NCBI RefSeq assembly: GCF_016097555.1
Contig: NC_054699.1
Span: 10,093,429-10,157,428 of the forward strand
DNA: 64,000 bases
Source of the DNA: Gigantopelta aegis
Lineage: Eukaryota > Mollusca > Gastropoda > Neomphalida > Peltospiridae
Direction: 5' to 3'
The position numbers and the translations under genes are program-made. The number at the start of each line of letters is the position of its first letter. Position 1 is the stretch's first letter. Below, in pieces: positions 1 through 64,000 of this stretch. Under the pieces are notes generated by a model, which was not told the DNA's origin, ran no database searches, and was given only the letters and a program-made list of their open reading frames with translations.

Positions 1-419
1 GCGGATGTTATTGTCAATTAGGCCTTAGCCCGACGTTAAAAATTAAACATTTGTGGGAATCAATATAGTTATGTCCATTGTAAACTGAATCGTTTTTTTT
101 TATGAAACTGTATAAATGGTATTTCTTGGAAAAAATACCTGTCTACTATCTAACTGTAGACCCTTGAACCATCAACTTGGCCTTTTCCAATATTAATGAT
201 GTCACTTTCTAATGACGTCGTTAGCTTTCTGGGTGTCAAGTTCATTTGATCCTGGAAAAAGAATGTAATTAACCAATTACAATACAGAACGCTTGCCATC
301 ATTTACAATGATGAATAAATAAATCAAAGTACTCTAGTGGTATCACTGTGTGCAGCACTGATATAGGTAGGATGTAGTTCTGTGTGTGATTGCTGGAGGA
401 ACAATCACCCTCTATCAAT

Positions 420-672
420 TCTGTTTCTCGCAGCAAATAAATGTGACTGAAAGGTTATTTTGTTGCATGTAGACATATTTCAAATGTGCAAATGTTAAAT
501 ACTGGCAGATAATGTACACCAGATATATTAATTTTACTGTTGAGGAGGAATACTCACAGTAGTAATCTTTATCCAGTGGCATAAAACTGCCATCAGAGAT
601 GCTCCCAACCCATGGAACCCATGGCAATTTATATCTTAACGACTTCAATTGCCGTTGGTAAGTTCAAGCCCT
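420..672. repeat. dispersed repeat, copy 1 of 2
   Basis: About 250 bp resembling 45160-45382. Both begin near GCAGCAAATAAA, share AGCAGATAATGTACACCAG-like and CAATTTATATCT segments, and end AGCCCTGA. The rest of 1-745 shows no gene and is PELP1 3' flank. Confidence 0.7.
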
Positions 673-745
673 GATACAATAGAATTCCACATTGTAAACA
701 ACATTGTATAATAACCTTATAATATTTCAAATTATTTTTATACGT

Positions 746-751
746 TTTATT
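746..751 (-). terminator. PELP1: candidate poly(A) signal of PELP1
   Basis: AATAAA on the minus strand about 165 nt past the stop codon, followed by AT-rich sequence. No cDNA is available to confirm use. Confidence 0.5.
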
Positions 752-836
752 ACTCGGATGTGTTACAAATACGTAGATTAATCCACTGTCCGTTTTAATG
801 GCTACAAACTGGACAGTCCATTAACATTGTGTCAAC

Positions 837-916
837 AAGTCTGTTTAGAAATGTGCTGTTGTTTGGGATCTCAAGTCCGTTTAGAAATGTGCTGTTGTTT
901 GGGATCTCAAGTCTGT
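837..916 (-). repeat. 36-bp tandem duplication in the PELP1 3' UTR
   Basis: Two 36-bp units (837-872, 873-908) differ by one base. A third partial unit begins at 909 and runs into the stop codon, so the repeated unit starts with the same bases that end the coding region. Confidence 0.85.
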
Positions 917-973
917 TTATTCTGAATCCGGGTCTGCATCCACGAAACTCAACAGCATTGCTTCCACTTCAGC
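917..973 (-). CDS. PELP1: PELP1 exon 18 (residues 833-850) and stop
   Basis: The acceptor ends TTAATTACAG. The exon reads [18 protein letters not shown] and ends TAA at 919-917. This is the conserved PELP1 C-terminal motif and fixes the identity of the gene. Confidence 0.95.
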   Translation of the reverse strand, partial: AEVEAMLLSFVDADPDSE

Positions 974-3900
974 CTGTAATTAAAAAATAAGAGATCATGT
1001 ATATGTTAAAAGTTTTAAAATAATGTAAATAAAATATACAGAACCGTGAAAGTATATGTATAACTACAGATATGCAACAAAGCTTTATTAAAAAAAAAAA
1101 TGAGCACAATTATGTAATTCTGAAAATAATTAACTATAAATATATCCAAATAATAAAGATGTTATTTTAAAAATAAATTTAATTATTATGTATTTGGTTA
1201 TTTGTGTATTAAGTAATCAATAAATACCCTGAAAATTAATTTAAGATTTAAAACTTTTTGGTAGGCAATAGGAAGATGACAATTAAGTTATCCCAATCTG
1301 GTTAAGTGCAGCGTTTGAAATGACCACTTATCTGTTTGTCTTGTGGACAAGTGAAAATCTGTCTGGACAAGCAAATTGTCCCTCAATGATTGTCTTGTGG
1401 ACAAGTGAAAATGTTCAGTGCAGTTTCATTTTGAGCATCAAAAACATAACCCTTGTGTACTCGAGTAAAACAAACCATAAGGAGATTTCTAGGTGTATTT
1501 GTCTGGTGGACTTGAAAATTTCTGCTTACTTCTATCGCAGTAGTGGACTTAATATTTTAGAGATTTCTTTAAAAGGCTCATATTTAACACAAAGAAGATG
1601 GAGAGGGTATGCAATATAGTGGATCAAATGTATTCTTGTAAAAAGTGAACAAAACCATTTTAAGTTTTTGTTTAATGACCCCACTACAGCACATTGATTT
1701 ATTAATCGTCGGCTATTGGATGTCAAACATTTTGTAATTTTTACTTATAGTCTTAGAAAGGAAACTTGCTACATTTGTCCATTAGTAGTAAGAGATCTTT
1801 TATATGCATCATCCCAAAGACTGGATAGCACATACATGTACCATGGTCTTTGATACACCAATCTTGGTGCACTGGAACAGGAAATAGCCCAATAGGTAGA
1901 CTGATGGGGATTGATCCCAGACCGACCATGTATCAAGTGGGTGCTTTACCACTAGGTTACATTCTGTCCCTGGACATAACCATTGCTCACTGTCGTCCAT
2001 TAACACTATCAGGACTCGACCAGCATTGATTCATCATATTTGGCCTTACTAAGGACTAGACTAGCATGACACATCAATTACTATAATGTCGGTCCCGCCT
2101 GCTTTGGCTCCTTATCATTCCTGAGACTAGTCCAAAGAGTCATTTGAAAAAAACCCCTCAAAACAACTATAAAGTATTAAACATGATTAGTCATTATGAT
2201 AGCATCTTAAAAGTCTCTGACTAATCACATAACAAGAATGCCCCTTTAAGGGAGCAACTAATCACTCCTGTGAGATCTGTAATATCATAAGGGACCGTAG
2301 CAAAAGTATTTTGAAGCCACAAGAGACAAAAAATTTCGTCATGGGGGGGAGGGGGGGTCAAAGAATCCACTAGGATCTTGTATTGGAAAAAAGGCTTCAC
2401 CATCTAAAAATCAAAAGGGAGTTGAAAAATGATCTTTGTAGTTTCAAATTTAGCAACGTTTTTCACTGCAGATGATGATACCAAACCAGAAACGGAAGCC
2501 ATGTGCAGCGCATGCTTTTACAATGCATCTTGAAGTTGAACACAGCCGATATAGGACAGTGTGGCAACATAGGATCAAGAAAAAAAACATGTTTATTTCC
2601 TTTATTTACTGCGGTAAACTCCGATTGTATGAAATCGTTATAAACCATTTATTTTTAGACTCCTCTGGTTATTATATAGACTGAGCAAGGGCAAAGTACC
2701 ATAACAACCAGCCATGAAACATGGTCACGTTTTTCCTTTCCTTCCTGGGTCCTTTGAGTGGAGGGCCCTGGCCATGAGTATCCCTCCACCTTGGCTATTA
2801 ATGAAGTGCTTTATCCCCCCCCCCCCCCCACTCCTCCAGGCTTATTCCAGTTAAATACCGTATCTGTGGCGAGTGGATGAAGAAATTTGGCTACTGAATA
2901 TGTTTCATTTACTAGCCAGCAGCAAGTAAAAAAAACATTCTGCACCGAGCCCTGTTTTATATCAAAACTTTAATTTTAAGATCCCGATTAGTTAGTTTAT
3001 CAAAACTTTAATTTTAAGATCCTGATTAGTTAGTTAGTCACTTCTACTACGGCTAGCGATGAAGCAAGACGTGTGCGCCTGCTCTCTTGAGTTACCCCCC
3101 CACCTGGGGGGACTCATAGCCAGTTACGGAGTGTTGTTAGAATACCGCGTCACGTACACCGGGCCACGGGCAACCGTGACCTTGGTGTACGGTGACCCGG
3201 TCAGGAAACCACCGAGGAAGAGAGGAAGGAGGAAGACGGACGCGCCAGGGACGGACCGGGGGGGTACAAAACCGGCAGTTCAACTGCCGGCGGCGGCCCC
3301 TTACGTTGGACATCCCCGGCACCGATCTACACCGGGGAAACCGGAGGATCCAGCTCAGCCGGAACCAACAGTTGAACCACCAGGGGCAGACCTTAACCAG
3401 GCGGTTATGGAGTCGCCCCCACAAACTCCGCTGAACTCAGCTTCCGGGACTCCTGTGATGCCACCTCCACCTTGGAAGAGTGCCGCAGTCGAGTCCCAGG
3501 CCCGATCGGTAGCCGTTGCCAAGCGGAAAGCGATTGCGTCACCAGGAGACCAACCAGTCAAGCCAGGACCCCCGACGCAACCGCCGAAGCCTGTTGTTGA
3601 AACTGAGGAGCAGTGGTCACTCAAGGCCGGCAAACTACCAACGCGCTACTCCCAGTTAGTGAAGACCAACATCGAGGACGTCCGGAGCCTATTTACTCAA
3701 CCGAAGCTCAGCGCTTTCATGCCATTACCAGCAAGCCCGTCAGAGGGAGACTTCTGCGTGCACAGCGTCACAATGCGGGATGGCCGTGGAATCTGTCTCA
3801 CCGTACGCCGGAGTGGGAGCTACAACCAAGCACTGCTACTCCCAGAAATGGACAACCCGACCCTCCATCGAATCATCAAAATCGTAGCCGGGAAAGAGTA

Positions 3901-4378
3901 TCGAGCACTAGCCAAGTCGATAGCAGGATCCACTTACCGGCCAGGCATCCCGCATTTTGACGCCTCCAACTCCATCGGCCAACCTCCTTCACCTCCGTGA
4001 GTACCAACCTCTTTTTTGGGCTAGTTAGACTTTAAACATTTTGGAAGCAGTTCAAAATTCTTATGTTTATTTTTTTATAAGTAGTCTAACGCAAATTACT
4101 TTGGCGCCCGTTCAATTGCTCAAAATCACCTTAAAACCTTTTGGCTGAGCAGTCTTAACTATTTTGGGTTAAATTTTAGAGTCCGGACATGTTTTTGGAC
4201 GCAGTTACTCTTTGTAGACTTAGGTAAAATACAGGCTTCACCGAGGAATCGAAATTCAGCCAATCAGAGCACGGCTCCCACTCGGTGTACTTCAAGTTTA
4301 CGAAGTGTCTGCTATTTGGTCCGCGCTCGCGTTGACCTTACTAAATGGCTTTCTTCCAAATTCCGCCCACTTCAAAAT

Positions 4379-4417
<39 letters not shown>

Positions 4418-7400
4418 TGCTCCGGAGTTAGTCACTGGCGAAGTCAGAGGCTAAATCCGTGGTGGGCGTGCCTGGACCTTCGTGGATAGGGGCACGTAAA
4501 TATAGTTTCCAGTTCCAGTTCCAGTTAGTTTTATCAAAACTTTAATTTTAAAATCCCGATTAGTTAGTTTTATCCAAACTATAATTTTATTAAAGAGAAT
4601 AAAAAACCAGAACATTCTTTTTATTTATATCTAGATATTCTTTATTTTGTTTTTGTTGAAGGTAAACAGGGGGCAGGGCTCGGCTCTCCCTGTATCTTTC
4701 AACAAAAACAAACTGGTACATCCACCAATGTGAAGCCAAAGTTGCTCTTATTTTAGACTCTTGGGGTGGGGGGGGGGGGGGGGGGGAGGAGTCTGCAGAG
4801 AGACTAAATGATTTAGTCTCTTTTGGCTTCATATACTTTTGCTACGGTCCCTAACCATCATCGACAGATATGGCCTTACCGATGGCTGATTATCGGACGA
4901 TGTCAATGCAGAAGGTACACTGTGAATGTCTGGAGTCTGGGACTGAGCAGACGTGAAACTCTGGTCAGCAGACGTGTCCTGCTGGGACTCGGTTCGCTCG
5001 TCACACAGCGATGAAGTTGATTCTACTCCTAGTGTCACTTGCTGGGTTGCAGTAGTTATGGAAATGGTCGAATTAATTTCTCCATCTTTCTGTCTCTGTT
5101 CCTCTCCTGTTTTCAAGTGTGGTGCTTCTGACAGGCTGGTTACAATCAGAATTTTTTTTTTTAAATTCAACAAGACATCTGCACATCTGTTAGGTTATTG
5201 CTAACCTTCCTTTAAAGGAACATTCCTGAGTTTGCTACCTGGTACATTGTAAGATGTTTCCGACTAATAAAATATTTCTACGATTAAACTTACATATTAA
5301 ATACATTTTCTTGTTTAGAATATCAGTGTCTGTATATTCAATGTGTTTCTAGTTGTAATATTTATAAGAAGCCCAAACTGGATTTTGTCACTAGATACAC
5401 TTTGCGTTCATTAGAAATCATGAATATCGTATTTCCCAATTCTCAAGTTGTGTTGAGCGTTCGTTTGGTGAAATAACCTGCTAACACAACTCATAAACCG
5501 TGGTACGATTTTCTGTCTAAATCTTCACAACTCGTGGGAAAAATGGAGGGAAAAACACAAATCAAACTGGATTTTGTCATCAAATAATTTCGTACGTACG
5601 AAAAAAAATCCTTTTTAAGAAATAAAATGAAATTTAACCTAGTACAAATATTAAAATGATCAGAAACACGTTTAATATAGAGCCACTAATATTTTATGCA
5701 GAAAAATATAATTCATATGTAATTACAATCGTTAAAAAGTCTCTGTTAGTCGATAGCATCTTAAAAATTGCAGCAAACTCAGGAATGTCCCTTTAACCTT
5801 AATATGTATTGCTCTACATTAATTATACTGATGAAAAGAAATAAGGGATCACATCAACACTAACACAAAAAGAGTGGCTGCAACCAAAACCCTCATCCAT
5901 AGTGTTCGGAAGTTACATTGTAACTGTGTTACTGACATTCAATCTCACATTAATGACATTCAGTCTCACATTACTGACATTCAACCCCATGTTACATCTT
6001 TTTATGTTGGATATACATATAATATGGAGCCAGTTGTTAAAAAAGGTTGTTTCTAGTCTAGACATTTAAAATAGAAATGGAAATGGAAATGTTTTATTTA
6101 ATAACGCACTCAACACATTTTATTTACGGTTATATGGCATCAGACATATGGTTAAGGACCACACAGATAGAGAGAGGAAACCCGCTGTCACCACTTCATG
6201 GGCTACTCTTTTCGATTAGCAGCAAGAGTTCTTTTATATGCACCATCCCACAGATAGGGTAGTACATACCACAGCCTTTGATGTACTAATTGTGGTGCAC
6301 TGGATGGAGCAAGAAATAGCCCAATGGGCCCACTGACGGGGATCGATCCCAAACTGACCGCGCATCAAGCGAATGCTTTACCACTGGGCTACGAAAATAC
6401 AAGTGGAGGCAGAAATATATTTACTGAACCTCAACATATGCTTTACACTCACCCTAGTTTAGGTCATGGGACCAAACCTCCTCAGTGGATCCATTGACAT
6501 TTCCCCATCCCAAACAGTAAACCATGACTGGAAAATAAGACTGTGGTATGTGCTGTTTTAGTTTGTTTTATTTAACGACACCACTAGAGCATATTAATTA
6601 TCGGCCATTGGATGTCAAACATTGATAATTCTGACATACAAGTCTTAGAGAAGAAACCTGCTACATTATTTTTTTCCATTAGTAGCAAGGGATCATTTAA
6701 ATGTACAGACACGACAACACATACCACAGCCTTTGATATACCAGTCATGGTGCACTGGCTGGAATGAGAAGTAGCCCAACAGGCCCACCAATGGGAATCG
6801 ATCCTAGACCGACCACGCATCAAGCGAGCACTTTACCACTGGGCTACGTTCTGTTGTTTAAAAAAAAAGACAATTTCAACAAACGTGACGGTCAAACTGC
6901 GATAACTGTGTACCTTTCACTGTGAGACTCTTTCTCATTAGAGCTCCTAGCTGTCATCACTTCAGCGTTATCTGTATCCATCACTACGTCGCTCTGTCTC
7001 TCCGTCTCCGACTTCTGACACTCATCTGTCGCAGAGGTAACATCGACGACATCATCATCATCATCATCATCATCATCCTGATCATCCTCCTCATGACTAC
7101 AGCGTCTGTTCTCAGTCTGTGTAGCAACTCCTTTAAAATCCTTCAAATTAATTATCTTACTATCGCCACGGGAACGTGACGTTTCCACATCTTGCATATC
7201 ACCGCCGCCACTGCCATCACCGCCATGGTCTACAGAACCGATTCCATTTGTCTGTGGTTCACCGTGTGTATCCATAGCACCTACGTGGTGGCGTGACAAA
7301 ACCAGAGACTCCTGGAAGTGATCGGTCTGGACAGAGGTAATATCTCCACTATTCTTCTGTGGAGTCTCAACAATGATATTGCACTGAATCAAGGATGGAC

Positions 7401-10400
7401 CGCGGACGCACGGGGCTCTAGGGTGGATAATACATTCACAGAATAACATGGCTCTCTTGGAGAATGTAGAGACCTTAAAATAAAAATTTAGTAAATAATC
7501 AAGCATTTTGAGAGTACTGCTAAAGCAATACATGTCCCCTACCAGGGCCAATTTTGTTTTCTTTATCTCCTAAATTCAATGGCAAGAACTCTGTGAAAAA
7601 AGGATACATCGCCATTAAAGTATATACAAAATTACATCTCGATATCTTCAGGTATTGCAAAAAGAACTTTCAGAAAACATTTTTTTTTATATCTCATAAG
7701 TTCAAGGACCATAACTCTTTCCAAAATTGTAGCAGTACATGATAAAGCTACATAAAACATTTTGGCTGCATATCTCAAGGTATTGTGAAAAAAACATCTG
7801 GAAAAACTATATTTGGGACAGATAGATGGACAGACAGACAGACAGAAGGACTAATAAAGATCCATCCTTTAGTTTTAATCCACTGACCAAGTTATTAGAA
7901 AGTACAATTATTGGCAAATCAAACCTGTTTCTGATCTTTGTAGTGTTTGAAGTAACTCAAAAATTATTTTGTATGGAAAAAATCAATGTATTTACATGAA
8001 AAACTATAGTTCAAGACTGAAACAAAAAAGGAAGAAGGAAACGTTTTATTTAACGACACTCTCAACATATTTAATTTACGGTTATATGGTTAAGGACCAC
8101 ACAGATATTGAGAGAGGAAACCTGCTGTCGCCACTTCATGGGCTACTCTTTTTGATTTGCAGCAAGGGATCTTTTATATGCACCATCCCACAAACAGGAT
8201 AGTATATACCACAGCCTTTGTTACACCAGTTGTGGAGCACTGGCTGGAATGAGAAATAGCCCAATGGGTCCACCGACGGGGATCGATCCTAGACTGACCG
8301 CTCATCAAGCGAACACTTTACCACTGGGCTACAGAAATAAAAAAGAAAGCTTCCATCTAAAGAATTTGTATTTTCCTTATGTAAAAAAACTTTTTTGGGG
8401 GGAAATATATTTAGAAACAAATTAAAGAAGAAATGGGTGCTACTCTTTCCATTGCCTTTTCAGAAACCCTGAGTTAAACCAATCTGCATTCAACCCCCTA
8501 CTACCCCTCCCCCCAAACCCCCCCCCAAAAAAAACCCAACAAGCTACAACCCCACCCCCCCAAAAAAGAAACTGACCTAAAAACTACACTTTGTCCAACC
8601 GTAATTAACAGCAAACAGGCCTAGGATTTCCTGTCTATCCTGCAGCATGTAATTAAATACAGTCACACCTCTCAAAACCGGAATTACCTCAAAACCAGAC
8701 ATTTTTTATGGCCCCCTTTTAAATATCTGTACACAAGAGAACCTCTCTAAACTGGATACCTCCTAAAAATGGACTTTTATCTTGGTCCCAAGGGTATCCG
8801 GTTTAGAGGAGTTACACTGTAGTTGAAATACCTCTAAGCAATGGTCTTGCAAGCTCCGTCTAAACAGTCCCATGGTGATCTGTACAGGTGATGGGACATC
8901 CGAGTGAACTGTGACTGTACACGACAAAAGGGCCGTGTAGAGTGCCAGTCTGCACGTGCCCGACTGGTATGGAACTGGTGGCTCCGAGCTCTGTTGTACC
9001 GATATAGTTGTAGCGATGAGGCTCTGAAGAATATCCTAATAAAAACACAGGTGATAGTCATGCTGCATTCATTAGAAATCATGAATATCATATTTCCCAA
9101 TTCTCAAGTTGTGTTGAGCGTTCATTTGGTGAAATAACCCGCTAACACAACTCATAAACCGTGGTATGATTTTCTGTCTAAATCTTCACAACTCGTGGGA
9201 AAAATGGAGGAAAAAACACAAATCATTCGTTATACTATAAGTTGGGGTGGGGTGGGGGGGTGGGAGTGGAGGGGGTGAGATTGGAGTGACTACAAATTGT
9301 TTATAAATCGCCTGCACACCTCCACTTGGTAAAGTTCTGTTCACAATTTGGAACTAGTGAATTCACGATCACTAAATGAATGCAGCATCACACATTATTG
9401 TTAAAAATCGGTTGAATTTCATCACTGAACATCAGCTGCAATCAGTTTGCACCAACCAATCAACTTACACAATTGGTTAGAAATGGAAATGTTGTATTTA
9501 ACGATGCACACAACACATTTTATTTATGGTTATATGCAGACCTGTCAACCTTTAGTCAAGAGAAAGCAGGAGATGTGTGTTGAAAAAGCAGGAGATTTTT
9601 TTTAATTCACACAATTTAACCCAAAATCGCAAGATTTAAGAAAAACATTATTACAATAAGTTAATAAAAAAATTTTTTTTTTTAAAGTTTAAATATTATT
9701 ATGATTTAATACATATTTAATTTTTTTTTTTTTTTTATCCAAAAATGTTAAGAACATGAACAAGAAATAAAAAATTTAATTAGTACATTTACGGTATTAC
9801 ACTTACAGCCTTACAGGTTGCGTTACATTATCATTTGTGGTTAGTGTACCTAAGTACCAAAGACAAATTTATATAAATCTTATAAATTAATATTCAGTTT
9901 TTACTATAATGAGGAACGGTGGCGTGGTACTTATTTAAAATCATTATAATGATGCAATAAACATTGTATTTTCATTAATCATAAGTAAAACCTCATTACG
10001 GACATCGTGTGAAATATATCGGAATTATACCCATTTCCGTGAGTAACTTTATGTAAATGTCAAACACAACATTTTTTAATTGTACAAAAATAATTTCTTG
10101 AAGTGTACCCTTATAACCAACATTTTACCGCACAAACATACAAAATTAACTGACACAAGTATGTTTATACAGCTAATTGGTCTTTTCGTTGTCTTGCTGT
10201 GACATGTGATTTTAACATGCATCGTGTGTATCGCTGTCAACTCGGGAGTCTGGCAGTTCAAATTTGTCATAGTTGCATTATGTAATCCAGTGGGAAGACA
10301 TTTTACAATTCAGAGGTGTTATTAGAACTAAATTGGATAGTTTTTTTTTTTATATGGCAACACTGAATGTCAATACACAGCCTGTTGAATTAGCGGCAAC

Positions 10401-13400
10401 ATGCTTCATAGCCATTACGATGACAACAAACATTATAATAACACGTCATTTTATAAACTCCATGTGCTTTTTTAACAATATAAATAGGCTATCCCACAAT
10501 TCTCACTTCGGCAAAGGTTAAACAGTCGGGACAATTCGGCCTGTTACATTCTCGGAAACCGAAAGTAGTCGACATTTTCCGAATGAGAAAAAAAGTTACT
10601 TCCTTCTGTTATTTTGACAAGAGGATCGATTTTTTTTTATGCTTACAAAAATGTCATTTAACAGGAGAAACTGTCTCCCGCACAGGTGAAAGGAGATTTG
10701 ATCAAATACCGGGAGACTCCCGCGGAATCCGGGAGGGTTGACAGGTCTGGTTATATGGCGTCGGACATATGGTTAAGGACCACACAGATATTGAGAGAGG
10801 AAACCCGCTGTCACCACTTCATGGGCTACTCTTTTCGATTAGCAGCAAGGGATCTTTTATATACACCATCCCACAGACAAGATAACACATGCACAGCCTT
10901 TAATCTACCAGTCGTAGTGCACTGGCTGGAGCGAGAAATAGCCGAATGGGCCTAGACTGGTCACGCATCAAGCGAAGGCTTTACCACTGGGCTATGTCCC
11001 GCCCCCTCAATTGGTTAGAATTACATGACCATCAGATTTAATCATAAGTTTAAAGTTAAAGTAAATTTTGTTTAACGACATTTCTAGAGCACACTGATTT
11101 ATTAATCATCGGTTATTGGATGTCAAACATTTGGTAATTTTGACACTTAGTCTGAGAGAGGAAACCTGCTACATTTTTTCCCCCATTAGTAGCAAGGGAT
11201 CTTTTATATGCAACATCCCAAAGACAGGATAGCACATACCACAGCCTTTGATATATCAAGTCATGGTGCACTGGCTGGAACGAGAAATAGCCCAACAGGC
11301 CCATCGATGGGGGATCGATCCCAAACCGACTGCACATCAAGAGAACACATTACAATTGGATTACGTCCCGCCCATACAATTTGCCTAATTCAACTTCAAA
11401 TTCAATGTCCCACCCCAGCAAGTACACAAGTGTGCTGTTATGACACATGCCTGCTGTGGGCACAAGTTCTGGGGTGAGCCAGCCTTTGTATTCAAGAGAG
11501 GAAAAGACGTGGTGTCTCACTTATGAACTAAATCCCAATCAAGAGGGGACCAGAGGTAAGCAGAGAGTACTAAGCAGACCGTAACTTGCAACGTTTCTAA
11601 TAAGGAAAATTAGGTCAGGGTGAAAATACTGGTAGAAGGGTTTTAAATTATTTTTATCTTTAACAGCACCTCAGCACATTTTATACCATACACAGGCCTT
11701 TGAAAACTGCAAGCAAGATTGTTGATTAAAATGTTGCTCAATTAAGTCTAACTTTGCATAACCTACTTTGTTCTCTTACAGTTAGGTAATTACAAACATT
11801 TACAATTATAATACTTAAACACTTGTTTATGAAAAACGGGCTTGGTAAATTCGGCCATAAATTTTTGGTCAACACTGAAAAACACTTTCAGTGTTAGTAT
11901 CATACCTTATATGTCTTTGGTTTCCATGATGGCCCAAAACACTCAACAAGGGCAGCAAGCACTGAAATGAGAAACAAAATAAAACTTGAATGGGGTTTTA
12001 CAAAACTTGTTATATCCAAATCAGTACACTGTTGATACATACCCAGTGGTTATTCGCAAATGGATTAAGTCATCATATAAGATTATCGGTCAAGTAATGT
12101 ATTAAATAAAATAAATATTAAAATTTTAATTTTTACAGATCTGTATATAATATACATGAGTATGCAAAGGCATGAGTGGACACTGTCAATGGGCGTCTTA
12201 GCTCAGAACAGGGGAGATAATAAAACAGGTGGCGCGTCACTCATCAGGGTCCAACAAACTCGGACAATAGCTGTATTTTTTCATTGCTTTGTCATTCTTT
12301 GTTATACCACGATCATAACGGACCAAAACCGTATCGGCTCTGTACATGACGTTCCTATACAGCACGGTTCTGCACAGGACGGTCTATAGTATACGCTGCA
12401 GTGAACGGTTACCAGTCGTTACCAGTTGACATTTGTCTACACGTGTACTGAGATATGGGGAGGGGGGTAGAAGTCAGTAAAGTCAGTAATAATAAAGAAA
12501 ATATATGTATATTGTGGATAATAGTATTAAAAATATATATAGTGATGACGGCTCTGTACAGGGCGTTCCTACACAGGGCGGTCTAGTATTTTATATACTT
12601 AGATATGGTGGGAAAACACATTAACAGTAAAGGGAATAAATATATAGTTTGTATATAAAGAAAATATATGTATATTTTGGATAATACTCGAATTTTTTTT
12701 TATATATATATAACATGTGCGTGTGCGAGTATTAAAAAAATATATAGTGATGACGGCTCTGTACAGGACGTTCCTACACTGCACGGTTCTGCACAGGATG
12801 GTTTATAGTATACGCTGCAGTGAACGGTTACCAGTTGTTACCAGTTGACGTTTGTCTACACGTGTACTAAGATATGAGGGGGGAAGTCAGTAATAATAAA
12901 GAAAATATATGTATATTGTGGATAATAATCAATAAAATATTTATGTGCATATGTATCGTCAACGTCCTCTGTTGTTAGAATTTGTTTTCAATTATTATAT
13001 TCGATCTGCAAAAGGTATGCTACATTTTTGTGCCTCTACATGAGCGTACATTTAATATATCTGACACTGATATCTGACCTTATTATATTTACTCAACATA
13101 GAAATATATGCCCAATATCTCTGCAATCTATTTTGGAACCCCCCTTTTCAAAACTCAACATAGAAATATATGCCCAATATCTAAGCAATCTATTTTGGAA
13201 CCCCCCTTTTCAAAATCCTATGTACGCCCATGCTCTATTGTAGTGAATAGTGTTCATAATACATTCATAACAGTTGTAAATAATTTTGAGTATATAAATA
13301 TCAATTCATTAAATTATTTTACAAACTTGTAATGGACGTAATGCCTATTTGACATCAAGTGTGAGTATATAAATTTTTAAATTTAGAATCAATTCATTAA

Positions 13401-16400
13401 ATTTTTTTATAATTTACAAACTATGTGCAGGTATGGACGTAATGCCTATCAGTATTGACATCAAGTGTGAGCGGTGTGTGTTGATAAAACGCGGACCGGA
13501 CCAGAACGCTTGACAAATTGAATTTTTCCTTTAAAACACGGGTTACATTCGATAAAACGCAGCTAAATGAATAAAAAAAGTGTTCGGCAACTGTGCATAA
13601 TTAAGAAACATATATTTTTTCATGTAGTTGTCTTAAAAATGGAAAATGATGAACTGCACATGCGCATTACGATACTTTTTGCAAACGCATGCGCCTGAAA
13701 GCAGTTAGAAATGTCACACTTTTTTCTGTTCACTGTAGGGTGTTTAACTTTTGTTTACTAGAATGAATTTGTTTTGCAGTGGTGCCAGATTCATCGACAT
13801 CCAAATTGTTGATTTCTTTTTTTTACGTTAAATGATAAAATCTATTTTGTTTCACGTATCGTAGCTGAAAAATGTTGAATAATATTTCCGTAAATATCGT
13901 ATTCGTGTTTTTGTTGTTAGGTGAACGCAGTTTGGGACGTCGATGGTAACATGTGCGTGTGTAGTATTAAAACATATATATATATATATATATATATAGT
14001 GATGACGGCTCTATACAGGATGTTCCTACACAGGGCGGTCTAGTATTTTATATACTTAGATATGTTGGAAAAGACATTAACAGTAAAGGTAATAAATATA
14101 TATTTTGTATAATACTCAATGCGTTCGTGTTGACACTGTATAAAAACGTGTGCATGGGTACACTTTGCCGCATAAAAACTCAACTTTGCCACCCAAATGT
14201 TTTTTTTATGTACTTTTCCCAATTAGATAGACATTAAGAAAAATGCAACAAAACACATTCTGATATTTAAAATATTACTTTACTGTTAAAACAAACTGAT
14301 ACGTAATTTCAAGTCACTCAGTTGGTCGCTTATAACCTGAAGCCAGTAGAGACAAACCAGGTTTCTGGGACCCTGTCGATCGTCGCGCCATCTGGAATAG
14401 AGTTATCCCCACCTGTTTCAGCTAAGACGCTCATTGTAGCATGGGATTATGTGTAAATGACTGAATCTTGTTACATGTGTTTGAAACCCCCCCCCAAAAC
14501 ATAATTAATTCAATTGCCAAATGTTCTATTCCGAGTGTTGGTGAGACTTATAAAAGAAGACTATTCTAAGGTGATGTTTCAGGGCTCCCCAACCCTGTAT
14601 TTTCTGTAAAGAATTTGTCAAAACACTTTTTTTTTTAAAGTGAAGGGAACCACACACAATTAATTAAATATTTTTGTGTCAGATTACCTGTTACTAAGTT
14701 TTTATTGTGTGATATTATAATTTTATTGTGTGATATTATGACTTTATTGTGTGAGATTATGACTTTATTGTGTGATAGTATGACTTTATTGTGTGATAGT
14801 ATGTCTTTATTGTGTGATAGTATGACTTGTGTGATAGTATGACTTGTGTGATAGTATGACTTTATTGTGTGATAGTATGTCTTTATTGTGTGATAGTATG
14901 ACTTTATTGTGTGATAGTATGACTTTATTGTGTGATAGTATGACTTGTGTGATAGTATGACTTTATTGTGTGATAGTATGACTTGTGTGATAGTATGACT
15001 TTATTGTGTGATAGTATGTCTTTATTGTGTGATAGTATGTCTTTATTGTGTGATAAAGATTTTGTGACATTTACCATCGAGTGCTATCACTGTGAGGTCA
15101 GCAGTGGCAAAACGATTCATCTTCTTCTGTGAGCCGATTCCCCCACCCAGCTCCTGGTACCCCCCACCTTTCTTCTTCTTCTTAACAGGTGGGCCATCAT
15201 TAACATCTCTCTTCTTTACATCCAGCTGAAAAATAGTCAAAAACAACAATAAACTTAAACATTGTAAATAAAAAATGATTTTAACCACATTACAATTTAT
15301 AATTTTTTCATCTATAAAGGGAATACATGTGAGTAAAAATTATAAACTTGTACCCACTCAAGATGGATTTTGTCCAAAATTAATCCAATAGGCTAAAGGT
15401 TAAGATAATTTCAGTTTTAATTTTTAAATGGGTATCACATCCCTGAAGAACGGATGTAACAGTTAAAAAAGTCCTTACTCTCACTGTGTCTGTAACAGGA
15501 ACAATATCATGAAGAAGTTCTTTGGCCAAATCGTTTCCCTCCAGTATCAAATTGGTCCCATAACCTGCCACCTGTAGCCATAGCAACAGACCAGAATATG
15601 CAGACTGTCGCACAAATCTGAAAAATTTGAATGAATGAATGAATGAATGTTTAACGACACCCCAGCACGAAAAATACATCGGCTATGGGTGTCAAACTAT
15701 GGTAAAGGCAAAATTAATGTGATGATCAACATCAGTATAAAAATGCAACAGTTAAATTAAAACATAGTGTAAAGAACTGTGCAAAAATACCTGAAAAATT
15801 GATTCTAAAAGTTAGTATGTAAGTACCAAATACATATGACTAAGAAATCTTCAGAATTCTGGTTACTTAACAATGTTAATTAAATCGTAATAATTGATTT
15901 TAAAACAGTTGATATTTGTTAAAACAAAATAAATGTTAAATTATAATCTCAACAAAATTAATTACGGGCCAACAGACTTTTTAGTTTTGGCTACTAGGCT
16001 CAGACTGTCAAATGTTACGACAAAGTTGCCTACTCGACGGTAGCATTGTAATTTCCCATTTTCCCAACTCCCAACTTACTATGGGTGCACTCAGATTAAT
16101 AACCAATTGGTTGTAGAAGTTGTATACAATGAAAATCGAGTTGTAAGAGCACTCAGACTGACATCTGGACAGTCGTAGAAGTCAAGAGAGCAGAAAAATG
16201 GCCAACTTTGTACTAGCAGTTGGTAGTCTGAACCTATCCATTATATATTAACTTTGTGACTATTGAAGATGAGATATCTCACTCGACGTCATGCCAGTCA
16301 ACACAATGTACACTGTATACAGTGCATTCCCCAATTCATATTTCCCACTGTTTTAAACACGAAATGGAAGACAACTCATGTTTTTGTTAAGTATTTATGC

Positions 16401-19400
16401 TTGACAACAATGGCGGCACGTCACGGTCATTATCAAGGATCGATAGCTGATTGTGACAGCTAATTTGATTATAAATTTGATAGTTTTGCCAACAACGAAA
16501 ATCACCAAATACTGGGATATGAATCGTAGTTACATGTAGTTTAAAAAAAATAATAAAAAAATCTGGTTACAAAACCACTGTTATTGGGAATAATCGACAT
16601 AAATACTGGACAGCTGGCCACAAATGCCCATAAGAAAACACAACTTTAAAAAAAAAACCCTTAATTTTAATCAACATTAAGTAATCTAAAATATCATAAA
16701 ACTTAGAAAAACCCATGAAAATAATAATTACCAATTCAAATATGAACTTTATTTTATGTATTTGTAAACAAATTAAGTGAATATATGTGAGTAAAAATTA
16801 TAAACCTGTACCCACTCAACATGGTTTCTGCCAAAAATTAATCCAGTAGTCTAAAGGTTAAAAGCTACAATATCATGAAAAGGGAGAATATATAGAGATT
16901 ATTATACGAATTTGTGAGTCGTACTGAGTTTATGAAACAAGTGTCAGAATTATTGTAGTACCCGAGCTCTCGCTCGGGTAATACATGAATCCTGACACTG
17001 GTTTCATAAAATCAGTACGATTCACAACACGAGTGTAATAATTTCTTTATTATCCACATTATCCAAAATATTATTTTTGTGAATAACAAGCTAGGACCAT
17101 TTCAAAATGTTTCAAACGTAACCAAAAAGAGATAAACGTTTACACTGGGGAAGCCGCATTAAGTTATGACCTCGCTTCCAAAAATTACGTCATTTGTTGT
17201 GCACATGAAATCATTACGACACACGTGGGTCATACCAGTTATATTTCCCTATATATCTGGTACTATGTGGATAATAAAATCGGAGTAACTCTAGTTTGCA
17301 CACAACATACCGTAACGGACATTCTTGACCGTAAGTGGCCGAGTCCCAGTGAGTTGAGAACAACGTCTGTAGAAACAGTTTGTTGATGACGTCACTGTGG
17401 GGGAGAAGACCATGCCTCACACTGCAAGAAAAACAACAAAAACATCAATATCAAGTTTGAAGTTTCTTTTGTTTTGATTAATTAATCATCGGCTATTGGA
17501 TTTCAAACATTTGGTAATTTTTACTCGTAGTCATCAGAGGAAACCCACTACATTTTTCTGACGCAGAAAGGGATCTTTTATATGCACCATCCCACAGACA
17601 GGACAGCACATACCACAGCCGTTGATATACCAGTCGTGGTGCACTGGCTGGAACGAGAAATAGCCCAATGGGCCTACCATTGGGTATCGGTCCTAGACCA
17701 ACCGCGCATCAGGCGAACGCTTTACCACTGGGCTACTTTCCACCCCGGAAGGGAACTAATAAGATAGATAAAATGAAAGTAATAAAGTAAGACTGTGTAT
17801 GTCAATGTAATGCAATGTTTTAATCCTCTTTTCAAGGAAGGTTTCTGTAATCCCCAACTTAATCTATATTAAGTCTATTTTCTTCTAAGTGTTAAACAGA
17901 GTACACATTAGGAACAAAGAAAGAAATGTTTTATTTAACGACGCACTCAACACAATTTATCTATGGTTATATGGCGTCAGACATATGGTTAAGGACCACA
18001 GATTTTGAGAGGAAACCTGCTGTCGCCACTACATGGGCTACTCTTCCGATTAGCAGCAAGGGATCTTTTATTTCCCACAGGCAGGATTGCACAAACCATG
18101 GCCTTTGTTGAACCAGTTATGGATCACTGGTCGGTGCAAGTGGTTTACACCTACCCATTGAGCCTTGCAGAGCACTCACTCAGGGTTTGGAGTCGGTATC
18201 TGGATTAAAAATCCCATGCCTCGACTAGGATCCGAACCCAGTACCTACCAGCCTGTAGACCGATGGCCTAACCACGACGCCACTGAGGCCGGTCACATTA
18301 GGAACAGTTGTGGCATATCAAGGTTGAATGAGGTCAGGTCAGAGGTTTTAATGAAGAAGAAGGAAATGCTTTATTTAACGACACACTCAACACATTTTAT
18401 TTACGATTATATGGCATTAAACATATGGTTAAGGACCACACAGATATTGAGAGAAGAAACCCGCTGTTGCCACTTCATGGGCTACTCTTTTTGATTAGCA
18501 ACAAGGGATCTTTTATATGCACCATCCCACCAACAGGATAGTACATACCACGACATTTTAAAACCAGTTGTGGAGCACTGGCTGGAACAAGAAATAGCCC
18601 AATGGGCCCACTGAGGGGAATCGATCCTAGATTGATCACGAATCAGGTGAGTGCTGTATCACTGAGCTAGGTCCTGCCCCTTGAAACTGCATGGTTTCAT
18701 TGATCACGTTTTGCGCAAATTTAAGATAGTCACAAATTCTTTACAATGTTTGGTATATCCTAGAAAAAGCTGAAGTACTGTTACAGTAGTATATAGAAAT
18801 GCCAATCCCCCATAAGACAACCTGAAAGTAGTGCTAAAGCAATACATGTCCCCTACCGGGCCCAACAAATGTTCATGTCTCCTGAGGTCAAGGGCCATAA
18901 CTCTGTGAAACACATAGGTATATTGCCACAAAAGTCAAACTTGGTCTGTAGCAGAACATGATAAAGCTATACACAAAATTTCAAGTCAATATTTTGATTG
19001 CCAAAAAAGAAGAAGTCTGGAAAACAATTTTTTATATCTCTTAAGTTCAAGGGCCAAAACTCATCATAAGTAAGACTGTGTGTGTGTGAGCATGATTGCC
19101 AAGTGAAAAACAACCATTTCTTTTCTCAAGGCAAATGATTTCATCCTCTTTTCAAAGAGTGTTTCTGTAATGCCCAACTTAATCAATATTACGTATATTT
19201 TGTTCTAACTGTTAAACAGTGAACATGTGAGGAAACAGGTGTAGCATATCAAGGTTGAATCAGGTCAGGTCAGGTCATAGGTTTTAACATGCACACTCTG
19301 GACAAGCTGTTGTAGCACACATCTGTTATGGTCGCAGTGTCGACTTTCACAGGAAATGGTTTTGGGGTGGGTGGTAGGGATGGGGGCAGTGGGGGGTCAC

Positions 19401-22400
19401 CTGCACTAGCATGTGCTAGGGAGCACAAGCAGCCCGACCTACATTTTAACCAGCCCAGACACTCAAATTACAACTGATTTTTAGTTTCTATATGACCAAA
19501 ATCATAACCCAAAATGGCAGTAAACATTAATTTAGTAAATCACTCTAGTTTGTAGAATTGCAGGCTTTAAGTGGGACAAATAATATCATTCACAATTTGG
19601 CAAACTTGAGCAGCAAATATTTAATATACAATTATATATATATATGTAATGCAAGTTTTGGTTGGACAAAATAAAATAAAAAAAGGAATACAATTACAAA
19701 TGCTTGAAAAAAAGAAGTAATATGTACATATTGGTCGATTGGCATATTTATATTGGCCATCAACATAAACGGGTAAGATGTCCTGAATAAGTAATATGTA
19801 CATATTGGTCGATTGGCATATTTATATTGGGGATCAACATAAAAGGGCAAGATGTCCTGAATAACTATAATGATACAGAGTACAAAACTTATCAAAATTA
19901 TACTGGGTAAAAAACTTTTCAAAATGATCTGAGTGCGACTGCGAATAATTTTTTCATGCTCATATACCACTAGAGTTTCGAGCATGTCCATCCCGGGGCC
20001 TGTCTCTGGATAGCCAGGGACTTGCTCTGGGACAAAAAAAAATAATTAAGGGGACAATTTTAAAATTTACATCCAAAAGTGGGCCTTTAAAATTTTGATG
20101 CATATCTCTAATTAATAAAGAAAATTCTACTCATTAAATTTTGTCACTAGATTAGATCGGGAGGTCAAAAAGAAAATAGATAGATAGATAACTAGTTTAA
20201 CGTGTTCGTATACCACCAGGGCCCCAAACACGCCCATCCCGAGTCCGACCTCTGATAAGATCGGTGGCCTAACTTGGGATGGGGGGGGGGTTGAAAATGG
20301 ACAGAATTTTGAAATTAGCAATTAGTAAAAGAAATTAGTAGGATTAAAAAAAAAAAAAATTTACAAGCCAAAAATAAAATGAATCGACTGCTCGGCCGAA
20401 TATTTATATAATTTTGTGCATTTTAGAAGGACAGTCCAAAAATAAATAAGAGAAAGAAGAGAGGATTGGACTAGTTAATAATATTATAAAAAAAAGAAGT
20501 AATTTCGACATAAAATTTTGAACGGAGGTCTAAAAGTTTAAAGTCCGATCTATATGGTCCGGGCCAGTGGGGAGGGTAATGATGAGTTAATTATGAACAA
20601 GCATGGAACATTTTGAAAAGCACGTTTTAGATACAATTTTTTTTCCAAAATATTAAAGGTAGGGTCAACTCAAACAAGAGCCTTATGTGTTGGAAAGATG
20701 CATACCTGGACCACCAACACATACTGACACTTTAACAAATGAAAAACGCGTAATTTTAGAGTTAATAAAAAACCCATGATTATTCCTGCTAACTGGGGGC
20801 AGCCATTTTGTTTCGTTTTTGTGACGTCCGGTGGGATAGCTTGGGGCGAAGTGACGTCAGCTCCTGACCATCTCCTGTATGTACAGTGTAAACAAAAGCA
20901 GTAATTTTCGACAAGGCGCTTCTCTTTGATCAACCTGACTTGTAAAACAGCATAAATGACGTAATAATATAAATAAACTATTTAACTAAATATATTTCAA
21001 GTTGCATTAACGGAACAAAATCGGGTTATAGTATTTTTCTCTGTTTAATAACCCAAAGGAAAAATGTACACTATTAGGCCTATTGATATGCTACGTTGGA
21101 TCAAAAACGACAACCCACGATACCCAAGTGATAATTTTCCTTTCTTTGGGACTACGTAATTGGTCAGTTCTGTGGTTTTAGATGGAAAAGTCTACTTAAT
21201 GTTTTACAGAACTATTTACTGTAATAAACCATGTCCATTACAATTTTAGGGGCGACAGATAATATTCCACAATACCGGTATGTATTTTTGTGTCTAGACA
21301 GTGTCAATTAATTGGCTCGTCTGGTTACCAATCAAATACACACCTGCCAATCAGGAATCACAGGAAGAAGCTACTAACAGCATAGACAATTAACTAAGAA
21401 AACACTCCGTGTATCATTTCAGTACGTAGGTTAATGCATGGGCAAAACATTGTTACCCGGTAATTGTTTCGACTTGTTGTGTAGATTTTATTTTGTATTG
21501 AAAAATAATATATTATATAGTGCTGGATATACTTATTGCTGGCTTACTGGGATGTGTATTATTACAGAACATTGCAATGTATGACTATTTATCATCCTGC
21601 AAAAACCAGGTAGATTGTGTTTCTCTAGTTCTAAGGCTCATTCCTGACGTTACGCGTTAAGTATTACGTAACCACCAGCTCGCCAGAGGGCGTACTCACT
21701 GAGATGGTACAAAATGGCTGCGCCCGTTATATATAATAGCCGTCACATTTAACCGTTTTATTAATTAACTATACGATTATACGTGTTGATATTAAGCAAT
21801 AATGTGCATTAGGCCTATATATCGTTGAATATGCATACCAGGCCAAATGCCTTAATTATCCTCTCCTTCAAAGAGAGGTTACTAAATAATTTTTTAAATC
21901 ATGAGAAACTTCACTCATAAAGAGCTTTGTTTCTACAAATACAACACAATATTCTAATTAGCTTTTGTGGTGAATTAATAAGATTAAAGGGACATACCCT
22001 AGTTTTTAAACACTAAGGCATATTTTTGACAATTGTAGCCGTGTTTGATAACTGAAATCATACTTTACTTAGATTTTATGGTTTATATTATCAATTTCCG
22101 TACATTCGAAGTGTTTTTGGTCATCCTGGTGTTTTAATATCACAAAATGCATTTCTCACATTTTTAAAAACGTACGTGCGTCTGAGAAGTAACAGTTATG
22201 GAGTCAACACCGTTTTAAAGTCACAAACTCGTGTTTCACTCAATTGTAACTTTATCCAAATGTGCTACAGGTTTGTAGATTAACTAAACTTAGTGTTAAT
22301 GTTCACGGGTTGAAACTAGGGTCTGTCCCTTTAACTAAACTTAGTGTTAATGTTCACGGGTTGAAACTAGGGTCTGTCCCTTTAACTAAACTTAGTGTTA

Positions 22401-25400
22401 ATTTTCACGGGTTGAAACTAGGGTCTGTCCCTTTAAATGAACTATAGTCACCAAATTTAACCATAAATGACTAAAAATGTTGCTAATCAAACTTTAATAT
22501 TTATAAATGGCGCACAATAGTGTAATTAATGAAATATATTTGCCAAATTCGACTTTAGTTTGCATTTTGCTTTTGACAGTTTAAATCCTGGAAATGTGTT
22601 GTTATAAAACAACAAAATGTTAGTTTGTTTTGCTTAACGACACCACTAGAACACATAGAAGGAAGGAAGGAAATGTTCTATTTAACGATGCACTCAACAC
22701 ATTTTATTTACGGTTATATGGCGTTGGAGATATGGTTAAGGACCACTCAGATATTGAGGGCGAAAACACGCTGTCATGGGCTACTCTTTTCGATTAACAG
22801 CAAGGGATCTTTTATATGCACCATCCCATAGACAGGATAGCACATACCACGGCCTTTGATGTACCAGTCGTGATGCATTGGCTGGAGCGAGAAATAGCCC
22901 AATGGGCCCACTGACAGGGATTGATCCCAAACCGACCGCGCATCACGCAAGCACTTTAATACTGGGCTACGTCTCGCCCCTTAGAGCACATAGATTTATT
23001 AATCATTGGCTATTGGATGTCAAACATTCTGTAATTTTTGACATATAATTTAGAGGAAACCTGCTGCATTTTTCCATTAGTAACGAGGGATCTTTTATAT
23101 ACACCATCCTACACAGGACAGCACATACCCCGGCCTTTGATACACCAATCATAGTGCACTGGCTGGAACGAGAAATAGCCCAATGGGTCTACCGACGGGG
23201 ATCGATCTCAGACAGACCACACATCAGGCAAACCTTTCACCTTGGGTTACGTCCCACCCCTACATTTGTCAAATTCAACTTTAATTAGCATTTTGTGAAT
23301 AGCAGCTAAACCCCTGGAACTGTACTGTTATTAAAGGGACAGACCCTAGTTTCAACCTGTGAAAATTAACACTAAGTTTAGTTAAAGGGACAGACCCTAG
23401 TTTCAACCTGTGAAAATTAACACTAAGTTTAATTAATCTACAAACCTGTAACACATTTGGATAAAGTTTCAATTGAGTGAAACATTAGTCTGTGACTTTA
23501 AAATGGTGAAATACCCTCTCAAAATAGACTAAAACTCGACTCCATAGCTGTCACTTCTCAGACGCACGTGCATTTTAAAAGATATGAGAAATGCATTTTG
23601 TAATATTAAAAATACCTGGATGACCAAAAACACTTCGAATGTACAGAAATGGATAATCTAAACAATAAAATTTAAGTAAAGTATGATTTGTGTTATGATA
23701 AATGGCTCAAATAGTCAAAAATATGCCTTAGTGTTTAAAAACTAGGGAATGTCCCTTTAACCAACAAACCTGCGGATGAGACTGGCGAGAACAGTCAGAG
23801 CCTGGCGCTGCAGGAACGGGAGTCGAGCCAACAACCAGATCCTGGACGTGGACGGCCTTGACAGCTGGAAAGAGAAAAGTCGGTTTTAAAGAGTAAAGTC
23901 AGTTTTAAAGAGTAAAGTTGAGAGTAAAGTCGATTTTAAAGAGAAAAGTCGGTTTTAAAGAGTAAAGTCAGTTTTAAAGAGTAAAGTTGGGAGTAAAGAG
24001 TAAAGTTGGGAGTAAAGTCAGTTTTAAAGAATAAAGTTGGTTTTAAAGAGTAAAGTCAGTTTTAAAGAGCAAAGTCAGTTTTAAAGGGCAAAGTCGGAGT
24101 AAAGTCAGTTTTAAAGAGTAAAGTCAGTTTTAAAGGGCAAAGTCAGAGTAAAGTCAGTTTTAAAGAGTAAAGTCGGAGTTAAGTCAGTTTTAAAGAGTTA
24201 AGTCAGTTTTAAAGAGTTAAGTCAGTTGTAAGAAGTGAAGTCAGTTTTACAGAGTAAAGTTGGTTTTATGGAGTAAAGTTAGTTTTCAAGAGTAAAGTAA
24301 GTTTTAAAGAGTTAAGTTGTTTTAAGTAGTAAAGCCGGTTTTAAAGTGTTACATTAGTCAGTATTTACAAAATAAAGTTGGTTTTAAAGAGTAAAGTTAG
24401 TTTTAAAGAGTAAAGTTGGTTTTAAAGAGTAAAGTTGGTTTTAAAGAGTAAAGTTAGTTTTAAAGAGTTAAGTCGGTTATAAAGAATAAACTTGATTTGA
24501 AGTAAAGTAAACTCAGTTTTAAAAGAGTAAAGTTGGGTTTAAAGAGTAAACTTAGTTTTAAAGAGTAAAGTAAACCACTAGAACACATTGATTAATTAAT
24601 CATCGGCCATTAGATGGTAATTTTAGAGAGGAAACCCACTATATTTGTCCATTAGGAGCAAGGGATCTTTTATATGCACCATACCATAGACATGATAGCA
24701 CATACCATGACCTTTAATGTACCAGTCGTGGTGCACTGGCTGGAACGAGAAATAACCCAATGGGTCCACGGACAGGGATCAATCCTAAACCGGCCATGCA
24801 TCAGGTGATAACTTTACCACTAGGTTATGTCCCACCCTCCGTGAACCCTGTACATGGCTCAAAGCTGACAAGAAGAGGCAACTGACACTCAAAATAAAAA
24901 CATATGTTTGACAATCAATTTCACCTTTATCAAGCAGCTTTTGCTTTCCGCCTTATATCACTATAAAACTATTCAGAAAAACCCCCATTATTCATTCAAA
25001 TTGACTCTTTGTTTTTCTTTTTTTTAAATATTAGACATATATTAGAGTTTATATGAGTAGAAGTGGTCTAGAATGTTTTAATTAAACACAGTAAAAAAAA
25101 AAAAAAACCCCACCAAGAAAATGATTAGTTTATATTTACATAAAATAAGAGTATTAGTCTAGAACGTCTTTTCAATTTCTATCATTTGCTTCAAGCTGAA
25201 AATAACAGAAGCAGAGACTGCTTTCTCATTTCACAAAATGAATTTCAAATCTTGCAGCACCTGCCATATTTAATGTTACTGGCTTAAACCATATACACTG
25301 CCAGGGCCACTTTTGTTCAGGTTACCAATATATTCATAACACAAACTGTATGGCGCTTGTTGCTATAGTAACAGGCTTCCAATTAACAAGAGGTTTTTCA

Positions 25401-28400
25401 AATACATGCAGGTGTTCGGATTTCATGGAAACGATAGTTTCTAGTACCATGTCGGTGAAATCATGGATGAGAAAGTTCGTTTTCCATGATTATTATATCG
25501 AGTACGACTATTCAGCGTTACCTAAAAACTAGTTTTCCGTGATCACAAAGGCACAGAATGGAAAAAGGGTTTCCCATGAACTTTGAAATCCTATGGCCTG
25601 TACATGTACTAACATTACCTATACAAGTTATAGAATAATGTTTGCTGTAGCCCAAACTGAATTTTACCTTTAAGTTTGTACATTTAAAAAATTCAATACC
25701 GCACTGTGAAATCACGTTTGTTCATTGCGGTCTAATTTTCATGTAATTTGTGAACTAGTGCAGTGAACAAACTTAAGAACACACAAGAATATAAATACAT
25801 ATAACCAGGGAACACTTTGTTCAGTATCGCGTCACACTTCACTACACAAGTTTCAGAGATAGCTACACAATTTTAAAACATTTAACAATAATTGCTAATC
25901 AATTTTCAATTGACGAGAAATATTGCTAATCGTGATTTTGAAAACAAAATATTCCCTGATAATTAATACAAATTTAGGATAGTACCTTTTCAATCCATGA
26001 ATTCCAAATACCTATGTACTGTTAAAAGTTAAAAGACATGGGGTATTTTTCACTGGCCTTCCAAATACCTACGTACTGTTAAAAGTTAAAAGACCTGGGT
26101 GTTTTTCACTGGCCTTCCAAATACCTACGTACTGTTAAAAGTTAAAAGACATGGGGTGTTTTTCACTGGCCTTCCAAATACCTACGTACTGTTAAAAGTT
26201 AAAGACCTGGGGTGTTTTTCACTGGCCTTTCAAATACCTACGTACTGTTAAAAGTTAAAGACCTGGGGTGTTTTTCACTGGCCTTCCAAATACCTACGTA
26301 CTGTTAAAAGTAAAAGACATGGGGTATTTTTCACTGGCCTTCCAAATACCTACGTACTGTTAAAAGTTAAAGACCTGGGGTGTTTTTCACTGGCCTTCCA
26401 AATACCTACGTACTGTTAAAAGTTAAAGACCTGGGGTGTTTTTCACTGGCCTTCCAAATACCTACGTACTGTTAAAAGTTAAAAGACCTGGGGTGTTTTT
26501 CACTGGCCTTCCAAATACCTACGTACTGTTAAAAGTTAAAGACCTGGGTTTTTTTTCACTGGCCTTCCAAATACCTACGTACTGTTAAAAGTTAAAAGAC
26601 CTGGGGTGTTTTTCACTGGCCTTCCAAATACCTACGTACTGTTAAAAGTTAAAAGACCTGGGGTGTTTTTCACTGGTCTTCCAAACACCTACGTACTGTT
26701 CAAAGACCTGGGAGTTTTCAGTGGTCAGAAACATACAAGGCTATGACACACATTTCCTGGTAAAGTTCAAACAACTGTGTTCACTGTTGGCCTTCACTGA
26801 GACCTACCTTTTTCTGTACAACCAAGTCCATGGCATAATGAACTTCTTGGTCAAAAACACAGTGTGAGTTGGACCCGAGGGATGGGGGATGGGGGGAGAG
26901 GGGGAATAATTCAAATATATGAACCAAGCAGATTCTTTTGTCAAAATTTTCCATGGAATGAAGGAAATGTTTTATTTAACGACGCATTCAACACATTTTA
27001 TTTACAGTTATATGGCGTCGAATATATGGTTAAGGACCACACAGATATTGAGAGAGGAAACCTGCTGTCGCCACTTCATGGGCTACTCTTTTCGATTAGC
27101 AGCAAGGGATCTTTTATATGCACCATCCCATAGACAGAATATCACATACCACTGCCTTTTATGTACCAGTCGTGGTGCACTGGCTGGAGCAAGAAATAGC
27201 GCAATGGGCGGGGGATTGATCCCAAACCGACCGCGCATAAAGCGAAGGCTTTACCACTCGTCTAAAATATGCATAATCAAATAATTTTAAAAGTTGAATT
27301 ATGTGTATAGTACTTTGTGTTCTGGGTATAGTGTAGCCTAATCACTGTTAACCAACCAAAATGAAGAGAAAATAATGTTGGATGTCTTCCCCACATCCGA
27401 AGCGCTGTACCGCTAGGCTACCTCTCGGTCGGTAAACCCATTGGGCTATTTCTAGTTCCAGCCAGTGCACCATGACTGGTATATCAAAGGCTGTGGTATG
27501 TACTACCCTGTCTGTGGGATGGTGCATATAAAAGATCCCTTGCTGCTAATCAAAAAGAGTAGCCCATGAAGTGGTGACAGCAGGTTTCCTCTCTTAATAT
27601 TTGTGTGGTCCTTAACCATATGTCTGACGCCATATAACCATAAAATATAATATGTTGAGTGCGTCGTTAAATAAAACATTTCTTTCTTTCCGTTGCCAAT
27701 GTCAGGTGGAAGAAGTTTAAACGAATCTGGGAAGTATCCAGCGATGAGATTAGCTGTATCTGAAGTGTCGGCTACTAGTAGCTTGGCAAACTGGGGTCGG
27801 TTCTTGTTGACCTGCAGGCTCCACTTCAGACCGGAGTCCTCTGACAACTTTCGTTGCTTATCTGGCTCAGCTCCAAAAACAGCAGGACTGCCCTTACGGG
27901 CTTACGGGCTGGGGCCAGTGAGTCCGCCATAGCAGAGTACGGACTGGTAGGACTGTGCACACTGATAACCTGTTCAGTCCGTTCCTTCCTTGATGCTATT
28001 GGGGTGGCATAGGTGCTGGATCCTCTGCTGGCAGTGTAACTGTCTGCGCTGGTTCTTTCCTTACAGAACGGATCGCCGGTGGAGGTATAGCCACCAGTTT
28101 TGACCCCCCTCCACCCCATGGCAGTGTCGGGTCACGCTTCCTGGGGACTGGCATTGCAGGTATAGACACCAGTTTTGATGCCCCCCCTCCCCGTGGCAGT
28201 TGGGTCACACTTCCAAGGGGCTGGCATTGCAGAAGGGATCACCGGTGGAGGTATAGCCACCAATTTTGATCCCACCCCTGTGGCGGTGTCTGGTCATGCT
28301 TCCTGGGGACTGGCATCGCAGAAGCGACTGCCGCTGCAGATATAGCCACCAATTTTGACCCCCCCCCCCCCCAACCCTGTTGCGGTGTTGAGTCATGCTT

Positions 28401-31400
28401 CCTGGGGGCTGGCATTGCAGAAGGGACCACCGGTGGAGGTCTAGCCACCAATTTTGATCCCACCCGTTGCGGTGTCGGGTCATGCTTCCTGGGGGCTGGC
28501 ATTGCAGAAGGGACCACCGGTGGAGGTCTAGCCACCAATTTTGATCCCACCCGTTGCGGTGTCGGGTCATGCTTCCTGGGGGCTGGCATTGCAGAAGGGA
28601 CCACCGGGTGGAGGTCTAGCCACCAATTTTGATCCCACCCGTTGCGGTGTCGGGTCATGCTTCCTGGGGGCTGGCATTGCAGAAGGGACCACTGGTGGAG
28701 GTCTAGCCACCAATTTTGATCCCACCCGTTGCGGTGTCGGGTCATGCTTCCTGGGGGCTGGCATTGCAGAAGGGACCACCGGGTGGAGGTCTAGCCACCA
28801 ATTTTGATCCCACCCGTTGCGGTGTTGAGTCATGCTTCCTGGGGGCTGGCATTGCAGGGGATCACCGGTGGAGGGCATTTTGCACCCGTTGCGGTGTTGA
28901 GTCATGCTTCCTGGGGGCTGGCATCACCGGTGGAGGTCTAGCCACCAATTTTGATCCCACCCGTTGCGGTGTTGAGTCATGCTTCCTGGGGGCTGGCATT
29001 GCAGAAGGGACCACCGGGTGGAGGTCTAGCCACCAATTTTGATCCCACCCGTTGCGGTGTTGAGTCATGCTTCCTGGGGGCTGGCATTGCAGAAGGGACC
29101 ACCGGGTGGAGGTCTAGCCACCAATTTTGATCCCACCCGTTGCGGTGTTGAGTCATGCTTCCTGGGGGCTGGCATTGCAGAAGGGACCACCGGTGGAGGT
29201 CTAGCCACCAATTTTGATCCCACCCGTTGCGGTGTTGAGTCATGCTTCCTGGGGGCTGGCATTGCAGAAGGGACCGCCGCTGGGGGTTGAGCCTCCAACA
29301 TTGGACACCCCGTGGTCTCTTCTTCTCGTTAGTCCTGGCAAAGCGGCTGTGTACATGTATCTCTATAAACCAGAGTCACAGTCGCTTGCTTACCAGTAAA
29401 GTTAACTCGCTACTTGGTTAACAGTCCGAAACTATTAATCAACACCCCGAGTGGGGGGTGAGTAGGTGGATGGGGTGGGGTGGTGGTGATGGTAGACTAA
29501 TCTCGAGCAAGCTGGCAACAGTGTTCATTGTTGCGAAGGAGTCGGAGTGGATTTCCCCCGGACACCTCTATGAATATTACTGATGGGAATTGGTTGGATT
29601 GTCATGTTTGATGATGACTGGTTAGTAAAACCAACCAATCATCAGTTACAATTGGTTGTCGACATAATTTTTATAGCTTTTCGTTTACTCAAGGTTAAAA
29701 ATATATGTTTGTTTGCTTATAGGCACTACTGAAGTGTATTGTTACGCAAGGTATCTAATGGATAAAAGAGATAAGAATTAAGCACTGGCGAAGAAAGTGG
29801 GGGGTAGAGGAGCAATCTGCAGCATCAGCGATCGTTTATATATATTTATACATGTATGTACATATACATATACAGCTCCAGCTACATATACAGCTACAGC
29901 TACATATACATCTCCAGCTACATCTACATATACAGCTCCAGCTACATATACAGCTACATCTACAGCTACATATACAGCTACATATACAGCTACAGCTACA
30001 TATACAGCTACAGCTACATATACAGCTCCAGCTACATATACAGCTACAGCTACAGCTACATATACAGCTCCAGCTACATATACAGCTACAGCTACATATA
30101 CAGCTCCAGCTACATATACAGCTACATATACAGCTACATATACAGCTACAGCTACAGCTACATATACAGCTACAGCTACATATACAGCTACAGCTACATA
30201 TACAGCTACATATACAGCTACAGCTACATATACAGCTCCAGCTACATATACATCTCCAGCTACAGCTACAGCTACATATACAGCTGCATATACATATACA
30301 GCTACAGCTACATATACAGCTACATATACATCTCCAGCTACATATACAGCTACAGCTACATATACATCTCCAGCTACATATACAGCTACATATACAGCTC
30401 CAGCTACATATACATCTCCAGCTACAGCTACATATACAGCTACAGCTACATATACAGCTGCATATACATATACAGCTACAGCTACATATACAGCTACAGC
30501 TACATATACATCTCCAGCTACATATACAGCTACAGCTACATATACATCTCCAGCTACATATACATCTACAGCTACATATACAGCTCCAGCTACATATACA
30601 GCTCCAGCTACATATACAGCTACAGATACATATACAGCTACAGCTACATATACAGCTACAGCTACATATACAGCTGCATATACATATACAGCTACAGCTA
30701 CATATACAGCTACAGCTACATATACAGCTACAGCTACATATACAGCTACATATACAGATACAGAGACATACACAGACAGACACATAAACATAAATATACA
30801 CATACACATACACAGATACATATTTAAATGTACATATACATATACAGGATTCTGAATATCTTCTGGCCCAACATCTTAACCAATGAAGAACTCCATAAAG
30901 AAACCTCCACAGTCATTGGTATCAGAGATCAAGCGCCGAAGATGGCGCTGGATTGGCCATGTTATCAAAATGCCTCAAACAGCACTCCTGGAAAAAGGAA
31001 ACGGGGAAGACCGAAAGAAACATGGAGGAGGACAGTCTGAGCTGGGGGCTGCTGGAGAAGCTGGCAAAAGACAGGCAGCAGTGGTGATCTCTGGTTACAG
31101 CCTTATGGGCTTCTTAGCACGAAGGGAATTAAGTAAGTAAGTATAAAAACAGAATTATAATAAATAGAAAATTAACAAGACGCAAAAACAAAACAAGCAT
31201 GTAAACACTGTCTAGAAGAAAAGTGGCTCTTTAGGTAGCGACCACATCTCCTGATGTTGTGAACACTCTCTCCAAAACAGAAATACAATGAATTTATAAA
31301 CATTTCAGTATCAATAAAATCATACTGTTTAATCTGTGTGACTACACGTGCAGTCTTGGATACCACGGAGTGTGAACTATATTCGCAGCTTGGGGCACAA

Positions 31401-34400
31401 ACTGCAGATCTTTGTTTTTATACATGTTGAAGGAAGGAAATGTTCTATTTAACGATGCACTCAACACATTTTGTGTACAGTTATATGGCGTTGGACATAT
31501 GGTTAAGGACCACACAGAGATTGAGAGAGGAAACCTGCTGTTGCCATTTCATGGACTACTCTTTTCGATTAACAGCAAGGGATCTTTTATATGCACCATC
31601 CCACAGACAGGACAACACGTACCACGGCCTTTGATATACCAGTCGTAGTGCACTGGCTGGAGTGAGAAATAGCCCAATGAGCCCACCGACGGGGATCGAT
31701 CCCAGACCAACCGCGCATCAAGCAAACGCTTTATCACTGGGCTACCTGTACCTGTATGTCCCAACCCTTTGTCACTGGGCTACATGTACCTGTATGTCCC
31801 AACCCTTTGTCACTGGGCTACATGTACCTGTATGTCCCAACCCTTTGTCACTGGGCTACATGTACCTGTATGTCCCAACCCTTTGTCACTGGGCTACCTG
31901 TACCTGTATGTCCCAACCCTTTGTCACTGGGCTACTGTACCTGTATGTCCCAACCCTTTGTCACTGGGCTACCTGTACCTGTATGTCCCAACCCTTTGTC
32001 ACTGGGCTACCTGTACCTGTATGTCCCAACCCTTTGTCACTGGGCTACCTGTACCTGTATGTCCCAACCCTTTGTCACTGGGCTACCTGTACCTGTATGT
32101 CCCAACCCTTTGTCACTGGGCTACCTGTACCTGTATGTCCCAACCCTTTGTCACTGGGCTACCTGTACCTGTATGTCCCAACCCTTTGTCACTGGGCTAC
32201 CTGTACCTGTATGTCCCAACCCTTTGTCACTGGGCTACCTGTACCTGTATGTCCCAACCCTTTGTCACTGGGCTACCTGTACCTGTATGTCCCAACCCTT
32301 TGTCACTGGGCTACCTGTACCTGTATGTCCCAACCCTTTGTCACTGGGCTACCTGTACCTGTATGTCCCAACCCTTTGTCACTGGGCTACCTGTACCTGT
32401 ATGTCCCAACCCTTTGTCACTGGGCTACCTGTACCTGTATGTCCCAACCCTTTGTCACTGGGCTACCTGTACCTGTATGTCCCAACCCTTTGTCACTGGG
32501 CTACCTGTACCTGTATGTCCCAACCCTTTGTCACTGGGCTACCTGTACCTGTATGTCCCAACCCTTTGTCACTGGGCTACCTGTACCTGTATGTCCCAAC
32601 CCTTTGTCACTGGGCTACCTGTACCTGTATGTCCCAACCCTTTGTCACTGGGCTACCTGTACCTGTATGTCCCAACCCTTTGTCACTGGGCTACCTGTAC
32701 CTGTATGTCCCAACCCTTTGTCACTGGGCTACCTGTACCTGTATGTCCCAACCCTTTGTCACTGGGCTACCTGTACCTGTATGTCCCAACCCTTTGTCAC
32801 TGGGCTACCTGTACCTGTATGTCCCAACCCTTTGTCACTGGGCTACCTGTACCTGTATGTCCCAACCCTTTGTCACTGGGCTACCTGTACCTGTATGTCC
32901 CAACCCTTTGTCACTGGGCTACCTGTACCTGTATGTCCCAACCCTTTGTCACTGGGCTACCTGTACCTGTATGTCCCAACCCTTTGTCACTGGGCTACCT
33001 GTACCTGTATGTCCCAACCCTTTGTCACTGGGCTACGTGTACCTGTATGTCCCAACCCTTTGTCACTGGGCTACGTGTACCTGTATGTCCCAACCCTTTG
33101 TCACTGGGCTACGTGTACCTGTATGTCCCAACCCTTTGTCACTGGGCTACCTGTACCTGTATGTCCCAACCCTTTGTCACTGGGCTACCTGTACCTGTAT
33201 GTCCCAACCCTTTGTCACTGGGCTACGTGTACCTGTATGTCCCAACCCTTTATCACTGGGCTACGTGTACCTGTATGTCCCAACCCTTTATCACTGGGCT
33301 ACGTGTACCTGTATGTCCCAACCCTTTATCACTGGGCTACGTGTACCTGTATGTCCCAACCCTTTATCACTGGGCTACGTGTACCTGTATGTCCCAACCC
33401 TTTATCACTGGGCTACGTGTACCTGTATGTCCCAACCCTTTATCACTGGGCTACGTGTACCTGTATGTCCCAACCCTTTATCACTGGGCTACGTGTACCT
33501 GTATGTCCCAACCCTTTATCACTGGGCTACCTGTACCTGTATGTCCCAACCCTTTATCACTGGGCTACGTGTACCTGTATGTCCCAACCCTTTATCACTG
33601 GGCTACGTGTACCTGTATGTCCCAACCCTTTATCACTGGGCTACCTGTACCTGTATGTCCCAACCCTTTATCACTGGGCTACGTGTACCTGTATCTCCCA
33701 ACCCGTTATCACTGGGCTACGTGTACCTGATGTCCCAACCCTTTATCACTGGGCTACCTGTACCTGTATGTCCCAACCCTTTATCACTGGGCTACCTGTA
33801 CCTGTATGTCCCAACCCTTTATCACTGGGCTACCTGTAACTGTATGTCCCAACCCTTTTATACATGTTGAGGTCATGTTGTTAATTAATAACCCATATTG
33901 CCAGCGTTTAATATACAGCAATCATGACCAGTTTAACATATTATTATTATTAATATCATGTTGTTAATTAATAACCCATATTGCCAGCGTTTAATACACA
34001 GCAATCATGACCAGTTTAACATATTATTATTATTAATATCATGTTGTTAATTAATAACCCATATTGCCAGCGTTTAATACACAGCAATCATGACCAGTTT
34101 AACATATTATTATTATTAATATCATGTTGTTAATTAATAACCCATATTGCCAGCGTTTAATACACAGCAATCATGACCAGTTTAATATATTATTATTACT
34201 AATATCTGCTGTGTATATTTACTCGCATGTCACTTTATTTCTTATGTTGTTAATAATAATTATAATTACATTATACAGAGGATGTACCAGTTTTCGTTAT
34301 CGAAAACAAAAATCGCATGACTGGCATAATTTGGCCATCGTGAGTATGTTGGTTAATGGACAGTAGACTGCTTAAAATACTTGCAAACTGGTCTTTCTAA

Positions 34401-35566
34401 ATTTATATAATTAATAATAATAATAATAGTATTATTATTAATAATAATAATCTCATGAGTCATGCTTGCGTGACGAGTGTGATATGATTGCAAACTTCAC
34501 GAGATGAGATATAAATCATATTTAACAAAAAACATGAAATTTTCTATATAACTTTTGACAATTTACCTTTATTTTTAAAATGCCAGCAGCAAAATAGTTC
34601 CGGCTTTCTTACCGGTACAGTGAAGATAACACTTTCTACAGTGACAATAACACATTTTAGAGTGAAATTTTCACCCTAAATTGTGCTATCGCCACTGAGT
34701 GACTGATAACCTTTTTATTTCACTGATATTTTAAGATATTTCACAAAATGTTATATAATAAATTGTGTTCTTTGGCTCTGAATAATGAATACTTATCGTG
34801 GATAGCCTGTATTTGGTGCACCAAATGTGTGAGTGAATCTTGCAGCTCTATATTTAGCATAAATATTTTGTAATACGATTTGCGATACTCAGGTGGAAGC
34901 AAAAGCAGGAATAACACTTTTTACTTGTTGTTGGGAATACAAAGTATCCAGTAAAATAGATTTAAACAGTATATCTCAAAGTTAATAATTTTATTATAAA
35001 TTCAATTTCTACGGGTTAATCCGAAGCACAAACAAGGCCATGGCATAATGAACTTCCTACATACTGGGTTTTTTTACATAAATTACAAGTGATTAGATAT
35101 ACTACATTTTTTAAATCACAGTTCATGTCTGTCCGAATTTGATATTCAATTTTGGTCTGTTGACTTTTGAAAGTCGACTGCATTTTAAGTAAGTTGTGAA
35201 GTCTACACCTGGTTTTGTCACAAGTAGCAGAGGAGCCAGTGCTTATTTGAGGTGATTGGTTATGCTGAAGTTTGTATGGTTTATAGTCTTCAGTTGCTCT
35301 ATGAATATTAGTGGTGGGAATTGGTTGAATGTTTATGTTTGATGACTGGTTAGTCAAACAAGCCAATCATCAGTTACAATTGGTTGTTGACATAATTTTT
35401 AAAATCTTTTTTTACTCAAGGTTAAAAATATGTAAGTCTGTTTGCTTATTAGCACCACCTGAAGTGTATTGTTACTAAAGGTATCTAATAAATAAAAAAA
35501 GATAAGAATAAAGCACTGGTGAAGAAAGCAGGGAGGGGAGGGGGAGCACTCTGTAGCAGCAGCAAT

Positions 35567-35616
<50 letters not shown>

Positions 35617-38600
35617 ATATATGTATATACCCTTAAAAATAGACTAAGACTAAAACCATTACTTCTCAGACGTACATGAATTTTTAAAAATATGAAAAAT
35701 GCATTTTGTGGTATTAGAAACAACAAAATGATCAGAAACACTTCGAATGTATGGAAATGGATAATCTAAACAATAAAATATAAGTAATGTTTGATTTCAG
35801 TGATCATAAATGGCTCTAACAGTGAAAAATATGCTGTAGTGTTTAAAAACTAGGATCTGTCACTTTAAAAAAACATATTGGTTCATATCAAAGTGTTACG
35901 TCCCACTAGAATGTGAACTGGACGTAACACTTCGACATCATACAATTGGTGCACTACGACCGTATCAAAACGTTAATCAAACAAGTTCAGTTCTATAAAT
36001 TAAAATCGATTATGGGTAATAAATAGAGTATTAAACTTGCAACCATTTCGTATAATGATTACGTCCATCTTGAATTATTTTTATTGTCCCTCGCTAAAGC
36101 TCGAGACAAGTGAGAATTATTTCACCCAGGACATAAACATGATACGAAATGGAAGCTTGTCGCACGCACATGAAAAAATTCAGATTTGGATGGATCTGAA
36201 TGTACAATGTAAAGCTTGTTTTGTTTCACGACACCACTAGAGCACAGATATATTAATCATTGGCTACTGCATATCAAACATTTATATTAATCATTGGCTA
36301 CTACATATCAAACATTTATATTAATCATTGGCTACTGCATGTCAAACATTTATATTAATCATTGGCTACTGCATGTCAAACATTTATATTAATCATTGGC
36401 TACTGCATGTCAAACATTTATATTAATCATTGGCTACTGCATGTCAAACATTTATATTAATCATTGGCTACTGCATATCAAACATTTGGTAAATTTTGAC
36501 ATACAAACTTAGAGAGGAAGCCTGCAACATTTTTCCATTAGCAGCAAGGGATCTTTCATATGCACCATCCCACAGACAGGATAGCACATACCACAGCCTT
36601 TGATATACTGTCGTGGTGCACTGGCTGGAGTGAGAAATAGCCCCATCGACGGGGATCGATCCCAAACCAACTGCGCATCAAGTGAGTGCTTTACCACAGG
36701 GCTACGCCCCGCCCCTCCTGAAATTGATAATTACAATTAATTACGACCAATCTAACTCACCATCACGTTCTTATTGACTGCCAAACACCGACACACTATG
36801 TGTAGAACACTTTCCACTGGTACCTTCACCACTGTAGGGAACGACTCACTGTAAAGAGGATTCCAAATTAACACAAGAATAGACACTCAAAACATAGCAC
36901 ACAAACTAAAATCTTAGTAGTATTTGTTTAAAAAACACCCACAACACGAAGATTTAATCTAGGTCTCTTGAGGTGTTAGGTTTACTCCATTCAATTTCTA
37001 TGTCTCTGAGGTGTTAGGTTTACTCCATTCAATTTCTATGTCTCTGAGGTGTTAGGTTTACTCCATTCAATTTCTATATCTCTGAGGTGTTAGGTTTACT
37101 CCATTCAATTTCTATGTCTCTGAGGTGTTAGGTTTACTCCATTCAATTTCTATGTCTCTGAGGTGTTAGGTTTACTCCATTCAATTTCTATGTCTCTGAG
37201 GTGTTAGGTTTACTCCATTCAATTTCTATGTCTGAGGTTCCATTCATTTTCTATGGGGAAACATCTGTGGGGAAAATGGTTTTCCACCATCAACTGACTT
37301 GATGTCACCTCCACTCTAATCTATCGACATTTATTTTAATATTTTGATAAAAAAAATTTATATATATTAGTGAAAATCAATATTTAACACTTATTTTATT
37401 TAAAAAATAACTTAAAATATAAAATTTTAGATTAATCTAGTTCTGCTAAAAATAATAAAATACATAATTATTTTTAAAAATGTAAAAAAATATATTTAAA
37501 ATTTGTTTAACATGCATTGAAACAAACTATAATTAAATGAAATTTCACTGATTGAGGACTAGAACTTTATTTTTTTTAAAACAATATTTATTCAAAGAAA
37601 TGAAGTGTATCGGCAATCAGGCGATAAGCCTAATGTATATAAACACCTCTAGAATGTTCTGAGAAACGAAGCTAAAAAGTGAGAACTTACAACTGAGTTA
37701 GGCGCAATTTAAGCTGACACCATCGAAGCATGACAATAACAAAATTAACTTCACCTTAAGAGGGCCTCTAAGCACAGTGCAAGTGTTTGAAAATGTCCCG
37801 TCAAGTATTTGCCTCTCGCGGGTTCTGAATCAGGACAGGACATCTGTGGTAGTCTGTCAGCTGGGTGATATTCAGAACCTGTACCATAGAAAGAAAGAAA
37901 GAAATGTTTTATTTAACGACGCACTCAACACATTTTATTTACGGTTATATTGTGTCAGACATATGGTTAATGACCACACAGATATGGAGAGAGAAAACCC
38001 GCTGTCGCCACTTCAAGGGCTACTCTTTTCGATTAGCAGCACGGAATGTTTTATATGCACCATCCCACAGACAGGATAGTACATACCACAGCCATTGTCA
38101 CACCAGTTGTGGAGCACTTGCTGGAACGAAAAATAGCCCAATGGGTTCACCGACGGAGATCAATCCTAGACTCACTGTGCATCAAGCAAACACTTTACCA
38201 CTGGACTACATCCGCCCCTAGGAAACAAAACACGATTAAAGTCTTTAACTAGTGCTGGGGATCGGTTGGAAAATCACCATCGATCATCGGTTGTAGTTTA
38301 GACAGTAAAATACCACGAGAATAATTTCACCTTTCTGACAATAACCTCATCTGTTTGACAATAACCTCATCTGTTTGACAATAGCCTCACATGTCCAATG
38401 ATAGCCTCACCTGACAATAACCTCATCTGTTTGACAATAACCTCATCTGTTTGACAATAACCTCATCTGTTTGACAATAACCTCATCTGTTTGACAATAA
38501 CCTCATCTGTTTGACAATAACCTCATCTGTTTGACAATAACCTCATCTGTTTGACAATAGCCTCACATGTCCAATGATAGCCTCACCTGACAATAACCTC

Positions 38601-41600
38601 ATCTGTTTGACAATAACCTCATCTGTTTGACAATAACCTCATCTGTTTGACAATAGCCTCACATGTCCAATGATAGCCTCACCTGACAATAACCTCATCT
38701 GTTTGACAATAACCTCATCTGTTTGACAATAACCTCATCTGTTTGACAATAGCCTCACATGTCCAATGATAGCCTCACCTGACAATAACCTCATCTGTTT
38801 GACAATAACCTCATCTGTTTGACAAGAGCCTCACATGTCCAATGATAGCCTCACCTGACAATAACCTCATCTGTTTGACAATAGCCTCACATGTCCAATG
38901 ATAGCCTCACCTGACAATAACCTCATCTGTTTGACAATAACTTCATCTGTTTGACAATGACCTCATCTGTTTGACAATAGCCTCACATGTCCAATGATAG
39001 CTTCACCTGACAATAACCTCATCTGTTTGACAATAACTTCATCTGTTTGACAATAACCTCATCTGTTTGACAATAGCCTCACATGTCCAATGATAGCCTC
39101 ACCTGACAATAACCTCATCTGTTTGACAATAACCTCATCTGTTTGACAATAGCCTCACATGTCCAATGATAGCCTCACCTGACAATAACCTCATCTGTTT
39201 GACAATAACCTCATCTGTTTGACAATAGCCTCACATGTCCAATGATAGCCTCACCTGACAATAACCTCATCTGTTTGACAATAACTTCATCTGTTTGACA
39301 ATAACCTCATCTGTTTGACAATAGCCTCATCTGTTTGACAATAACCTCATCTGTTTGACAATAACCTCATCTGTTTGACAATAGCCTCACATGTCCAATG
39401 ATAGCTTCACCTGACAATAACCTCATCTGTTTGACAATAACCTCATCTGTTTGACAATAGCCTCATCTGTTTGACAATAGCCTCACATGTCCAAAGATAG
39501 CCTCACCCTCCAAGAATAACCTCATTTATCTGACACTAGTGACAATAATTTCACCGATCCAACAATAACCTCACCTATTTGAAAATAACCTCACCTTTGA
39601 ACATTAGGTCCACTGTCTGGTTCAGACCATTGAGTTTGCTGTCTGAGAATAACCTCACTTGTCTGATAATTACTGTGACTGTTTGGTATTAACCTCACCT
39701 GTATCTAAACCTTTCTACAGTAGGTCTAGTGTCTGGTTCAAACAACACAGGAGTTTGCTGTCTGATAATAACCTCACCCGTCTGATATTAACCTCACCTG
39801 TCTCTAAACCCTTGTACAGCAAGTCTATTGCCTGGCTCAGACCACTCAGGAGTTTGCTGTCTGATAACAACCTCATCTGTATGATAATAAGCTCATCTGT
39901 CTGATATTAACCTCACCTGTCTCGAAACATTTGTATAGCAGGGTTCAAACCACTCATCTAGTGCTTGGTTCAGGCCACTCAAGAGTTTGCTGTCCGACAA
40001 TAACCTCATATGTCTGATAATAACTCCACCTGTCTAAAAATATCCTCAAGTATCTGACAATAACCTCACCTCTAAACCTTCGTACAGCAGGTCTAGTGCC
40101 TGATTCAGACCAGTCAACACTTTGCTGTCTGACAATAACGTCACGTATCTGATATTAACCTCACCAGTCCGATAACATCACACATCTGACATTAACCTCA
40201 CCTGTCCGATAATGTCACTTATCTGACATTGACCTGACCTGTCTGATAACATCACATATCTGATATTAACCTGACCTGTCTGATAATGTTACTTATCCGA
40301 CATTTACCTCACCTGTCCGATAACATCACATATCAGACATTAACCTCACCTGTCCGATAACATTACATATCAGACATTAACCTCACCTGTCTCTAAGCCT
40401 TCGTACAGTAGGTCTAATGCCAGGTTGAGACCGGACAACACTTTGCTGTCTGACAATAACGTCACATATCTGATATTAACCTCACCTGTCCGATAACATT
40501 ACATATCAGACATTAACCTCACCTGTCTCTAAACCTTCGTACAGTAGGTCTAGTGCCTGGTTGAGACCGGACAACACTTTGCTGCACTGTTCGGTCCAAC
40601 TCTCTGTGAATTTCACTCCCTGGCTGCCTCCGCCACCACATCTCGGTAGAAGGGCAAAACACGAGATGACACTCTGAAACAAGGAATGAATGAATGATGT
40701 TTAACGACACCAGAGCACAAACTATGGTAAGAAAGGAAATGTTTTATTTAACGACGCACTCAACACATTTTATTTATGGTTATATGGCGTCGGACATATG
40801 GTTAAGGATCACACAGATATTGAGAGAGGAAATCTGCTGTCGCCACTACTCTTTTCGATTAGCAGCAAGGGATCTTTTATATGCACCATCCCACAGACAG
40901 GATAGTACATACCACAGCCTTTGTTACATCAGTTGTGGAGCACTGGCTGGAACAAGAAATAGCCCAATGGGTCCACCGACGGGGATTGATCCTAAACCGA
41001 CCGCGCATCAAGCGAGTGCTCTACCACTGGGCTATATCCTGCCCTGAACTATGGGAAATGCAAACAGTAAGTGATGAACCACATCAATATAAAAATTCAA
41101 CACTTAAATTAAAACACAGTGTAAAGAACTGTAATTTTTTTTTAACAAATATCACAGATAGGTAAAATTAAAATTTAAAAACTAAAATTCAGTATGACGA
41201 CTCTGAAACAAGGAAACCATTATAACAGTTACCGTCATCGAACTCCGATTCTCTATCTTTCTATGTGTCTCAACAAAGTGTTGAAATAACCATGTTAGAC
41301 ACAATTAGATATATTTTAAAAGTTTAAAGTTTGTTTTGTTTAACAACACCACTAGAGCACATTGATATATTAATCATCGGCTACTGGATGTCAAACATTT
41401 GGTAATTTTGACATATAGTCTTAGAAAGGAAACCCGCTACATTTTTCCATTAGTAGCAAGGGATCTTTTATATACACCATCCCACAGACAGGACAATATA
41501 TACCACAGCCTTTGAAATGCCAGTTGTGGTGCCCTAGCTGGAATGTGAAATACCTCCATGGGCCCACAGATGGGTATATTTTAAAACATACAACAGGCCT

Positions 41601-44600
41601 CTCCAGTTGGAATAACAGGAGAGAAGGAAAGAAATGTTTTATTTAATGACACACTCAGCACATTTTATTTACGGTTACATGGCGTCGGACATATGGTTAT
41701 AGACCACACAGATATTGAGAGAGGAAACCCACTGTTGCCACTTCATGGGCTACTCTTTTCGATTAGCAGCAAGGGATCTTTTATATGCACCATCCCACAG
41801 ACAGGATAATACATACCACAGCCTTTGATATACCAGTCATGGTGCACTGGCTGGAGCAAGATATAGCCCAATGGGTCCACGGATGGGGATCGATCCCAGA
41901 CCGACCGCGCATCGAGCTAACGCTTTACCACTGGGCTACGTCCCACCCACAAATAACAGAAGAGCTTCCCTGATAATAACTCTGGGCTCGAATTTACCAT
42001 CAGCACTGACAGCCATTGCTGTAGGTGTAGTATCAATTACATAGGTCAGGGATGTTACTAAGGGTTTGGTTTTTTGCCACTGTACGGCCCTGGATGAAAA
42101 ATTACTGCTGTTGGTTGAAATGATAATAAAAAATATAAAAAATTGTATTTTGTGTTTATTTGTTGCAAAAGTTACTGGTTTCAAAGTGGCCTGAAATTAT
42201 TTGAAGCAAATTTTTTTTTTTCAAAAATAAAACATTAATAATAATAATAAAAATCATGATCCCCAATTTTTTGCAATCAGCTGAACTGAACTGAACTGAA
42301 GTTTATTTACACTCAGGCCGTAGTCTAAGGCATATAGGGATATTTTTACATAAAACAATTAATACCTTGTGACAAGATGGTGAAAGTACAATATAACATA
42401 CATAAATACAAAAACACACAGAAAATCAACCAGAGGGTTTGAAAATATTCATAACTATGTTATAAAACATAGAATGTTTTCTAAGGACATCAGCTTCTTT
42501 AGAGTTAAATAATTTATAAAATTTATATATATTTGGTTTTGACTAACAGAAAGAAAGAAGTGTTTTATTTGACGATGCACTCAACACATTTTATTTACGG
42601 TTATACGGCGTCAGACATATGGTTTAGGACCACACAGATTTTGAGAGGAAACCCGCTGTCGCCACTTCATGGGCTACTCTTTCCGATTCGCAGCAAGAGA
42701 TCTTTTATTTGCACTTCCCACAGGCAGGATAGCACAAACCATGGCCTTTGTTGAACCAGTTATGGATCATTGGTTGGTGCAAGTGGTTTACACCTACCCA
42801 TTGAGCCTTGCGGAGCACTCACTCAGGGTTTGGAGTCGGTATGTGGATTAAAAATCCCATGCCTCGACTGGGATCCGAACCCAGTACTTACCAGCCTGTT
42901 GACCGATGGCCTAACCATGACGCCACCGAGGCCGGTTTGACTAACAGAAAGCACGTAAATAGCGATTTCTTTCATTCTTAAAAAACATATATGTAAATAC
43001 AGTGTTCTCGCTGCTCCATTTTGCCACCCTCCTTTCACGTTCCCTGCCCTCTTTTATTTTTGAGTGCCCCTCTATATTTTCCAGCACCTATCTCCGCTAT
43101 TTCCAAATGCACTTTTTTCCACACAAAAAACAACGATCAGTCTGCACACTGGACATCAAAGGAAACAAGCCACGTTGTGTATGAAAAAGCAATTGACGAA
43201 ACATTTACGACAGTTACCGTAACGTAATTTAACAGTATTTTTTTAACAGCCTCTATTTTGTCCAATATCTGTATCCATTTGTATGTTTGATAGACACAAT
43301 AAAAGTTATATTTTATGTAAGCAATGAAAACATTATATTTTTTACGGATTCAGCAATCTCCGATTGAAAAACCCCTCTTATTTGGCACCAAATTTGTCAC
43401 GTGATCAGAACGGTCATTCTGTCTTTTGTTTCCACTAACTATCGTTTGATATTTTGTCCTCAGTTGCAGATATAATTGGCTGAAACTGATGATTTTTACT
43501 TTCTGTTATTCTGTTTATTCAGCGGTTCTTTATAAAATATTGTAAACTTTTCATTTTGAGGGGATATGAACGCTTATAAAAACAACGGAAGTGGTAGTGT
43601 TTATCATTAAAATCATTTATCTTGAGTGCCAAATAATATATACACCGCCTTTACAAAAATCAGCTGGCGATAATATTTTATCACAGCGATCGATTCATTT
43701 GATGAAGATGGGAATAACAAAAATGTATCTGACATTAGGAGATCACTTTACAAACATCTTTATTGTTTTTCGTATATCTTGAAATCTTTATTAAAAATAA
43801 TATTAAAACTTTGATCGGTCCAGCAAAACTGGAACTGCCCGTGAATGTCAGACCGATATCATCTTCGGTTCAATTAAAAGACGAGTTTTTTTATAAACCC
43901 CTTTGCACTTTTTTGTAGGCAAAATAAGGAGTATGTCTTTTCTCAGTCTACCAACAACAACAATATGATAACCAAACTACTCCCCCCCCCCCCCCTTTTT
44001 TTTTTTTTGCTTTTCGTTTATTGGTGGGTTTTTTATTATTTATTTTTTTAAATTTATTTGAAGGGTGTGGTGCCGCCTGGCCGCCCTCCTTTAATTTTCA
44101 CTCAGCGAGAACACTGAAATATATAATGAAACTCATCTCTGATTTTTACATAATGGACATATTCGATAGTTTTGTGATACATGTTTCCATCTGTCTGTTT
44201 CAATATGAAGATTATCTGAAAATCTGAATCGTAATAATGGGCACCAACTAAATTCGGAAGACACTGGTGGATTACGGTTTCTCAGTCTGATTTGATTAAA
44301 ACAAAAAATTATTTTTTTTTTTTTAATTCCTACCTACCCTATTTTTTTCAAGGATGAGACCTGAAACACACATATATTATTTTTAGGCCGTATTAAAAGA
44401 TTTCAAGAACAAAATGTATACTGTGTACAAGTGAAAGCAACCTTAGAAGGTTTCATAAATTAGTGCTTACCTGTGTGGTCGAGTTCTCAGACAATTCTTG
44501 CCAAATCAGCGATTCCAACTTGTTCTAAAAACAAACACCATCATAAAGCAAAATATAATAATTCCAGCTATGTAGCACACGAAGACTGAACTGCATGATT

Positions 44601-47600
44601 AATACTTCAAAACATGTTTTTTTAATTTACACATACAGAAAACTAACGTGATTATGTGAAAGATGAAATACAATATTGCTTTAATTTATAATTTTCCTTA
44701 AATTACATATTTAATTTTTTTGTTGTGTGTTTGTTTTCGTTTTTTTATTATTCAAAAGACTTTCTCCATGATTATTTTGCCTGTTTTTAATTTCTGTAAA
44801 AACATATTGGTGTCTGTGTGTGTGTGGGGTGTGTGTGTGACATTTGCCCAAAGTATATGAAAGTGCTCAAATCTGGAAAACGATGTTTATTCAAGAATAT
44901 AGATCTGCATGACTACCAAACAGCCATATAGGGTTTCAAATGAATCCCTACATATTATTTACATTGATTACAACTAATATTACGAGTAGAATGAAGGAAA
45001 TACATGGTGAAAATGTTTCAAGCCAACTCAGTTTGCGAAACATCTCTATCGTTTTCCCCTGAATACAAAGACTTGCTCCAGCAGACACAGGATTCGAACT
45101 TAAGAATTTGTCAAATGGCCCATCGATAGCAATTTAAAGGCTGACCATGGCAACTGAAGAAGACTTATGCAGCAAATAAACATGACTGAAAGTTATTTTG
45201 GTGTATGTAGACTTATTTTAAATGTACTAATATTATATACTAGCAGATAATGTACACCAGGTGTAAAAATTTTGCCATTATGGGGGAGCTTTAACAACGG
45301 CACAATGGTCCCGACCTACTGCAATTTATATCTCAACAACGGCAATTGCCGTCGGTGCCGTAGTTAAGTTTTAGCCCTGAAACATATATTGTCAAATAAT
45401 CTGCAGTGGGGGATAACCTGTGGCTATTTAACATGTATAGCCTACAGATAATCAATCTGCAATCAATTAGCATAAGGGAACTTTATCATGAAATCAGTTT
45501 TAATCTGTTTTGTTATGCAGGTCTCCGAGAATTGAAAATTTTAATAAACCATTTATAGGTTACGCAAAAACAAATTCAGGTTAACTCATTCAGTTTTTAT
45601 ATAACCCATCACAAACATGTAAACAATGTGATAAATTCAGTGTGCGAACGAAACATGGGTTAAATGCAAGCTATACTTATGCAAGCGATTACCGAACAAA
45701 ACTATCGCTCTCGCAATTTACAGAGGCCTGTTATGAATATTTTGACCAGGATTCTCCAACTCACCTTGAATGTGCCACATGGCCCGGGGAAATTCTTAAT
45801 ACACACACCAATACAAGACAGTGCTGCCTCTCTCCACTGTAACAAAGAGAAAATATAATAAAAAATAACTATAAAAATAAACAATGCCTCTCATACATCA
45901 GTTCAAAGGAAGGAAGGGCTGTTTTATTTAATGACGCGCTCAACTCATTTTAACTACTGCTATATGGTGTCAACACATACAGTGAAACCTCTCAAAAACG
46001 GACCCTTTGTAAACAGGAATTCCCTCAAAACTGGATGTTTTTCATCATCCCTTTTTAAATATCTGTACAGAAGAACCTCTCTAAATCGGAAACCTCTTAA
46101 AACTGTACATTTTACTTGGACCCGAGGATATCCGATTAAGAGGAGTTTCACTGTAGTTACGGACCACACAGATAATGAGAGAGTAAACCTGCTGCTACCA
46201 CGCAATAAGCTACTATTTACAGTTAGCAGCAAGAGATCGTTTATATGTACCATCCCACAGACAGGATAGTACATACCATGGCCTTTTAATAATATCAGTC
46301 CTGAAGCACTAGGTGGAGCGAGAAATAACCCAATTGGCCCACCGATAAGGATCAATCCTAGATCAACCTGCACATCTGGCGAGTACATCAGTTCATACCT
46401 TATTTCGCCTTTGCATGTCGAACATTTGGTAATTCTGAAACATATTCAGGGTTCATAGCCTTAACAACCAAGCAAATTCAAAGACTTTAAAAGACTTTTA
46501 CCTACCATTTTCAAAGACTTTTACACAGTGGTCAAAGACAATAGAATGTGATAAAAAATACCAAATCAGTTTGTTTATGTTGCTATTTATAGCAAGAAAC
46601 TGGACTTTTTCACATGCATCATGACAGGTTAAACCTTGTACTTGAAAAATTTCAAGTGCATGCAGCTGTAAAAGTATTGTGTTATGATATAGCTATGCCA
46701 GCAAAAAGAAGGTCAGAGTATTGAAGTAGATTAAGAAAAATTAAAAATAAAATAAAAGAATGAACAAAATTTTAGAATTTAAGACTTTTAAAAGACTTTT
46801 ATTACAGTTCAAAGACTTTCAAAGACCTAAAAATTATTTTTTCAAATTCAAAGCCTTTCAATGAATTTAAAGACCACTACAAACCCTGATATTCCTCATA
46901 AAAAACCCCACAGCACTTTCCCCATTAGCGGTAAGAGATCTTTGATGTACATCATCCCACAGACAGGGGCGGGACGTAGCCCAGTGGTAAAGTGCTTGCT
47001 CGATGCATGGTCAGTCAGGAATCGATCCCCGTCGGTGGGCCCATTGGGCTATTTCTCGTTCCAGCCAGTGAACCACGACTGGTACATCAAAGGCCATGAT
47101 ATTTGTTATCCTGTCTATGGGATGGTGCATATAAAAGAAACCTTGCTGCTAATCGAAAAGAGTAGCCCATGAAGTTGCGACAGCGGGTTTCTTCTCTCGG
47201 TGTCTGTGTGGTCCATAACCATATGTCTGACGCCATATAACCGTAAATAAAATGTGTTGAGTGCGTCATTAAATAAAACATTTCTTCTTTTCTTTTTTCT
47301 TTCATCCCACAGACAAGACACAATAAACTACAGCCTTTGATTACCTGTCTCAGGGTACTGGTTGGGATGGGATAAATAATCAGTTAGTTAATAGGTCTAA
47401 CGATGGGATTCGGTCCTTTGGCCCAAACATCTCAGGCGAGTGATCTATCTACTAAGCTACATCCCACCCCTGTATCTTTTTTAATAACCTTCTGAATACT
47501 GCAGGCGAAATATCTCGCCCGACGTCACCAAGTCGACACTGTATACAGTGCATTCCCCAATTCATATTAACATTAATTAATCTAAAATATCATAAAAATT

Positions 47601-50600
47601 TGAAAAACCCACAAAAACAATACTGACCATTTATAAACTTTATTTTATTTATTTATAAAAAAATTAATGAAAATATGTTAAAAAGTCATAAATTTGTTCC
47701 CCCACTGGTGGAAATGAATCCAGTAATCAGAAGGTTAAATCCCACTTTCCCCTTTCTTTTCTTTGTTCTCCTTTGAACTCACTCTTATTTCTTGAGAATC
47801 TTGGAGTCTTAGTCAAAGTTAAAGTTTGTTATGTTTAACGACACCACTAGAACACATTGATTTATTAATCATTGGCTACTGGATGTCAAACATTTCGTAA
47901 TTTTGACATATAGTCTTAGAAAGGAAACCTGCTACATCTTTTCATTAGCAGCAAAGAATTTTTTATATGCACCATCACACAGACAGGACAGTATACACAA
48001 CGACATTCGATATACCTGTCATAGTGTACTGGCTGGAACAAGAAATGGCCCAATGAGCTCATCAACGGGGATCGATTCCAGATGGATTGCACATCAAGCG
48101 AACACTTTACCACTGGGCTACATCCTGCCCTGGTATCGTCATCAAATACAATCTCCCTCTAGAAAACTCACATTCATATTCGCTTCCAGCAACAGTGGAA
48201 AGATCTGTGGAACAGTGGAGTTTGAGATATCTCTTGACAGTTCGGGAAAACATGACGATGTTTCCAGAATATCTGACAAAACATAACACACAGCCTGATG
48301 GCAGACATCCGAATCATGTGACTGTAAATAAATAAAAAAGAAGTGATAATGATAAGTTAATGACAGCTTTATTCCAGAATTGTTGTTTTTTATTATATAA
48401 CATTTAGTGAAATATCTTAAAATATCAGTGAAATAAAAGTGTTATCAGTCACTCAGTTATGACAACACATTTTAGAATGAAAATTTCACTATTTCACTCT
48501 AAAATGTGTTATCGTCACTGTAAAAAGTGTTATTTTCACTGTAAGAAAGCTGGAACTATTTTGCTTCTGGCATTTTAAAAATAAAGGTAAATTGCCAAAA
48601 GTTATATAATAAATAGAAAATTTTATGTTTTTTGTCAAATATGATTTATATCTCATCTCGTGAAGTTTGCAATCATATCAACTTCACTCGATGAGATATA
48701 AATCATATTTGATAAAAAAACATGAAATATCCTCTATTTATTGTGAAATCGTAGGCCCAAAACACAAATTACATAACTTACAACAACCATATCAAATGTT
48801 TTATGACTGTAAGACAATGCAAGCAAAACAGTAATATACATCAGCTGATTTCAATGAACTTGCCAAATTCGCCAACTGTGAATTTTAAGAACAAGTGACG
48901 AAATGTATTCTAATTTGACAAAATAAATTAATGTAATAATTGATATTTAATAATAAAATAACTAGGATTCGGCAATGTTTTAAGTTTAATAGATAATTTG
49001 GCAAAATTGATTGCTCACCCAGAGTTAGCCCTGACAAATTGACATATATGTTACTTACTCATGGTCACAGATTTATAATTTACAAACACTGTCAAGTGAC
49101 ATTGAGGCGAGTTGACTGATCATTGTGTAACTTTGGTGGGTTGGGGGGGATGGGTGTAGGAGGGGCAAGTTCAGTACATAGATTGCGTCATGTTGACGAA
49201 CCAATGGGGTGAGTTGGTGGGCCAGGGGAGGAGAGAGAGGGAGTTGATTTTTGGGAAAGTATACACACACACACAAACACACAAGGCACCAATTCCATTA
49301 GCCCAACTACTCTGACTGTAAGAGAGCTAGACAGCCATTTGCACGGAGGGCTAATAACCGTCCAATTGTCTATCTAGCTCTCGACTCACAGTCAGAGTAC
49401 TCGGTCTACTATTCCATGTAGTACCTACCTGTAATGTCTGCAGTAGCAGATTAATCCATGTGTTAACGTGACTGAGAAACAGATCTGTCGAACACTGGCC
49501 AACAAATTCTTTCAGGAGTCCAAGACCCAACTTTCTGAGAAAAAAACAATAATAAAAATGTAAACATTAGAAAAAGAAGAAGAAAGGAATGTTTAATTTA
49601 ATGACACATTCAACATATTTTTATTTATACAGTCAAACGTCTCAAAATTGCACCTATGTAAATCGGAATCCCCCCAAAACAGGAAATTTTTCACAAATCA
49701 GTACAAAACGTAACATCTCTAAACCAGATACCTCTAAAAACCGGACATTTTACTTGGTCCTGAGGGCGTCCAGTTTAGAGGGGTTAATGTCACTGTAATT
49801 ACATACATGTGTACAGCCAAGGACATATGCTTACAAAATTTAGCAAAGAAAACAGAGAGACCAGGTAAATTGTTTTAATTGTGATAACATTTAAGTGTCA
49901 AATCATCCAATAATATTACATCGGTGAAGAATTTTATGATCATTTTCATTTCCCCAGTTATAAGTGTCTGCAGGGGTAATTTTTATTTAACAATGCTCTC
50001 AACACATTTTATTTACAGTTATGGCATCAGACATGTGGTACGCCTATGTCAGCTGCATGAATCCACATAAACCAGTGGCCGCAAATTAGAGTCACTGCTG
50101 TTGTCATGGAAGGTGAAATGACGTTACCCAGACGATGTTGCAAACAGAGGAAGACATACAATGAATGAATGAAGGAAATATTTTATTTAAAGATGTACTC
50201 AACACATTTTATTTACGGTTATATGGCATCACACATATGGTTAAGGACCACACAGATATGGAGAGAGGAAACACTTTGTTGCCACTTCATGGGCTCCTCT
50301 TTTTCGATTGGCAGCAAGGGTTCTTTTATATGCACCATCCCACAGACAGGGTAGTACATACCACGGCCTTTGATATACCAGTCGTGGTGCACTGGCTGGA
50401 ACGAGAAATAGCCCAATGGGCCCACCGACGGGGATCGATCCTCGACCGACTGCGCATCGAGCGAGCACTATACCACTGGGCTATGTCCCACCCCTGTTAA
50501 AGTTGGATTACAAAATTGTTTCAGTATTTTAAACTTGCCTGCTTTTAGATGAGCCCAAATGACTGTGAATAGATTTAACCACACCATCCAGTGAAGACAT

Positions 50601-53600
50601 CTTCTAGAGAGAAAAGAACAAAACATAATAGGTTTATACTGCTTACAAATTTAATACATACATGTATGTATACTTCGATCAAATTAATGCTTGTATTCCA
50701 TAACAGGTTCTCTACAAAGATTTAAAATGTTAGATATCCCTAAGTCAGTTCACCTAATTTTTATCAAGGTTTATACCGGCTTCGGTGGTGTCATGGTTAA
50801 GCCATTGGACATAAGGCTGGTAGGTACTGGGTACCGTCTCCCACCCAGAGCAAGTTTTAATGACTCAATTGGTAGGTGTAAGACCACTACACCCTCTTCT
50901 CTCTCACTAACCACTAACAACTAACCCACTGTCCTGGACAGACAGCCCAGATAGCCGAGTGTGTGTGTCCAGGACAGCGTGCTTGAACCTCAATTGGATA
51001 TAAGCACGGAAATAAGTTGAAATAAAATCAAGGTTTATAAATGATCTACCCCAAATGTCAGTATAGATATGTATGCAGATGACACCACATGACACACATC
51101 TGTCCGTAATAGAGGCTGCATTACATTACAAACAAACTTAGATGCTGTAAAATCTTGGTGCATCAATAATAATATGTCTATAGACCCATCTAAAACTACA
51201 TGTATTTTAATTGGTACAGAGCATAAATTGGGCCAAACTGTTCAGTTGCAACAAAAAAAACAAAGAAAACTTTTTGTTTTGTTTAACGACACCAATTGAG
51301 CACATTGATTTATTAATCATCAGCAATTCGATGTCAAACATTTGGTAATTTTGACATATAGTCTTAAGAGAGAAAACCCTCTACATTTTTTCATAAGTAG
51401 CAAGGGATCTTTTATATATGTACCATCCCATGGCCTTTTATATACCAGTTGTGGTACACTGGCTGGAACGAGAACTAGCCTAATGAGGATCAATTCCAAA
51501 CGGACTGCATATCAAGCGAGTGCTTTATCAGTGGGCTACATCCCACCTCAGTTGCAACTAAGTATCAATAATAACACTATAGCACCTGCTCATTGCCACT
51601 GAGTGTCAATAATAACGCTATATCACCTGCTCATTGCCACTGAGTGTCAATAATAACGCTATATCACCTGCTCATTGCCACTGAGTGTCAATAATAACGC
51701 TATATCACCTGCTCATTGCCACTGAGTGTCAATAATAACGCTATATCACCTGCTCATTGCCACTGAGTGTCAATAATAACGCTATATCACCTGCTCATTG
51801 CCACTGAGTGTCAATAATAACGCTATATCACCTGCTCATTGCCACTGAGTGTCAATAATAACGCTATATCACCTGCTCATTGCCACTGAGTGTCAATAAT
51901 AACGCTATATCACCTGCTCATTGCCACTGAGTGTCAACAATAACGCTATATCACCTGCTCATTGCCACTGAGTGTCAACAATAACGCTATATCACCTGCT
52001 CATTGCCACTGAGTGTAATAACGCTATATCACCTGCTCATTGCCACTGAGTGTCAATAATAACGCTATATCACCTGCTCATTGCCACTGAGTGTCAATAA
52101 TAACGCTATATCACCTGCTCATTGCCACTGAGTGTCAACAATAACGCTATATCACCTGCTCATTGCCACTGAGTGTCAATAATAACGCTATATCACCTGC
52201 TCATTGCCACTGAGTGTCAATAATAACGCTATATCACCTGCTCATTGCCACTGAGTGTCAATAATAACGCTATATCACCTGCTCATTGCGAGTGTCAATA
52301 ATAACGCTATATCACCTCACCTCATTGCCACCGAGTGTCAATAATAACGCTATATCACCTGCTCATTGAGTGTCAATAATAACGCTATATCACCTGCTCA
52401 TTGCCACCGAGTGTCAATAATAACGCTATATCACCTGCTCATTGCCAGAGTGTCAATAATAACGCTATATCACCTGCTCATTGCCACCGAGTGTCAATAA
52501 TAACGCTATATCACCTGCTCATTGCGAGTGTCAATAATAACGCTATATCACCTGCTCATTGCCACCGAGTGTCAATAATAACGCTATATCACCTGCTCAT
52601 TGCCACTGAGTGTCAATAATAACGCTATATCACCTGCTCATTGCCACCGAGTGTCAATAATAACGCTATATCACCTGCTCATTGCCACTGAGTGTCAATA
52701 ATAACGCTATATCACCTGCTCATTGCCACGAGTGTCAATAATAACGCTATATCACCTGCTCATTGCGAGTGTCAATAATAACGCTATATCACCTGCTCAT
52801 TGCCACCGAGTGTCAATAATAACGCTATATCACCTGCTCATTGCCACCGAGTGTCAATAATAACGCTATATCACCTGCTCATTGCCACTGAGTGTCAATA
52901 ATAACGCTATATCACCTGCTCATTGCCACCGAGTGTCAATAATAACGCTATATCACCTGCTCATTGAGTGTCAATAATAACGCTATATCACCTGCTCATT
53001 GCCACCGAGTGTCAATAATAACGCTATATCACCTGCTCATTGCCACCGAGTGTCAATAATAACGCTATATCACCTGCTCATTGCCACTGAGTGTCAACAA
53101 TAACGCTATATCACCTGCTCATTGCCACTGAGTGTCAATAATAACGCTATATCACCTGCTCATTGCCACTGAGTGTCAATAATAACGCTATATCACCTGC
53201 TCATTGCCACCGAGTGTCAATAATAACGCTATATCACCTGCTCATTGCCACCGAGTGTCAATAATAACGCTATATCACCTGCTCATTGCCACCGAGTGTC
53301 AATAATAACGCTATATCACCTGCTCATTGCCACCGAGTGTCAATAATAACGCTATATCACCTGCTCATTGCCACCGAGTGTCAATAATAACGCTATATCA
53401 CCTGCTCATTGCCACCGAGTGTCAATAATAACGCTATATCACCTGCTCATTGCCACCGAGTGTCAATAATAACGCTATATCACCTGCTCATTGCCACCGA
53501 GTGTCAATAATAACGCTATATCACCTGCTCATTGCCACCGAGTGTCAATAATAACGCTATATCACCTGCTCATTGCCACCGAGTGTCAATAATAACGCTA

Positions 53601-56600
53601 TATCACCTGCTCATTGCCACCGAGTGTCAATAATAACGCTATATCACCTGCTCATTGCCACCATAATGCTATATCACCTGCTCATTGCCACCGAGTGTCA
53701 ATAATAACGCTATATCACCTGCTCATTGCCACCGAGTGTCAATAATAACGCTATATCACCTGCTCATTGCCACCGAGTGTCAATAATAACGCTATATCAC
53801 CTGCTCATTGCGAGTGTCAATAATAACGCTATATCACCTGCTCATTGCCACCGAGTGTCAATAATAACGCTATATCACCTGCTCATTGCCACCGAGTGTC
53901 AATAATAACGCTATATCACCTGCTCATTGCCACCGAGTGTCAATAATAACGCTATATCACCTGCTCATTGCCACCGAGTGTCATAATAACGCTATATCAC
54001 CTGCTCATTGCCACCGAGTGTCAATAATAACGCTATATCACCTGCTCATTGCCACCGAGTGTCAATAATAACGCTATATCACCTGCTCATTGCCACCGAG
54101 TGTCAATAATAACGCTATATCACCTGCTCATTGCCACCGAGTGTCAATAATAACGCTATATCACCTGCTCATTGCCACCGAGTGTCAATAATAACGCTAT
54201 ATCACCTGCTCATTGCCACCGAGTGTCAATAATAACGCTATATCACCTGCTCATTGCCACCGAGTGTCAATAATAACGCTATATCACCTGCTCATTGCCA
54301 CCGAGTGTCAATAATAACGCTATAGCACCTGCTCATTGCCACCGAGTGTCAATAATAACGCTATATCACCTGCTCATTGCCACCGAGTGTCAATAATAAC
54401 GCTATAGCACCTGCTCATTGCCACTAAGTGTCAATAATAACGCTATAGCACCTGCTCATTGCCACTAAGTGTCAATAATAACGCTATAGCACCTGCTCAT
54501 TGCCACTAAGTACCAATAATAACGCTATAGCACCTGCTCATTGCCACTAAGTACCAATAATAACGCTATAGCACCTGCTCATTGCCACTAAGTACCAATA
54601 ATAACGCTATATCACCTGCTCATTGCCAAAAACATTTAGGACTCTGTGTTGATCAAAATCTTAGCTGGAACACACAAGTTGATCACATGTGTTCACAAGT
54701 CTCATCTAAAATGGCTATGTTGAGACGAATTAGCAAATTTCTCATCCCAGAATCAAAATCTTATGTTTTGCAGTAAAATTGTTAATACATCTCATATTTC
54801 TATCTATAATAGGTCATTTATTGTAATTTTTGGTACCGGATGTTTGAATGCCATAACAGGTCATGATAATACTGACACATTTTTATGGTTTTTATTCCAG
54901 GTATTTTTATAACTAAATATGTAAGACTGGAAAATCACCTGAGTATAATTTTAATTAGTACTTTAGTGATATCAAGTGGACATTGCATTACCGTAAACAC
55001 TACTAATGACATAGTGCTAGGGTCTGGATTCGAACTCCAGACCATCTAGACTGTACCCGAGCACTGTAACCACTCAGACACGTAGTGGATCAATAAGTGA
55101 GACTGCATTTTAATACTTATATATCTCATAGGGTGTGTTTTGAGGGAATGAACCGAGCGTCTACGGAACAAAATGAACCTTTAGTCCTGTAATGCCTCAT
55201 TGTGTCTTCTGTGCTATATTTCTGCCAAAAGCACGAACAAAAGCAACGTGTGGAGGAAATTTTACACAGAATAGTCAAAATGTCTAATTTTTCAAAGGCA
55301 AAACGTACTTTTACCGGATTACAAAATATAAACATTATGTTGCTTTTATAGTACAAAATGTTTAAAAAGATATTGTATATAACTAAAGTCTGAACCAAAT
55401 TGTTAACAATAATGATAAATTACTCTCCTACCTTTAATTGCCATTAGATTTTCTCCACTTTTTGTCCAAACATAAATCTTGAAAAAACCATTACAGTGGC
55501 ATAGATTCCACGTAGGAGACTGTAATGTTCAATGTCACCAATATCAACTTCGCTGAGATTGCATAGGGCAAAATACATGCAATTTTTCACCGTCTGACAT
55601 TTTGCTTTTTCGTGCAATACTCTTCAAGAGGGGTGGAAGCTTCCTGAGTATGTGACGTAATTAATATGACGTCATGATGAGTGGTAGTACCTTAGCGCAT
55701 GTCATGATGTTGTTAGATTACGTCATATCGATCCACCCCTCTTGAAGAATATTCCATAAACTAGGAAAATGGTAGACGGCAGAAAACTGCATGCATTTTA
55801 CCGTATATGCAATCTCAGCGATGTCGATGACATCGTTACAGTCTTGTATGTGGAATCTGTGTCACTGTAATGTTTTTTTCACATTTTGTGTCTGGACAAA
55901 ATTTTGGGGAAATCTAACTGTAATTAAAGACAGGAGAGTAACTTACCATAGTTGCTAACAATTTGGTTCAGACTTTAACCCTAAGGGGCCGTTCAAATAT
56001 TACGTAATGCTATTTTGGTCAAAATTAGACACCCACCCACCCCCTTGTAACGCCAGACCATACACCCCCCAAAATATTACAAGCAGGAACAAGAACAGGA
56101 CATGGTTTAACATGTACATTCAGAGCAAGCTGTTGTAGGACACGCCTATCATGGGCACGGGTGCCGTCCTCGGCCGGCTCCCCTGTCCATGACAAGAAAG
56201 GTGGGGGAGGTAGCAGGAAGGAGCAAGGGAGCGCCAGCCGCCCAGTTGGGCCGGTAACAGGTGGAGGATATGGTGGTGCTATGGAATTTGGAATTTGCAT
56301 GATGGCCTAAAATATGCCAAGGGAATGAGTGCGCAATTTGGATGAAGGAAATTTGGTGCATTTTTGAACGGTTGTTCCAAAAAATGAAAGAAGTGAGCTA
56401 TGTATAGGTTTGGAATTAGTGAATCGAGAGTAGCTTGTTAATTAAGACAAAGCAACGTGGCAATGTTTATTTATACCCATGTGTACTACAATGACGTCAT
56501 TAAAGTGACGTATTGCTGTACGATGAAACCCCCCCCCCCCCCACCCCCGTGGGTTTTCACATGCGCCATTTTAATTAAAATGTCTGGTGTATTAAAGCAT

Positions 56601-57637
56601 TTCAGCTTAATTTATAATTGTTTTGGGTTTACATTTACCTCTAAAAACCTACATTATATATTGTTGTCATGGCACGTTTAAGAGAAAACAAAATTGTGGG
56701 AAAGAGTTCCGTATTTCCCCCACTATTGGGGTATTGAATTAGTCATATGAACAGAGTATTGCATTAAACACTACAAAAATTACGTAGTGCTAGGCCTGGA
56801 TTTGAACGCCAGACCATCGGGACTGTAGTCGTGCACTGTATCCACTCGACCATGCAGTGGATCAACAAGTGAAACACAATTTTAATACTTATAAATCTCA
56901 TAGGGTGTATGAACCGAAAGTCTACGGAATAAAACGAAGATTTAGTCCCATGATGCCTCATTCTGTCTTCTGTGCTATATTTCTTCCAAAAGCACCATCA
57001 AAAGCACCCTTGTGAAGGAAATTTTACACAGAATAGTCAAAATGTCTAATTTTTCAAAGGCAAAACATAGCGATACTGGATTACGAAATATAAACATTAT
57101 GTTGGTTTTATAGAACAAATTGTTTTAAAAGATATTGTATATAACTATCGCTAATCCTAACCTTAAACTAATTCTAACAAATATTTCTTTAAAATCATTA
57201 TGGGGAAAATAAGGAACTCATGCCCACCCCCAGCCCCTAAGCGTTACAAACTTACGTAATATCTGAAAGGCCCCTAATCCTAAACTTCACTAATTCTAAC
57301 AAATATTGTCGGGGGGGGGGGGGGGGGGGGGGGGTTGGGTTTCGGACGGAAATTTTACCACTAAGGACTTTTTGTACAGAGGGCTGACTATGGGGGCGAG
57401 AAACTGGTAGGAGGGTGTTTTGGCTTGTGTTAAAGTTAAACAGGTGAGTGAGGTGAAGAGAATGTTTGGCATTAGCTCTTTTAATTAAAAACAACATTAT
57501 CAAATTTGAAGAAAACGAAAAACCTTTCCACTAAATAATTGGTGTTCTTTGACAATTGGAATAACGTCCATAAAAGGTACATCACCATCCTTATCTATCA
57601 TTAAACACGATAACACGTGGGTTTTGTAGTCTTCCAT
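917..57637 (-). CDS. PELP1: PELP1/Rix1 homologue, complete gene (18 coding exons, 850 aa)
   Basis: Scaffold of the Rix1 (PELP1-TEX10-WDR18) complex, which acts in the nucleolus and nucleoplasm in ITS2 processing and maturation of pre-60S ribosomes; the vertebrate protein is also a nuclear-receptor co-regulator. I rebuilt the gene from conserved segments in the order of human PELP1: the block with SSIKTRF in human (here [13 protein letters not shown]), FTESWTEQ (human HTESWEQE), LLYEGLET (human LYEGAET), [37 protein letters not shown], and the C-terminal [14 protein letters not shown] (human AMLADFIDCPPDDE). Residues about 1-560 are the helical RIX1/NUC202 region. Residues 427-442 are a Lys-rich likely nuclear localisation signal. 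Residues about 600-832 are low-complexity, with an Asp-rich run at 688-704. An LXXLL-type motif (LEALL) lies near residue 275. Every splice phase matches and the total of 2553 nt divides by three. Exon 1 is the least certain piece. The divergent neighbour starts about 5 kb upstream. Confidence 0.93.
1664..1974 (-). mobile_element. SINE family B
   Basis: Read on the minus strand: a diverged tRNA-like head, the GATGCATATAAAAG core, and the tail holding CCGACGATTAATAAATC and GTCATTAAAC. It lies in intron 17, in sense with PELP1. The stretch 976-1660 shows nothing recognisable. Confidence 0.85.
2950..4600 (+). mobile_element. GC-rich insert bounded by direct repeats
   Basis: Two tandem copies of ATCAAAACTTTAATTTTAA plus about 20 bp (from 2961 and 2999) lie left, and two more diverged copies (from 4533 and about 4571) lie right, of a GC-rich block with one ORF, a 35-base C run (4380-4414) and no introns. 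The arrangement suggests an inserted element of unknown class. Confidence 0.5.
3059..4000 (+). CDS. intronless GC-rich ORF, 313 aa, unrecognised
   Basis: I do not recognise the protein. The first ATG of the ORF is at 3059. Residues 1-45 contain two close Cys and a beta-like hairpin ([17 protein letters not shown]). Residues 49-59 are strongly basic ([11 protein letters not shown]). About 60-190 are Pro-rich and probably disordered. About 195-300 look folded ([20 protein letters not shown], then [14 protein letters not shown]). It runs against PELP1 inside intron 17, is far richer in GC than its surroundings and sits between direct repeats, so it is probably the ORF of a mobile element. A basic middle region fits a nucleic-acid-binding role, but that is only inference. 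Confidence 0.5.
   Translation: MKQDVCACSLELPPHLGGLIASYGVLLEYRVTYTGPRATVTLVYGDPVRKPPRKRGRRKTDAPGTDRGGTKPAVQLPAAAPYVGHPRHRSTPGKPEDPAQPEPTVEPPGADLNQAVMESPPQTPLNSASGTPVMPPPPWKSAAVESQARSVAVAKRKAIASPGDQPVKPGPPTQPPKPVVETEEQWSLKAGKLPTRYSQLVKTNIEDVRSLFTQPKLSAFMPLPASPSEGDFCVHSVTMRDGRGICLTVRRSGSYNQALLLPEMDNPTLHRIIKIVAGKEYRALAKSIAGSTYRPGIPHFDASNSIGQPPSPP
4880..5135 (-). CDS. PELP1: PELP1 exon 17 (residues 747-832)
   Basis: A Ser/Thr/Gln-rich low-complexity segment with no strong alignment to human. It is supported by exact phase agreement (AG+C gives Ser747; phase 0 at the 3' end) and by splice sites TTGTAACCAG and TCG|GTAAGG. Confidence 0.88.
5216..5792. mobile_element. MITE flanked by TTAA
   Basis: Terminal inverted repeats AGGAACATTCCTGAGTTTGC and the complement of GCAAACTCAGGAATGTCCCT, bounded by TTAA at 5212-5215 and 5793-5796. 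TTAA targets are typical of piggyBac-related elements. It carries an inserted repeat at 5391-5563. Confidence 0.8.
5391..5563. mobile_element. repeat inserted in the MITE, with 16-bp target duplication
   Basis: Flanked by AAACTGGATTTTGTCA at 5375-5390 and 5564-5579. The body (CATTAGAAATCATGAATATC onward) recurs at 9064-9230. The A-rich right end and the long duplication suggest a retroposed sequence. Confidence 0.8.
6078..6393 (-). mobile_element. SINE family A
   Basis: On the minus strand it runs from GTAGCCCAGTGGTAAAGC (box A) and GGGATCGATCCCC (box B) to a tail with GTGTTGAGTGCGTTATTAAA. Near full length, in intron 16. Confidence 0.9.
6557..6854 (-). mobile_element. SINE family B
   Basis: It has the same tRNA-like head and ATAAAAG core as family A, but the tail is the B type (CCGATAATTAATATGCTCTAG, ending GTCGTTAAATAAAAC when read on the minus strand). 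The head end lies about 60 bp from the exon 16 donor. Confidence 0.9.
6914..7473 (-). CDS. PELP1: PELP1 exon 16 (residues 561-747), acidic region
   Basis: The longest exon. It opens with [20 protein letters not shown], which matches human VSSFCSEALVTCAALTHPRV, and then enters a low-complexity region. The Asp-rich run (residues about 688-704) is encoded by a GAT trinucleotide run at 7048-7077 and is a likely length polymorphism. Acidic tracts in PELP1 are linked to histone and chromatin contacts. The acceptor ends TTTTAAG and the donor is AAAG|GTACAC. Confidence 0.93.
7520..7855. repeat. repeat with AAGGACCATAACTCT motif
   Basis: Shares CAATACATGTCCCCTACC, a (G)GCCATAACTCT-like motif and ATATCTCATAAGTTCAAGG with 18837-19070, and ends in a GACA simple repeat (7826-7846). 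A common molluscan-type dispersed repeat of unknown class. Confidence 0.65.
8030..8332 (-). mobile_element. SINE family A
   Basis: The tail (AACGACACTCTCAACATAT on the plus strand) is followed by core, box B and box A. The deletion GGTTATATGGTTAAGG removes the usual GCGTCAGACATA. Intron 15. Confidence 0.9.
8660..8819. mobile_element. Tc1/mariner-like MITE, TA target
   Basis: Ends CAGTCACACCTCTCAAAACC and the complement of TTTAGAGGAGTTACACTG, flanked by TA on both sides. Two more copies lie at 45980-46153 and 49630-49795. This one stops 12 bp inside intron 15. Confidence 0.8.
8832..9035 (-). CDS. PELP1: PELP1 exon 15 (residues 493-560)
   Basis: 68 codons in phase 0, between TTTTATTAG and GAG|GTATTT. 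The stretch [19 protein letters not shown] matches human YTSSRCRRELYCLLLALLL. A TA-flanked MITE begins 12 bp past the donor. Confidence 0.95.
9064..9230. repeat. second copy of the 5391-5563 repeat
   Basis: Nearly the same sequence from CATTAGAAATCATGAATAT to AAAACACAAATCA. Inside it AAGTTGTGTTGAGC and CTAACACAACTC form a short inverted repeat. Confidence 0.8.
9481..11007 (-). mobile_element. SINE family A split by a hAT element
   Basis: The tail part is 9481-9536 and the head part 10750-11007. The outer target duplication CAATTGGTTAGAA lies at about 9473-9485 and 11010-11022. Removing the insert restores a continuous SINE. Confidence 0.9.
9537..10749. mobile_element. non-autonomous hAT-type DNA transposon
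   Basis: Terminal inverted repeats CAGACCTGTCAACC at both ends and a perfect 8-bp target duplication GTTATATG (9529-9536, 10750-10757). It is 1213 bp long. The interior is AT-rich with no transposase-like ORF, only short open frames. Confidence 0.9.
11052..11373 (-). mobile_element. SINE family B
   Basis: The B tail (GACATTTCTAGAGCACACTG) leads into the shared core and tRNA-like head ending GGATTACGTCCCGCCC. The stretch 11374-11905 shows no gene or recognised repeat. Confidence 0.88.
11906..11961 (-). CDS. PELP1: PELP1 exon 14 (residues 474-492)
   Basis: A 56-nt exon found by homology: [19 protein letters not shown] stands for human AALRGLSRTILMCGPLIKEE. The acceptor is TCATTTCAG and the donor AAG|GTATGA, and the phase fits exons 13 and 15. 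Confidence 0.92.
12183..14440. mobile_element. repeat-rich block with inverted ends
   Basis: About 70 bp at 12187-12262 (GGGCGTCTTAGCTCAGAACA onward) recurs inverted at 14362-14440. Inside, segments around CGGCTCTGTACAGGACGTTC and TACACGTGTACT recur near 12320-12480, 12545-12600, 12750-12900 and 13995-14060, and a 60-bp unit is doubled at 13090-13210. Probably a decayed DNA transposon; class unknown. Confidence 0.5.
14698..15057. repeat. 21-bp minisatellite beside the exon 13 donor
   Basis: About 17 copies of TGTGATAGTATGACTTTATTG, some shortened by loss of the TTTATTG portion. The array ends 18 bp from exon 13. Confidence 0.9.
15075..15225 (-). CDS. PELP1: PELP1 exon 13 (residues 424-474), nuclear localisation signal
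   Basis: The acceptor ends TTTTTCAG and the donor is ATG|GTAAAT. The segment holds KKRD and a run of five lysines followed by a Gly-rich stretch, the position of the basic KKLKLD region in human PELP1. A 21-bp minisatellite starts about 18 bp beyond the donor. Confidence 0.93.
15479..15617 (-). CDS. PELP1: PELP1 exon 12 (residues 377-423)
   Basis: The acceptor ends AATTTTTCAG and the donor is [28 protein letters not shown] matches human VRTKVYAILELWVQVCGAS. An (ATTC)n SINE tail abuts the pyrimidine tract. Confidence 0.95.
15631..15790 (-). mobile_element. SINE family C fragment with (ATTC)n tail
   Basis: On the plus strand it begins (GAAT)n then GTTTAACGACACCCCAGCAC. The same element occurs at 40684-41145. 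Its tail lies about 13 bp upstream of the exon 12 acceptor. Confidence 0.75.
15990..16897. repeat. intron 11 part with dispersed repeat pieces
   Basis: No gene. The stretch near 16262-16345 (TGTATACAGTGCATTCCCCA) and 16660-16870 share sequence with 47486-47737. The CCCACTCAA...TTAATCCA piece at 15310-15400 is a third fragment. Confidence 0.55.
16898..17043. mobile_element. hairpin MITE, about 145 bp
   Basis: Almost the whole length is one inverted repeat: GAGTCGTACTGAGTTTATGA on the left pairs with TCATAAAATCAGTACGATTC on the right, with a small GCTCTCGCTCGGGT apex. Confidence 0.8.
17311..17421 (-). CDS. PELP1: PELP1 exon 11 (residues 340-377)
   Basis: The acceptor ends TTTTTCTTGCAG and the donor is [29 protein letters not shown] corresponds to human FGILIGRLLPQVLNSWS. 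It has one leading and two trailing split-codon bases. Confidence 0.93.
17461..17748 (-). mobile_element. SINE family B
   Basis: The tail end (TTGATTAATTAATCATCGGC) lies 40 bp upstream of the exon 11 acceptor. The head ends with box A TAGCCCAGTGGTAAAGC on the minus strand. Confidence 0.9.
17917..18294 (-). mobile_element. SINE A-prime: family A tail with a different tRNA head
   Basis: The A-type tail is followed by CCATGGCCTTTGTTGAACC and a head whose minus-strand ends are GGCGTCGTGGTTAGGCCATC (box A) and GGGTTCGGATCC (box B), unrelated to the standard head. A sister copy lies at 42548-42936. Confidence 0.88.
18355..18681 (-). mobile_element. SINE family A
   Basis: Complete tail, core and head; box A is weakened (TAGCTCAGTGATACAGC). 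It lies next to the A-prime copy. Confidence 0.9.
19718..20640. repeat. 73-bp tandem pair and two related dispersed pieces
   Basis: TAATATGTACATATTGGTCG with about 50 further bases occurs twice (about 19718-19863). Segments at 19950-20030 and 20200-20285 share a TCATATACCAC...CATCCCG motif and are two copies of one unclassified repeat. The rest of 19300-20640 shows nothing clear. Confidence 0.55.
20650..21760. repeat. unclassified dispersed repeat and plain intron
   Basis: It starts TAAAGGTAGGGTCAACTCAA, a sequence I associate with a frequent molluscan interspersed element. I could not find its other end. No coding region is supported here. Confidence 0.4.
21988..22432. mobile_element. TTAA-flanked MITE with triplicated end
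   Basis: TTAA at 21984-21987 and 22433-22436. The left end is AGGGACATACCCTAGTTTTT. The right end segment (AACTTAGTGTTAATGTTCAC onward, about 60 bp) is repeated three times, each ending GGGTCTGTCCCTTTAA. An inverted copy lies at 23335-23756. Confidence 0.85.
22618..23263 (-). mobile_element. SINE family B split by a family A SINE
   Basis: The B tail (22618-22660) and the B body and head (22982-23263) flank a complete A copy. Confidence 0.88.
22661..22981 (-). mobile_element. SINE family A nested in SINE B
   Basis: The target duplication AGAACACATAG / AGAGCACATAG comes from the B tail. It begins with an (AAGG)n tail on the plus strand and ends CTACGTCTCGCCCC. Confidence 0.88.
23335..23756. 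mobile_element. TTAA-flanked MITE, inverted copy
   Basis: The same family as 21988-22432 in opposite orientation, with the end segment repeated twice instead of three times. Bounded by TTAA at 23331-23334 and 23757-23760, nine bases from exon 10. Confidence 0.85.
23770..23864 (-). CDS. PELP1: PELP1 exon 10 (residues 309-340)
   Basis: The acceptor ends TTTCCAG and the donor is [30 protein letters not shown] corresponds to human LRLLLLPSIHLEALDLLSAL. A tandem array resembling its own acceptor tract begins next to the exon. A TTAA-flanked MITE ends 9 bp beyond the TTAA-donor interval on the other side. Confidence 0.92.
23871..24575. repeat. 19-bp minisatellite next to the exon 10 acceptor
   Basis: About 35 diverged copies of CAGTTTTAAAGAGTAAAGT. 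The first units merge with the pyrimidine tract (minus strand GACTTTTCTCTTTCCAG), so the array looks grown from the splice acceptor. Confidence 0.85.
24575..24838 (-). mobile_element. SINE family B
   Basis: Starts ACCACTAGAACACATTGATT in the last minisatellite unit. Part of the GTCAAACATTTGG tail is deleted. The stretch 24839-25995 holds no recognised gene or repeat. Confidence 0.85.
26000..26706. repeat. 57-bp minisatellite
   Basis: About 12 copies, each with CCAAATACCTACGTACTGTT, AAAGTTAAAAGACCTGGGG and TTTTTCACTGGCCTT. The copies are very alike, so the array is young. It lies in intron 9. Confidence 0.92.
26957..27265 (-). mobile_element. SINE family A
   Basis: It has a full tail and core. 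The head is damaged: box A ends TTTACCACTCGTCTAAAAT instead of CACTGGGCTACG. Confidence 0.88.
27430..27692 (+). mobile_element. SINE family A, opposite orientation
   Basis: Lacks most of the tRNA head (starts near AAACCCATTGGGCTATTTCT) and ends TTAAATAAAACATTTCTTTC on the plus strand. One of only two A/B copies antisense to PELP1. Confidence 0.88.
27693..29310 (-). pseudogene. broken GC-rich ORF with coding repeats, unrecognised
   Basis: On the minus strand a Pro/Arg/Lys-rich frame (repeat [20 protein letters not shown]) is followed downstream by a segment [20 protein letters not shown], then [14 protein letters not shown]. It is broken and ends against a SINE. Composition and layout (basic, Pro-rich part, then a compact C-terminal segment) resemble the ORF at 3059-4000, so both may come from one kind of mobile element. 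It is treated as a fossil; the family is unknown. Confidence 0.45.
28110..29290. repeat. 87-bp GC-rich minisatellite (29 codons)
   Basis: About 13 units with CATGCTTCCTGGGGGCTGGC, AGAAGGGACCACCGGTGG and CCACCAATTTTGATCCCACC. The units at the right end are the most alike and the left ones more diverged. Confidence 0.92.
29560..29850 (-). mobile_element. Penelope-type element fragment
   Basis: Collinear with 35285-35570: CTATGAATATTA, CAATCATCAGTTACAATTGG, GACATAATTTTTA, ACTCAAGGTTAAAAATAT, GAAGTGTATTGTTAC. The link to Penelope comes from the coding region joined to the second copy. The stretch 29311-29560 holds nothing else clear. Confidence 0.65.
29856..30770. repeat. hexamer-based satellite (ACATAT/ACAGCT/CCAGCT/ACATCT)
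   Basis: About 915 bp made almost only of four 6-mers in a non-periodic order on an unbroken 6-bp grid. Because six is a multiple of three and no unit makes a stop in most frames, long frames of Tyr/Thr/Ala or Val/Tyr/Ala appear; they are not genes. It continues the AT tract at the end of the Penelope fragment. Confidence 0.92.
30846..31138 (+). mobile_element. LINE 3' end fragment
   Basis: Two overlapping frames give [16 protein letters not shown], then [16 protein letters not shown], then [10 protein letters not shown]. This is the RxRWxGHVxRM...GKRxRGRPxxTWRR signature found after the reverse transcriptase in RTE-like and related LINEs. One frameshift lies between the frames, near 30985-31010, and the 5' part is missing. 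The stretch 31140-31415 shows nothing recognisable. Confidence 0.75.
31431..31746 (-). mobile_element. SINE family A, 5' end expanded into a VNTR
   Basis: A full A copy. The target duplication TTTTATACATGTTGA is at 31416-31430 on the tail side, but its partner lies at 33856-33870, beyond the 38-bp array that grew from the tRNA-head end. Confidence 0.9.
31747..33855. repeat. 38-bp VNTR derived from the SINE 5' end
   Basis: About 55 units of CTGTACCTGTATGTCCCAAC plus CCTTTGTCACTGGGCTAC. The second half is the SINE box A region and TGTCCCAACCC is close to its GTCCCGCCCC end. Left units carry TTTGTCAC; units from about 33240 carry the ancestral TTTATCAC and mostly GTGTACC. As 38 is not a multiple of three, one 38-residue peptide repeats in all three plus frames; the 650-725 aa frames are artefacts. 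Confidence 0.93.
33873..34205. repeat. 83-bp tandem repeat, about four copies
   Basis: Units contain TCATGTTGTTAATTAATAAC, CCATATTGCCAGCGTTTAA and CAGCAATCATGACCAGTTTA, with nearly no changes between copies. Confidence 0.92.
34450..34770. repeat. dispersed repeat, inverted relative to 48409-48760
   Basis: Shares CACGAGATGAGATATAAATC, AACACATTTTAGAGTGAAA and CAGTGA...ATAACACTTT pieces with the second copy in reverse orientation. The neighbourhoods 34206-34450 and 34770-35010 hold no recognised feature. Confidence 0.7.
35010..35570 (-). mobile_element. Penelope-like element with GIY-YIG fragment
   Basis: A 116-aa minus-strand frame ends [13 protein letters not shown], then [20 protein letters not shown]. 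The YLITC-x2-C-x3-QYVG pattern is the start of the GIY-YIG endonuclease of Penelope-like retroelements. The 5' side (35285-35570) matches 29560-29850 and runs into a (TA)n tract, as that copy does. Confidence 0.75.
35630..35872. mobile_element. partial copy of the 23335-23756 MITE
   Basis: Shares CTTCTCAGACG, GAAAAATGCATTTTGTGGTA, ACACTTCGAATGTA and ATGGATAATCTAAACAATAA. It lacks the duplicated end. The stretch 35873-36207 shows nothing recognisable. Confidence 0.75.
36208..36719 (-). mobile_element. SINE family B with internal 34-bp array
   Basis: A full B copy in which ATTAATCATTGGCTACTGCA plus TGTCAAACATTTAT, a piece of the tail, is repeated about seven times (36250-36485). Confidence 0.9.
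36761..36848 (-). CDS. PELP1: PELP1 exon 9 (residues 279-308)
   Basis: The acceptor ends CTCTTTACAG and the donor is ATG|GTGAGT. The peptide [20 protein letters not shown] matches human VPVQEILDFICRTLSVSSKN. The next exon lies about 12.9 kb away, across the largest intron. Confidence 0.96.
36967..37243. repeat. 38-bp minisatellite in intron 8
   Basis: Seven nearly identical units with CTGAGGTGTTAGGTTTACTC and CATTCAATTTCTATGTCT, about 120 bp from the exon 9 acceptor. The stretch 37244-37754 is AT-rich intron. Confidence 0.92.
37755..37878 (-). CDS. PELP1: PELP1 exon 8 (residues 238-279)
   Basis: It opens with GT completing Gly238 and ends with AG of Ser279; the donor is [23 protein letters not shown] corresponds to human QRFSGLARCLGLML and carries an LXXLL-type motif. 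The pyrimidine tract of its acceptor is the (CTTT)n end of a SINE that stops 11 bp upstream. Confidence 0.92.
37889..38221 (-). mobile_element. SINE family A abutting the exon 8 acceptor
   Basis: On the minus strand the SINE ends TTTCTTTCTTTCT and the next bases ATGGTACAG are the 3' splice site. Confidence 0.9.
38330..39530. repeat. 20-bp minisatellite with higher-order units
   Basis: Built from TTGACAATAACCTCATCTGT and the variants AGCCTCACATGTCCAATGAT and AGCCTCACCTGACAATAACC. Groups of two to eight basic units are separated by the variant pair. On the minus strand several units read CAGGTGAGG, identical to the exon 7 donor. Confidence 0.92.
39589..40460 (-). repeat. six partial copies of exon 7 with its splice donor
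   Basis: Copies at about 39589-39645, 39694-39765, 39793-39862, 39911-39990, 40070-40128 and 40381-40460 resemble the true segment 40517-40585 (CTAAACCTTCGTACAGTAGG, TCTAGTGCCTGGTTGAGACC). Most keep CCTCACCTG, the complement of CAG|GTGAGG. Similarity is highest next to the exon. Confidence 0.9.
40523..40673 (-). CDS. PELP1: PELP1 exon 7 (residues 188-238)
   Basis: The acceptor ends TTGTTTCAG and the donor is [18 protein letters not shown] and [11 protein letters not shown] match human HTESWEQE and LGALYEGAET. The 3' half of this exon with its donor is duplicated at least six times in the next intron (39589-40460), with loss of identity away from the exon. A SINE tail begins 11 bp upstream of the acceptor. 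Confidence 0.96.
40684..41145 (-). mobile_element. SINE family C interrupted by SINE A
   Basis: Left part (GAATGAATGATGTTTAACGA, ACACCAGAGCACAAACTATGG) and right part (41046-41145) match 15631-15790. The duplicated AACTATGG marks the target site of the nested SINE. Confidence 0.8.
40730..41045 (-). mobile_element. SINE family A nested in SINE C
   Basis: A complete copy with a small deletion (CGCCACTACTC instead of CGCCACTTCATGGGCTACTC) and head ending GGGCTATATCCTGCCC. Confidence 0.9.
41324..41575 (-). mobile_element. SINE family B, 5'-truncated
   Basis: Tail and core are present, but the tRNA-like head stops near GGGCCCACAGATGGG. TATATTTTAAAA flanks both sides (about 41309 and 41573), so the truncation happened during insertion. 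The stretch 41146-41323 holds nothing clear. Confidence 0.85.
41618..41948 (-). mobile_element. SINE family A
   Basis: A complete copy with good boxes A and B on the minus strand. The following 41949-42290 shows no recognised feature. Confidence 0.92.
42285..42420 (-). repeat. 3' end of a retroposon with (CTGAA)n-like tail
   Basis: (CTGAA)n followed by GTTTATTTACACTCAGGCCG; on the minus strand this reads CGGCCTGAGTGTAAATAAAC, then a short tandem tail, the form of a SINE or LINE 3' end. Confidence 0.55.
42548..42936 (-). mobile_element. SINE A-prime, second copy
   Basis: The target duplication TTTGACTAACAGAAAG occurs on both sides. Head box A is GTCATGGTTAGGCCATCGG and box B GGGTTCGGATCC on the minus strand. 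Confidence 0.92.
43000..44116. mobile_element. hAT-like DNA transposon remnant
   Basis: Ends CAGTGTTCTCGCTG and its complement CAGCGAGAACACTG, followed inward by CACCCTCCTTTC-like and CGCCCTCCTTTAATTTTC segments. The flanks TGTAAATA and AAATATAT are not a clear 8-bp duplication. No transposase frame is seen. Confidence 0.7.
44471..44524 (-). CDS. PELP1: PELP1 exon 6 (residues 170-187)
   Basis: A short 18-codon exon between TTTTTAG and CAG|GTAAGC, phase 0 on both sides. [18 protein letters not shown] takes the place of human GKLASFFLSRVDALSPQLQ. Confidence 0.93.
45160..45382. repeat. dispersed repeat, copy 2 (see 420-672)
   Basis: Contains GCAGCAAATAAACATGACTG, AGCAGATAATGTACACCAGG, GCAATTTATATCT and TTTTAGCCCTGA. 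The stretch 44525-45160 is intron 5 with a GT run (44813-44840) and nothing else clear. Confidence 0.7.
45515..45725. repeat. dispersed repeat, copy 1 of a pair with 62035-62270
   Basis: Shares GAGAATTGAAA, ATAAACCATTTAT, GCAAATTCA-like and CTCGCAATTTACAGAG/CTCACAATTTTCAGAG blocks with the second copy. It ends 40 bp from the exon 5 donor. Confidence 0.7.
45765..45836 (-). CDS. PELP1: PELP1 exon 5 (residues 146-169)
   Basis: The acceptor ends TTGTTACAG and the donor is AAG|GTGAGT, phase 0 at both ends. [20 protein letters not shown] matches human EQSALEGMKACMTYFPRACG closely. It is 24 codons long. Confidence 0.96.
45903..46386 (-). mobile_element. SINE family A with nested MITE
   Basis: The target duplication TACATCAGTTCA occurs at both ends. 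The SINE body is broken once, at 45980, by a TA-flanked MITE. Confidence 0.88.
45980..46153. mobile_element. Tc1/mariner-like MITE in a SINE
   Basis: CAGTGAAACCTCTCAAAAAC to the complement of GGAGTTTCACTG, with TA on both sides. Its removal rejoins ATACA...TA to GTTACGGACC of the SINE. Confidence 0.85.
46447..46888. mobile_element. hAT-like MITE rich in AAAGACTTTT
   Basis: Ends CAGGGTTCATAGCC and the complement of GACCACTACAAACCCTG, with repeated TTCAAAGACTTT inside near both ends. ATATT is repeated at the borders. Confidence 0.7.
46967..47297 (+). mobile_element. SINE family A nested in SINE B, opposite orientation
   Basis: Starts GGGCGGGACGTAGCCCAGTG with intact box A and box B (GGAATCGATCCCC). 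CATCCCACAGACAG lies on both sides as the target duplication. Confidence 0.92.
47486..47737. mobile_element. MITE with TAACCTTCTGA ends
   Basis: The left end TAACCTTCTGAATACTG pairs with the right end CAGTAATCAGAAGGTTA. Internal sequence is shared with 16262-16870. Confidence 0.7.
47817..48133 (-). mobile_element. SINE family B near the exon 4 donor
   Basis: A complete B copy. Its head ends 39 bp from exon 4. Confidence 0.9.
48172..48321 (-). CDS. PELP1: PELP1 exon 4 (residues 96-145)
   Basis: The acceptor ends TTTACAG and the donor is AAT|GTGAGT, with phase 0 at both ends. The segment [20 protein letters not shown] matches human LFRDISMNHLPGLLTSLLG. It is exactly 50 codons long. Confidence 0.95.
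48409..48990. repeat. two dispersed repeats
   Basis: 48409-48760 is the inverted partner of 34450-34770. 48835-48990 (TTGCCAAATTCGCCAACTGT) resembles 61310-61450. Confidence 0.65.
49296..49410. repeat. imperfect inverted repeat
   Basis: TACTCTGACTGTAAGAGAGC on the left pairs with GCTCTCGACTCACAGTCAGA on the right, with a loop around CATTTGCACGGAGGG; likely a small MITE. GTCAGAGAGCTAGACAGAC at 60510 is related. The stretch 48991-49295 shows only GT-rich simple sequence. Confidence 0.6.
49429..49534 (-). CDS. PELP1: PELP1 exon 3 (residues 60-95)
   Basis: The acceptor is TTTTTTCTCAG and the donor CAG|GTAGGT. The peptide [19 protein letters not shown] aligns with human FEGLCLLSLLVGESPTELF, the start of the RIX1 region. 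A SINE tail begins about 36 bp upstream of the acceptor. Confidence 0.93.
49570..49835 (-). mobile_element. SINE family A, truncated, with nested MITE
   Basis: Only the tail and AAGGACATATG-like parts remain. The MITE occupies 49630-49795. The tail begins 36 bp upstream of the exon 3 acceptor. Confidence 0.75.
49630..49795. mobile_element. Tc1/mariner-like MITE, third copy
   Basis: CAGTCAAACGTCTCAAAATT to the complement of GGGGTTAATGTCACTG, flanked by TA. Confidence 0.82.
49976..50041 (-). mobile_element. SINE family A tail fragment
   Basis: TTTATTTAACAATGCTCTCA then ACAGTTATGGCATCAGACATG; the rest is missing. Confidence 0.75.
50168..50494 (-). mobile_element. SINE family A
   Basis: A complete copy just past the exon 2 donor side, with both boxes intact on the minus strand. 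Confidence 0.92.
50539..50603 (-). CDS. PELP1: PELP1 exon 2 (residues 39-60), GC donor
   Basis: The acceptor is a clean pyrimidine tract ending CTCTCTAG. The exon reads [20 protein letters not shown] and stops after AAAAGCAG. The following intron bases are GCAAGT, the usual consensus of GC-AG introns, and no GT lies nearby. The split codon AG+A gives Arg60, in line with the human SSIKTRF. Confidence 0.85.
50774..51026 (+). mobile_element. tRNA SINE with the A-prime head and another body
   Basis: The head ACCGGCTTCGGTGGTGTCAT, GGTTAAGCCATTGG is that of SINE A-prime; the rest (GTCCTGGACAGACAGCCCAG, GCTTGAACCTCAATTGGATA) is unrelated to families A and B. The target duplication ATCAAGGTTTATA flanks it. 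Confidence 0.88.
51250..51545 (-). mobile_element. SINE family B inside the LINE
   Basis: CAGTTGCAAC is duplicated on both sides; this is the LINE codon run Val-Gln-Leu-Gln-Leu. Confidence 0.9.
51558..54628. repeat. 41-bp VNTR grown from LINE coding sequence
   Basis: About 75 units of CAATAATAACGCTATATCAC, CTGCTCATTGCCACCGAGTGT. The outermost units keep AAGTATCAAT or AAGTACCAAT and TATAGCACC, as in the LINE codons [13 protein letters not shown]; inner units share TATATCACC. Several units are shortened (TTGCGAGTG, TTGAGTG). Confidence 0.95.
55386..55975. mobile_element. foldback element, about 590 bp
   Basis: Inverted arms of about 250 bp: AAGTCTGAACCAAATTGTTA on the left and its near-complement on the right, continuing through TTCAAGAGGGGTGG / CCACCCCTCTTGAA. 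The target is TA. The short centre has GATGACGTCAT-like sequence. Confidence 0.85.
55985..57274. mobile_element. Harbinger-like DNA transposon remnant
   Basis: Ends GGGGCCGTTCAAATATTACG and the complement of GTAATATCTGAAAGGCCCC, flanked by TAA on both sides (55982-55984, 57275-57277), as for PIF/Harbinger targets. Inside is copy 2 of the neighbouring repeat. No transposase frame. Confidence 0.75.
56745..57195. mobile_element. tRNA-containing element, copy 2
   Basis: Shares GAATAGTCAAAATGTCTAAT, TATAAACATTATGTTG and ATTGTATATAACTA with copy 1. The tRNA-like part is at about 56785-56860. Confidence 0.75.
57311..57334. repeat. 24-base G run
   Basis: A homopolymer G tract 190 bp from exon 1. 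Its length should be treated as uncertain in any assembly. Confidence 0.8.
57524..57637 (-). CDS. PELP1: PELP1 exon 1 (residues 1-38)
   Basis: The ATG at 57637-57635 follows the context ATAAAC and opens a frame beginning [18 protein letters not shown]. The exon ends at AAG before GT in phase 0, which is the phase needed by exon 2. The donor (AAG, then GTTTTT) is weak beyond the first two bases. The join [13 protein letters not shown] resembles the human stretch GAQNLSALGALV just before SSIKTRF. An upstream non-coding exon cannot be excluded. Confidence 0.7.
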
Positions 57638-58044
57638 GTTTATAACTGGTTTTTAGTTTTGACTACGCTGACATAACATCTTCTTGTAAAACGAATGATT
57701 TATACCAGTTTACTAAGAGGAGACAACTCTCATTTGATATGAATGTTAAAAAGTACAAAACAAATTAAAAGTTTTATCATCTATGTTGACTATGATTCTA
57801 TGAAAATAATTCATTTCACAGTTTGACGTTCGTAGGTATTTGTTAAAGAATAATTTATCTATATTTAATCCTATAGATTTTATTTGTTTAAATTATTCAT
57901 GGCAGTTGTGTTTATAAATTTAAAGAGCCATTCAAGTGATAATTTTAAAATAAAAGGGATTCGAACCATTTATGGGTGAACCAGTTTCGGTGAGCATAAC
58001 CTAAATAAACCTAGGTAAATTAAATATGCTGTGTAAATATTAGT
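57638..58044. promoter_or_regulatory. likely PELP1 5' region
   Basis: AT-rich sequence upstream of the PELP1 start. No TATA box or CpG cluster could be picked out; the call rests only on position between divergent genes. Confidence 0.35.
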
Positions 58045-59081
58045 CTGGATGGACGTAGTAAGTGTGGTTCTTACGAATCATAGTCACTTCGTACCCAAGT
58101 CATATCATACCATCCAGTTCGTACCATGCTGCCTGGTCATTTTGTACCCTAGTCATTTCATACCTTGGTCATTTCGTACCTTTGCAAAAAGTCATTTCGT
58201 ACCCAAGTCATTTCGTACCCTAGTAATTTCGTACCATTGTGAAAAGTCATTTCGTACCCCAGTCATTTCGTACCTAGTCATTTCATTCCAGTATATAGAA
58301 AATGAATTGACTATAGCATAAAAGGAGTGGGTTTTGTTTTAAAACTTTATTTTGACAGTTTGAAAACCAGAACACGTTATTGTGCAGCATATCGTTATTG
58401 ATACCCATAATACCTGTCAACTGTTATTTTCATTTCACCTGACAAGAACCGTATATGATATTTACTACTAACTGCCAACTTCGATTTTGTGTGAAATGGC
58501 TCCAGATAATTAGTCCAAAACAATATAATGAACCAACAAAATATTATTTATTTATTAGGTCTTCTTTTCAAACTTGCTTATTTGCATCTTATTTGTTTAA
58601 GAAATAAACAATAACAACCATTAAAACATTAACTACCTTATTGATTGCCAAATTAGCCAATTGCTAATGTTTATACAAAGTGGCAATAATTTTTAGTCTT
58701 TTGCTGATAAAATATCCCTTAAATTAACCACAAATTTGTAATTTAATATTATTTTGTAAAAGACATTACTGGGGTGATTGTTATAAATTGTTATATCATG
58801 GTACGATATGACTTTCAGTTATGGTACGAAATAACCAAGGTACGAAATTACTTTTTGCAATGGTACGAAAAGACCAAGGTACGAAATTACTTTTTGCAAT
58901 GGTATGAAATGACCTGGGTACGAAACGACCAAATTAGGTACAAAATGACCTGGGTACGAAACGACCAAATTAGGTACAAAATGACCTGGGTACGAAACGA
59001 CCAAATTAGGTACGAAATGACTATGGTACGAAATGACCATGGTACGAAGTGACTAGCAACCGTTCTTACTACATCCGGATC
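58045..59081. mobile_element. MITE with subterminal GTCATTTCGTACC arrays
   Basis: The ends GGATGGACGTAGTAAG and the complement of CTTACTACATCCGGATC are inverted. Inside each end the 13-15 bp unit GTCATTTCGTACC is repeated many times, in opposite directions (58083-58285 and 58798-59050). Confidence 0.82.
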
Positions 59082-60435
59082 TTGTTACATACTCTTATAT
59101 AGAGCCAGTATTCAAAAGTTGTGGCACCATGTTTCAACCGTTTCTCAACCGAAATAGTGCAACAATTGGACACACAAACCAACAATGTATAACCTACCAT
59201 ACTCACAAAATCCTGATTGAAATGCTTGCATCATTATTAACAAAATAAATCTTCAACGACAACCTTAAAAAATATCCCCGCCATTTTAACTTTGCTAAGT
59301 AGAGGGAAGCAACTCGCTGTGCATGTTCAGAAAAGTATTAACTTAATGTGCACCATACACTATATAAATATGTATACATGTGTGTGTGGAGAAAGGTGTG
59401 TGTGTGTAGAGAGATGTTTTAAATTGCATATCACATACACTACAATTTTAAAACAGTTTACATATATTTTATTCTTTCTAACTCTAATAGTGCAAAGCTG
59501 TTTCTTATTTTGTTTCTATTGTTTTCCTGTGTCTTTGGTATTGTCAGCTTGGGTTGTGTTCACCCTCAACTCAGTGTTCAGGCCAGGTAATCATTCAGTA
59601 GTAAGCTCATCTATTGTTTCTTTTGTTACCTGGTGTTCTCTGGAGTCAGAGACTTTTAAACATTCAAGCAAGACAGGTGGTTTTCAGCATTGCAAGTTTT
59701 ATAGTTGATCAAGTTCTGCACGGCGCAGTTATTAACAGCACAGGGTCGTTATTTTTGTTGATGTATGTTTTACATGTACATCAGGATCTTCACATCCCTC
59801 CAGATGATCCCCGAATAAACACCTTAAACCCCAGCTGAAGTATTCTGTGATATATATATATACATGTATATAACTTTCGGTAACATATTATATATAAATG
59901 TGTGTGTTTGTGTGTGGATCGCGGATCGAGAGATATATACATGGGTGTTTGTTTTTTGGGGGTACGGGTGTGTTATTACTCGATGGAACAAGTCATAGTA
60001 CTACTCGATGGAACAAGTCATGCATGTACGCCTAAACTCCATATGAACTAGAGTCTGCATAGTGACGTAACCTCGATCACAGATCCATTATATATGACGG
60101 TGTAATATACATATATGATGAGACATCAACTCATCACGAAACAAGCCTGTATGTATACATACATAACATATATATATATATATATATATATGCACATATA
60201 CACATGCATATACATATACTGATATGTGTGTGTGTGTAGATATATACACAAACACACACACACAGTAAAACCACGCTATTAAGACCACACATGGTACATA
60301 ATAAATATTAGTGGGTTACTATCTTTTTAAGTTGATTACAAATTATGCTACATTGATTGAATTATTTACAGTGAGCACTAAAACAGAACTAGACTAATGT
60401 TAGTATGAATATCAGCTTGATTTGAATTATTTACA
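59082..60435. other. intergenic region, no supported gene
   Basis: Contains (AT)n and GT-rich simple repeats (59395-59420, 59850-59920, 60165-60265). A first exon of the plus-strand gene may lie here, but I could not identify one. Confidence 0.5.
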
Positions 60436-60521
60436 GTGAGCACTAAAATCACTCTCTTCCTTCAGACAGAACTAAGAACTAATGTCAGTATGACAATGAC
60501 TTGCTCTGCTGTCAGAGAGCT

Positions 60522-60714
60522 AGACAGACAGTCGGGTTATAATCACTCTGATTATCACTCTCTTCCTTCAGACAGACAGTCGGGTTATAATCACTCTGAT
60601 TATCACTCTCTTCCTTCAGACAGACAGTCGGGTTATAATCACTCTGATTATCACTCTCTTCCTTCAGACAGACAGTCGGGTTATAATCACTCTGATTATC
60701 ACTCTCTTCCTTCA
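60522..60714. repeat. 48-bp tandem repeat, four copies
   Basis: Identical units of GACAGACAGTCGGGTTATAA with TCACTCTGATTATCACTC and TCTTCCTTCA. The 16-codon frame is a by-product. Confidence 0.92.
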
Positions 60715-60716
60715 GA

Positions 60717-61022
60717 GTGGCGGGACATAGCCCAGTAGTAAAGTGCTCGTTTGATGTGTAGTCAGTCTGGGATCAATCCCCATCGGTGGGCCCATTAGGC
60801 TGTCTCTCGTTCCAGCCAGTGCATCACGACTGGTATACAAAGGCTGTGGTATGTGCTATCCTGTCTGTGGGATGGTGCATATTAAAGATCCCTTACTACT
60901 AATGACAATATGTAGTGGGTTTCCTCTCTAAGACTACAGGTCAAAATTACCAAATGTTTGACATCCAATAGCCGATGATTGATAAATCATTGAACTCTAG
61001 TGGTCTCATTAAACAAAACATG
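60717..61022 (+). mobile_element. SINE family B, plus strand
   Basis: Starts GGCGGGACATAGCCCAGTAG and ends GGTCTCATTAAACAAAACAT. It is opposite in direction to the copies in PELP1. Confidence 0.9.
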
Positions 61023-62034
61023 CCGTAAAATCCTCCTTCAAAGACAATTCTATAATGAAAATATGGAATTTCTGCCCACCACCGGGGGTAGGCAAAGATT
61101 CCCACTCTTAATACAACAATAATTCTATGAACATTTGACGTTAAATACCATTTTATTAATAATTTTCATGTTTGCTCATAACAAATAATAATATTTTTCT
61201 TCACACATTAAACAGTAGCAATACGCACACAACAGGAAGAAACCTGATGGCGACACTTTCAACAATGTTTTGTTAACACTGTAGCTTTAAAAATGCCATA
61301 GACAGGGCTAGCTCTGCCATTCGCCAAATTTGCCAATTGCGAATTTTAAAAACAGACGGCAAATTTTATCTTAATCTGGTGAAAACAAATGGTGTAACAA
61401 CTGATATTTTGTTGAAAAATAGCTATAGGTTATATGCATTGTAAAAATAATTTTGCAAAATTTTCTGATCACATGCAGTGCTCAATTTATACAGTCATCT
61501 GGTCATCTGTGACGACCTAATATTTAGTCGGGCAACTTAATTCTATGATACTAGTTGCCCATCAGACGACTGACTTTTTTTTAACACCAAAAGGCAATTT
61601 TAGAATTAATTACTGAAAAAGGCTTGTTTAATCTCAGGGCAGCATGGCGCTGATTAAGGCAAGATGGTGCTAGACTATTGAGGCACGGTGCTGCACCATG
61701 CTAAAATAAGCTAGGGAAAACACTAGTTAAAATGTATCCTGCTGTACTTGGTTCTCCCCTCAATTAGGAGTTGACTGACTGGACTACGTGCACCATATTG
61801 TTTCCTTTTCCTTCCTGTATTGTGTGTATATATACAGTAATATAAATTATTACAGCAAATTTGAAAATAATTGATGTAAACTTTAGGATATTTAAGGTTC
61901 ACCAAAGAGGATTAAATTGTTGTTTTAGTGTGGGAATCATACCTTATTTGGTGGTTGGCAGAAATTCCATGTTTTCATTGTAAAGTTCAGAGTTGTCTCT
62001 GATGGTACTGAGAGATTATTACTGTACTTGGACT
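61023..62034. other. non-coding stretch with a dispersed repeat
   Basis: 61310-61450 resembles 48835-48990 (CGCCAAATTTGCCAATTGCG). Nothing else recognised. Confidence 0.5.
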
Positions 62035-62270
62035 AGCGTCTGAGAATTGAAACTTGGCATAAACCATTTATGGATTACACAAAAGCAAATTCAAGTAACC
62101 AATTTCAGTTTTGCATTTATAACGTAGCGGTAGCTGTCATGACCATGCAAATAATGTCCGAAATTTAATGTGCAAATAAAAAAATGGGTCACGTGAAACT
62201 AGACTTGCGTGAGTAAGGCACATTCAAGTGAAATTATTGTTCTCACAATTTTCAGAGTCCTGTACATGAA
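62035..62270. repeat. dispersed repeat, copy 2 (see 45515-45725)
   Basis: Starts GTCTGAGAATTGAAAC and ends in CTCACAATTTTCAGAGTCCT. Confidence 0.7.
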
Positions 62271-62313
62271 AGTATTTGAAAATGAACTATATTTAATTCA
62301 TATATTTATTCTG

Positions 62314-62572
62314 TGGGGGCGGGATGTAGCCCAGTGGAAAAGTGTTCGCTTGATGTGTGGTCGGTGTAGGATCGATCCCCGTCAGTGGACCTATTGGGCT
62401 ATTTGGATTGATGCAAATAAAAGATCCCTTGCTGCTAATCGAAAAGAGTAGTTCATGAAGTGGTGACAGCAGGTTTCCTCTCTAAATATCTATGTGGTCC
62501 TTTACAATATGTCTGACACCATATAACCGTAAATAAAATGTGTTGAGTGCGTCGTTAAATAAAACATTTCCT
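62314..62572 (+). mobile_element. SINE family A, plus strand, internally deleted
   Basis: Box A TAGCCCAGTGGAAAAG and box B GGATCGATCCCC are present. About 75 bp between GGGCTATTT and GATGCAAATAAAAG are missing. The tail ends 26 bp before the acceptor of the next exon. Confidence 0.9.
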
Positions 62573-62598
62573 TATTCTATGATTTCTGATTATTGCAG

Positions 62599-63878
62599 TT
62601 ATAGAGAATTTGCAACATGGATGAGCAAATAGCAGACACACAGACTATTGTGAGCAAAATGGAAGACATTATTGGCAGTGATGCAACACAGATGTCACAA
62701 GAACCATCCACTCAGCTTCTCCTGCAAAATATTGATGATGTTATTTCCAGCAGTTCCATTTTACCCAAATCATTGGAGAGTGAAACAACTGTAAAGGAAA
62801 AAACTTTGGAATCGCTCTCTGCAGCTTCAGGTGTAGAATCTATTGGTGTAATCAACACAGATACATGTATTTCAACTAATGTTGATCAAGCTTTAAGTCG
62901 CAAACGGCTTCTAGAAGAAGAAACCTGTAAATCATCACCAAAAGTTCAAAAACATTTCACAGATGACAAAACTGACGAGACTGTGATACATTCATCTGAA
63001 AAATCAGCAGGAGAGAAAAACCAAGTACATAATATTATGCATATTGGTGAAAATCTTGATTCTAACAAATCATTGGTAGAACAAAAAACAATACAGCGTA
63101 GTGAAAATACCGCTCAGTCTGTGCATGTAATTACAGAGAAACGGTCAACAATGTTTCTGCCAAGATCACTAAGTGGTAAGCTTCCAAATGTTAGTGAGAA
63201 TACTGATGGTAAATTCAAGGAACAAAGCAAGTTGGAGGAGAAGGTTTTGCACAGTGTAGGAATGGGGGAAACTGTTTGGCATAGTACAGAAATGAAGGGA
63301 AATGTTTTGCACAGTACAGAAATGAAGGGAAATGTACACAGTACAGAAATGGAGGAAAATGTACACAGTACAGAAATGGGTGGAAATGCTTTACACAGTA
63401 CAGAAATGGGTGGAAATGTTGTACACAGTACAGAAATGGGTGGAAATGCTTTACACAGTACAGAAATGGAGGGAAATGTTTTGCACAGTACAGAAATGAA
63501 GGGAAATGTTTTGCACAGTACAGAAATGGAGGAAAATGTACACAGTACAGAAATGGGTGGAATTGTTGTACACAGTACAGAAATAGGTGGAAATGCTTTA
63601 CACAGTACAGAAATGGAGGGAAATGTTGTGCACAGAACAGAAATGGGTAGATATGTTTTACACACTACAGAAAGGGGGCAAGATGTTTGTGAAACGATGG
63701 AGGAAATCATCAGCAATGAGAAAGAAAAGAATCTATATACATGTGAAGAGGTAGGAAAGAAGGAAAAGCTACTGACTCTGGAAATGCCGGGATCCGTTTC
63801 TCCTGTGGTTACCACGGTGATACCAGACGATTATGAAGAATCACAGCGGAAAGATATCACTGCAGAATCGTGGGATAG
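62599..63878 (+). CDS. unrecognised gene, first coding exon (420 codons), 3' end outside the window
   Basis: The acceptor TGATTATTGCAG precedes 18 nt of 5' UTR and the ATG at 62617 (context TTGCAACATGG). The frame stays open for 420 codons to the strong donor GATAG|GTATGT; the frame beyond it stops at once. Residues 1-200 are Ser/Thr/Glu-rich with a basic stretch SRKRLLEEE near residue 94. Residues 210-356 are about fifteen 9-10 residue repeats (VLHSTEMKGN type). Residues about 385-420 (EMPGSVSPVVTTVIPDDYEE) are likely the start of a conserved part that continues downstream. I do not recognise the family. An upstream non-coding exon must exist. It is divergent from PELP1. Confidence 0.8.
63244..63684 (+). 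repeat. in-frame 27/30-bp coding minisatellite
   Basis: About fifteen units around TTGCACAGTACAGAAATGGA. Unit lengths differ only by 3 nt, so the reading frame is kept throughout, unlike the non-coding arrays in this window. Confidence 0.92.
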
Positions 63879-64000
63879 GTATGTTAATGAATAATTTTAA
63901 TGACATTCATGTAACAGGTGTGATCTACATTTGTAGCTTCAAAACTTAGTAGAATCCGTAACCATATAAGGGAATTCAATGTATTCAATTTTGATATAAC
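63879..64000 (+). other. start of the following intron
   Basis: Begins GTATGTTAATGAATAA. No exon is visible before the window ends. Confidence 0.7.

Follow-up and report, generated by a model that had tools for sequence, protein, structure and literature searches.

A probable, mostly neutral minisatellite at the 3′ boundary of a PELP1 exon, with exon copies ordered by distance

Introduction

Turri, Cuin and Porter are said to have described, in 1995, a minisatellite with multiple splice donors in the human IFI6 gene (6-16, G1P3). Two downstream repeat units of IFI6 are used as donors, which gives rise to three mRNAs (PMC4526556). Amphioxus provides a second group of examples, termed "mirages", which are minisatellite-like tandem repeats that lie across exon–intron boundaries in Adh3 and in the globin genes BflGb6 and BflGb9; many of their units contain splice signals and their length is unstable, while splicing has been reported as regular and undisturbed (PMC3087553). 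A tandem duplication that crosses an exon–intron border has also been described (PMC4974935), tandem repeats at such boundaries can form new introns (PMC2812944), and earthworm metallothionein combines exon duplications with intronic minisatellites (PMC12783039).

In this report we describe an array at the 3′ end of an exon of a PELP1 gene, located in a stretch of 64,000 nucleotides that was analyzed as a whole and is referred to below as the window. Two features of amphioxus mirages are found in this array, namely tandem repeats that span an exon–intron boundary and AG/GT splice signals that are present in many, but not all, of the units.

Results

The minus strand of the window carries a PELP1/RIX1 gene, the spliced structure of which marks the DNA as eukaryotic. 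This identity was assigned because one neighboring exon piece matched the Pfam family RIX1 above the cut-off (E = 2.4e-6) and another matched it below (E = 0.01), and because the joined peptides of four exons matched human PELP1 in the PDB with an E value of 2.9e-18. The exon at the center of this work and the one that follows it are called exons 7 and 8, the first being a label taken over from the sequence-only reading of this DNA and used as a name rather than as a checked exon count. Together, these two exons gave a PDB match to human PELP1 (E = 1.2e-8), and no family was matched when they were scanned against Pfam. A literature search on PELP1, molluscs and splicing yielded a single review, in whose main text exons are never mentioned.

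With respect to the direction of events, the end of exon 7 encodes LYEGLET, and the LYEGAET of human PELP1 aligns at this position. The exon end therefore looks like older coding sequence, which favors a direction from the exon to the array. Judged from sequence comparison, the coding sequence is probably the older state and the array the derived one. Among the four PELP1 exons compared for duplication, the boundaries of two of which were set by eye, exon 7 alone had further copies at E ≤ 0.01. Separately, a 22-nt near copy (95%) of the exon 7 acceptor and the first exon bases was observed at 41194-41215 on the minus strand, ~530 bp upstream of the real one; this is perhaps the target-site duplication of an old insertion.

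Table 1. Features of the PELP1 boundary array, with positions in the window. The higher coordinate of each copy is its start on the minus strand, and a slash within letters marks a splice boundary.
Feature	Position	Strand	Identity to exon 7	Remarks
PELP1 exon 7	40523..40673	-		151 nt; ends GAG ACA G/GTGAGG, phase 1; in-frame into exon 8
Authentic 5′ splice site CAG/GTGAGGTTA	40514..40525	-		U1 duplex -11.6 kcal/mol, the same as for the 17 CAGGTGAGG decoys
Copy c1	40387..40448	-	95%	Open 63-nt cassette if TCAG/ACAG were the acceptor
37-bp units between c1 and c2	40135..40391	-		6.9 copies, TRF period 37, 85% matches; each about two junction units
Copy c2	40070..40127	-	91%	ACAG lost; donor GAG/GTGAGG
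Copy c3	39917..39992	-	78% (insert left out)	14-nt insert resembling its own upstream stretch
Copy c4	39798..39859	-	78%	Still open
Copy c5	39699..39760	-	80%	TAG stop inside
Copy c6	39595..39641	-	75% (gaps left out)	Two deletions; donor AAG/GTGAGG
20-bp minisatellite	38336..39485	-		~60 units; periods of 76 and 96 bp scored as well; nine CAGGTGAGG
Next exon (exon 8)	37755..37878	-		In-frame join with exon 7; pyrimidine percentile of the acceptor 0.95, taken with a one-base offset (37877)

Nucleotides 90-151 of exon 7 recur six times, whole or in part, in the exon's own intron, and all six copies have one common junction (Table 1). Local alignment scores for c1 to c6 were 109, 91, 32, 59, 64 and 37, and the best score among 300 introns resampled from a first-order Markov chain was 27. 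This bears out the earlier claim that six 3′ pieces of exon 7, each with the donor that follows it, are located downstream in the same intron. The copied part had been described as the 3′ half of the exon; the six pieces are indeed 3′, but their extent is 62 of the 151 nt (41%).

Specifically, exon base 90 is the alignment start in five of the six copies, and the alignment of c6 begins later than this base, its CAGCAAA start having been located by pattern. TCAGA directly precedes all six copies (as TCGGA in c3), and the preceding intron unit is likewise common to all of them, with the join at a shared CAG. Given five alignments that start at one exon base behind the same intron unit, the junction was therefore most simply made by one duplication and inherited by later copies. 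The nearest copy, c1, is included in a 136-bp duplication, with 95% matches and free of indels, that spans the exon end and the intron sequence following it, and is 98% alike to the true exon end over 60 nt across the donor.

At the codon level, identity to the exon runs from 0.95 in the nearest copy to 0.75 in the farthest, with gaps and the c3 insert left out, and the correlation of identity with distance is negative for the six copies (Spearman -0.81, P = 0.05, n = 6). A maximum-likelihood tree takes the form of a ladder in physical order with an exon branch near zero, the nodes of which have bootstrap values of 98/85/53/62 in 100 replicates and 99/88/59/65 in 1,000 replicates, the outer nodes being weakly supported. 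Sequence and physical distance are also associated in a Mantel test, with an exact P of 0.006 over all 5,040 orders and 0.0014 for the copies alone (720 orders). MAFFT placed the gaps of c6 differently, and hand-set gaps were used in the identity, amino-acid-change, tree, edge and Mantel tests; c3 entered the same tests without its 14-nt insert, as a row that has no exact match in the window. Apart from the weak outer part of the ladder, the alignment and tree that had been proposed as a check thus place the origin of the copies in exon 7 and their order along the intron. The associated claim of decay with distance is borne out by the six exon copies, but across the full set of 84 junction units described below the trend is weak (Spearman -0.19, P = 0.08), and a monotone decay of all these units was rejected.

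The ladder could also be read as the result of distance-dependent gene conversion by the exon, instead of as birth order. This would be compatible with a mirage, from which it differs in history alone, and it would account for the nearest copies being most like the exon as well as for copy edges that stay alike. We nevertheless regard it as doubtful: the 136-bp duplicate, as expected of a recent tandem duplication, is free of indels and includes the intron sequence that follows the exon, and the older copies retain private indels. Birth next to the exon simply explains both the ladder and the indel-free duplicate, with conversion that fades with distance as a possible alternative.

The spacers between the copies and the 1.15-kb array beyond them are built of a 20-bp unit, AGACAGGTGAGGTTAATGTC, which straddles the exon end and consists of the last 6 exon bases and the first 14 intron bases. 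The commonest unit of the array matches this junction 20-mer at 17 of 20 bases, and in the rest of the window this unit is matched at no more than 14/20 (minus strand) or 15/20 (plus strand). From 40528 to 38336, at least 13 of the 20 bases of the junction 20-mer are matched at 84 places, which were chosen with a spacing of 12 bases or more and in part overlap. Matches of at least 15/20 begin at 72 positions, whereas 50 resampled regions gave 0.02 on average. Taken together, the 17/20 unit match and the ladder-ordered copies support the proposed birth of the minisatellite from an exon–intron junction. The array had been placed at 38330-39530 and was said to retain the donor motif; nine CAGGTGAGG are indeed present, sitting in a shifted register, but the extent is corrected to 38336-39485, and CAGATGAGG, in which the GT is lost, is found in 34 of the 63 pieces of this outer array.

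Within the 64 kb, the minus strand contains CAGGTGAGG 18 times, in every case between 38413 and 40525, and the plus strand lacks it. These 18 sites comprise the real donor, eight near decoys and nine sites in the 20-bp array. The number of decoys identical at CAG/GTGAG, previously given as about fifteen, is therefore 17, but the CAG is kept in only four of the six donors attached to exon pieces (GAG in c2, AAG in c6). All 18 sites pair with U1 at -11.6 kcal/mol, a level reached by 22 of the 4,407 GT sites on the minus strand, four of which fall outside this exon and intron. Local RNA folding gave a donor accessibility of ≤0.03 at all 18 identical sites, the real one included, and is uninformative.

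In terms of the consequences of donor use, read-through past the true donor encodes ETGEVNV followed by a stop, and this stop at codon 56 is common to all 28 of the downstream donors tested, that is, those with a U1 energy of -7 or lower. The decoys therefore cannot rescue or buffer the exon, contrary to the suggestion that they buffer its splicing. The further suggestion that they lengthen exon 7 survives only in the sense that a truncated product could result. That they compete with the true donor, as was also suggested, is conceivable. Because the 28 donors share this stop, productive use of the repeat units as alternative donors appears unlikely.

The edges of the copies (CAGCAAA and AGGTGAGGTTA) vary at 0 of 18 columns, compared with 28 of 49 in the body (Fisher P = 9e-6, for edges that were partly defined after the alignment had been seen). 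In the control repeat unit that precedes each copy, 9 of 22 columns vary, and at this rate an invariant run of nine has a P of 0.009 and one of seven a P of 0.025. A similar pattern is found at the donors: all six that adjoin an exon piece have an intact core GGTGAGGTTA, as do 6 of the 18 unattached units (P = 0.007), with mismatches at 0/60 and 22/180 positions, respectively. The unattached units are those from 40491 to 39560 that do not follow an exon piece, with stretches below 13/20 left out. Invariant edges beside decaying bodies, together with better-kept attached donors, are unexplained by a neutral reading. Selection on the splice edges could produce such conservation, and so could repair from the exon.

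One functional reading of this conservation is that the copies are decoy or poison exons, whose repeated donors would bind U1 in competition with the true donor and so tune PELP1 output through intron retention or truncated messages. The pairing of 17 decoys with U1 as well as the real donor and the stop shared by the 28 donors tested are consistent with such a role, attached donors and edges that are conserved while bodies drift would suit exons in which the edges count but the frame is irrelevant, and decoy exons with clustered splice sites are reported to promote intron retention (PMC8706089). We consider this reading unlikely. By a crude count, no pyrimidine-rich acceptor precedes any of the six copies; the pyrimidine content before them lies at percentiles 0.14-0.47 of AGs on the strand, and the two real acceptors are at 0.98 and 0.95 (the latter scored one base off). 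Moreover, c3 has TCGG where the other copies have TCAG, the seven conserved exon bases CAGCAAA exceed the needs of acceptor selection, and the edges could stay alike through conversion, either from the constrained exon or between repeat units. Amphioxus mirages, for their part, reportedly leave splicing intact (PMC3087553). We would give still less credence to a bolder version in which the exon acts as a conveyor that sheds donor-end copies, with selection keeping the splice edges while the bodies drift and with the chain of decoys tuning PELP1 output via non-productive splicing or intron retention.

It is very improbable that c1, c4 and perhaps c6 serve as cassette exons, each of which would lengthen PELP1 by a 21-codon repeat of a single helix (16 codons for c6). 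With TCAG/ACAG as the acceptor, these three would be open, in-frame cassettes of 63, 63 and 48 nt, respectively, in phase 1-1, but the acceptors are weak and the other three copies could not be in-frame exons even with this acceptor, the better one (c2 and c3 carry frameshifts, c5 a stop). The c3–c4 comparison, which was tested in both directions where other pairs were tested in one, is also not different from random placement of changes (P = 0.10-0.13). Exon 7 differs from c3 and from c4 by four amino-acid changes, against 8.3 and 7.9 expected by random placement (P = 0.002 and 0.006), a signal for which constraint acting solely on the exon lineage may be sufficient. The same test was not significant for the exon against c1, c2, c5 or c6, nor for six pairs among the copies, of 15 (P = 0.10-0.73). 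Coding constraint on the copies was rejected on these comparisons, and a functional tandem exon duplication, with copies open, in-frame and constrained, was rejected on the broken c2, c3 and c5 and on the copy pairs.

An enhancer role for the array, as a CAGGTG E-box cluster, is scarcely credible: 21 of the 123 CAGGTG/CACCTG sites in the window do fall in 38336-40530 but 75 of the 100 outside sites listed are in the array at 51.5-54.6 kb, the count following repeat number without being distinctive here.

Several other repeats were observed in the window. A 38-bp array of ~56 units at 31725-33858 starts within a SINE-like head, part of which is contained in the unit, and a 41-bp array of ~76 units at 51561-54628, with CACCTG/CAGGTG at least 75 times inside, begins soon after another such head. 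We take the elements heading both arrays to be SINE-like, and the open frames that flank the second array on both sides appear to be pieces of one reverse transcriptase. On the plus strand, a 429-aa open frame at 62605-63894 reads a 30-bp repeat in frame (HSTEMEGNV-like) and matched no Pfam family above the cut-off. Facing arrays with reverse-complement units (CATTTCGTAC and GTACGAAATG) are located at 58082-58284 and 58800-59053, ~0.5 kb apart, and a similar inverted pair of 51-bp arrays is found at 22280-22448 and 23330-23436. A tRNA scan with the bacterial code found no genes.

Discussion

Our preferred reading, to which we assign a probability of about 0.78, is that the PELP1 array is a mostly neutral exon–intron-boundary minisatellite, or mirage, with copies born beside the exon. 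The process would have begun with tandem duplication of the 20-bp stretch formed by the last 6 exon and first 14 intron bases. A longer tandem duplication would then have linked a CAG inside the exon to the CAG at the end of an intron unit, so that the last 62 bases of the exon came to lie in the intron and the junction that the copies have in common was created. Later copies would have formed beside the exon, with unequal exchange as the probable mechanism, leaving the older ones further off and decayed in the order observed, and the outer 20-bp units would have expanded into a higher-order array. The first donor most likely remained in use because none of the others is part of an exon that has a real acceptor, and occasional use of a decoy would give a truncated, probably degraded message. 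The array has thus most likely been tolerated as a side effect of duplication at a splice site.

The locus offers a natural test of spliceosome choice, in that 18 identical 5′ splice-site 9-mers, the real one included, follow a single exon. The donor 136 nt downstream of the real one is also preceded by the last 62 exon bases (95%), and the main differences between the two contexts are the missing acceptor and the missing first 89 exon bases. The order of the copies, in turn, would record how a boundary minisatellite grows.

The idea of a boundary minisatellite is not new, and the PELP1 array belongs to a rare, already described kind of which it is a compound and well-ordered case. As in IFI6, a minisatellite would offer several donors in one transcript; unlike in IFI6, each of the 28 downstream donors tested leads to one shared early stop. 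Compared with the border-crossing duplication cited above (PMC4974935), the PELP1 copies sit inside an existing intron, and no new intron is shown. Decoy exons (PMC8706089) share with the PELP1 copies the presence of extra splice sites inside an intron, but the PELP1 copies lack an acceptor-like tract by our crude count, and their donors are strong. The closest parallel is with amphioxus, where the BflGb9 mirage duplicates the 3′ boundary of exon 2 (PMC3087553), and the PELP1 array likewise involves an exon 3′ boundary. If the host is a mollusc, as its SINEs may suggest, mirages also occur beyond amphioxus. Relative to the amphioxus examples, the PELP1 array has two nested units (20 bp and ~100-136 bp) with 84 junction matches at 13/20 or better, and its copies form a ladder, whereas the amphioxus repeats are reported to be homogenized within clusters (PMC3087553).
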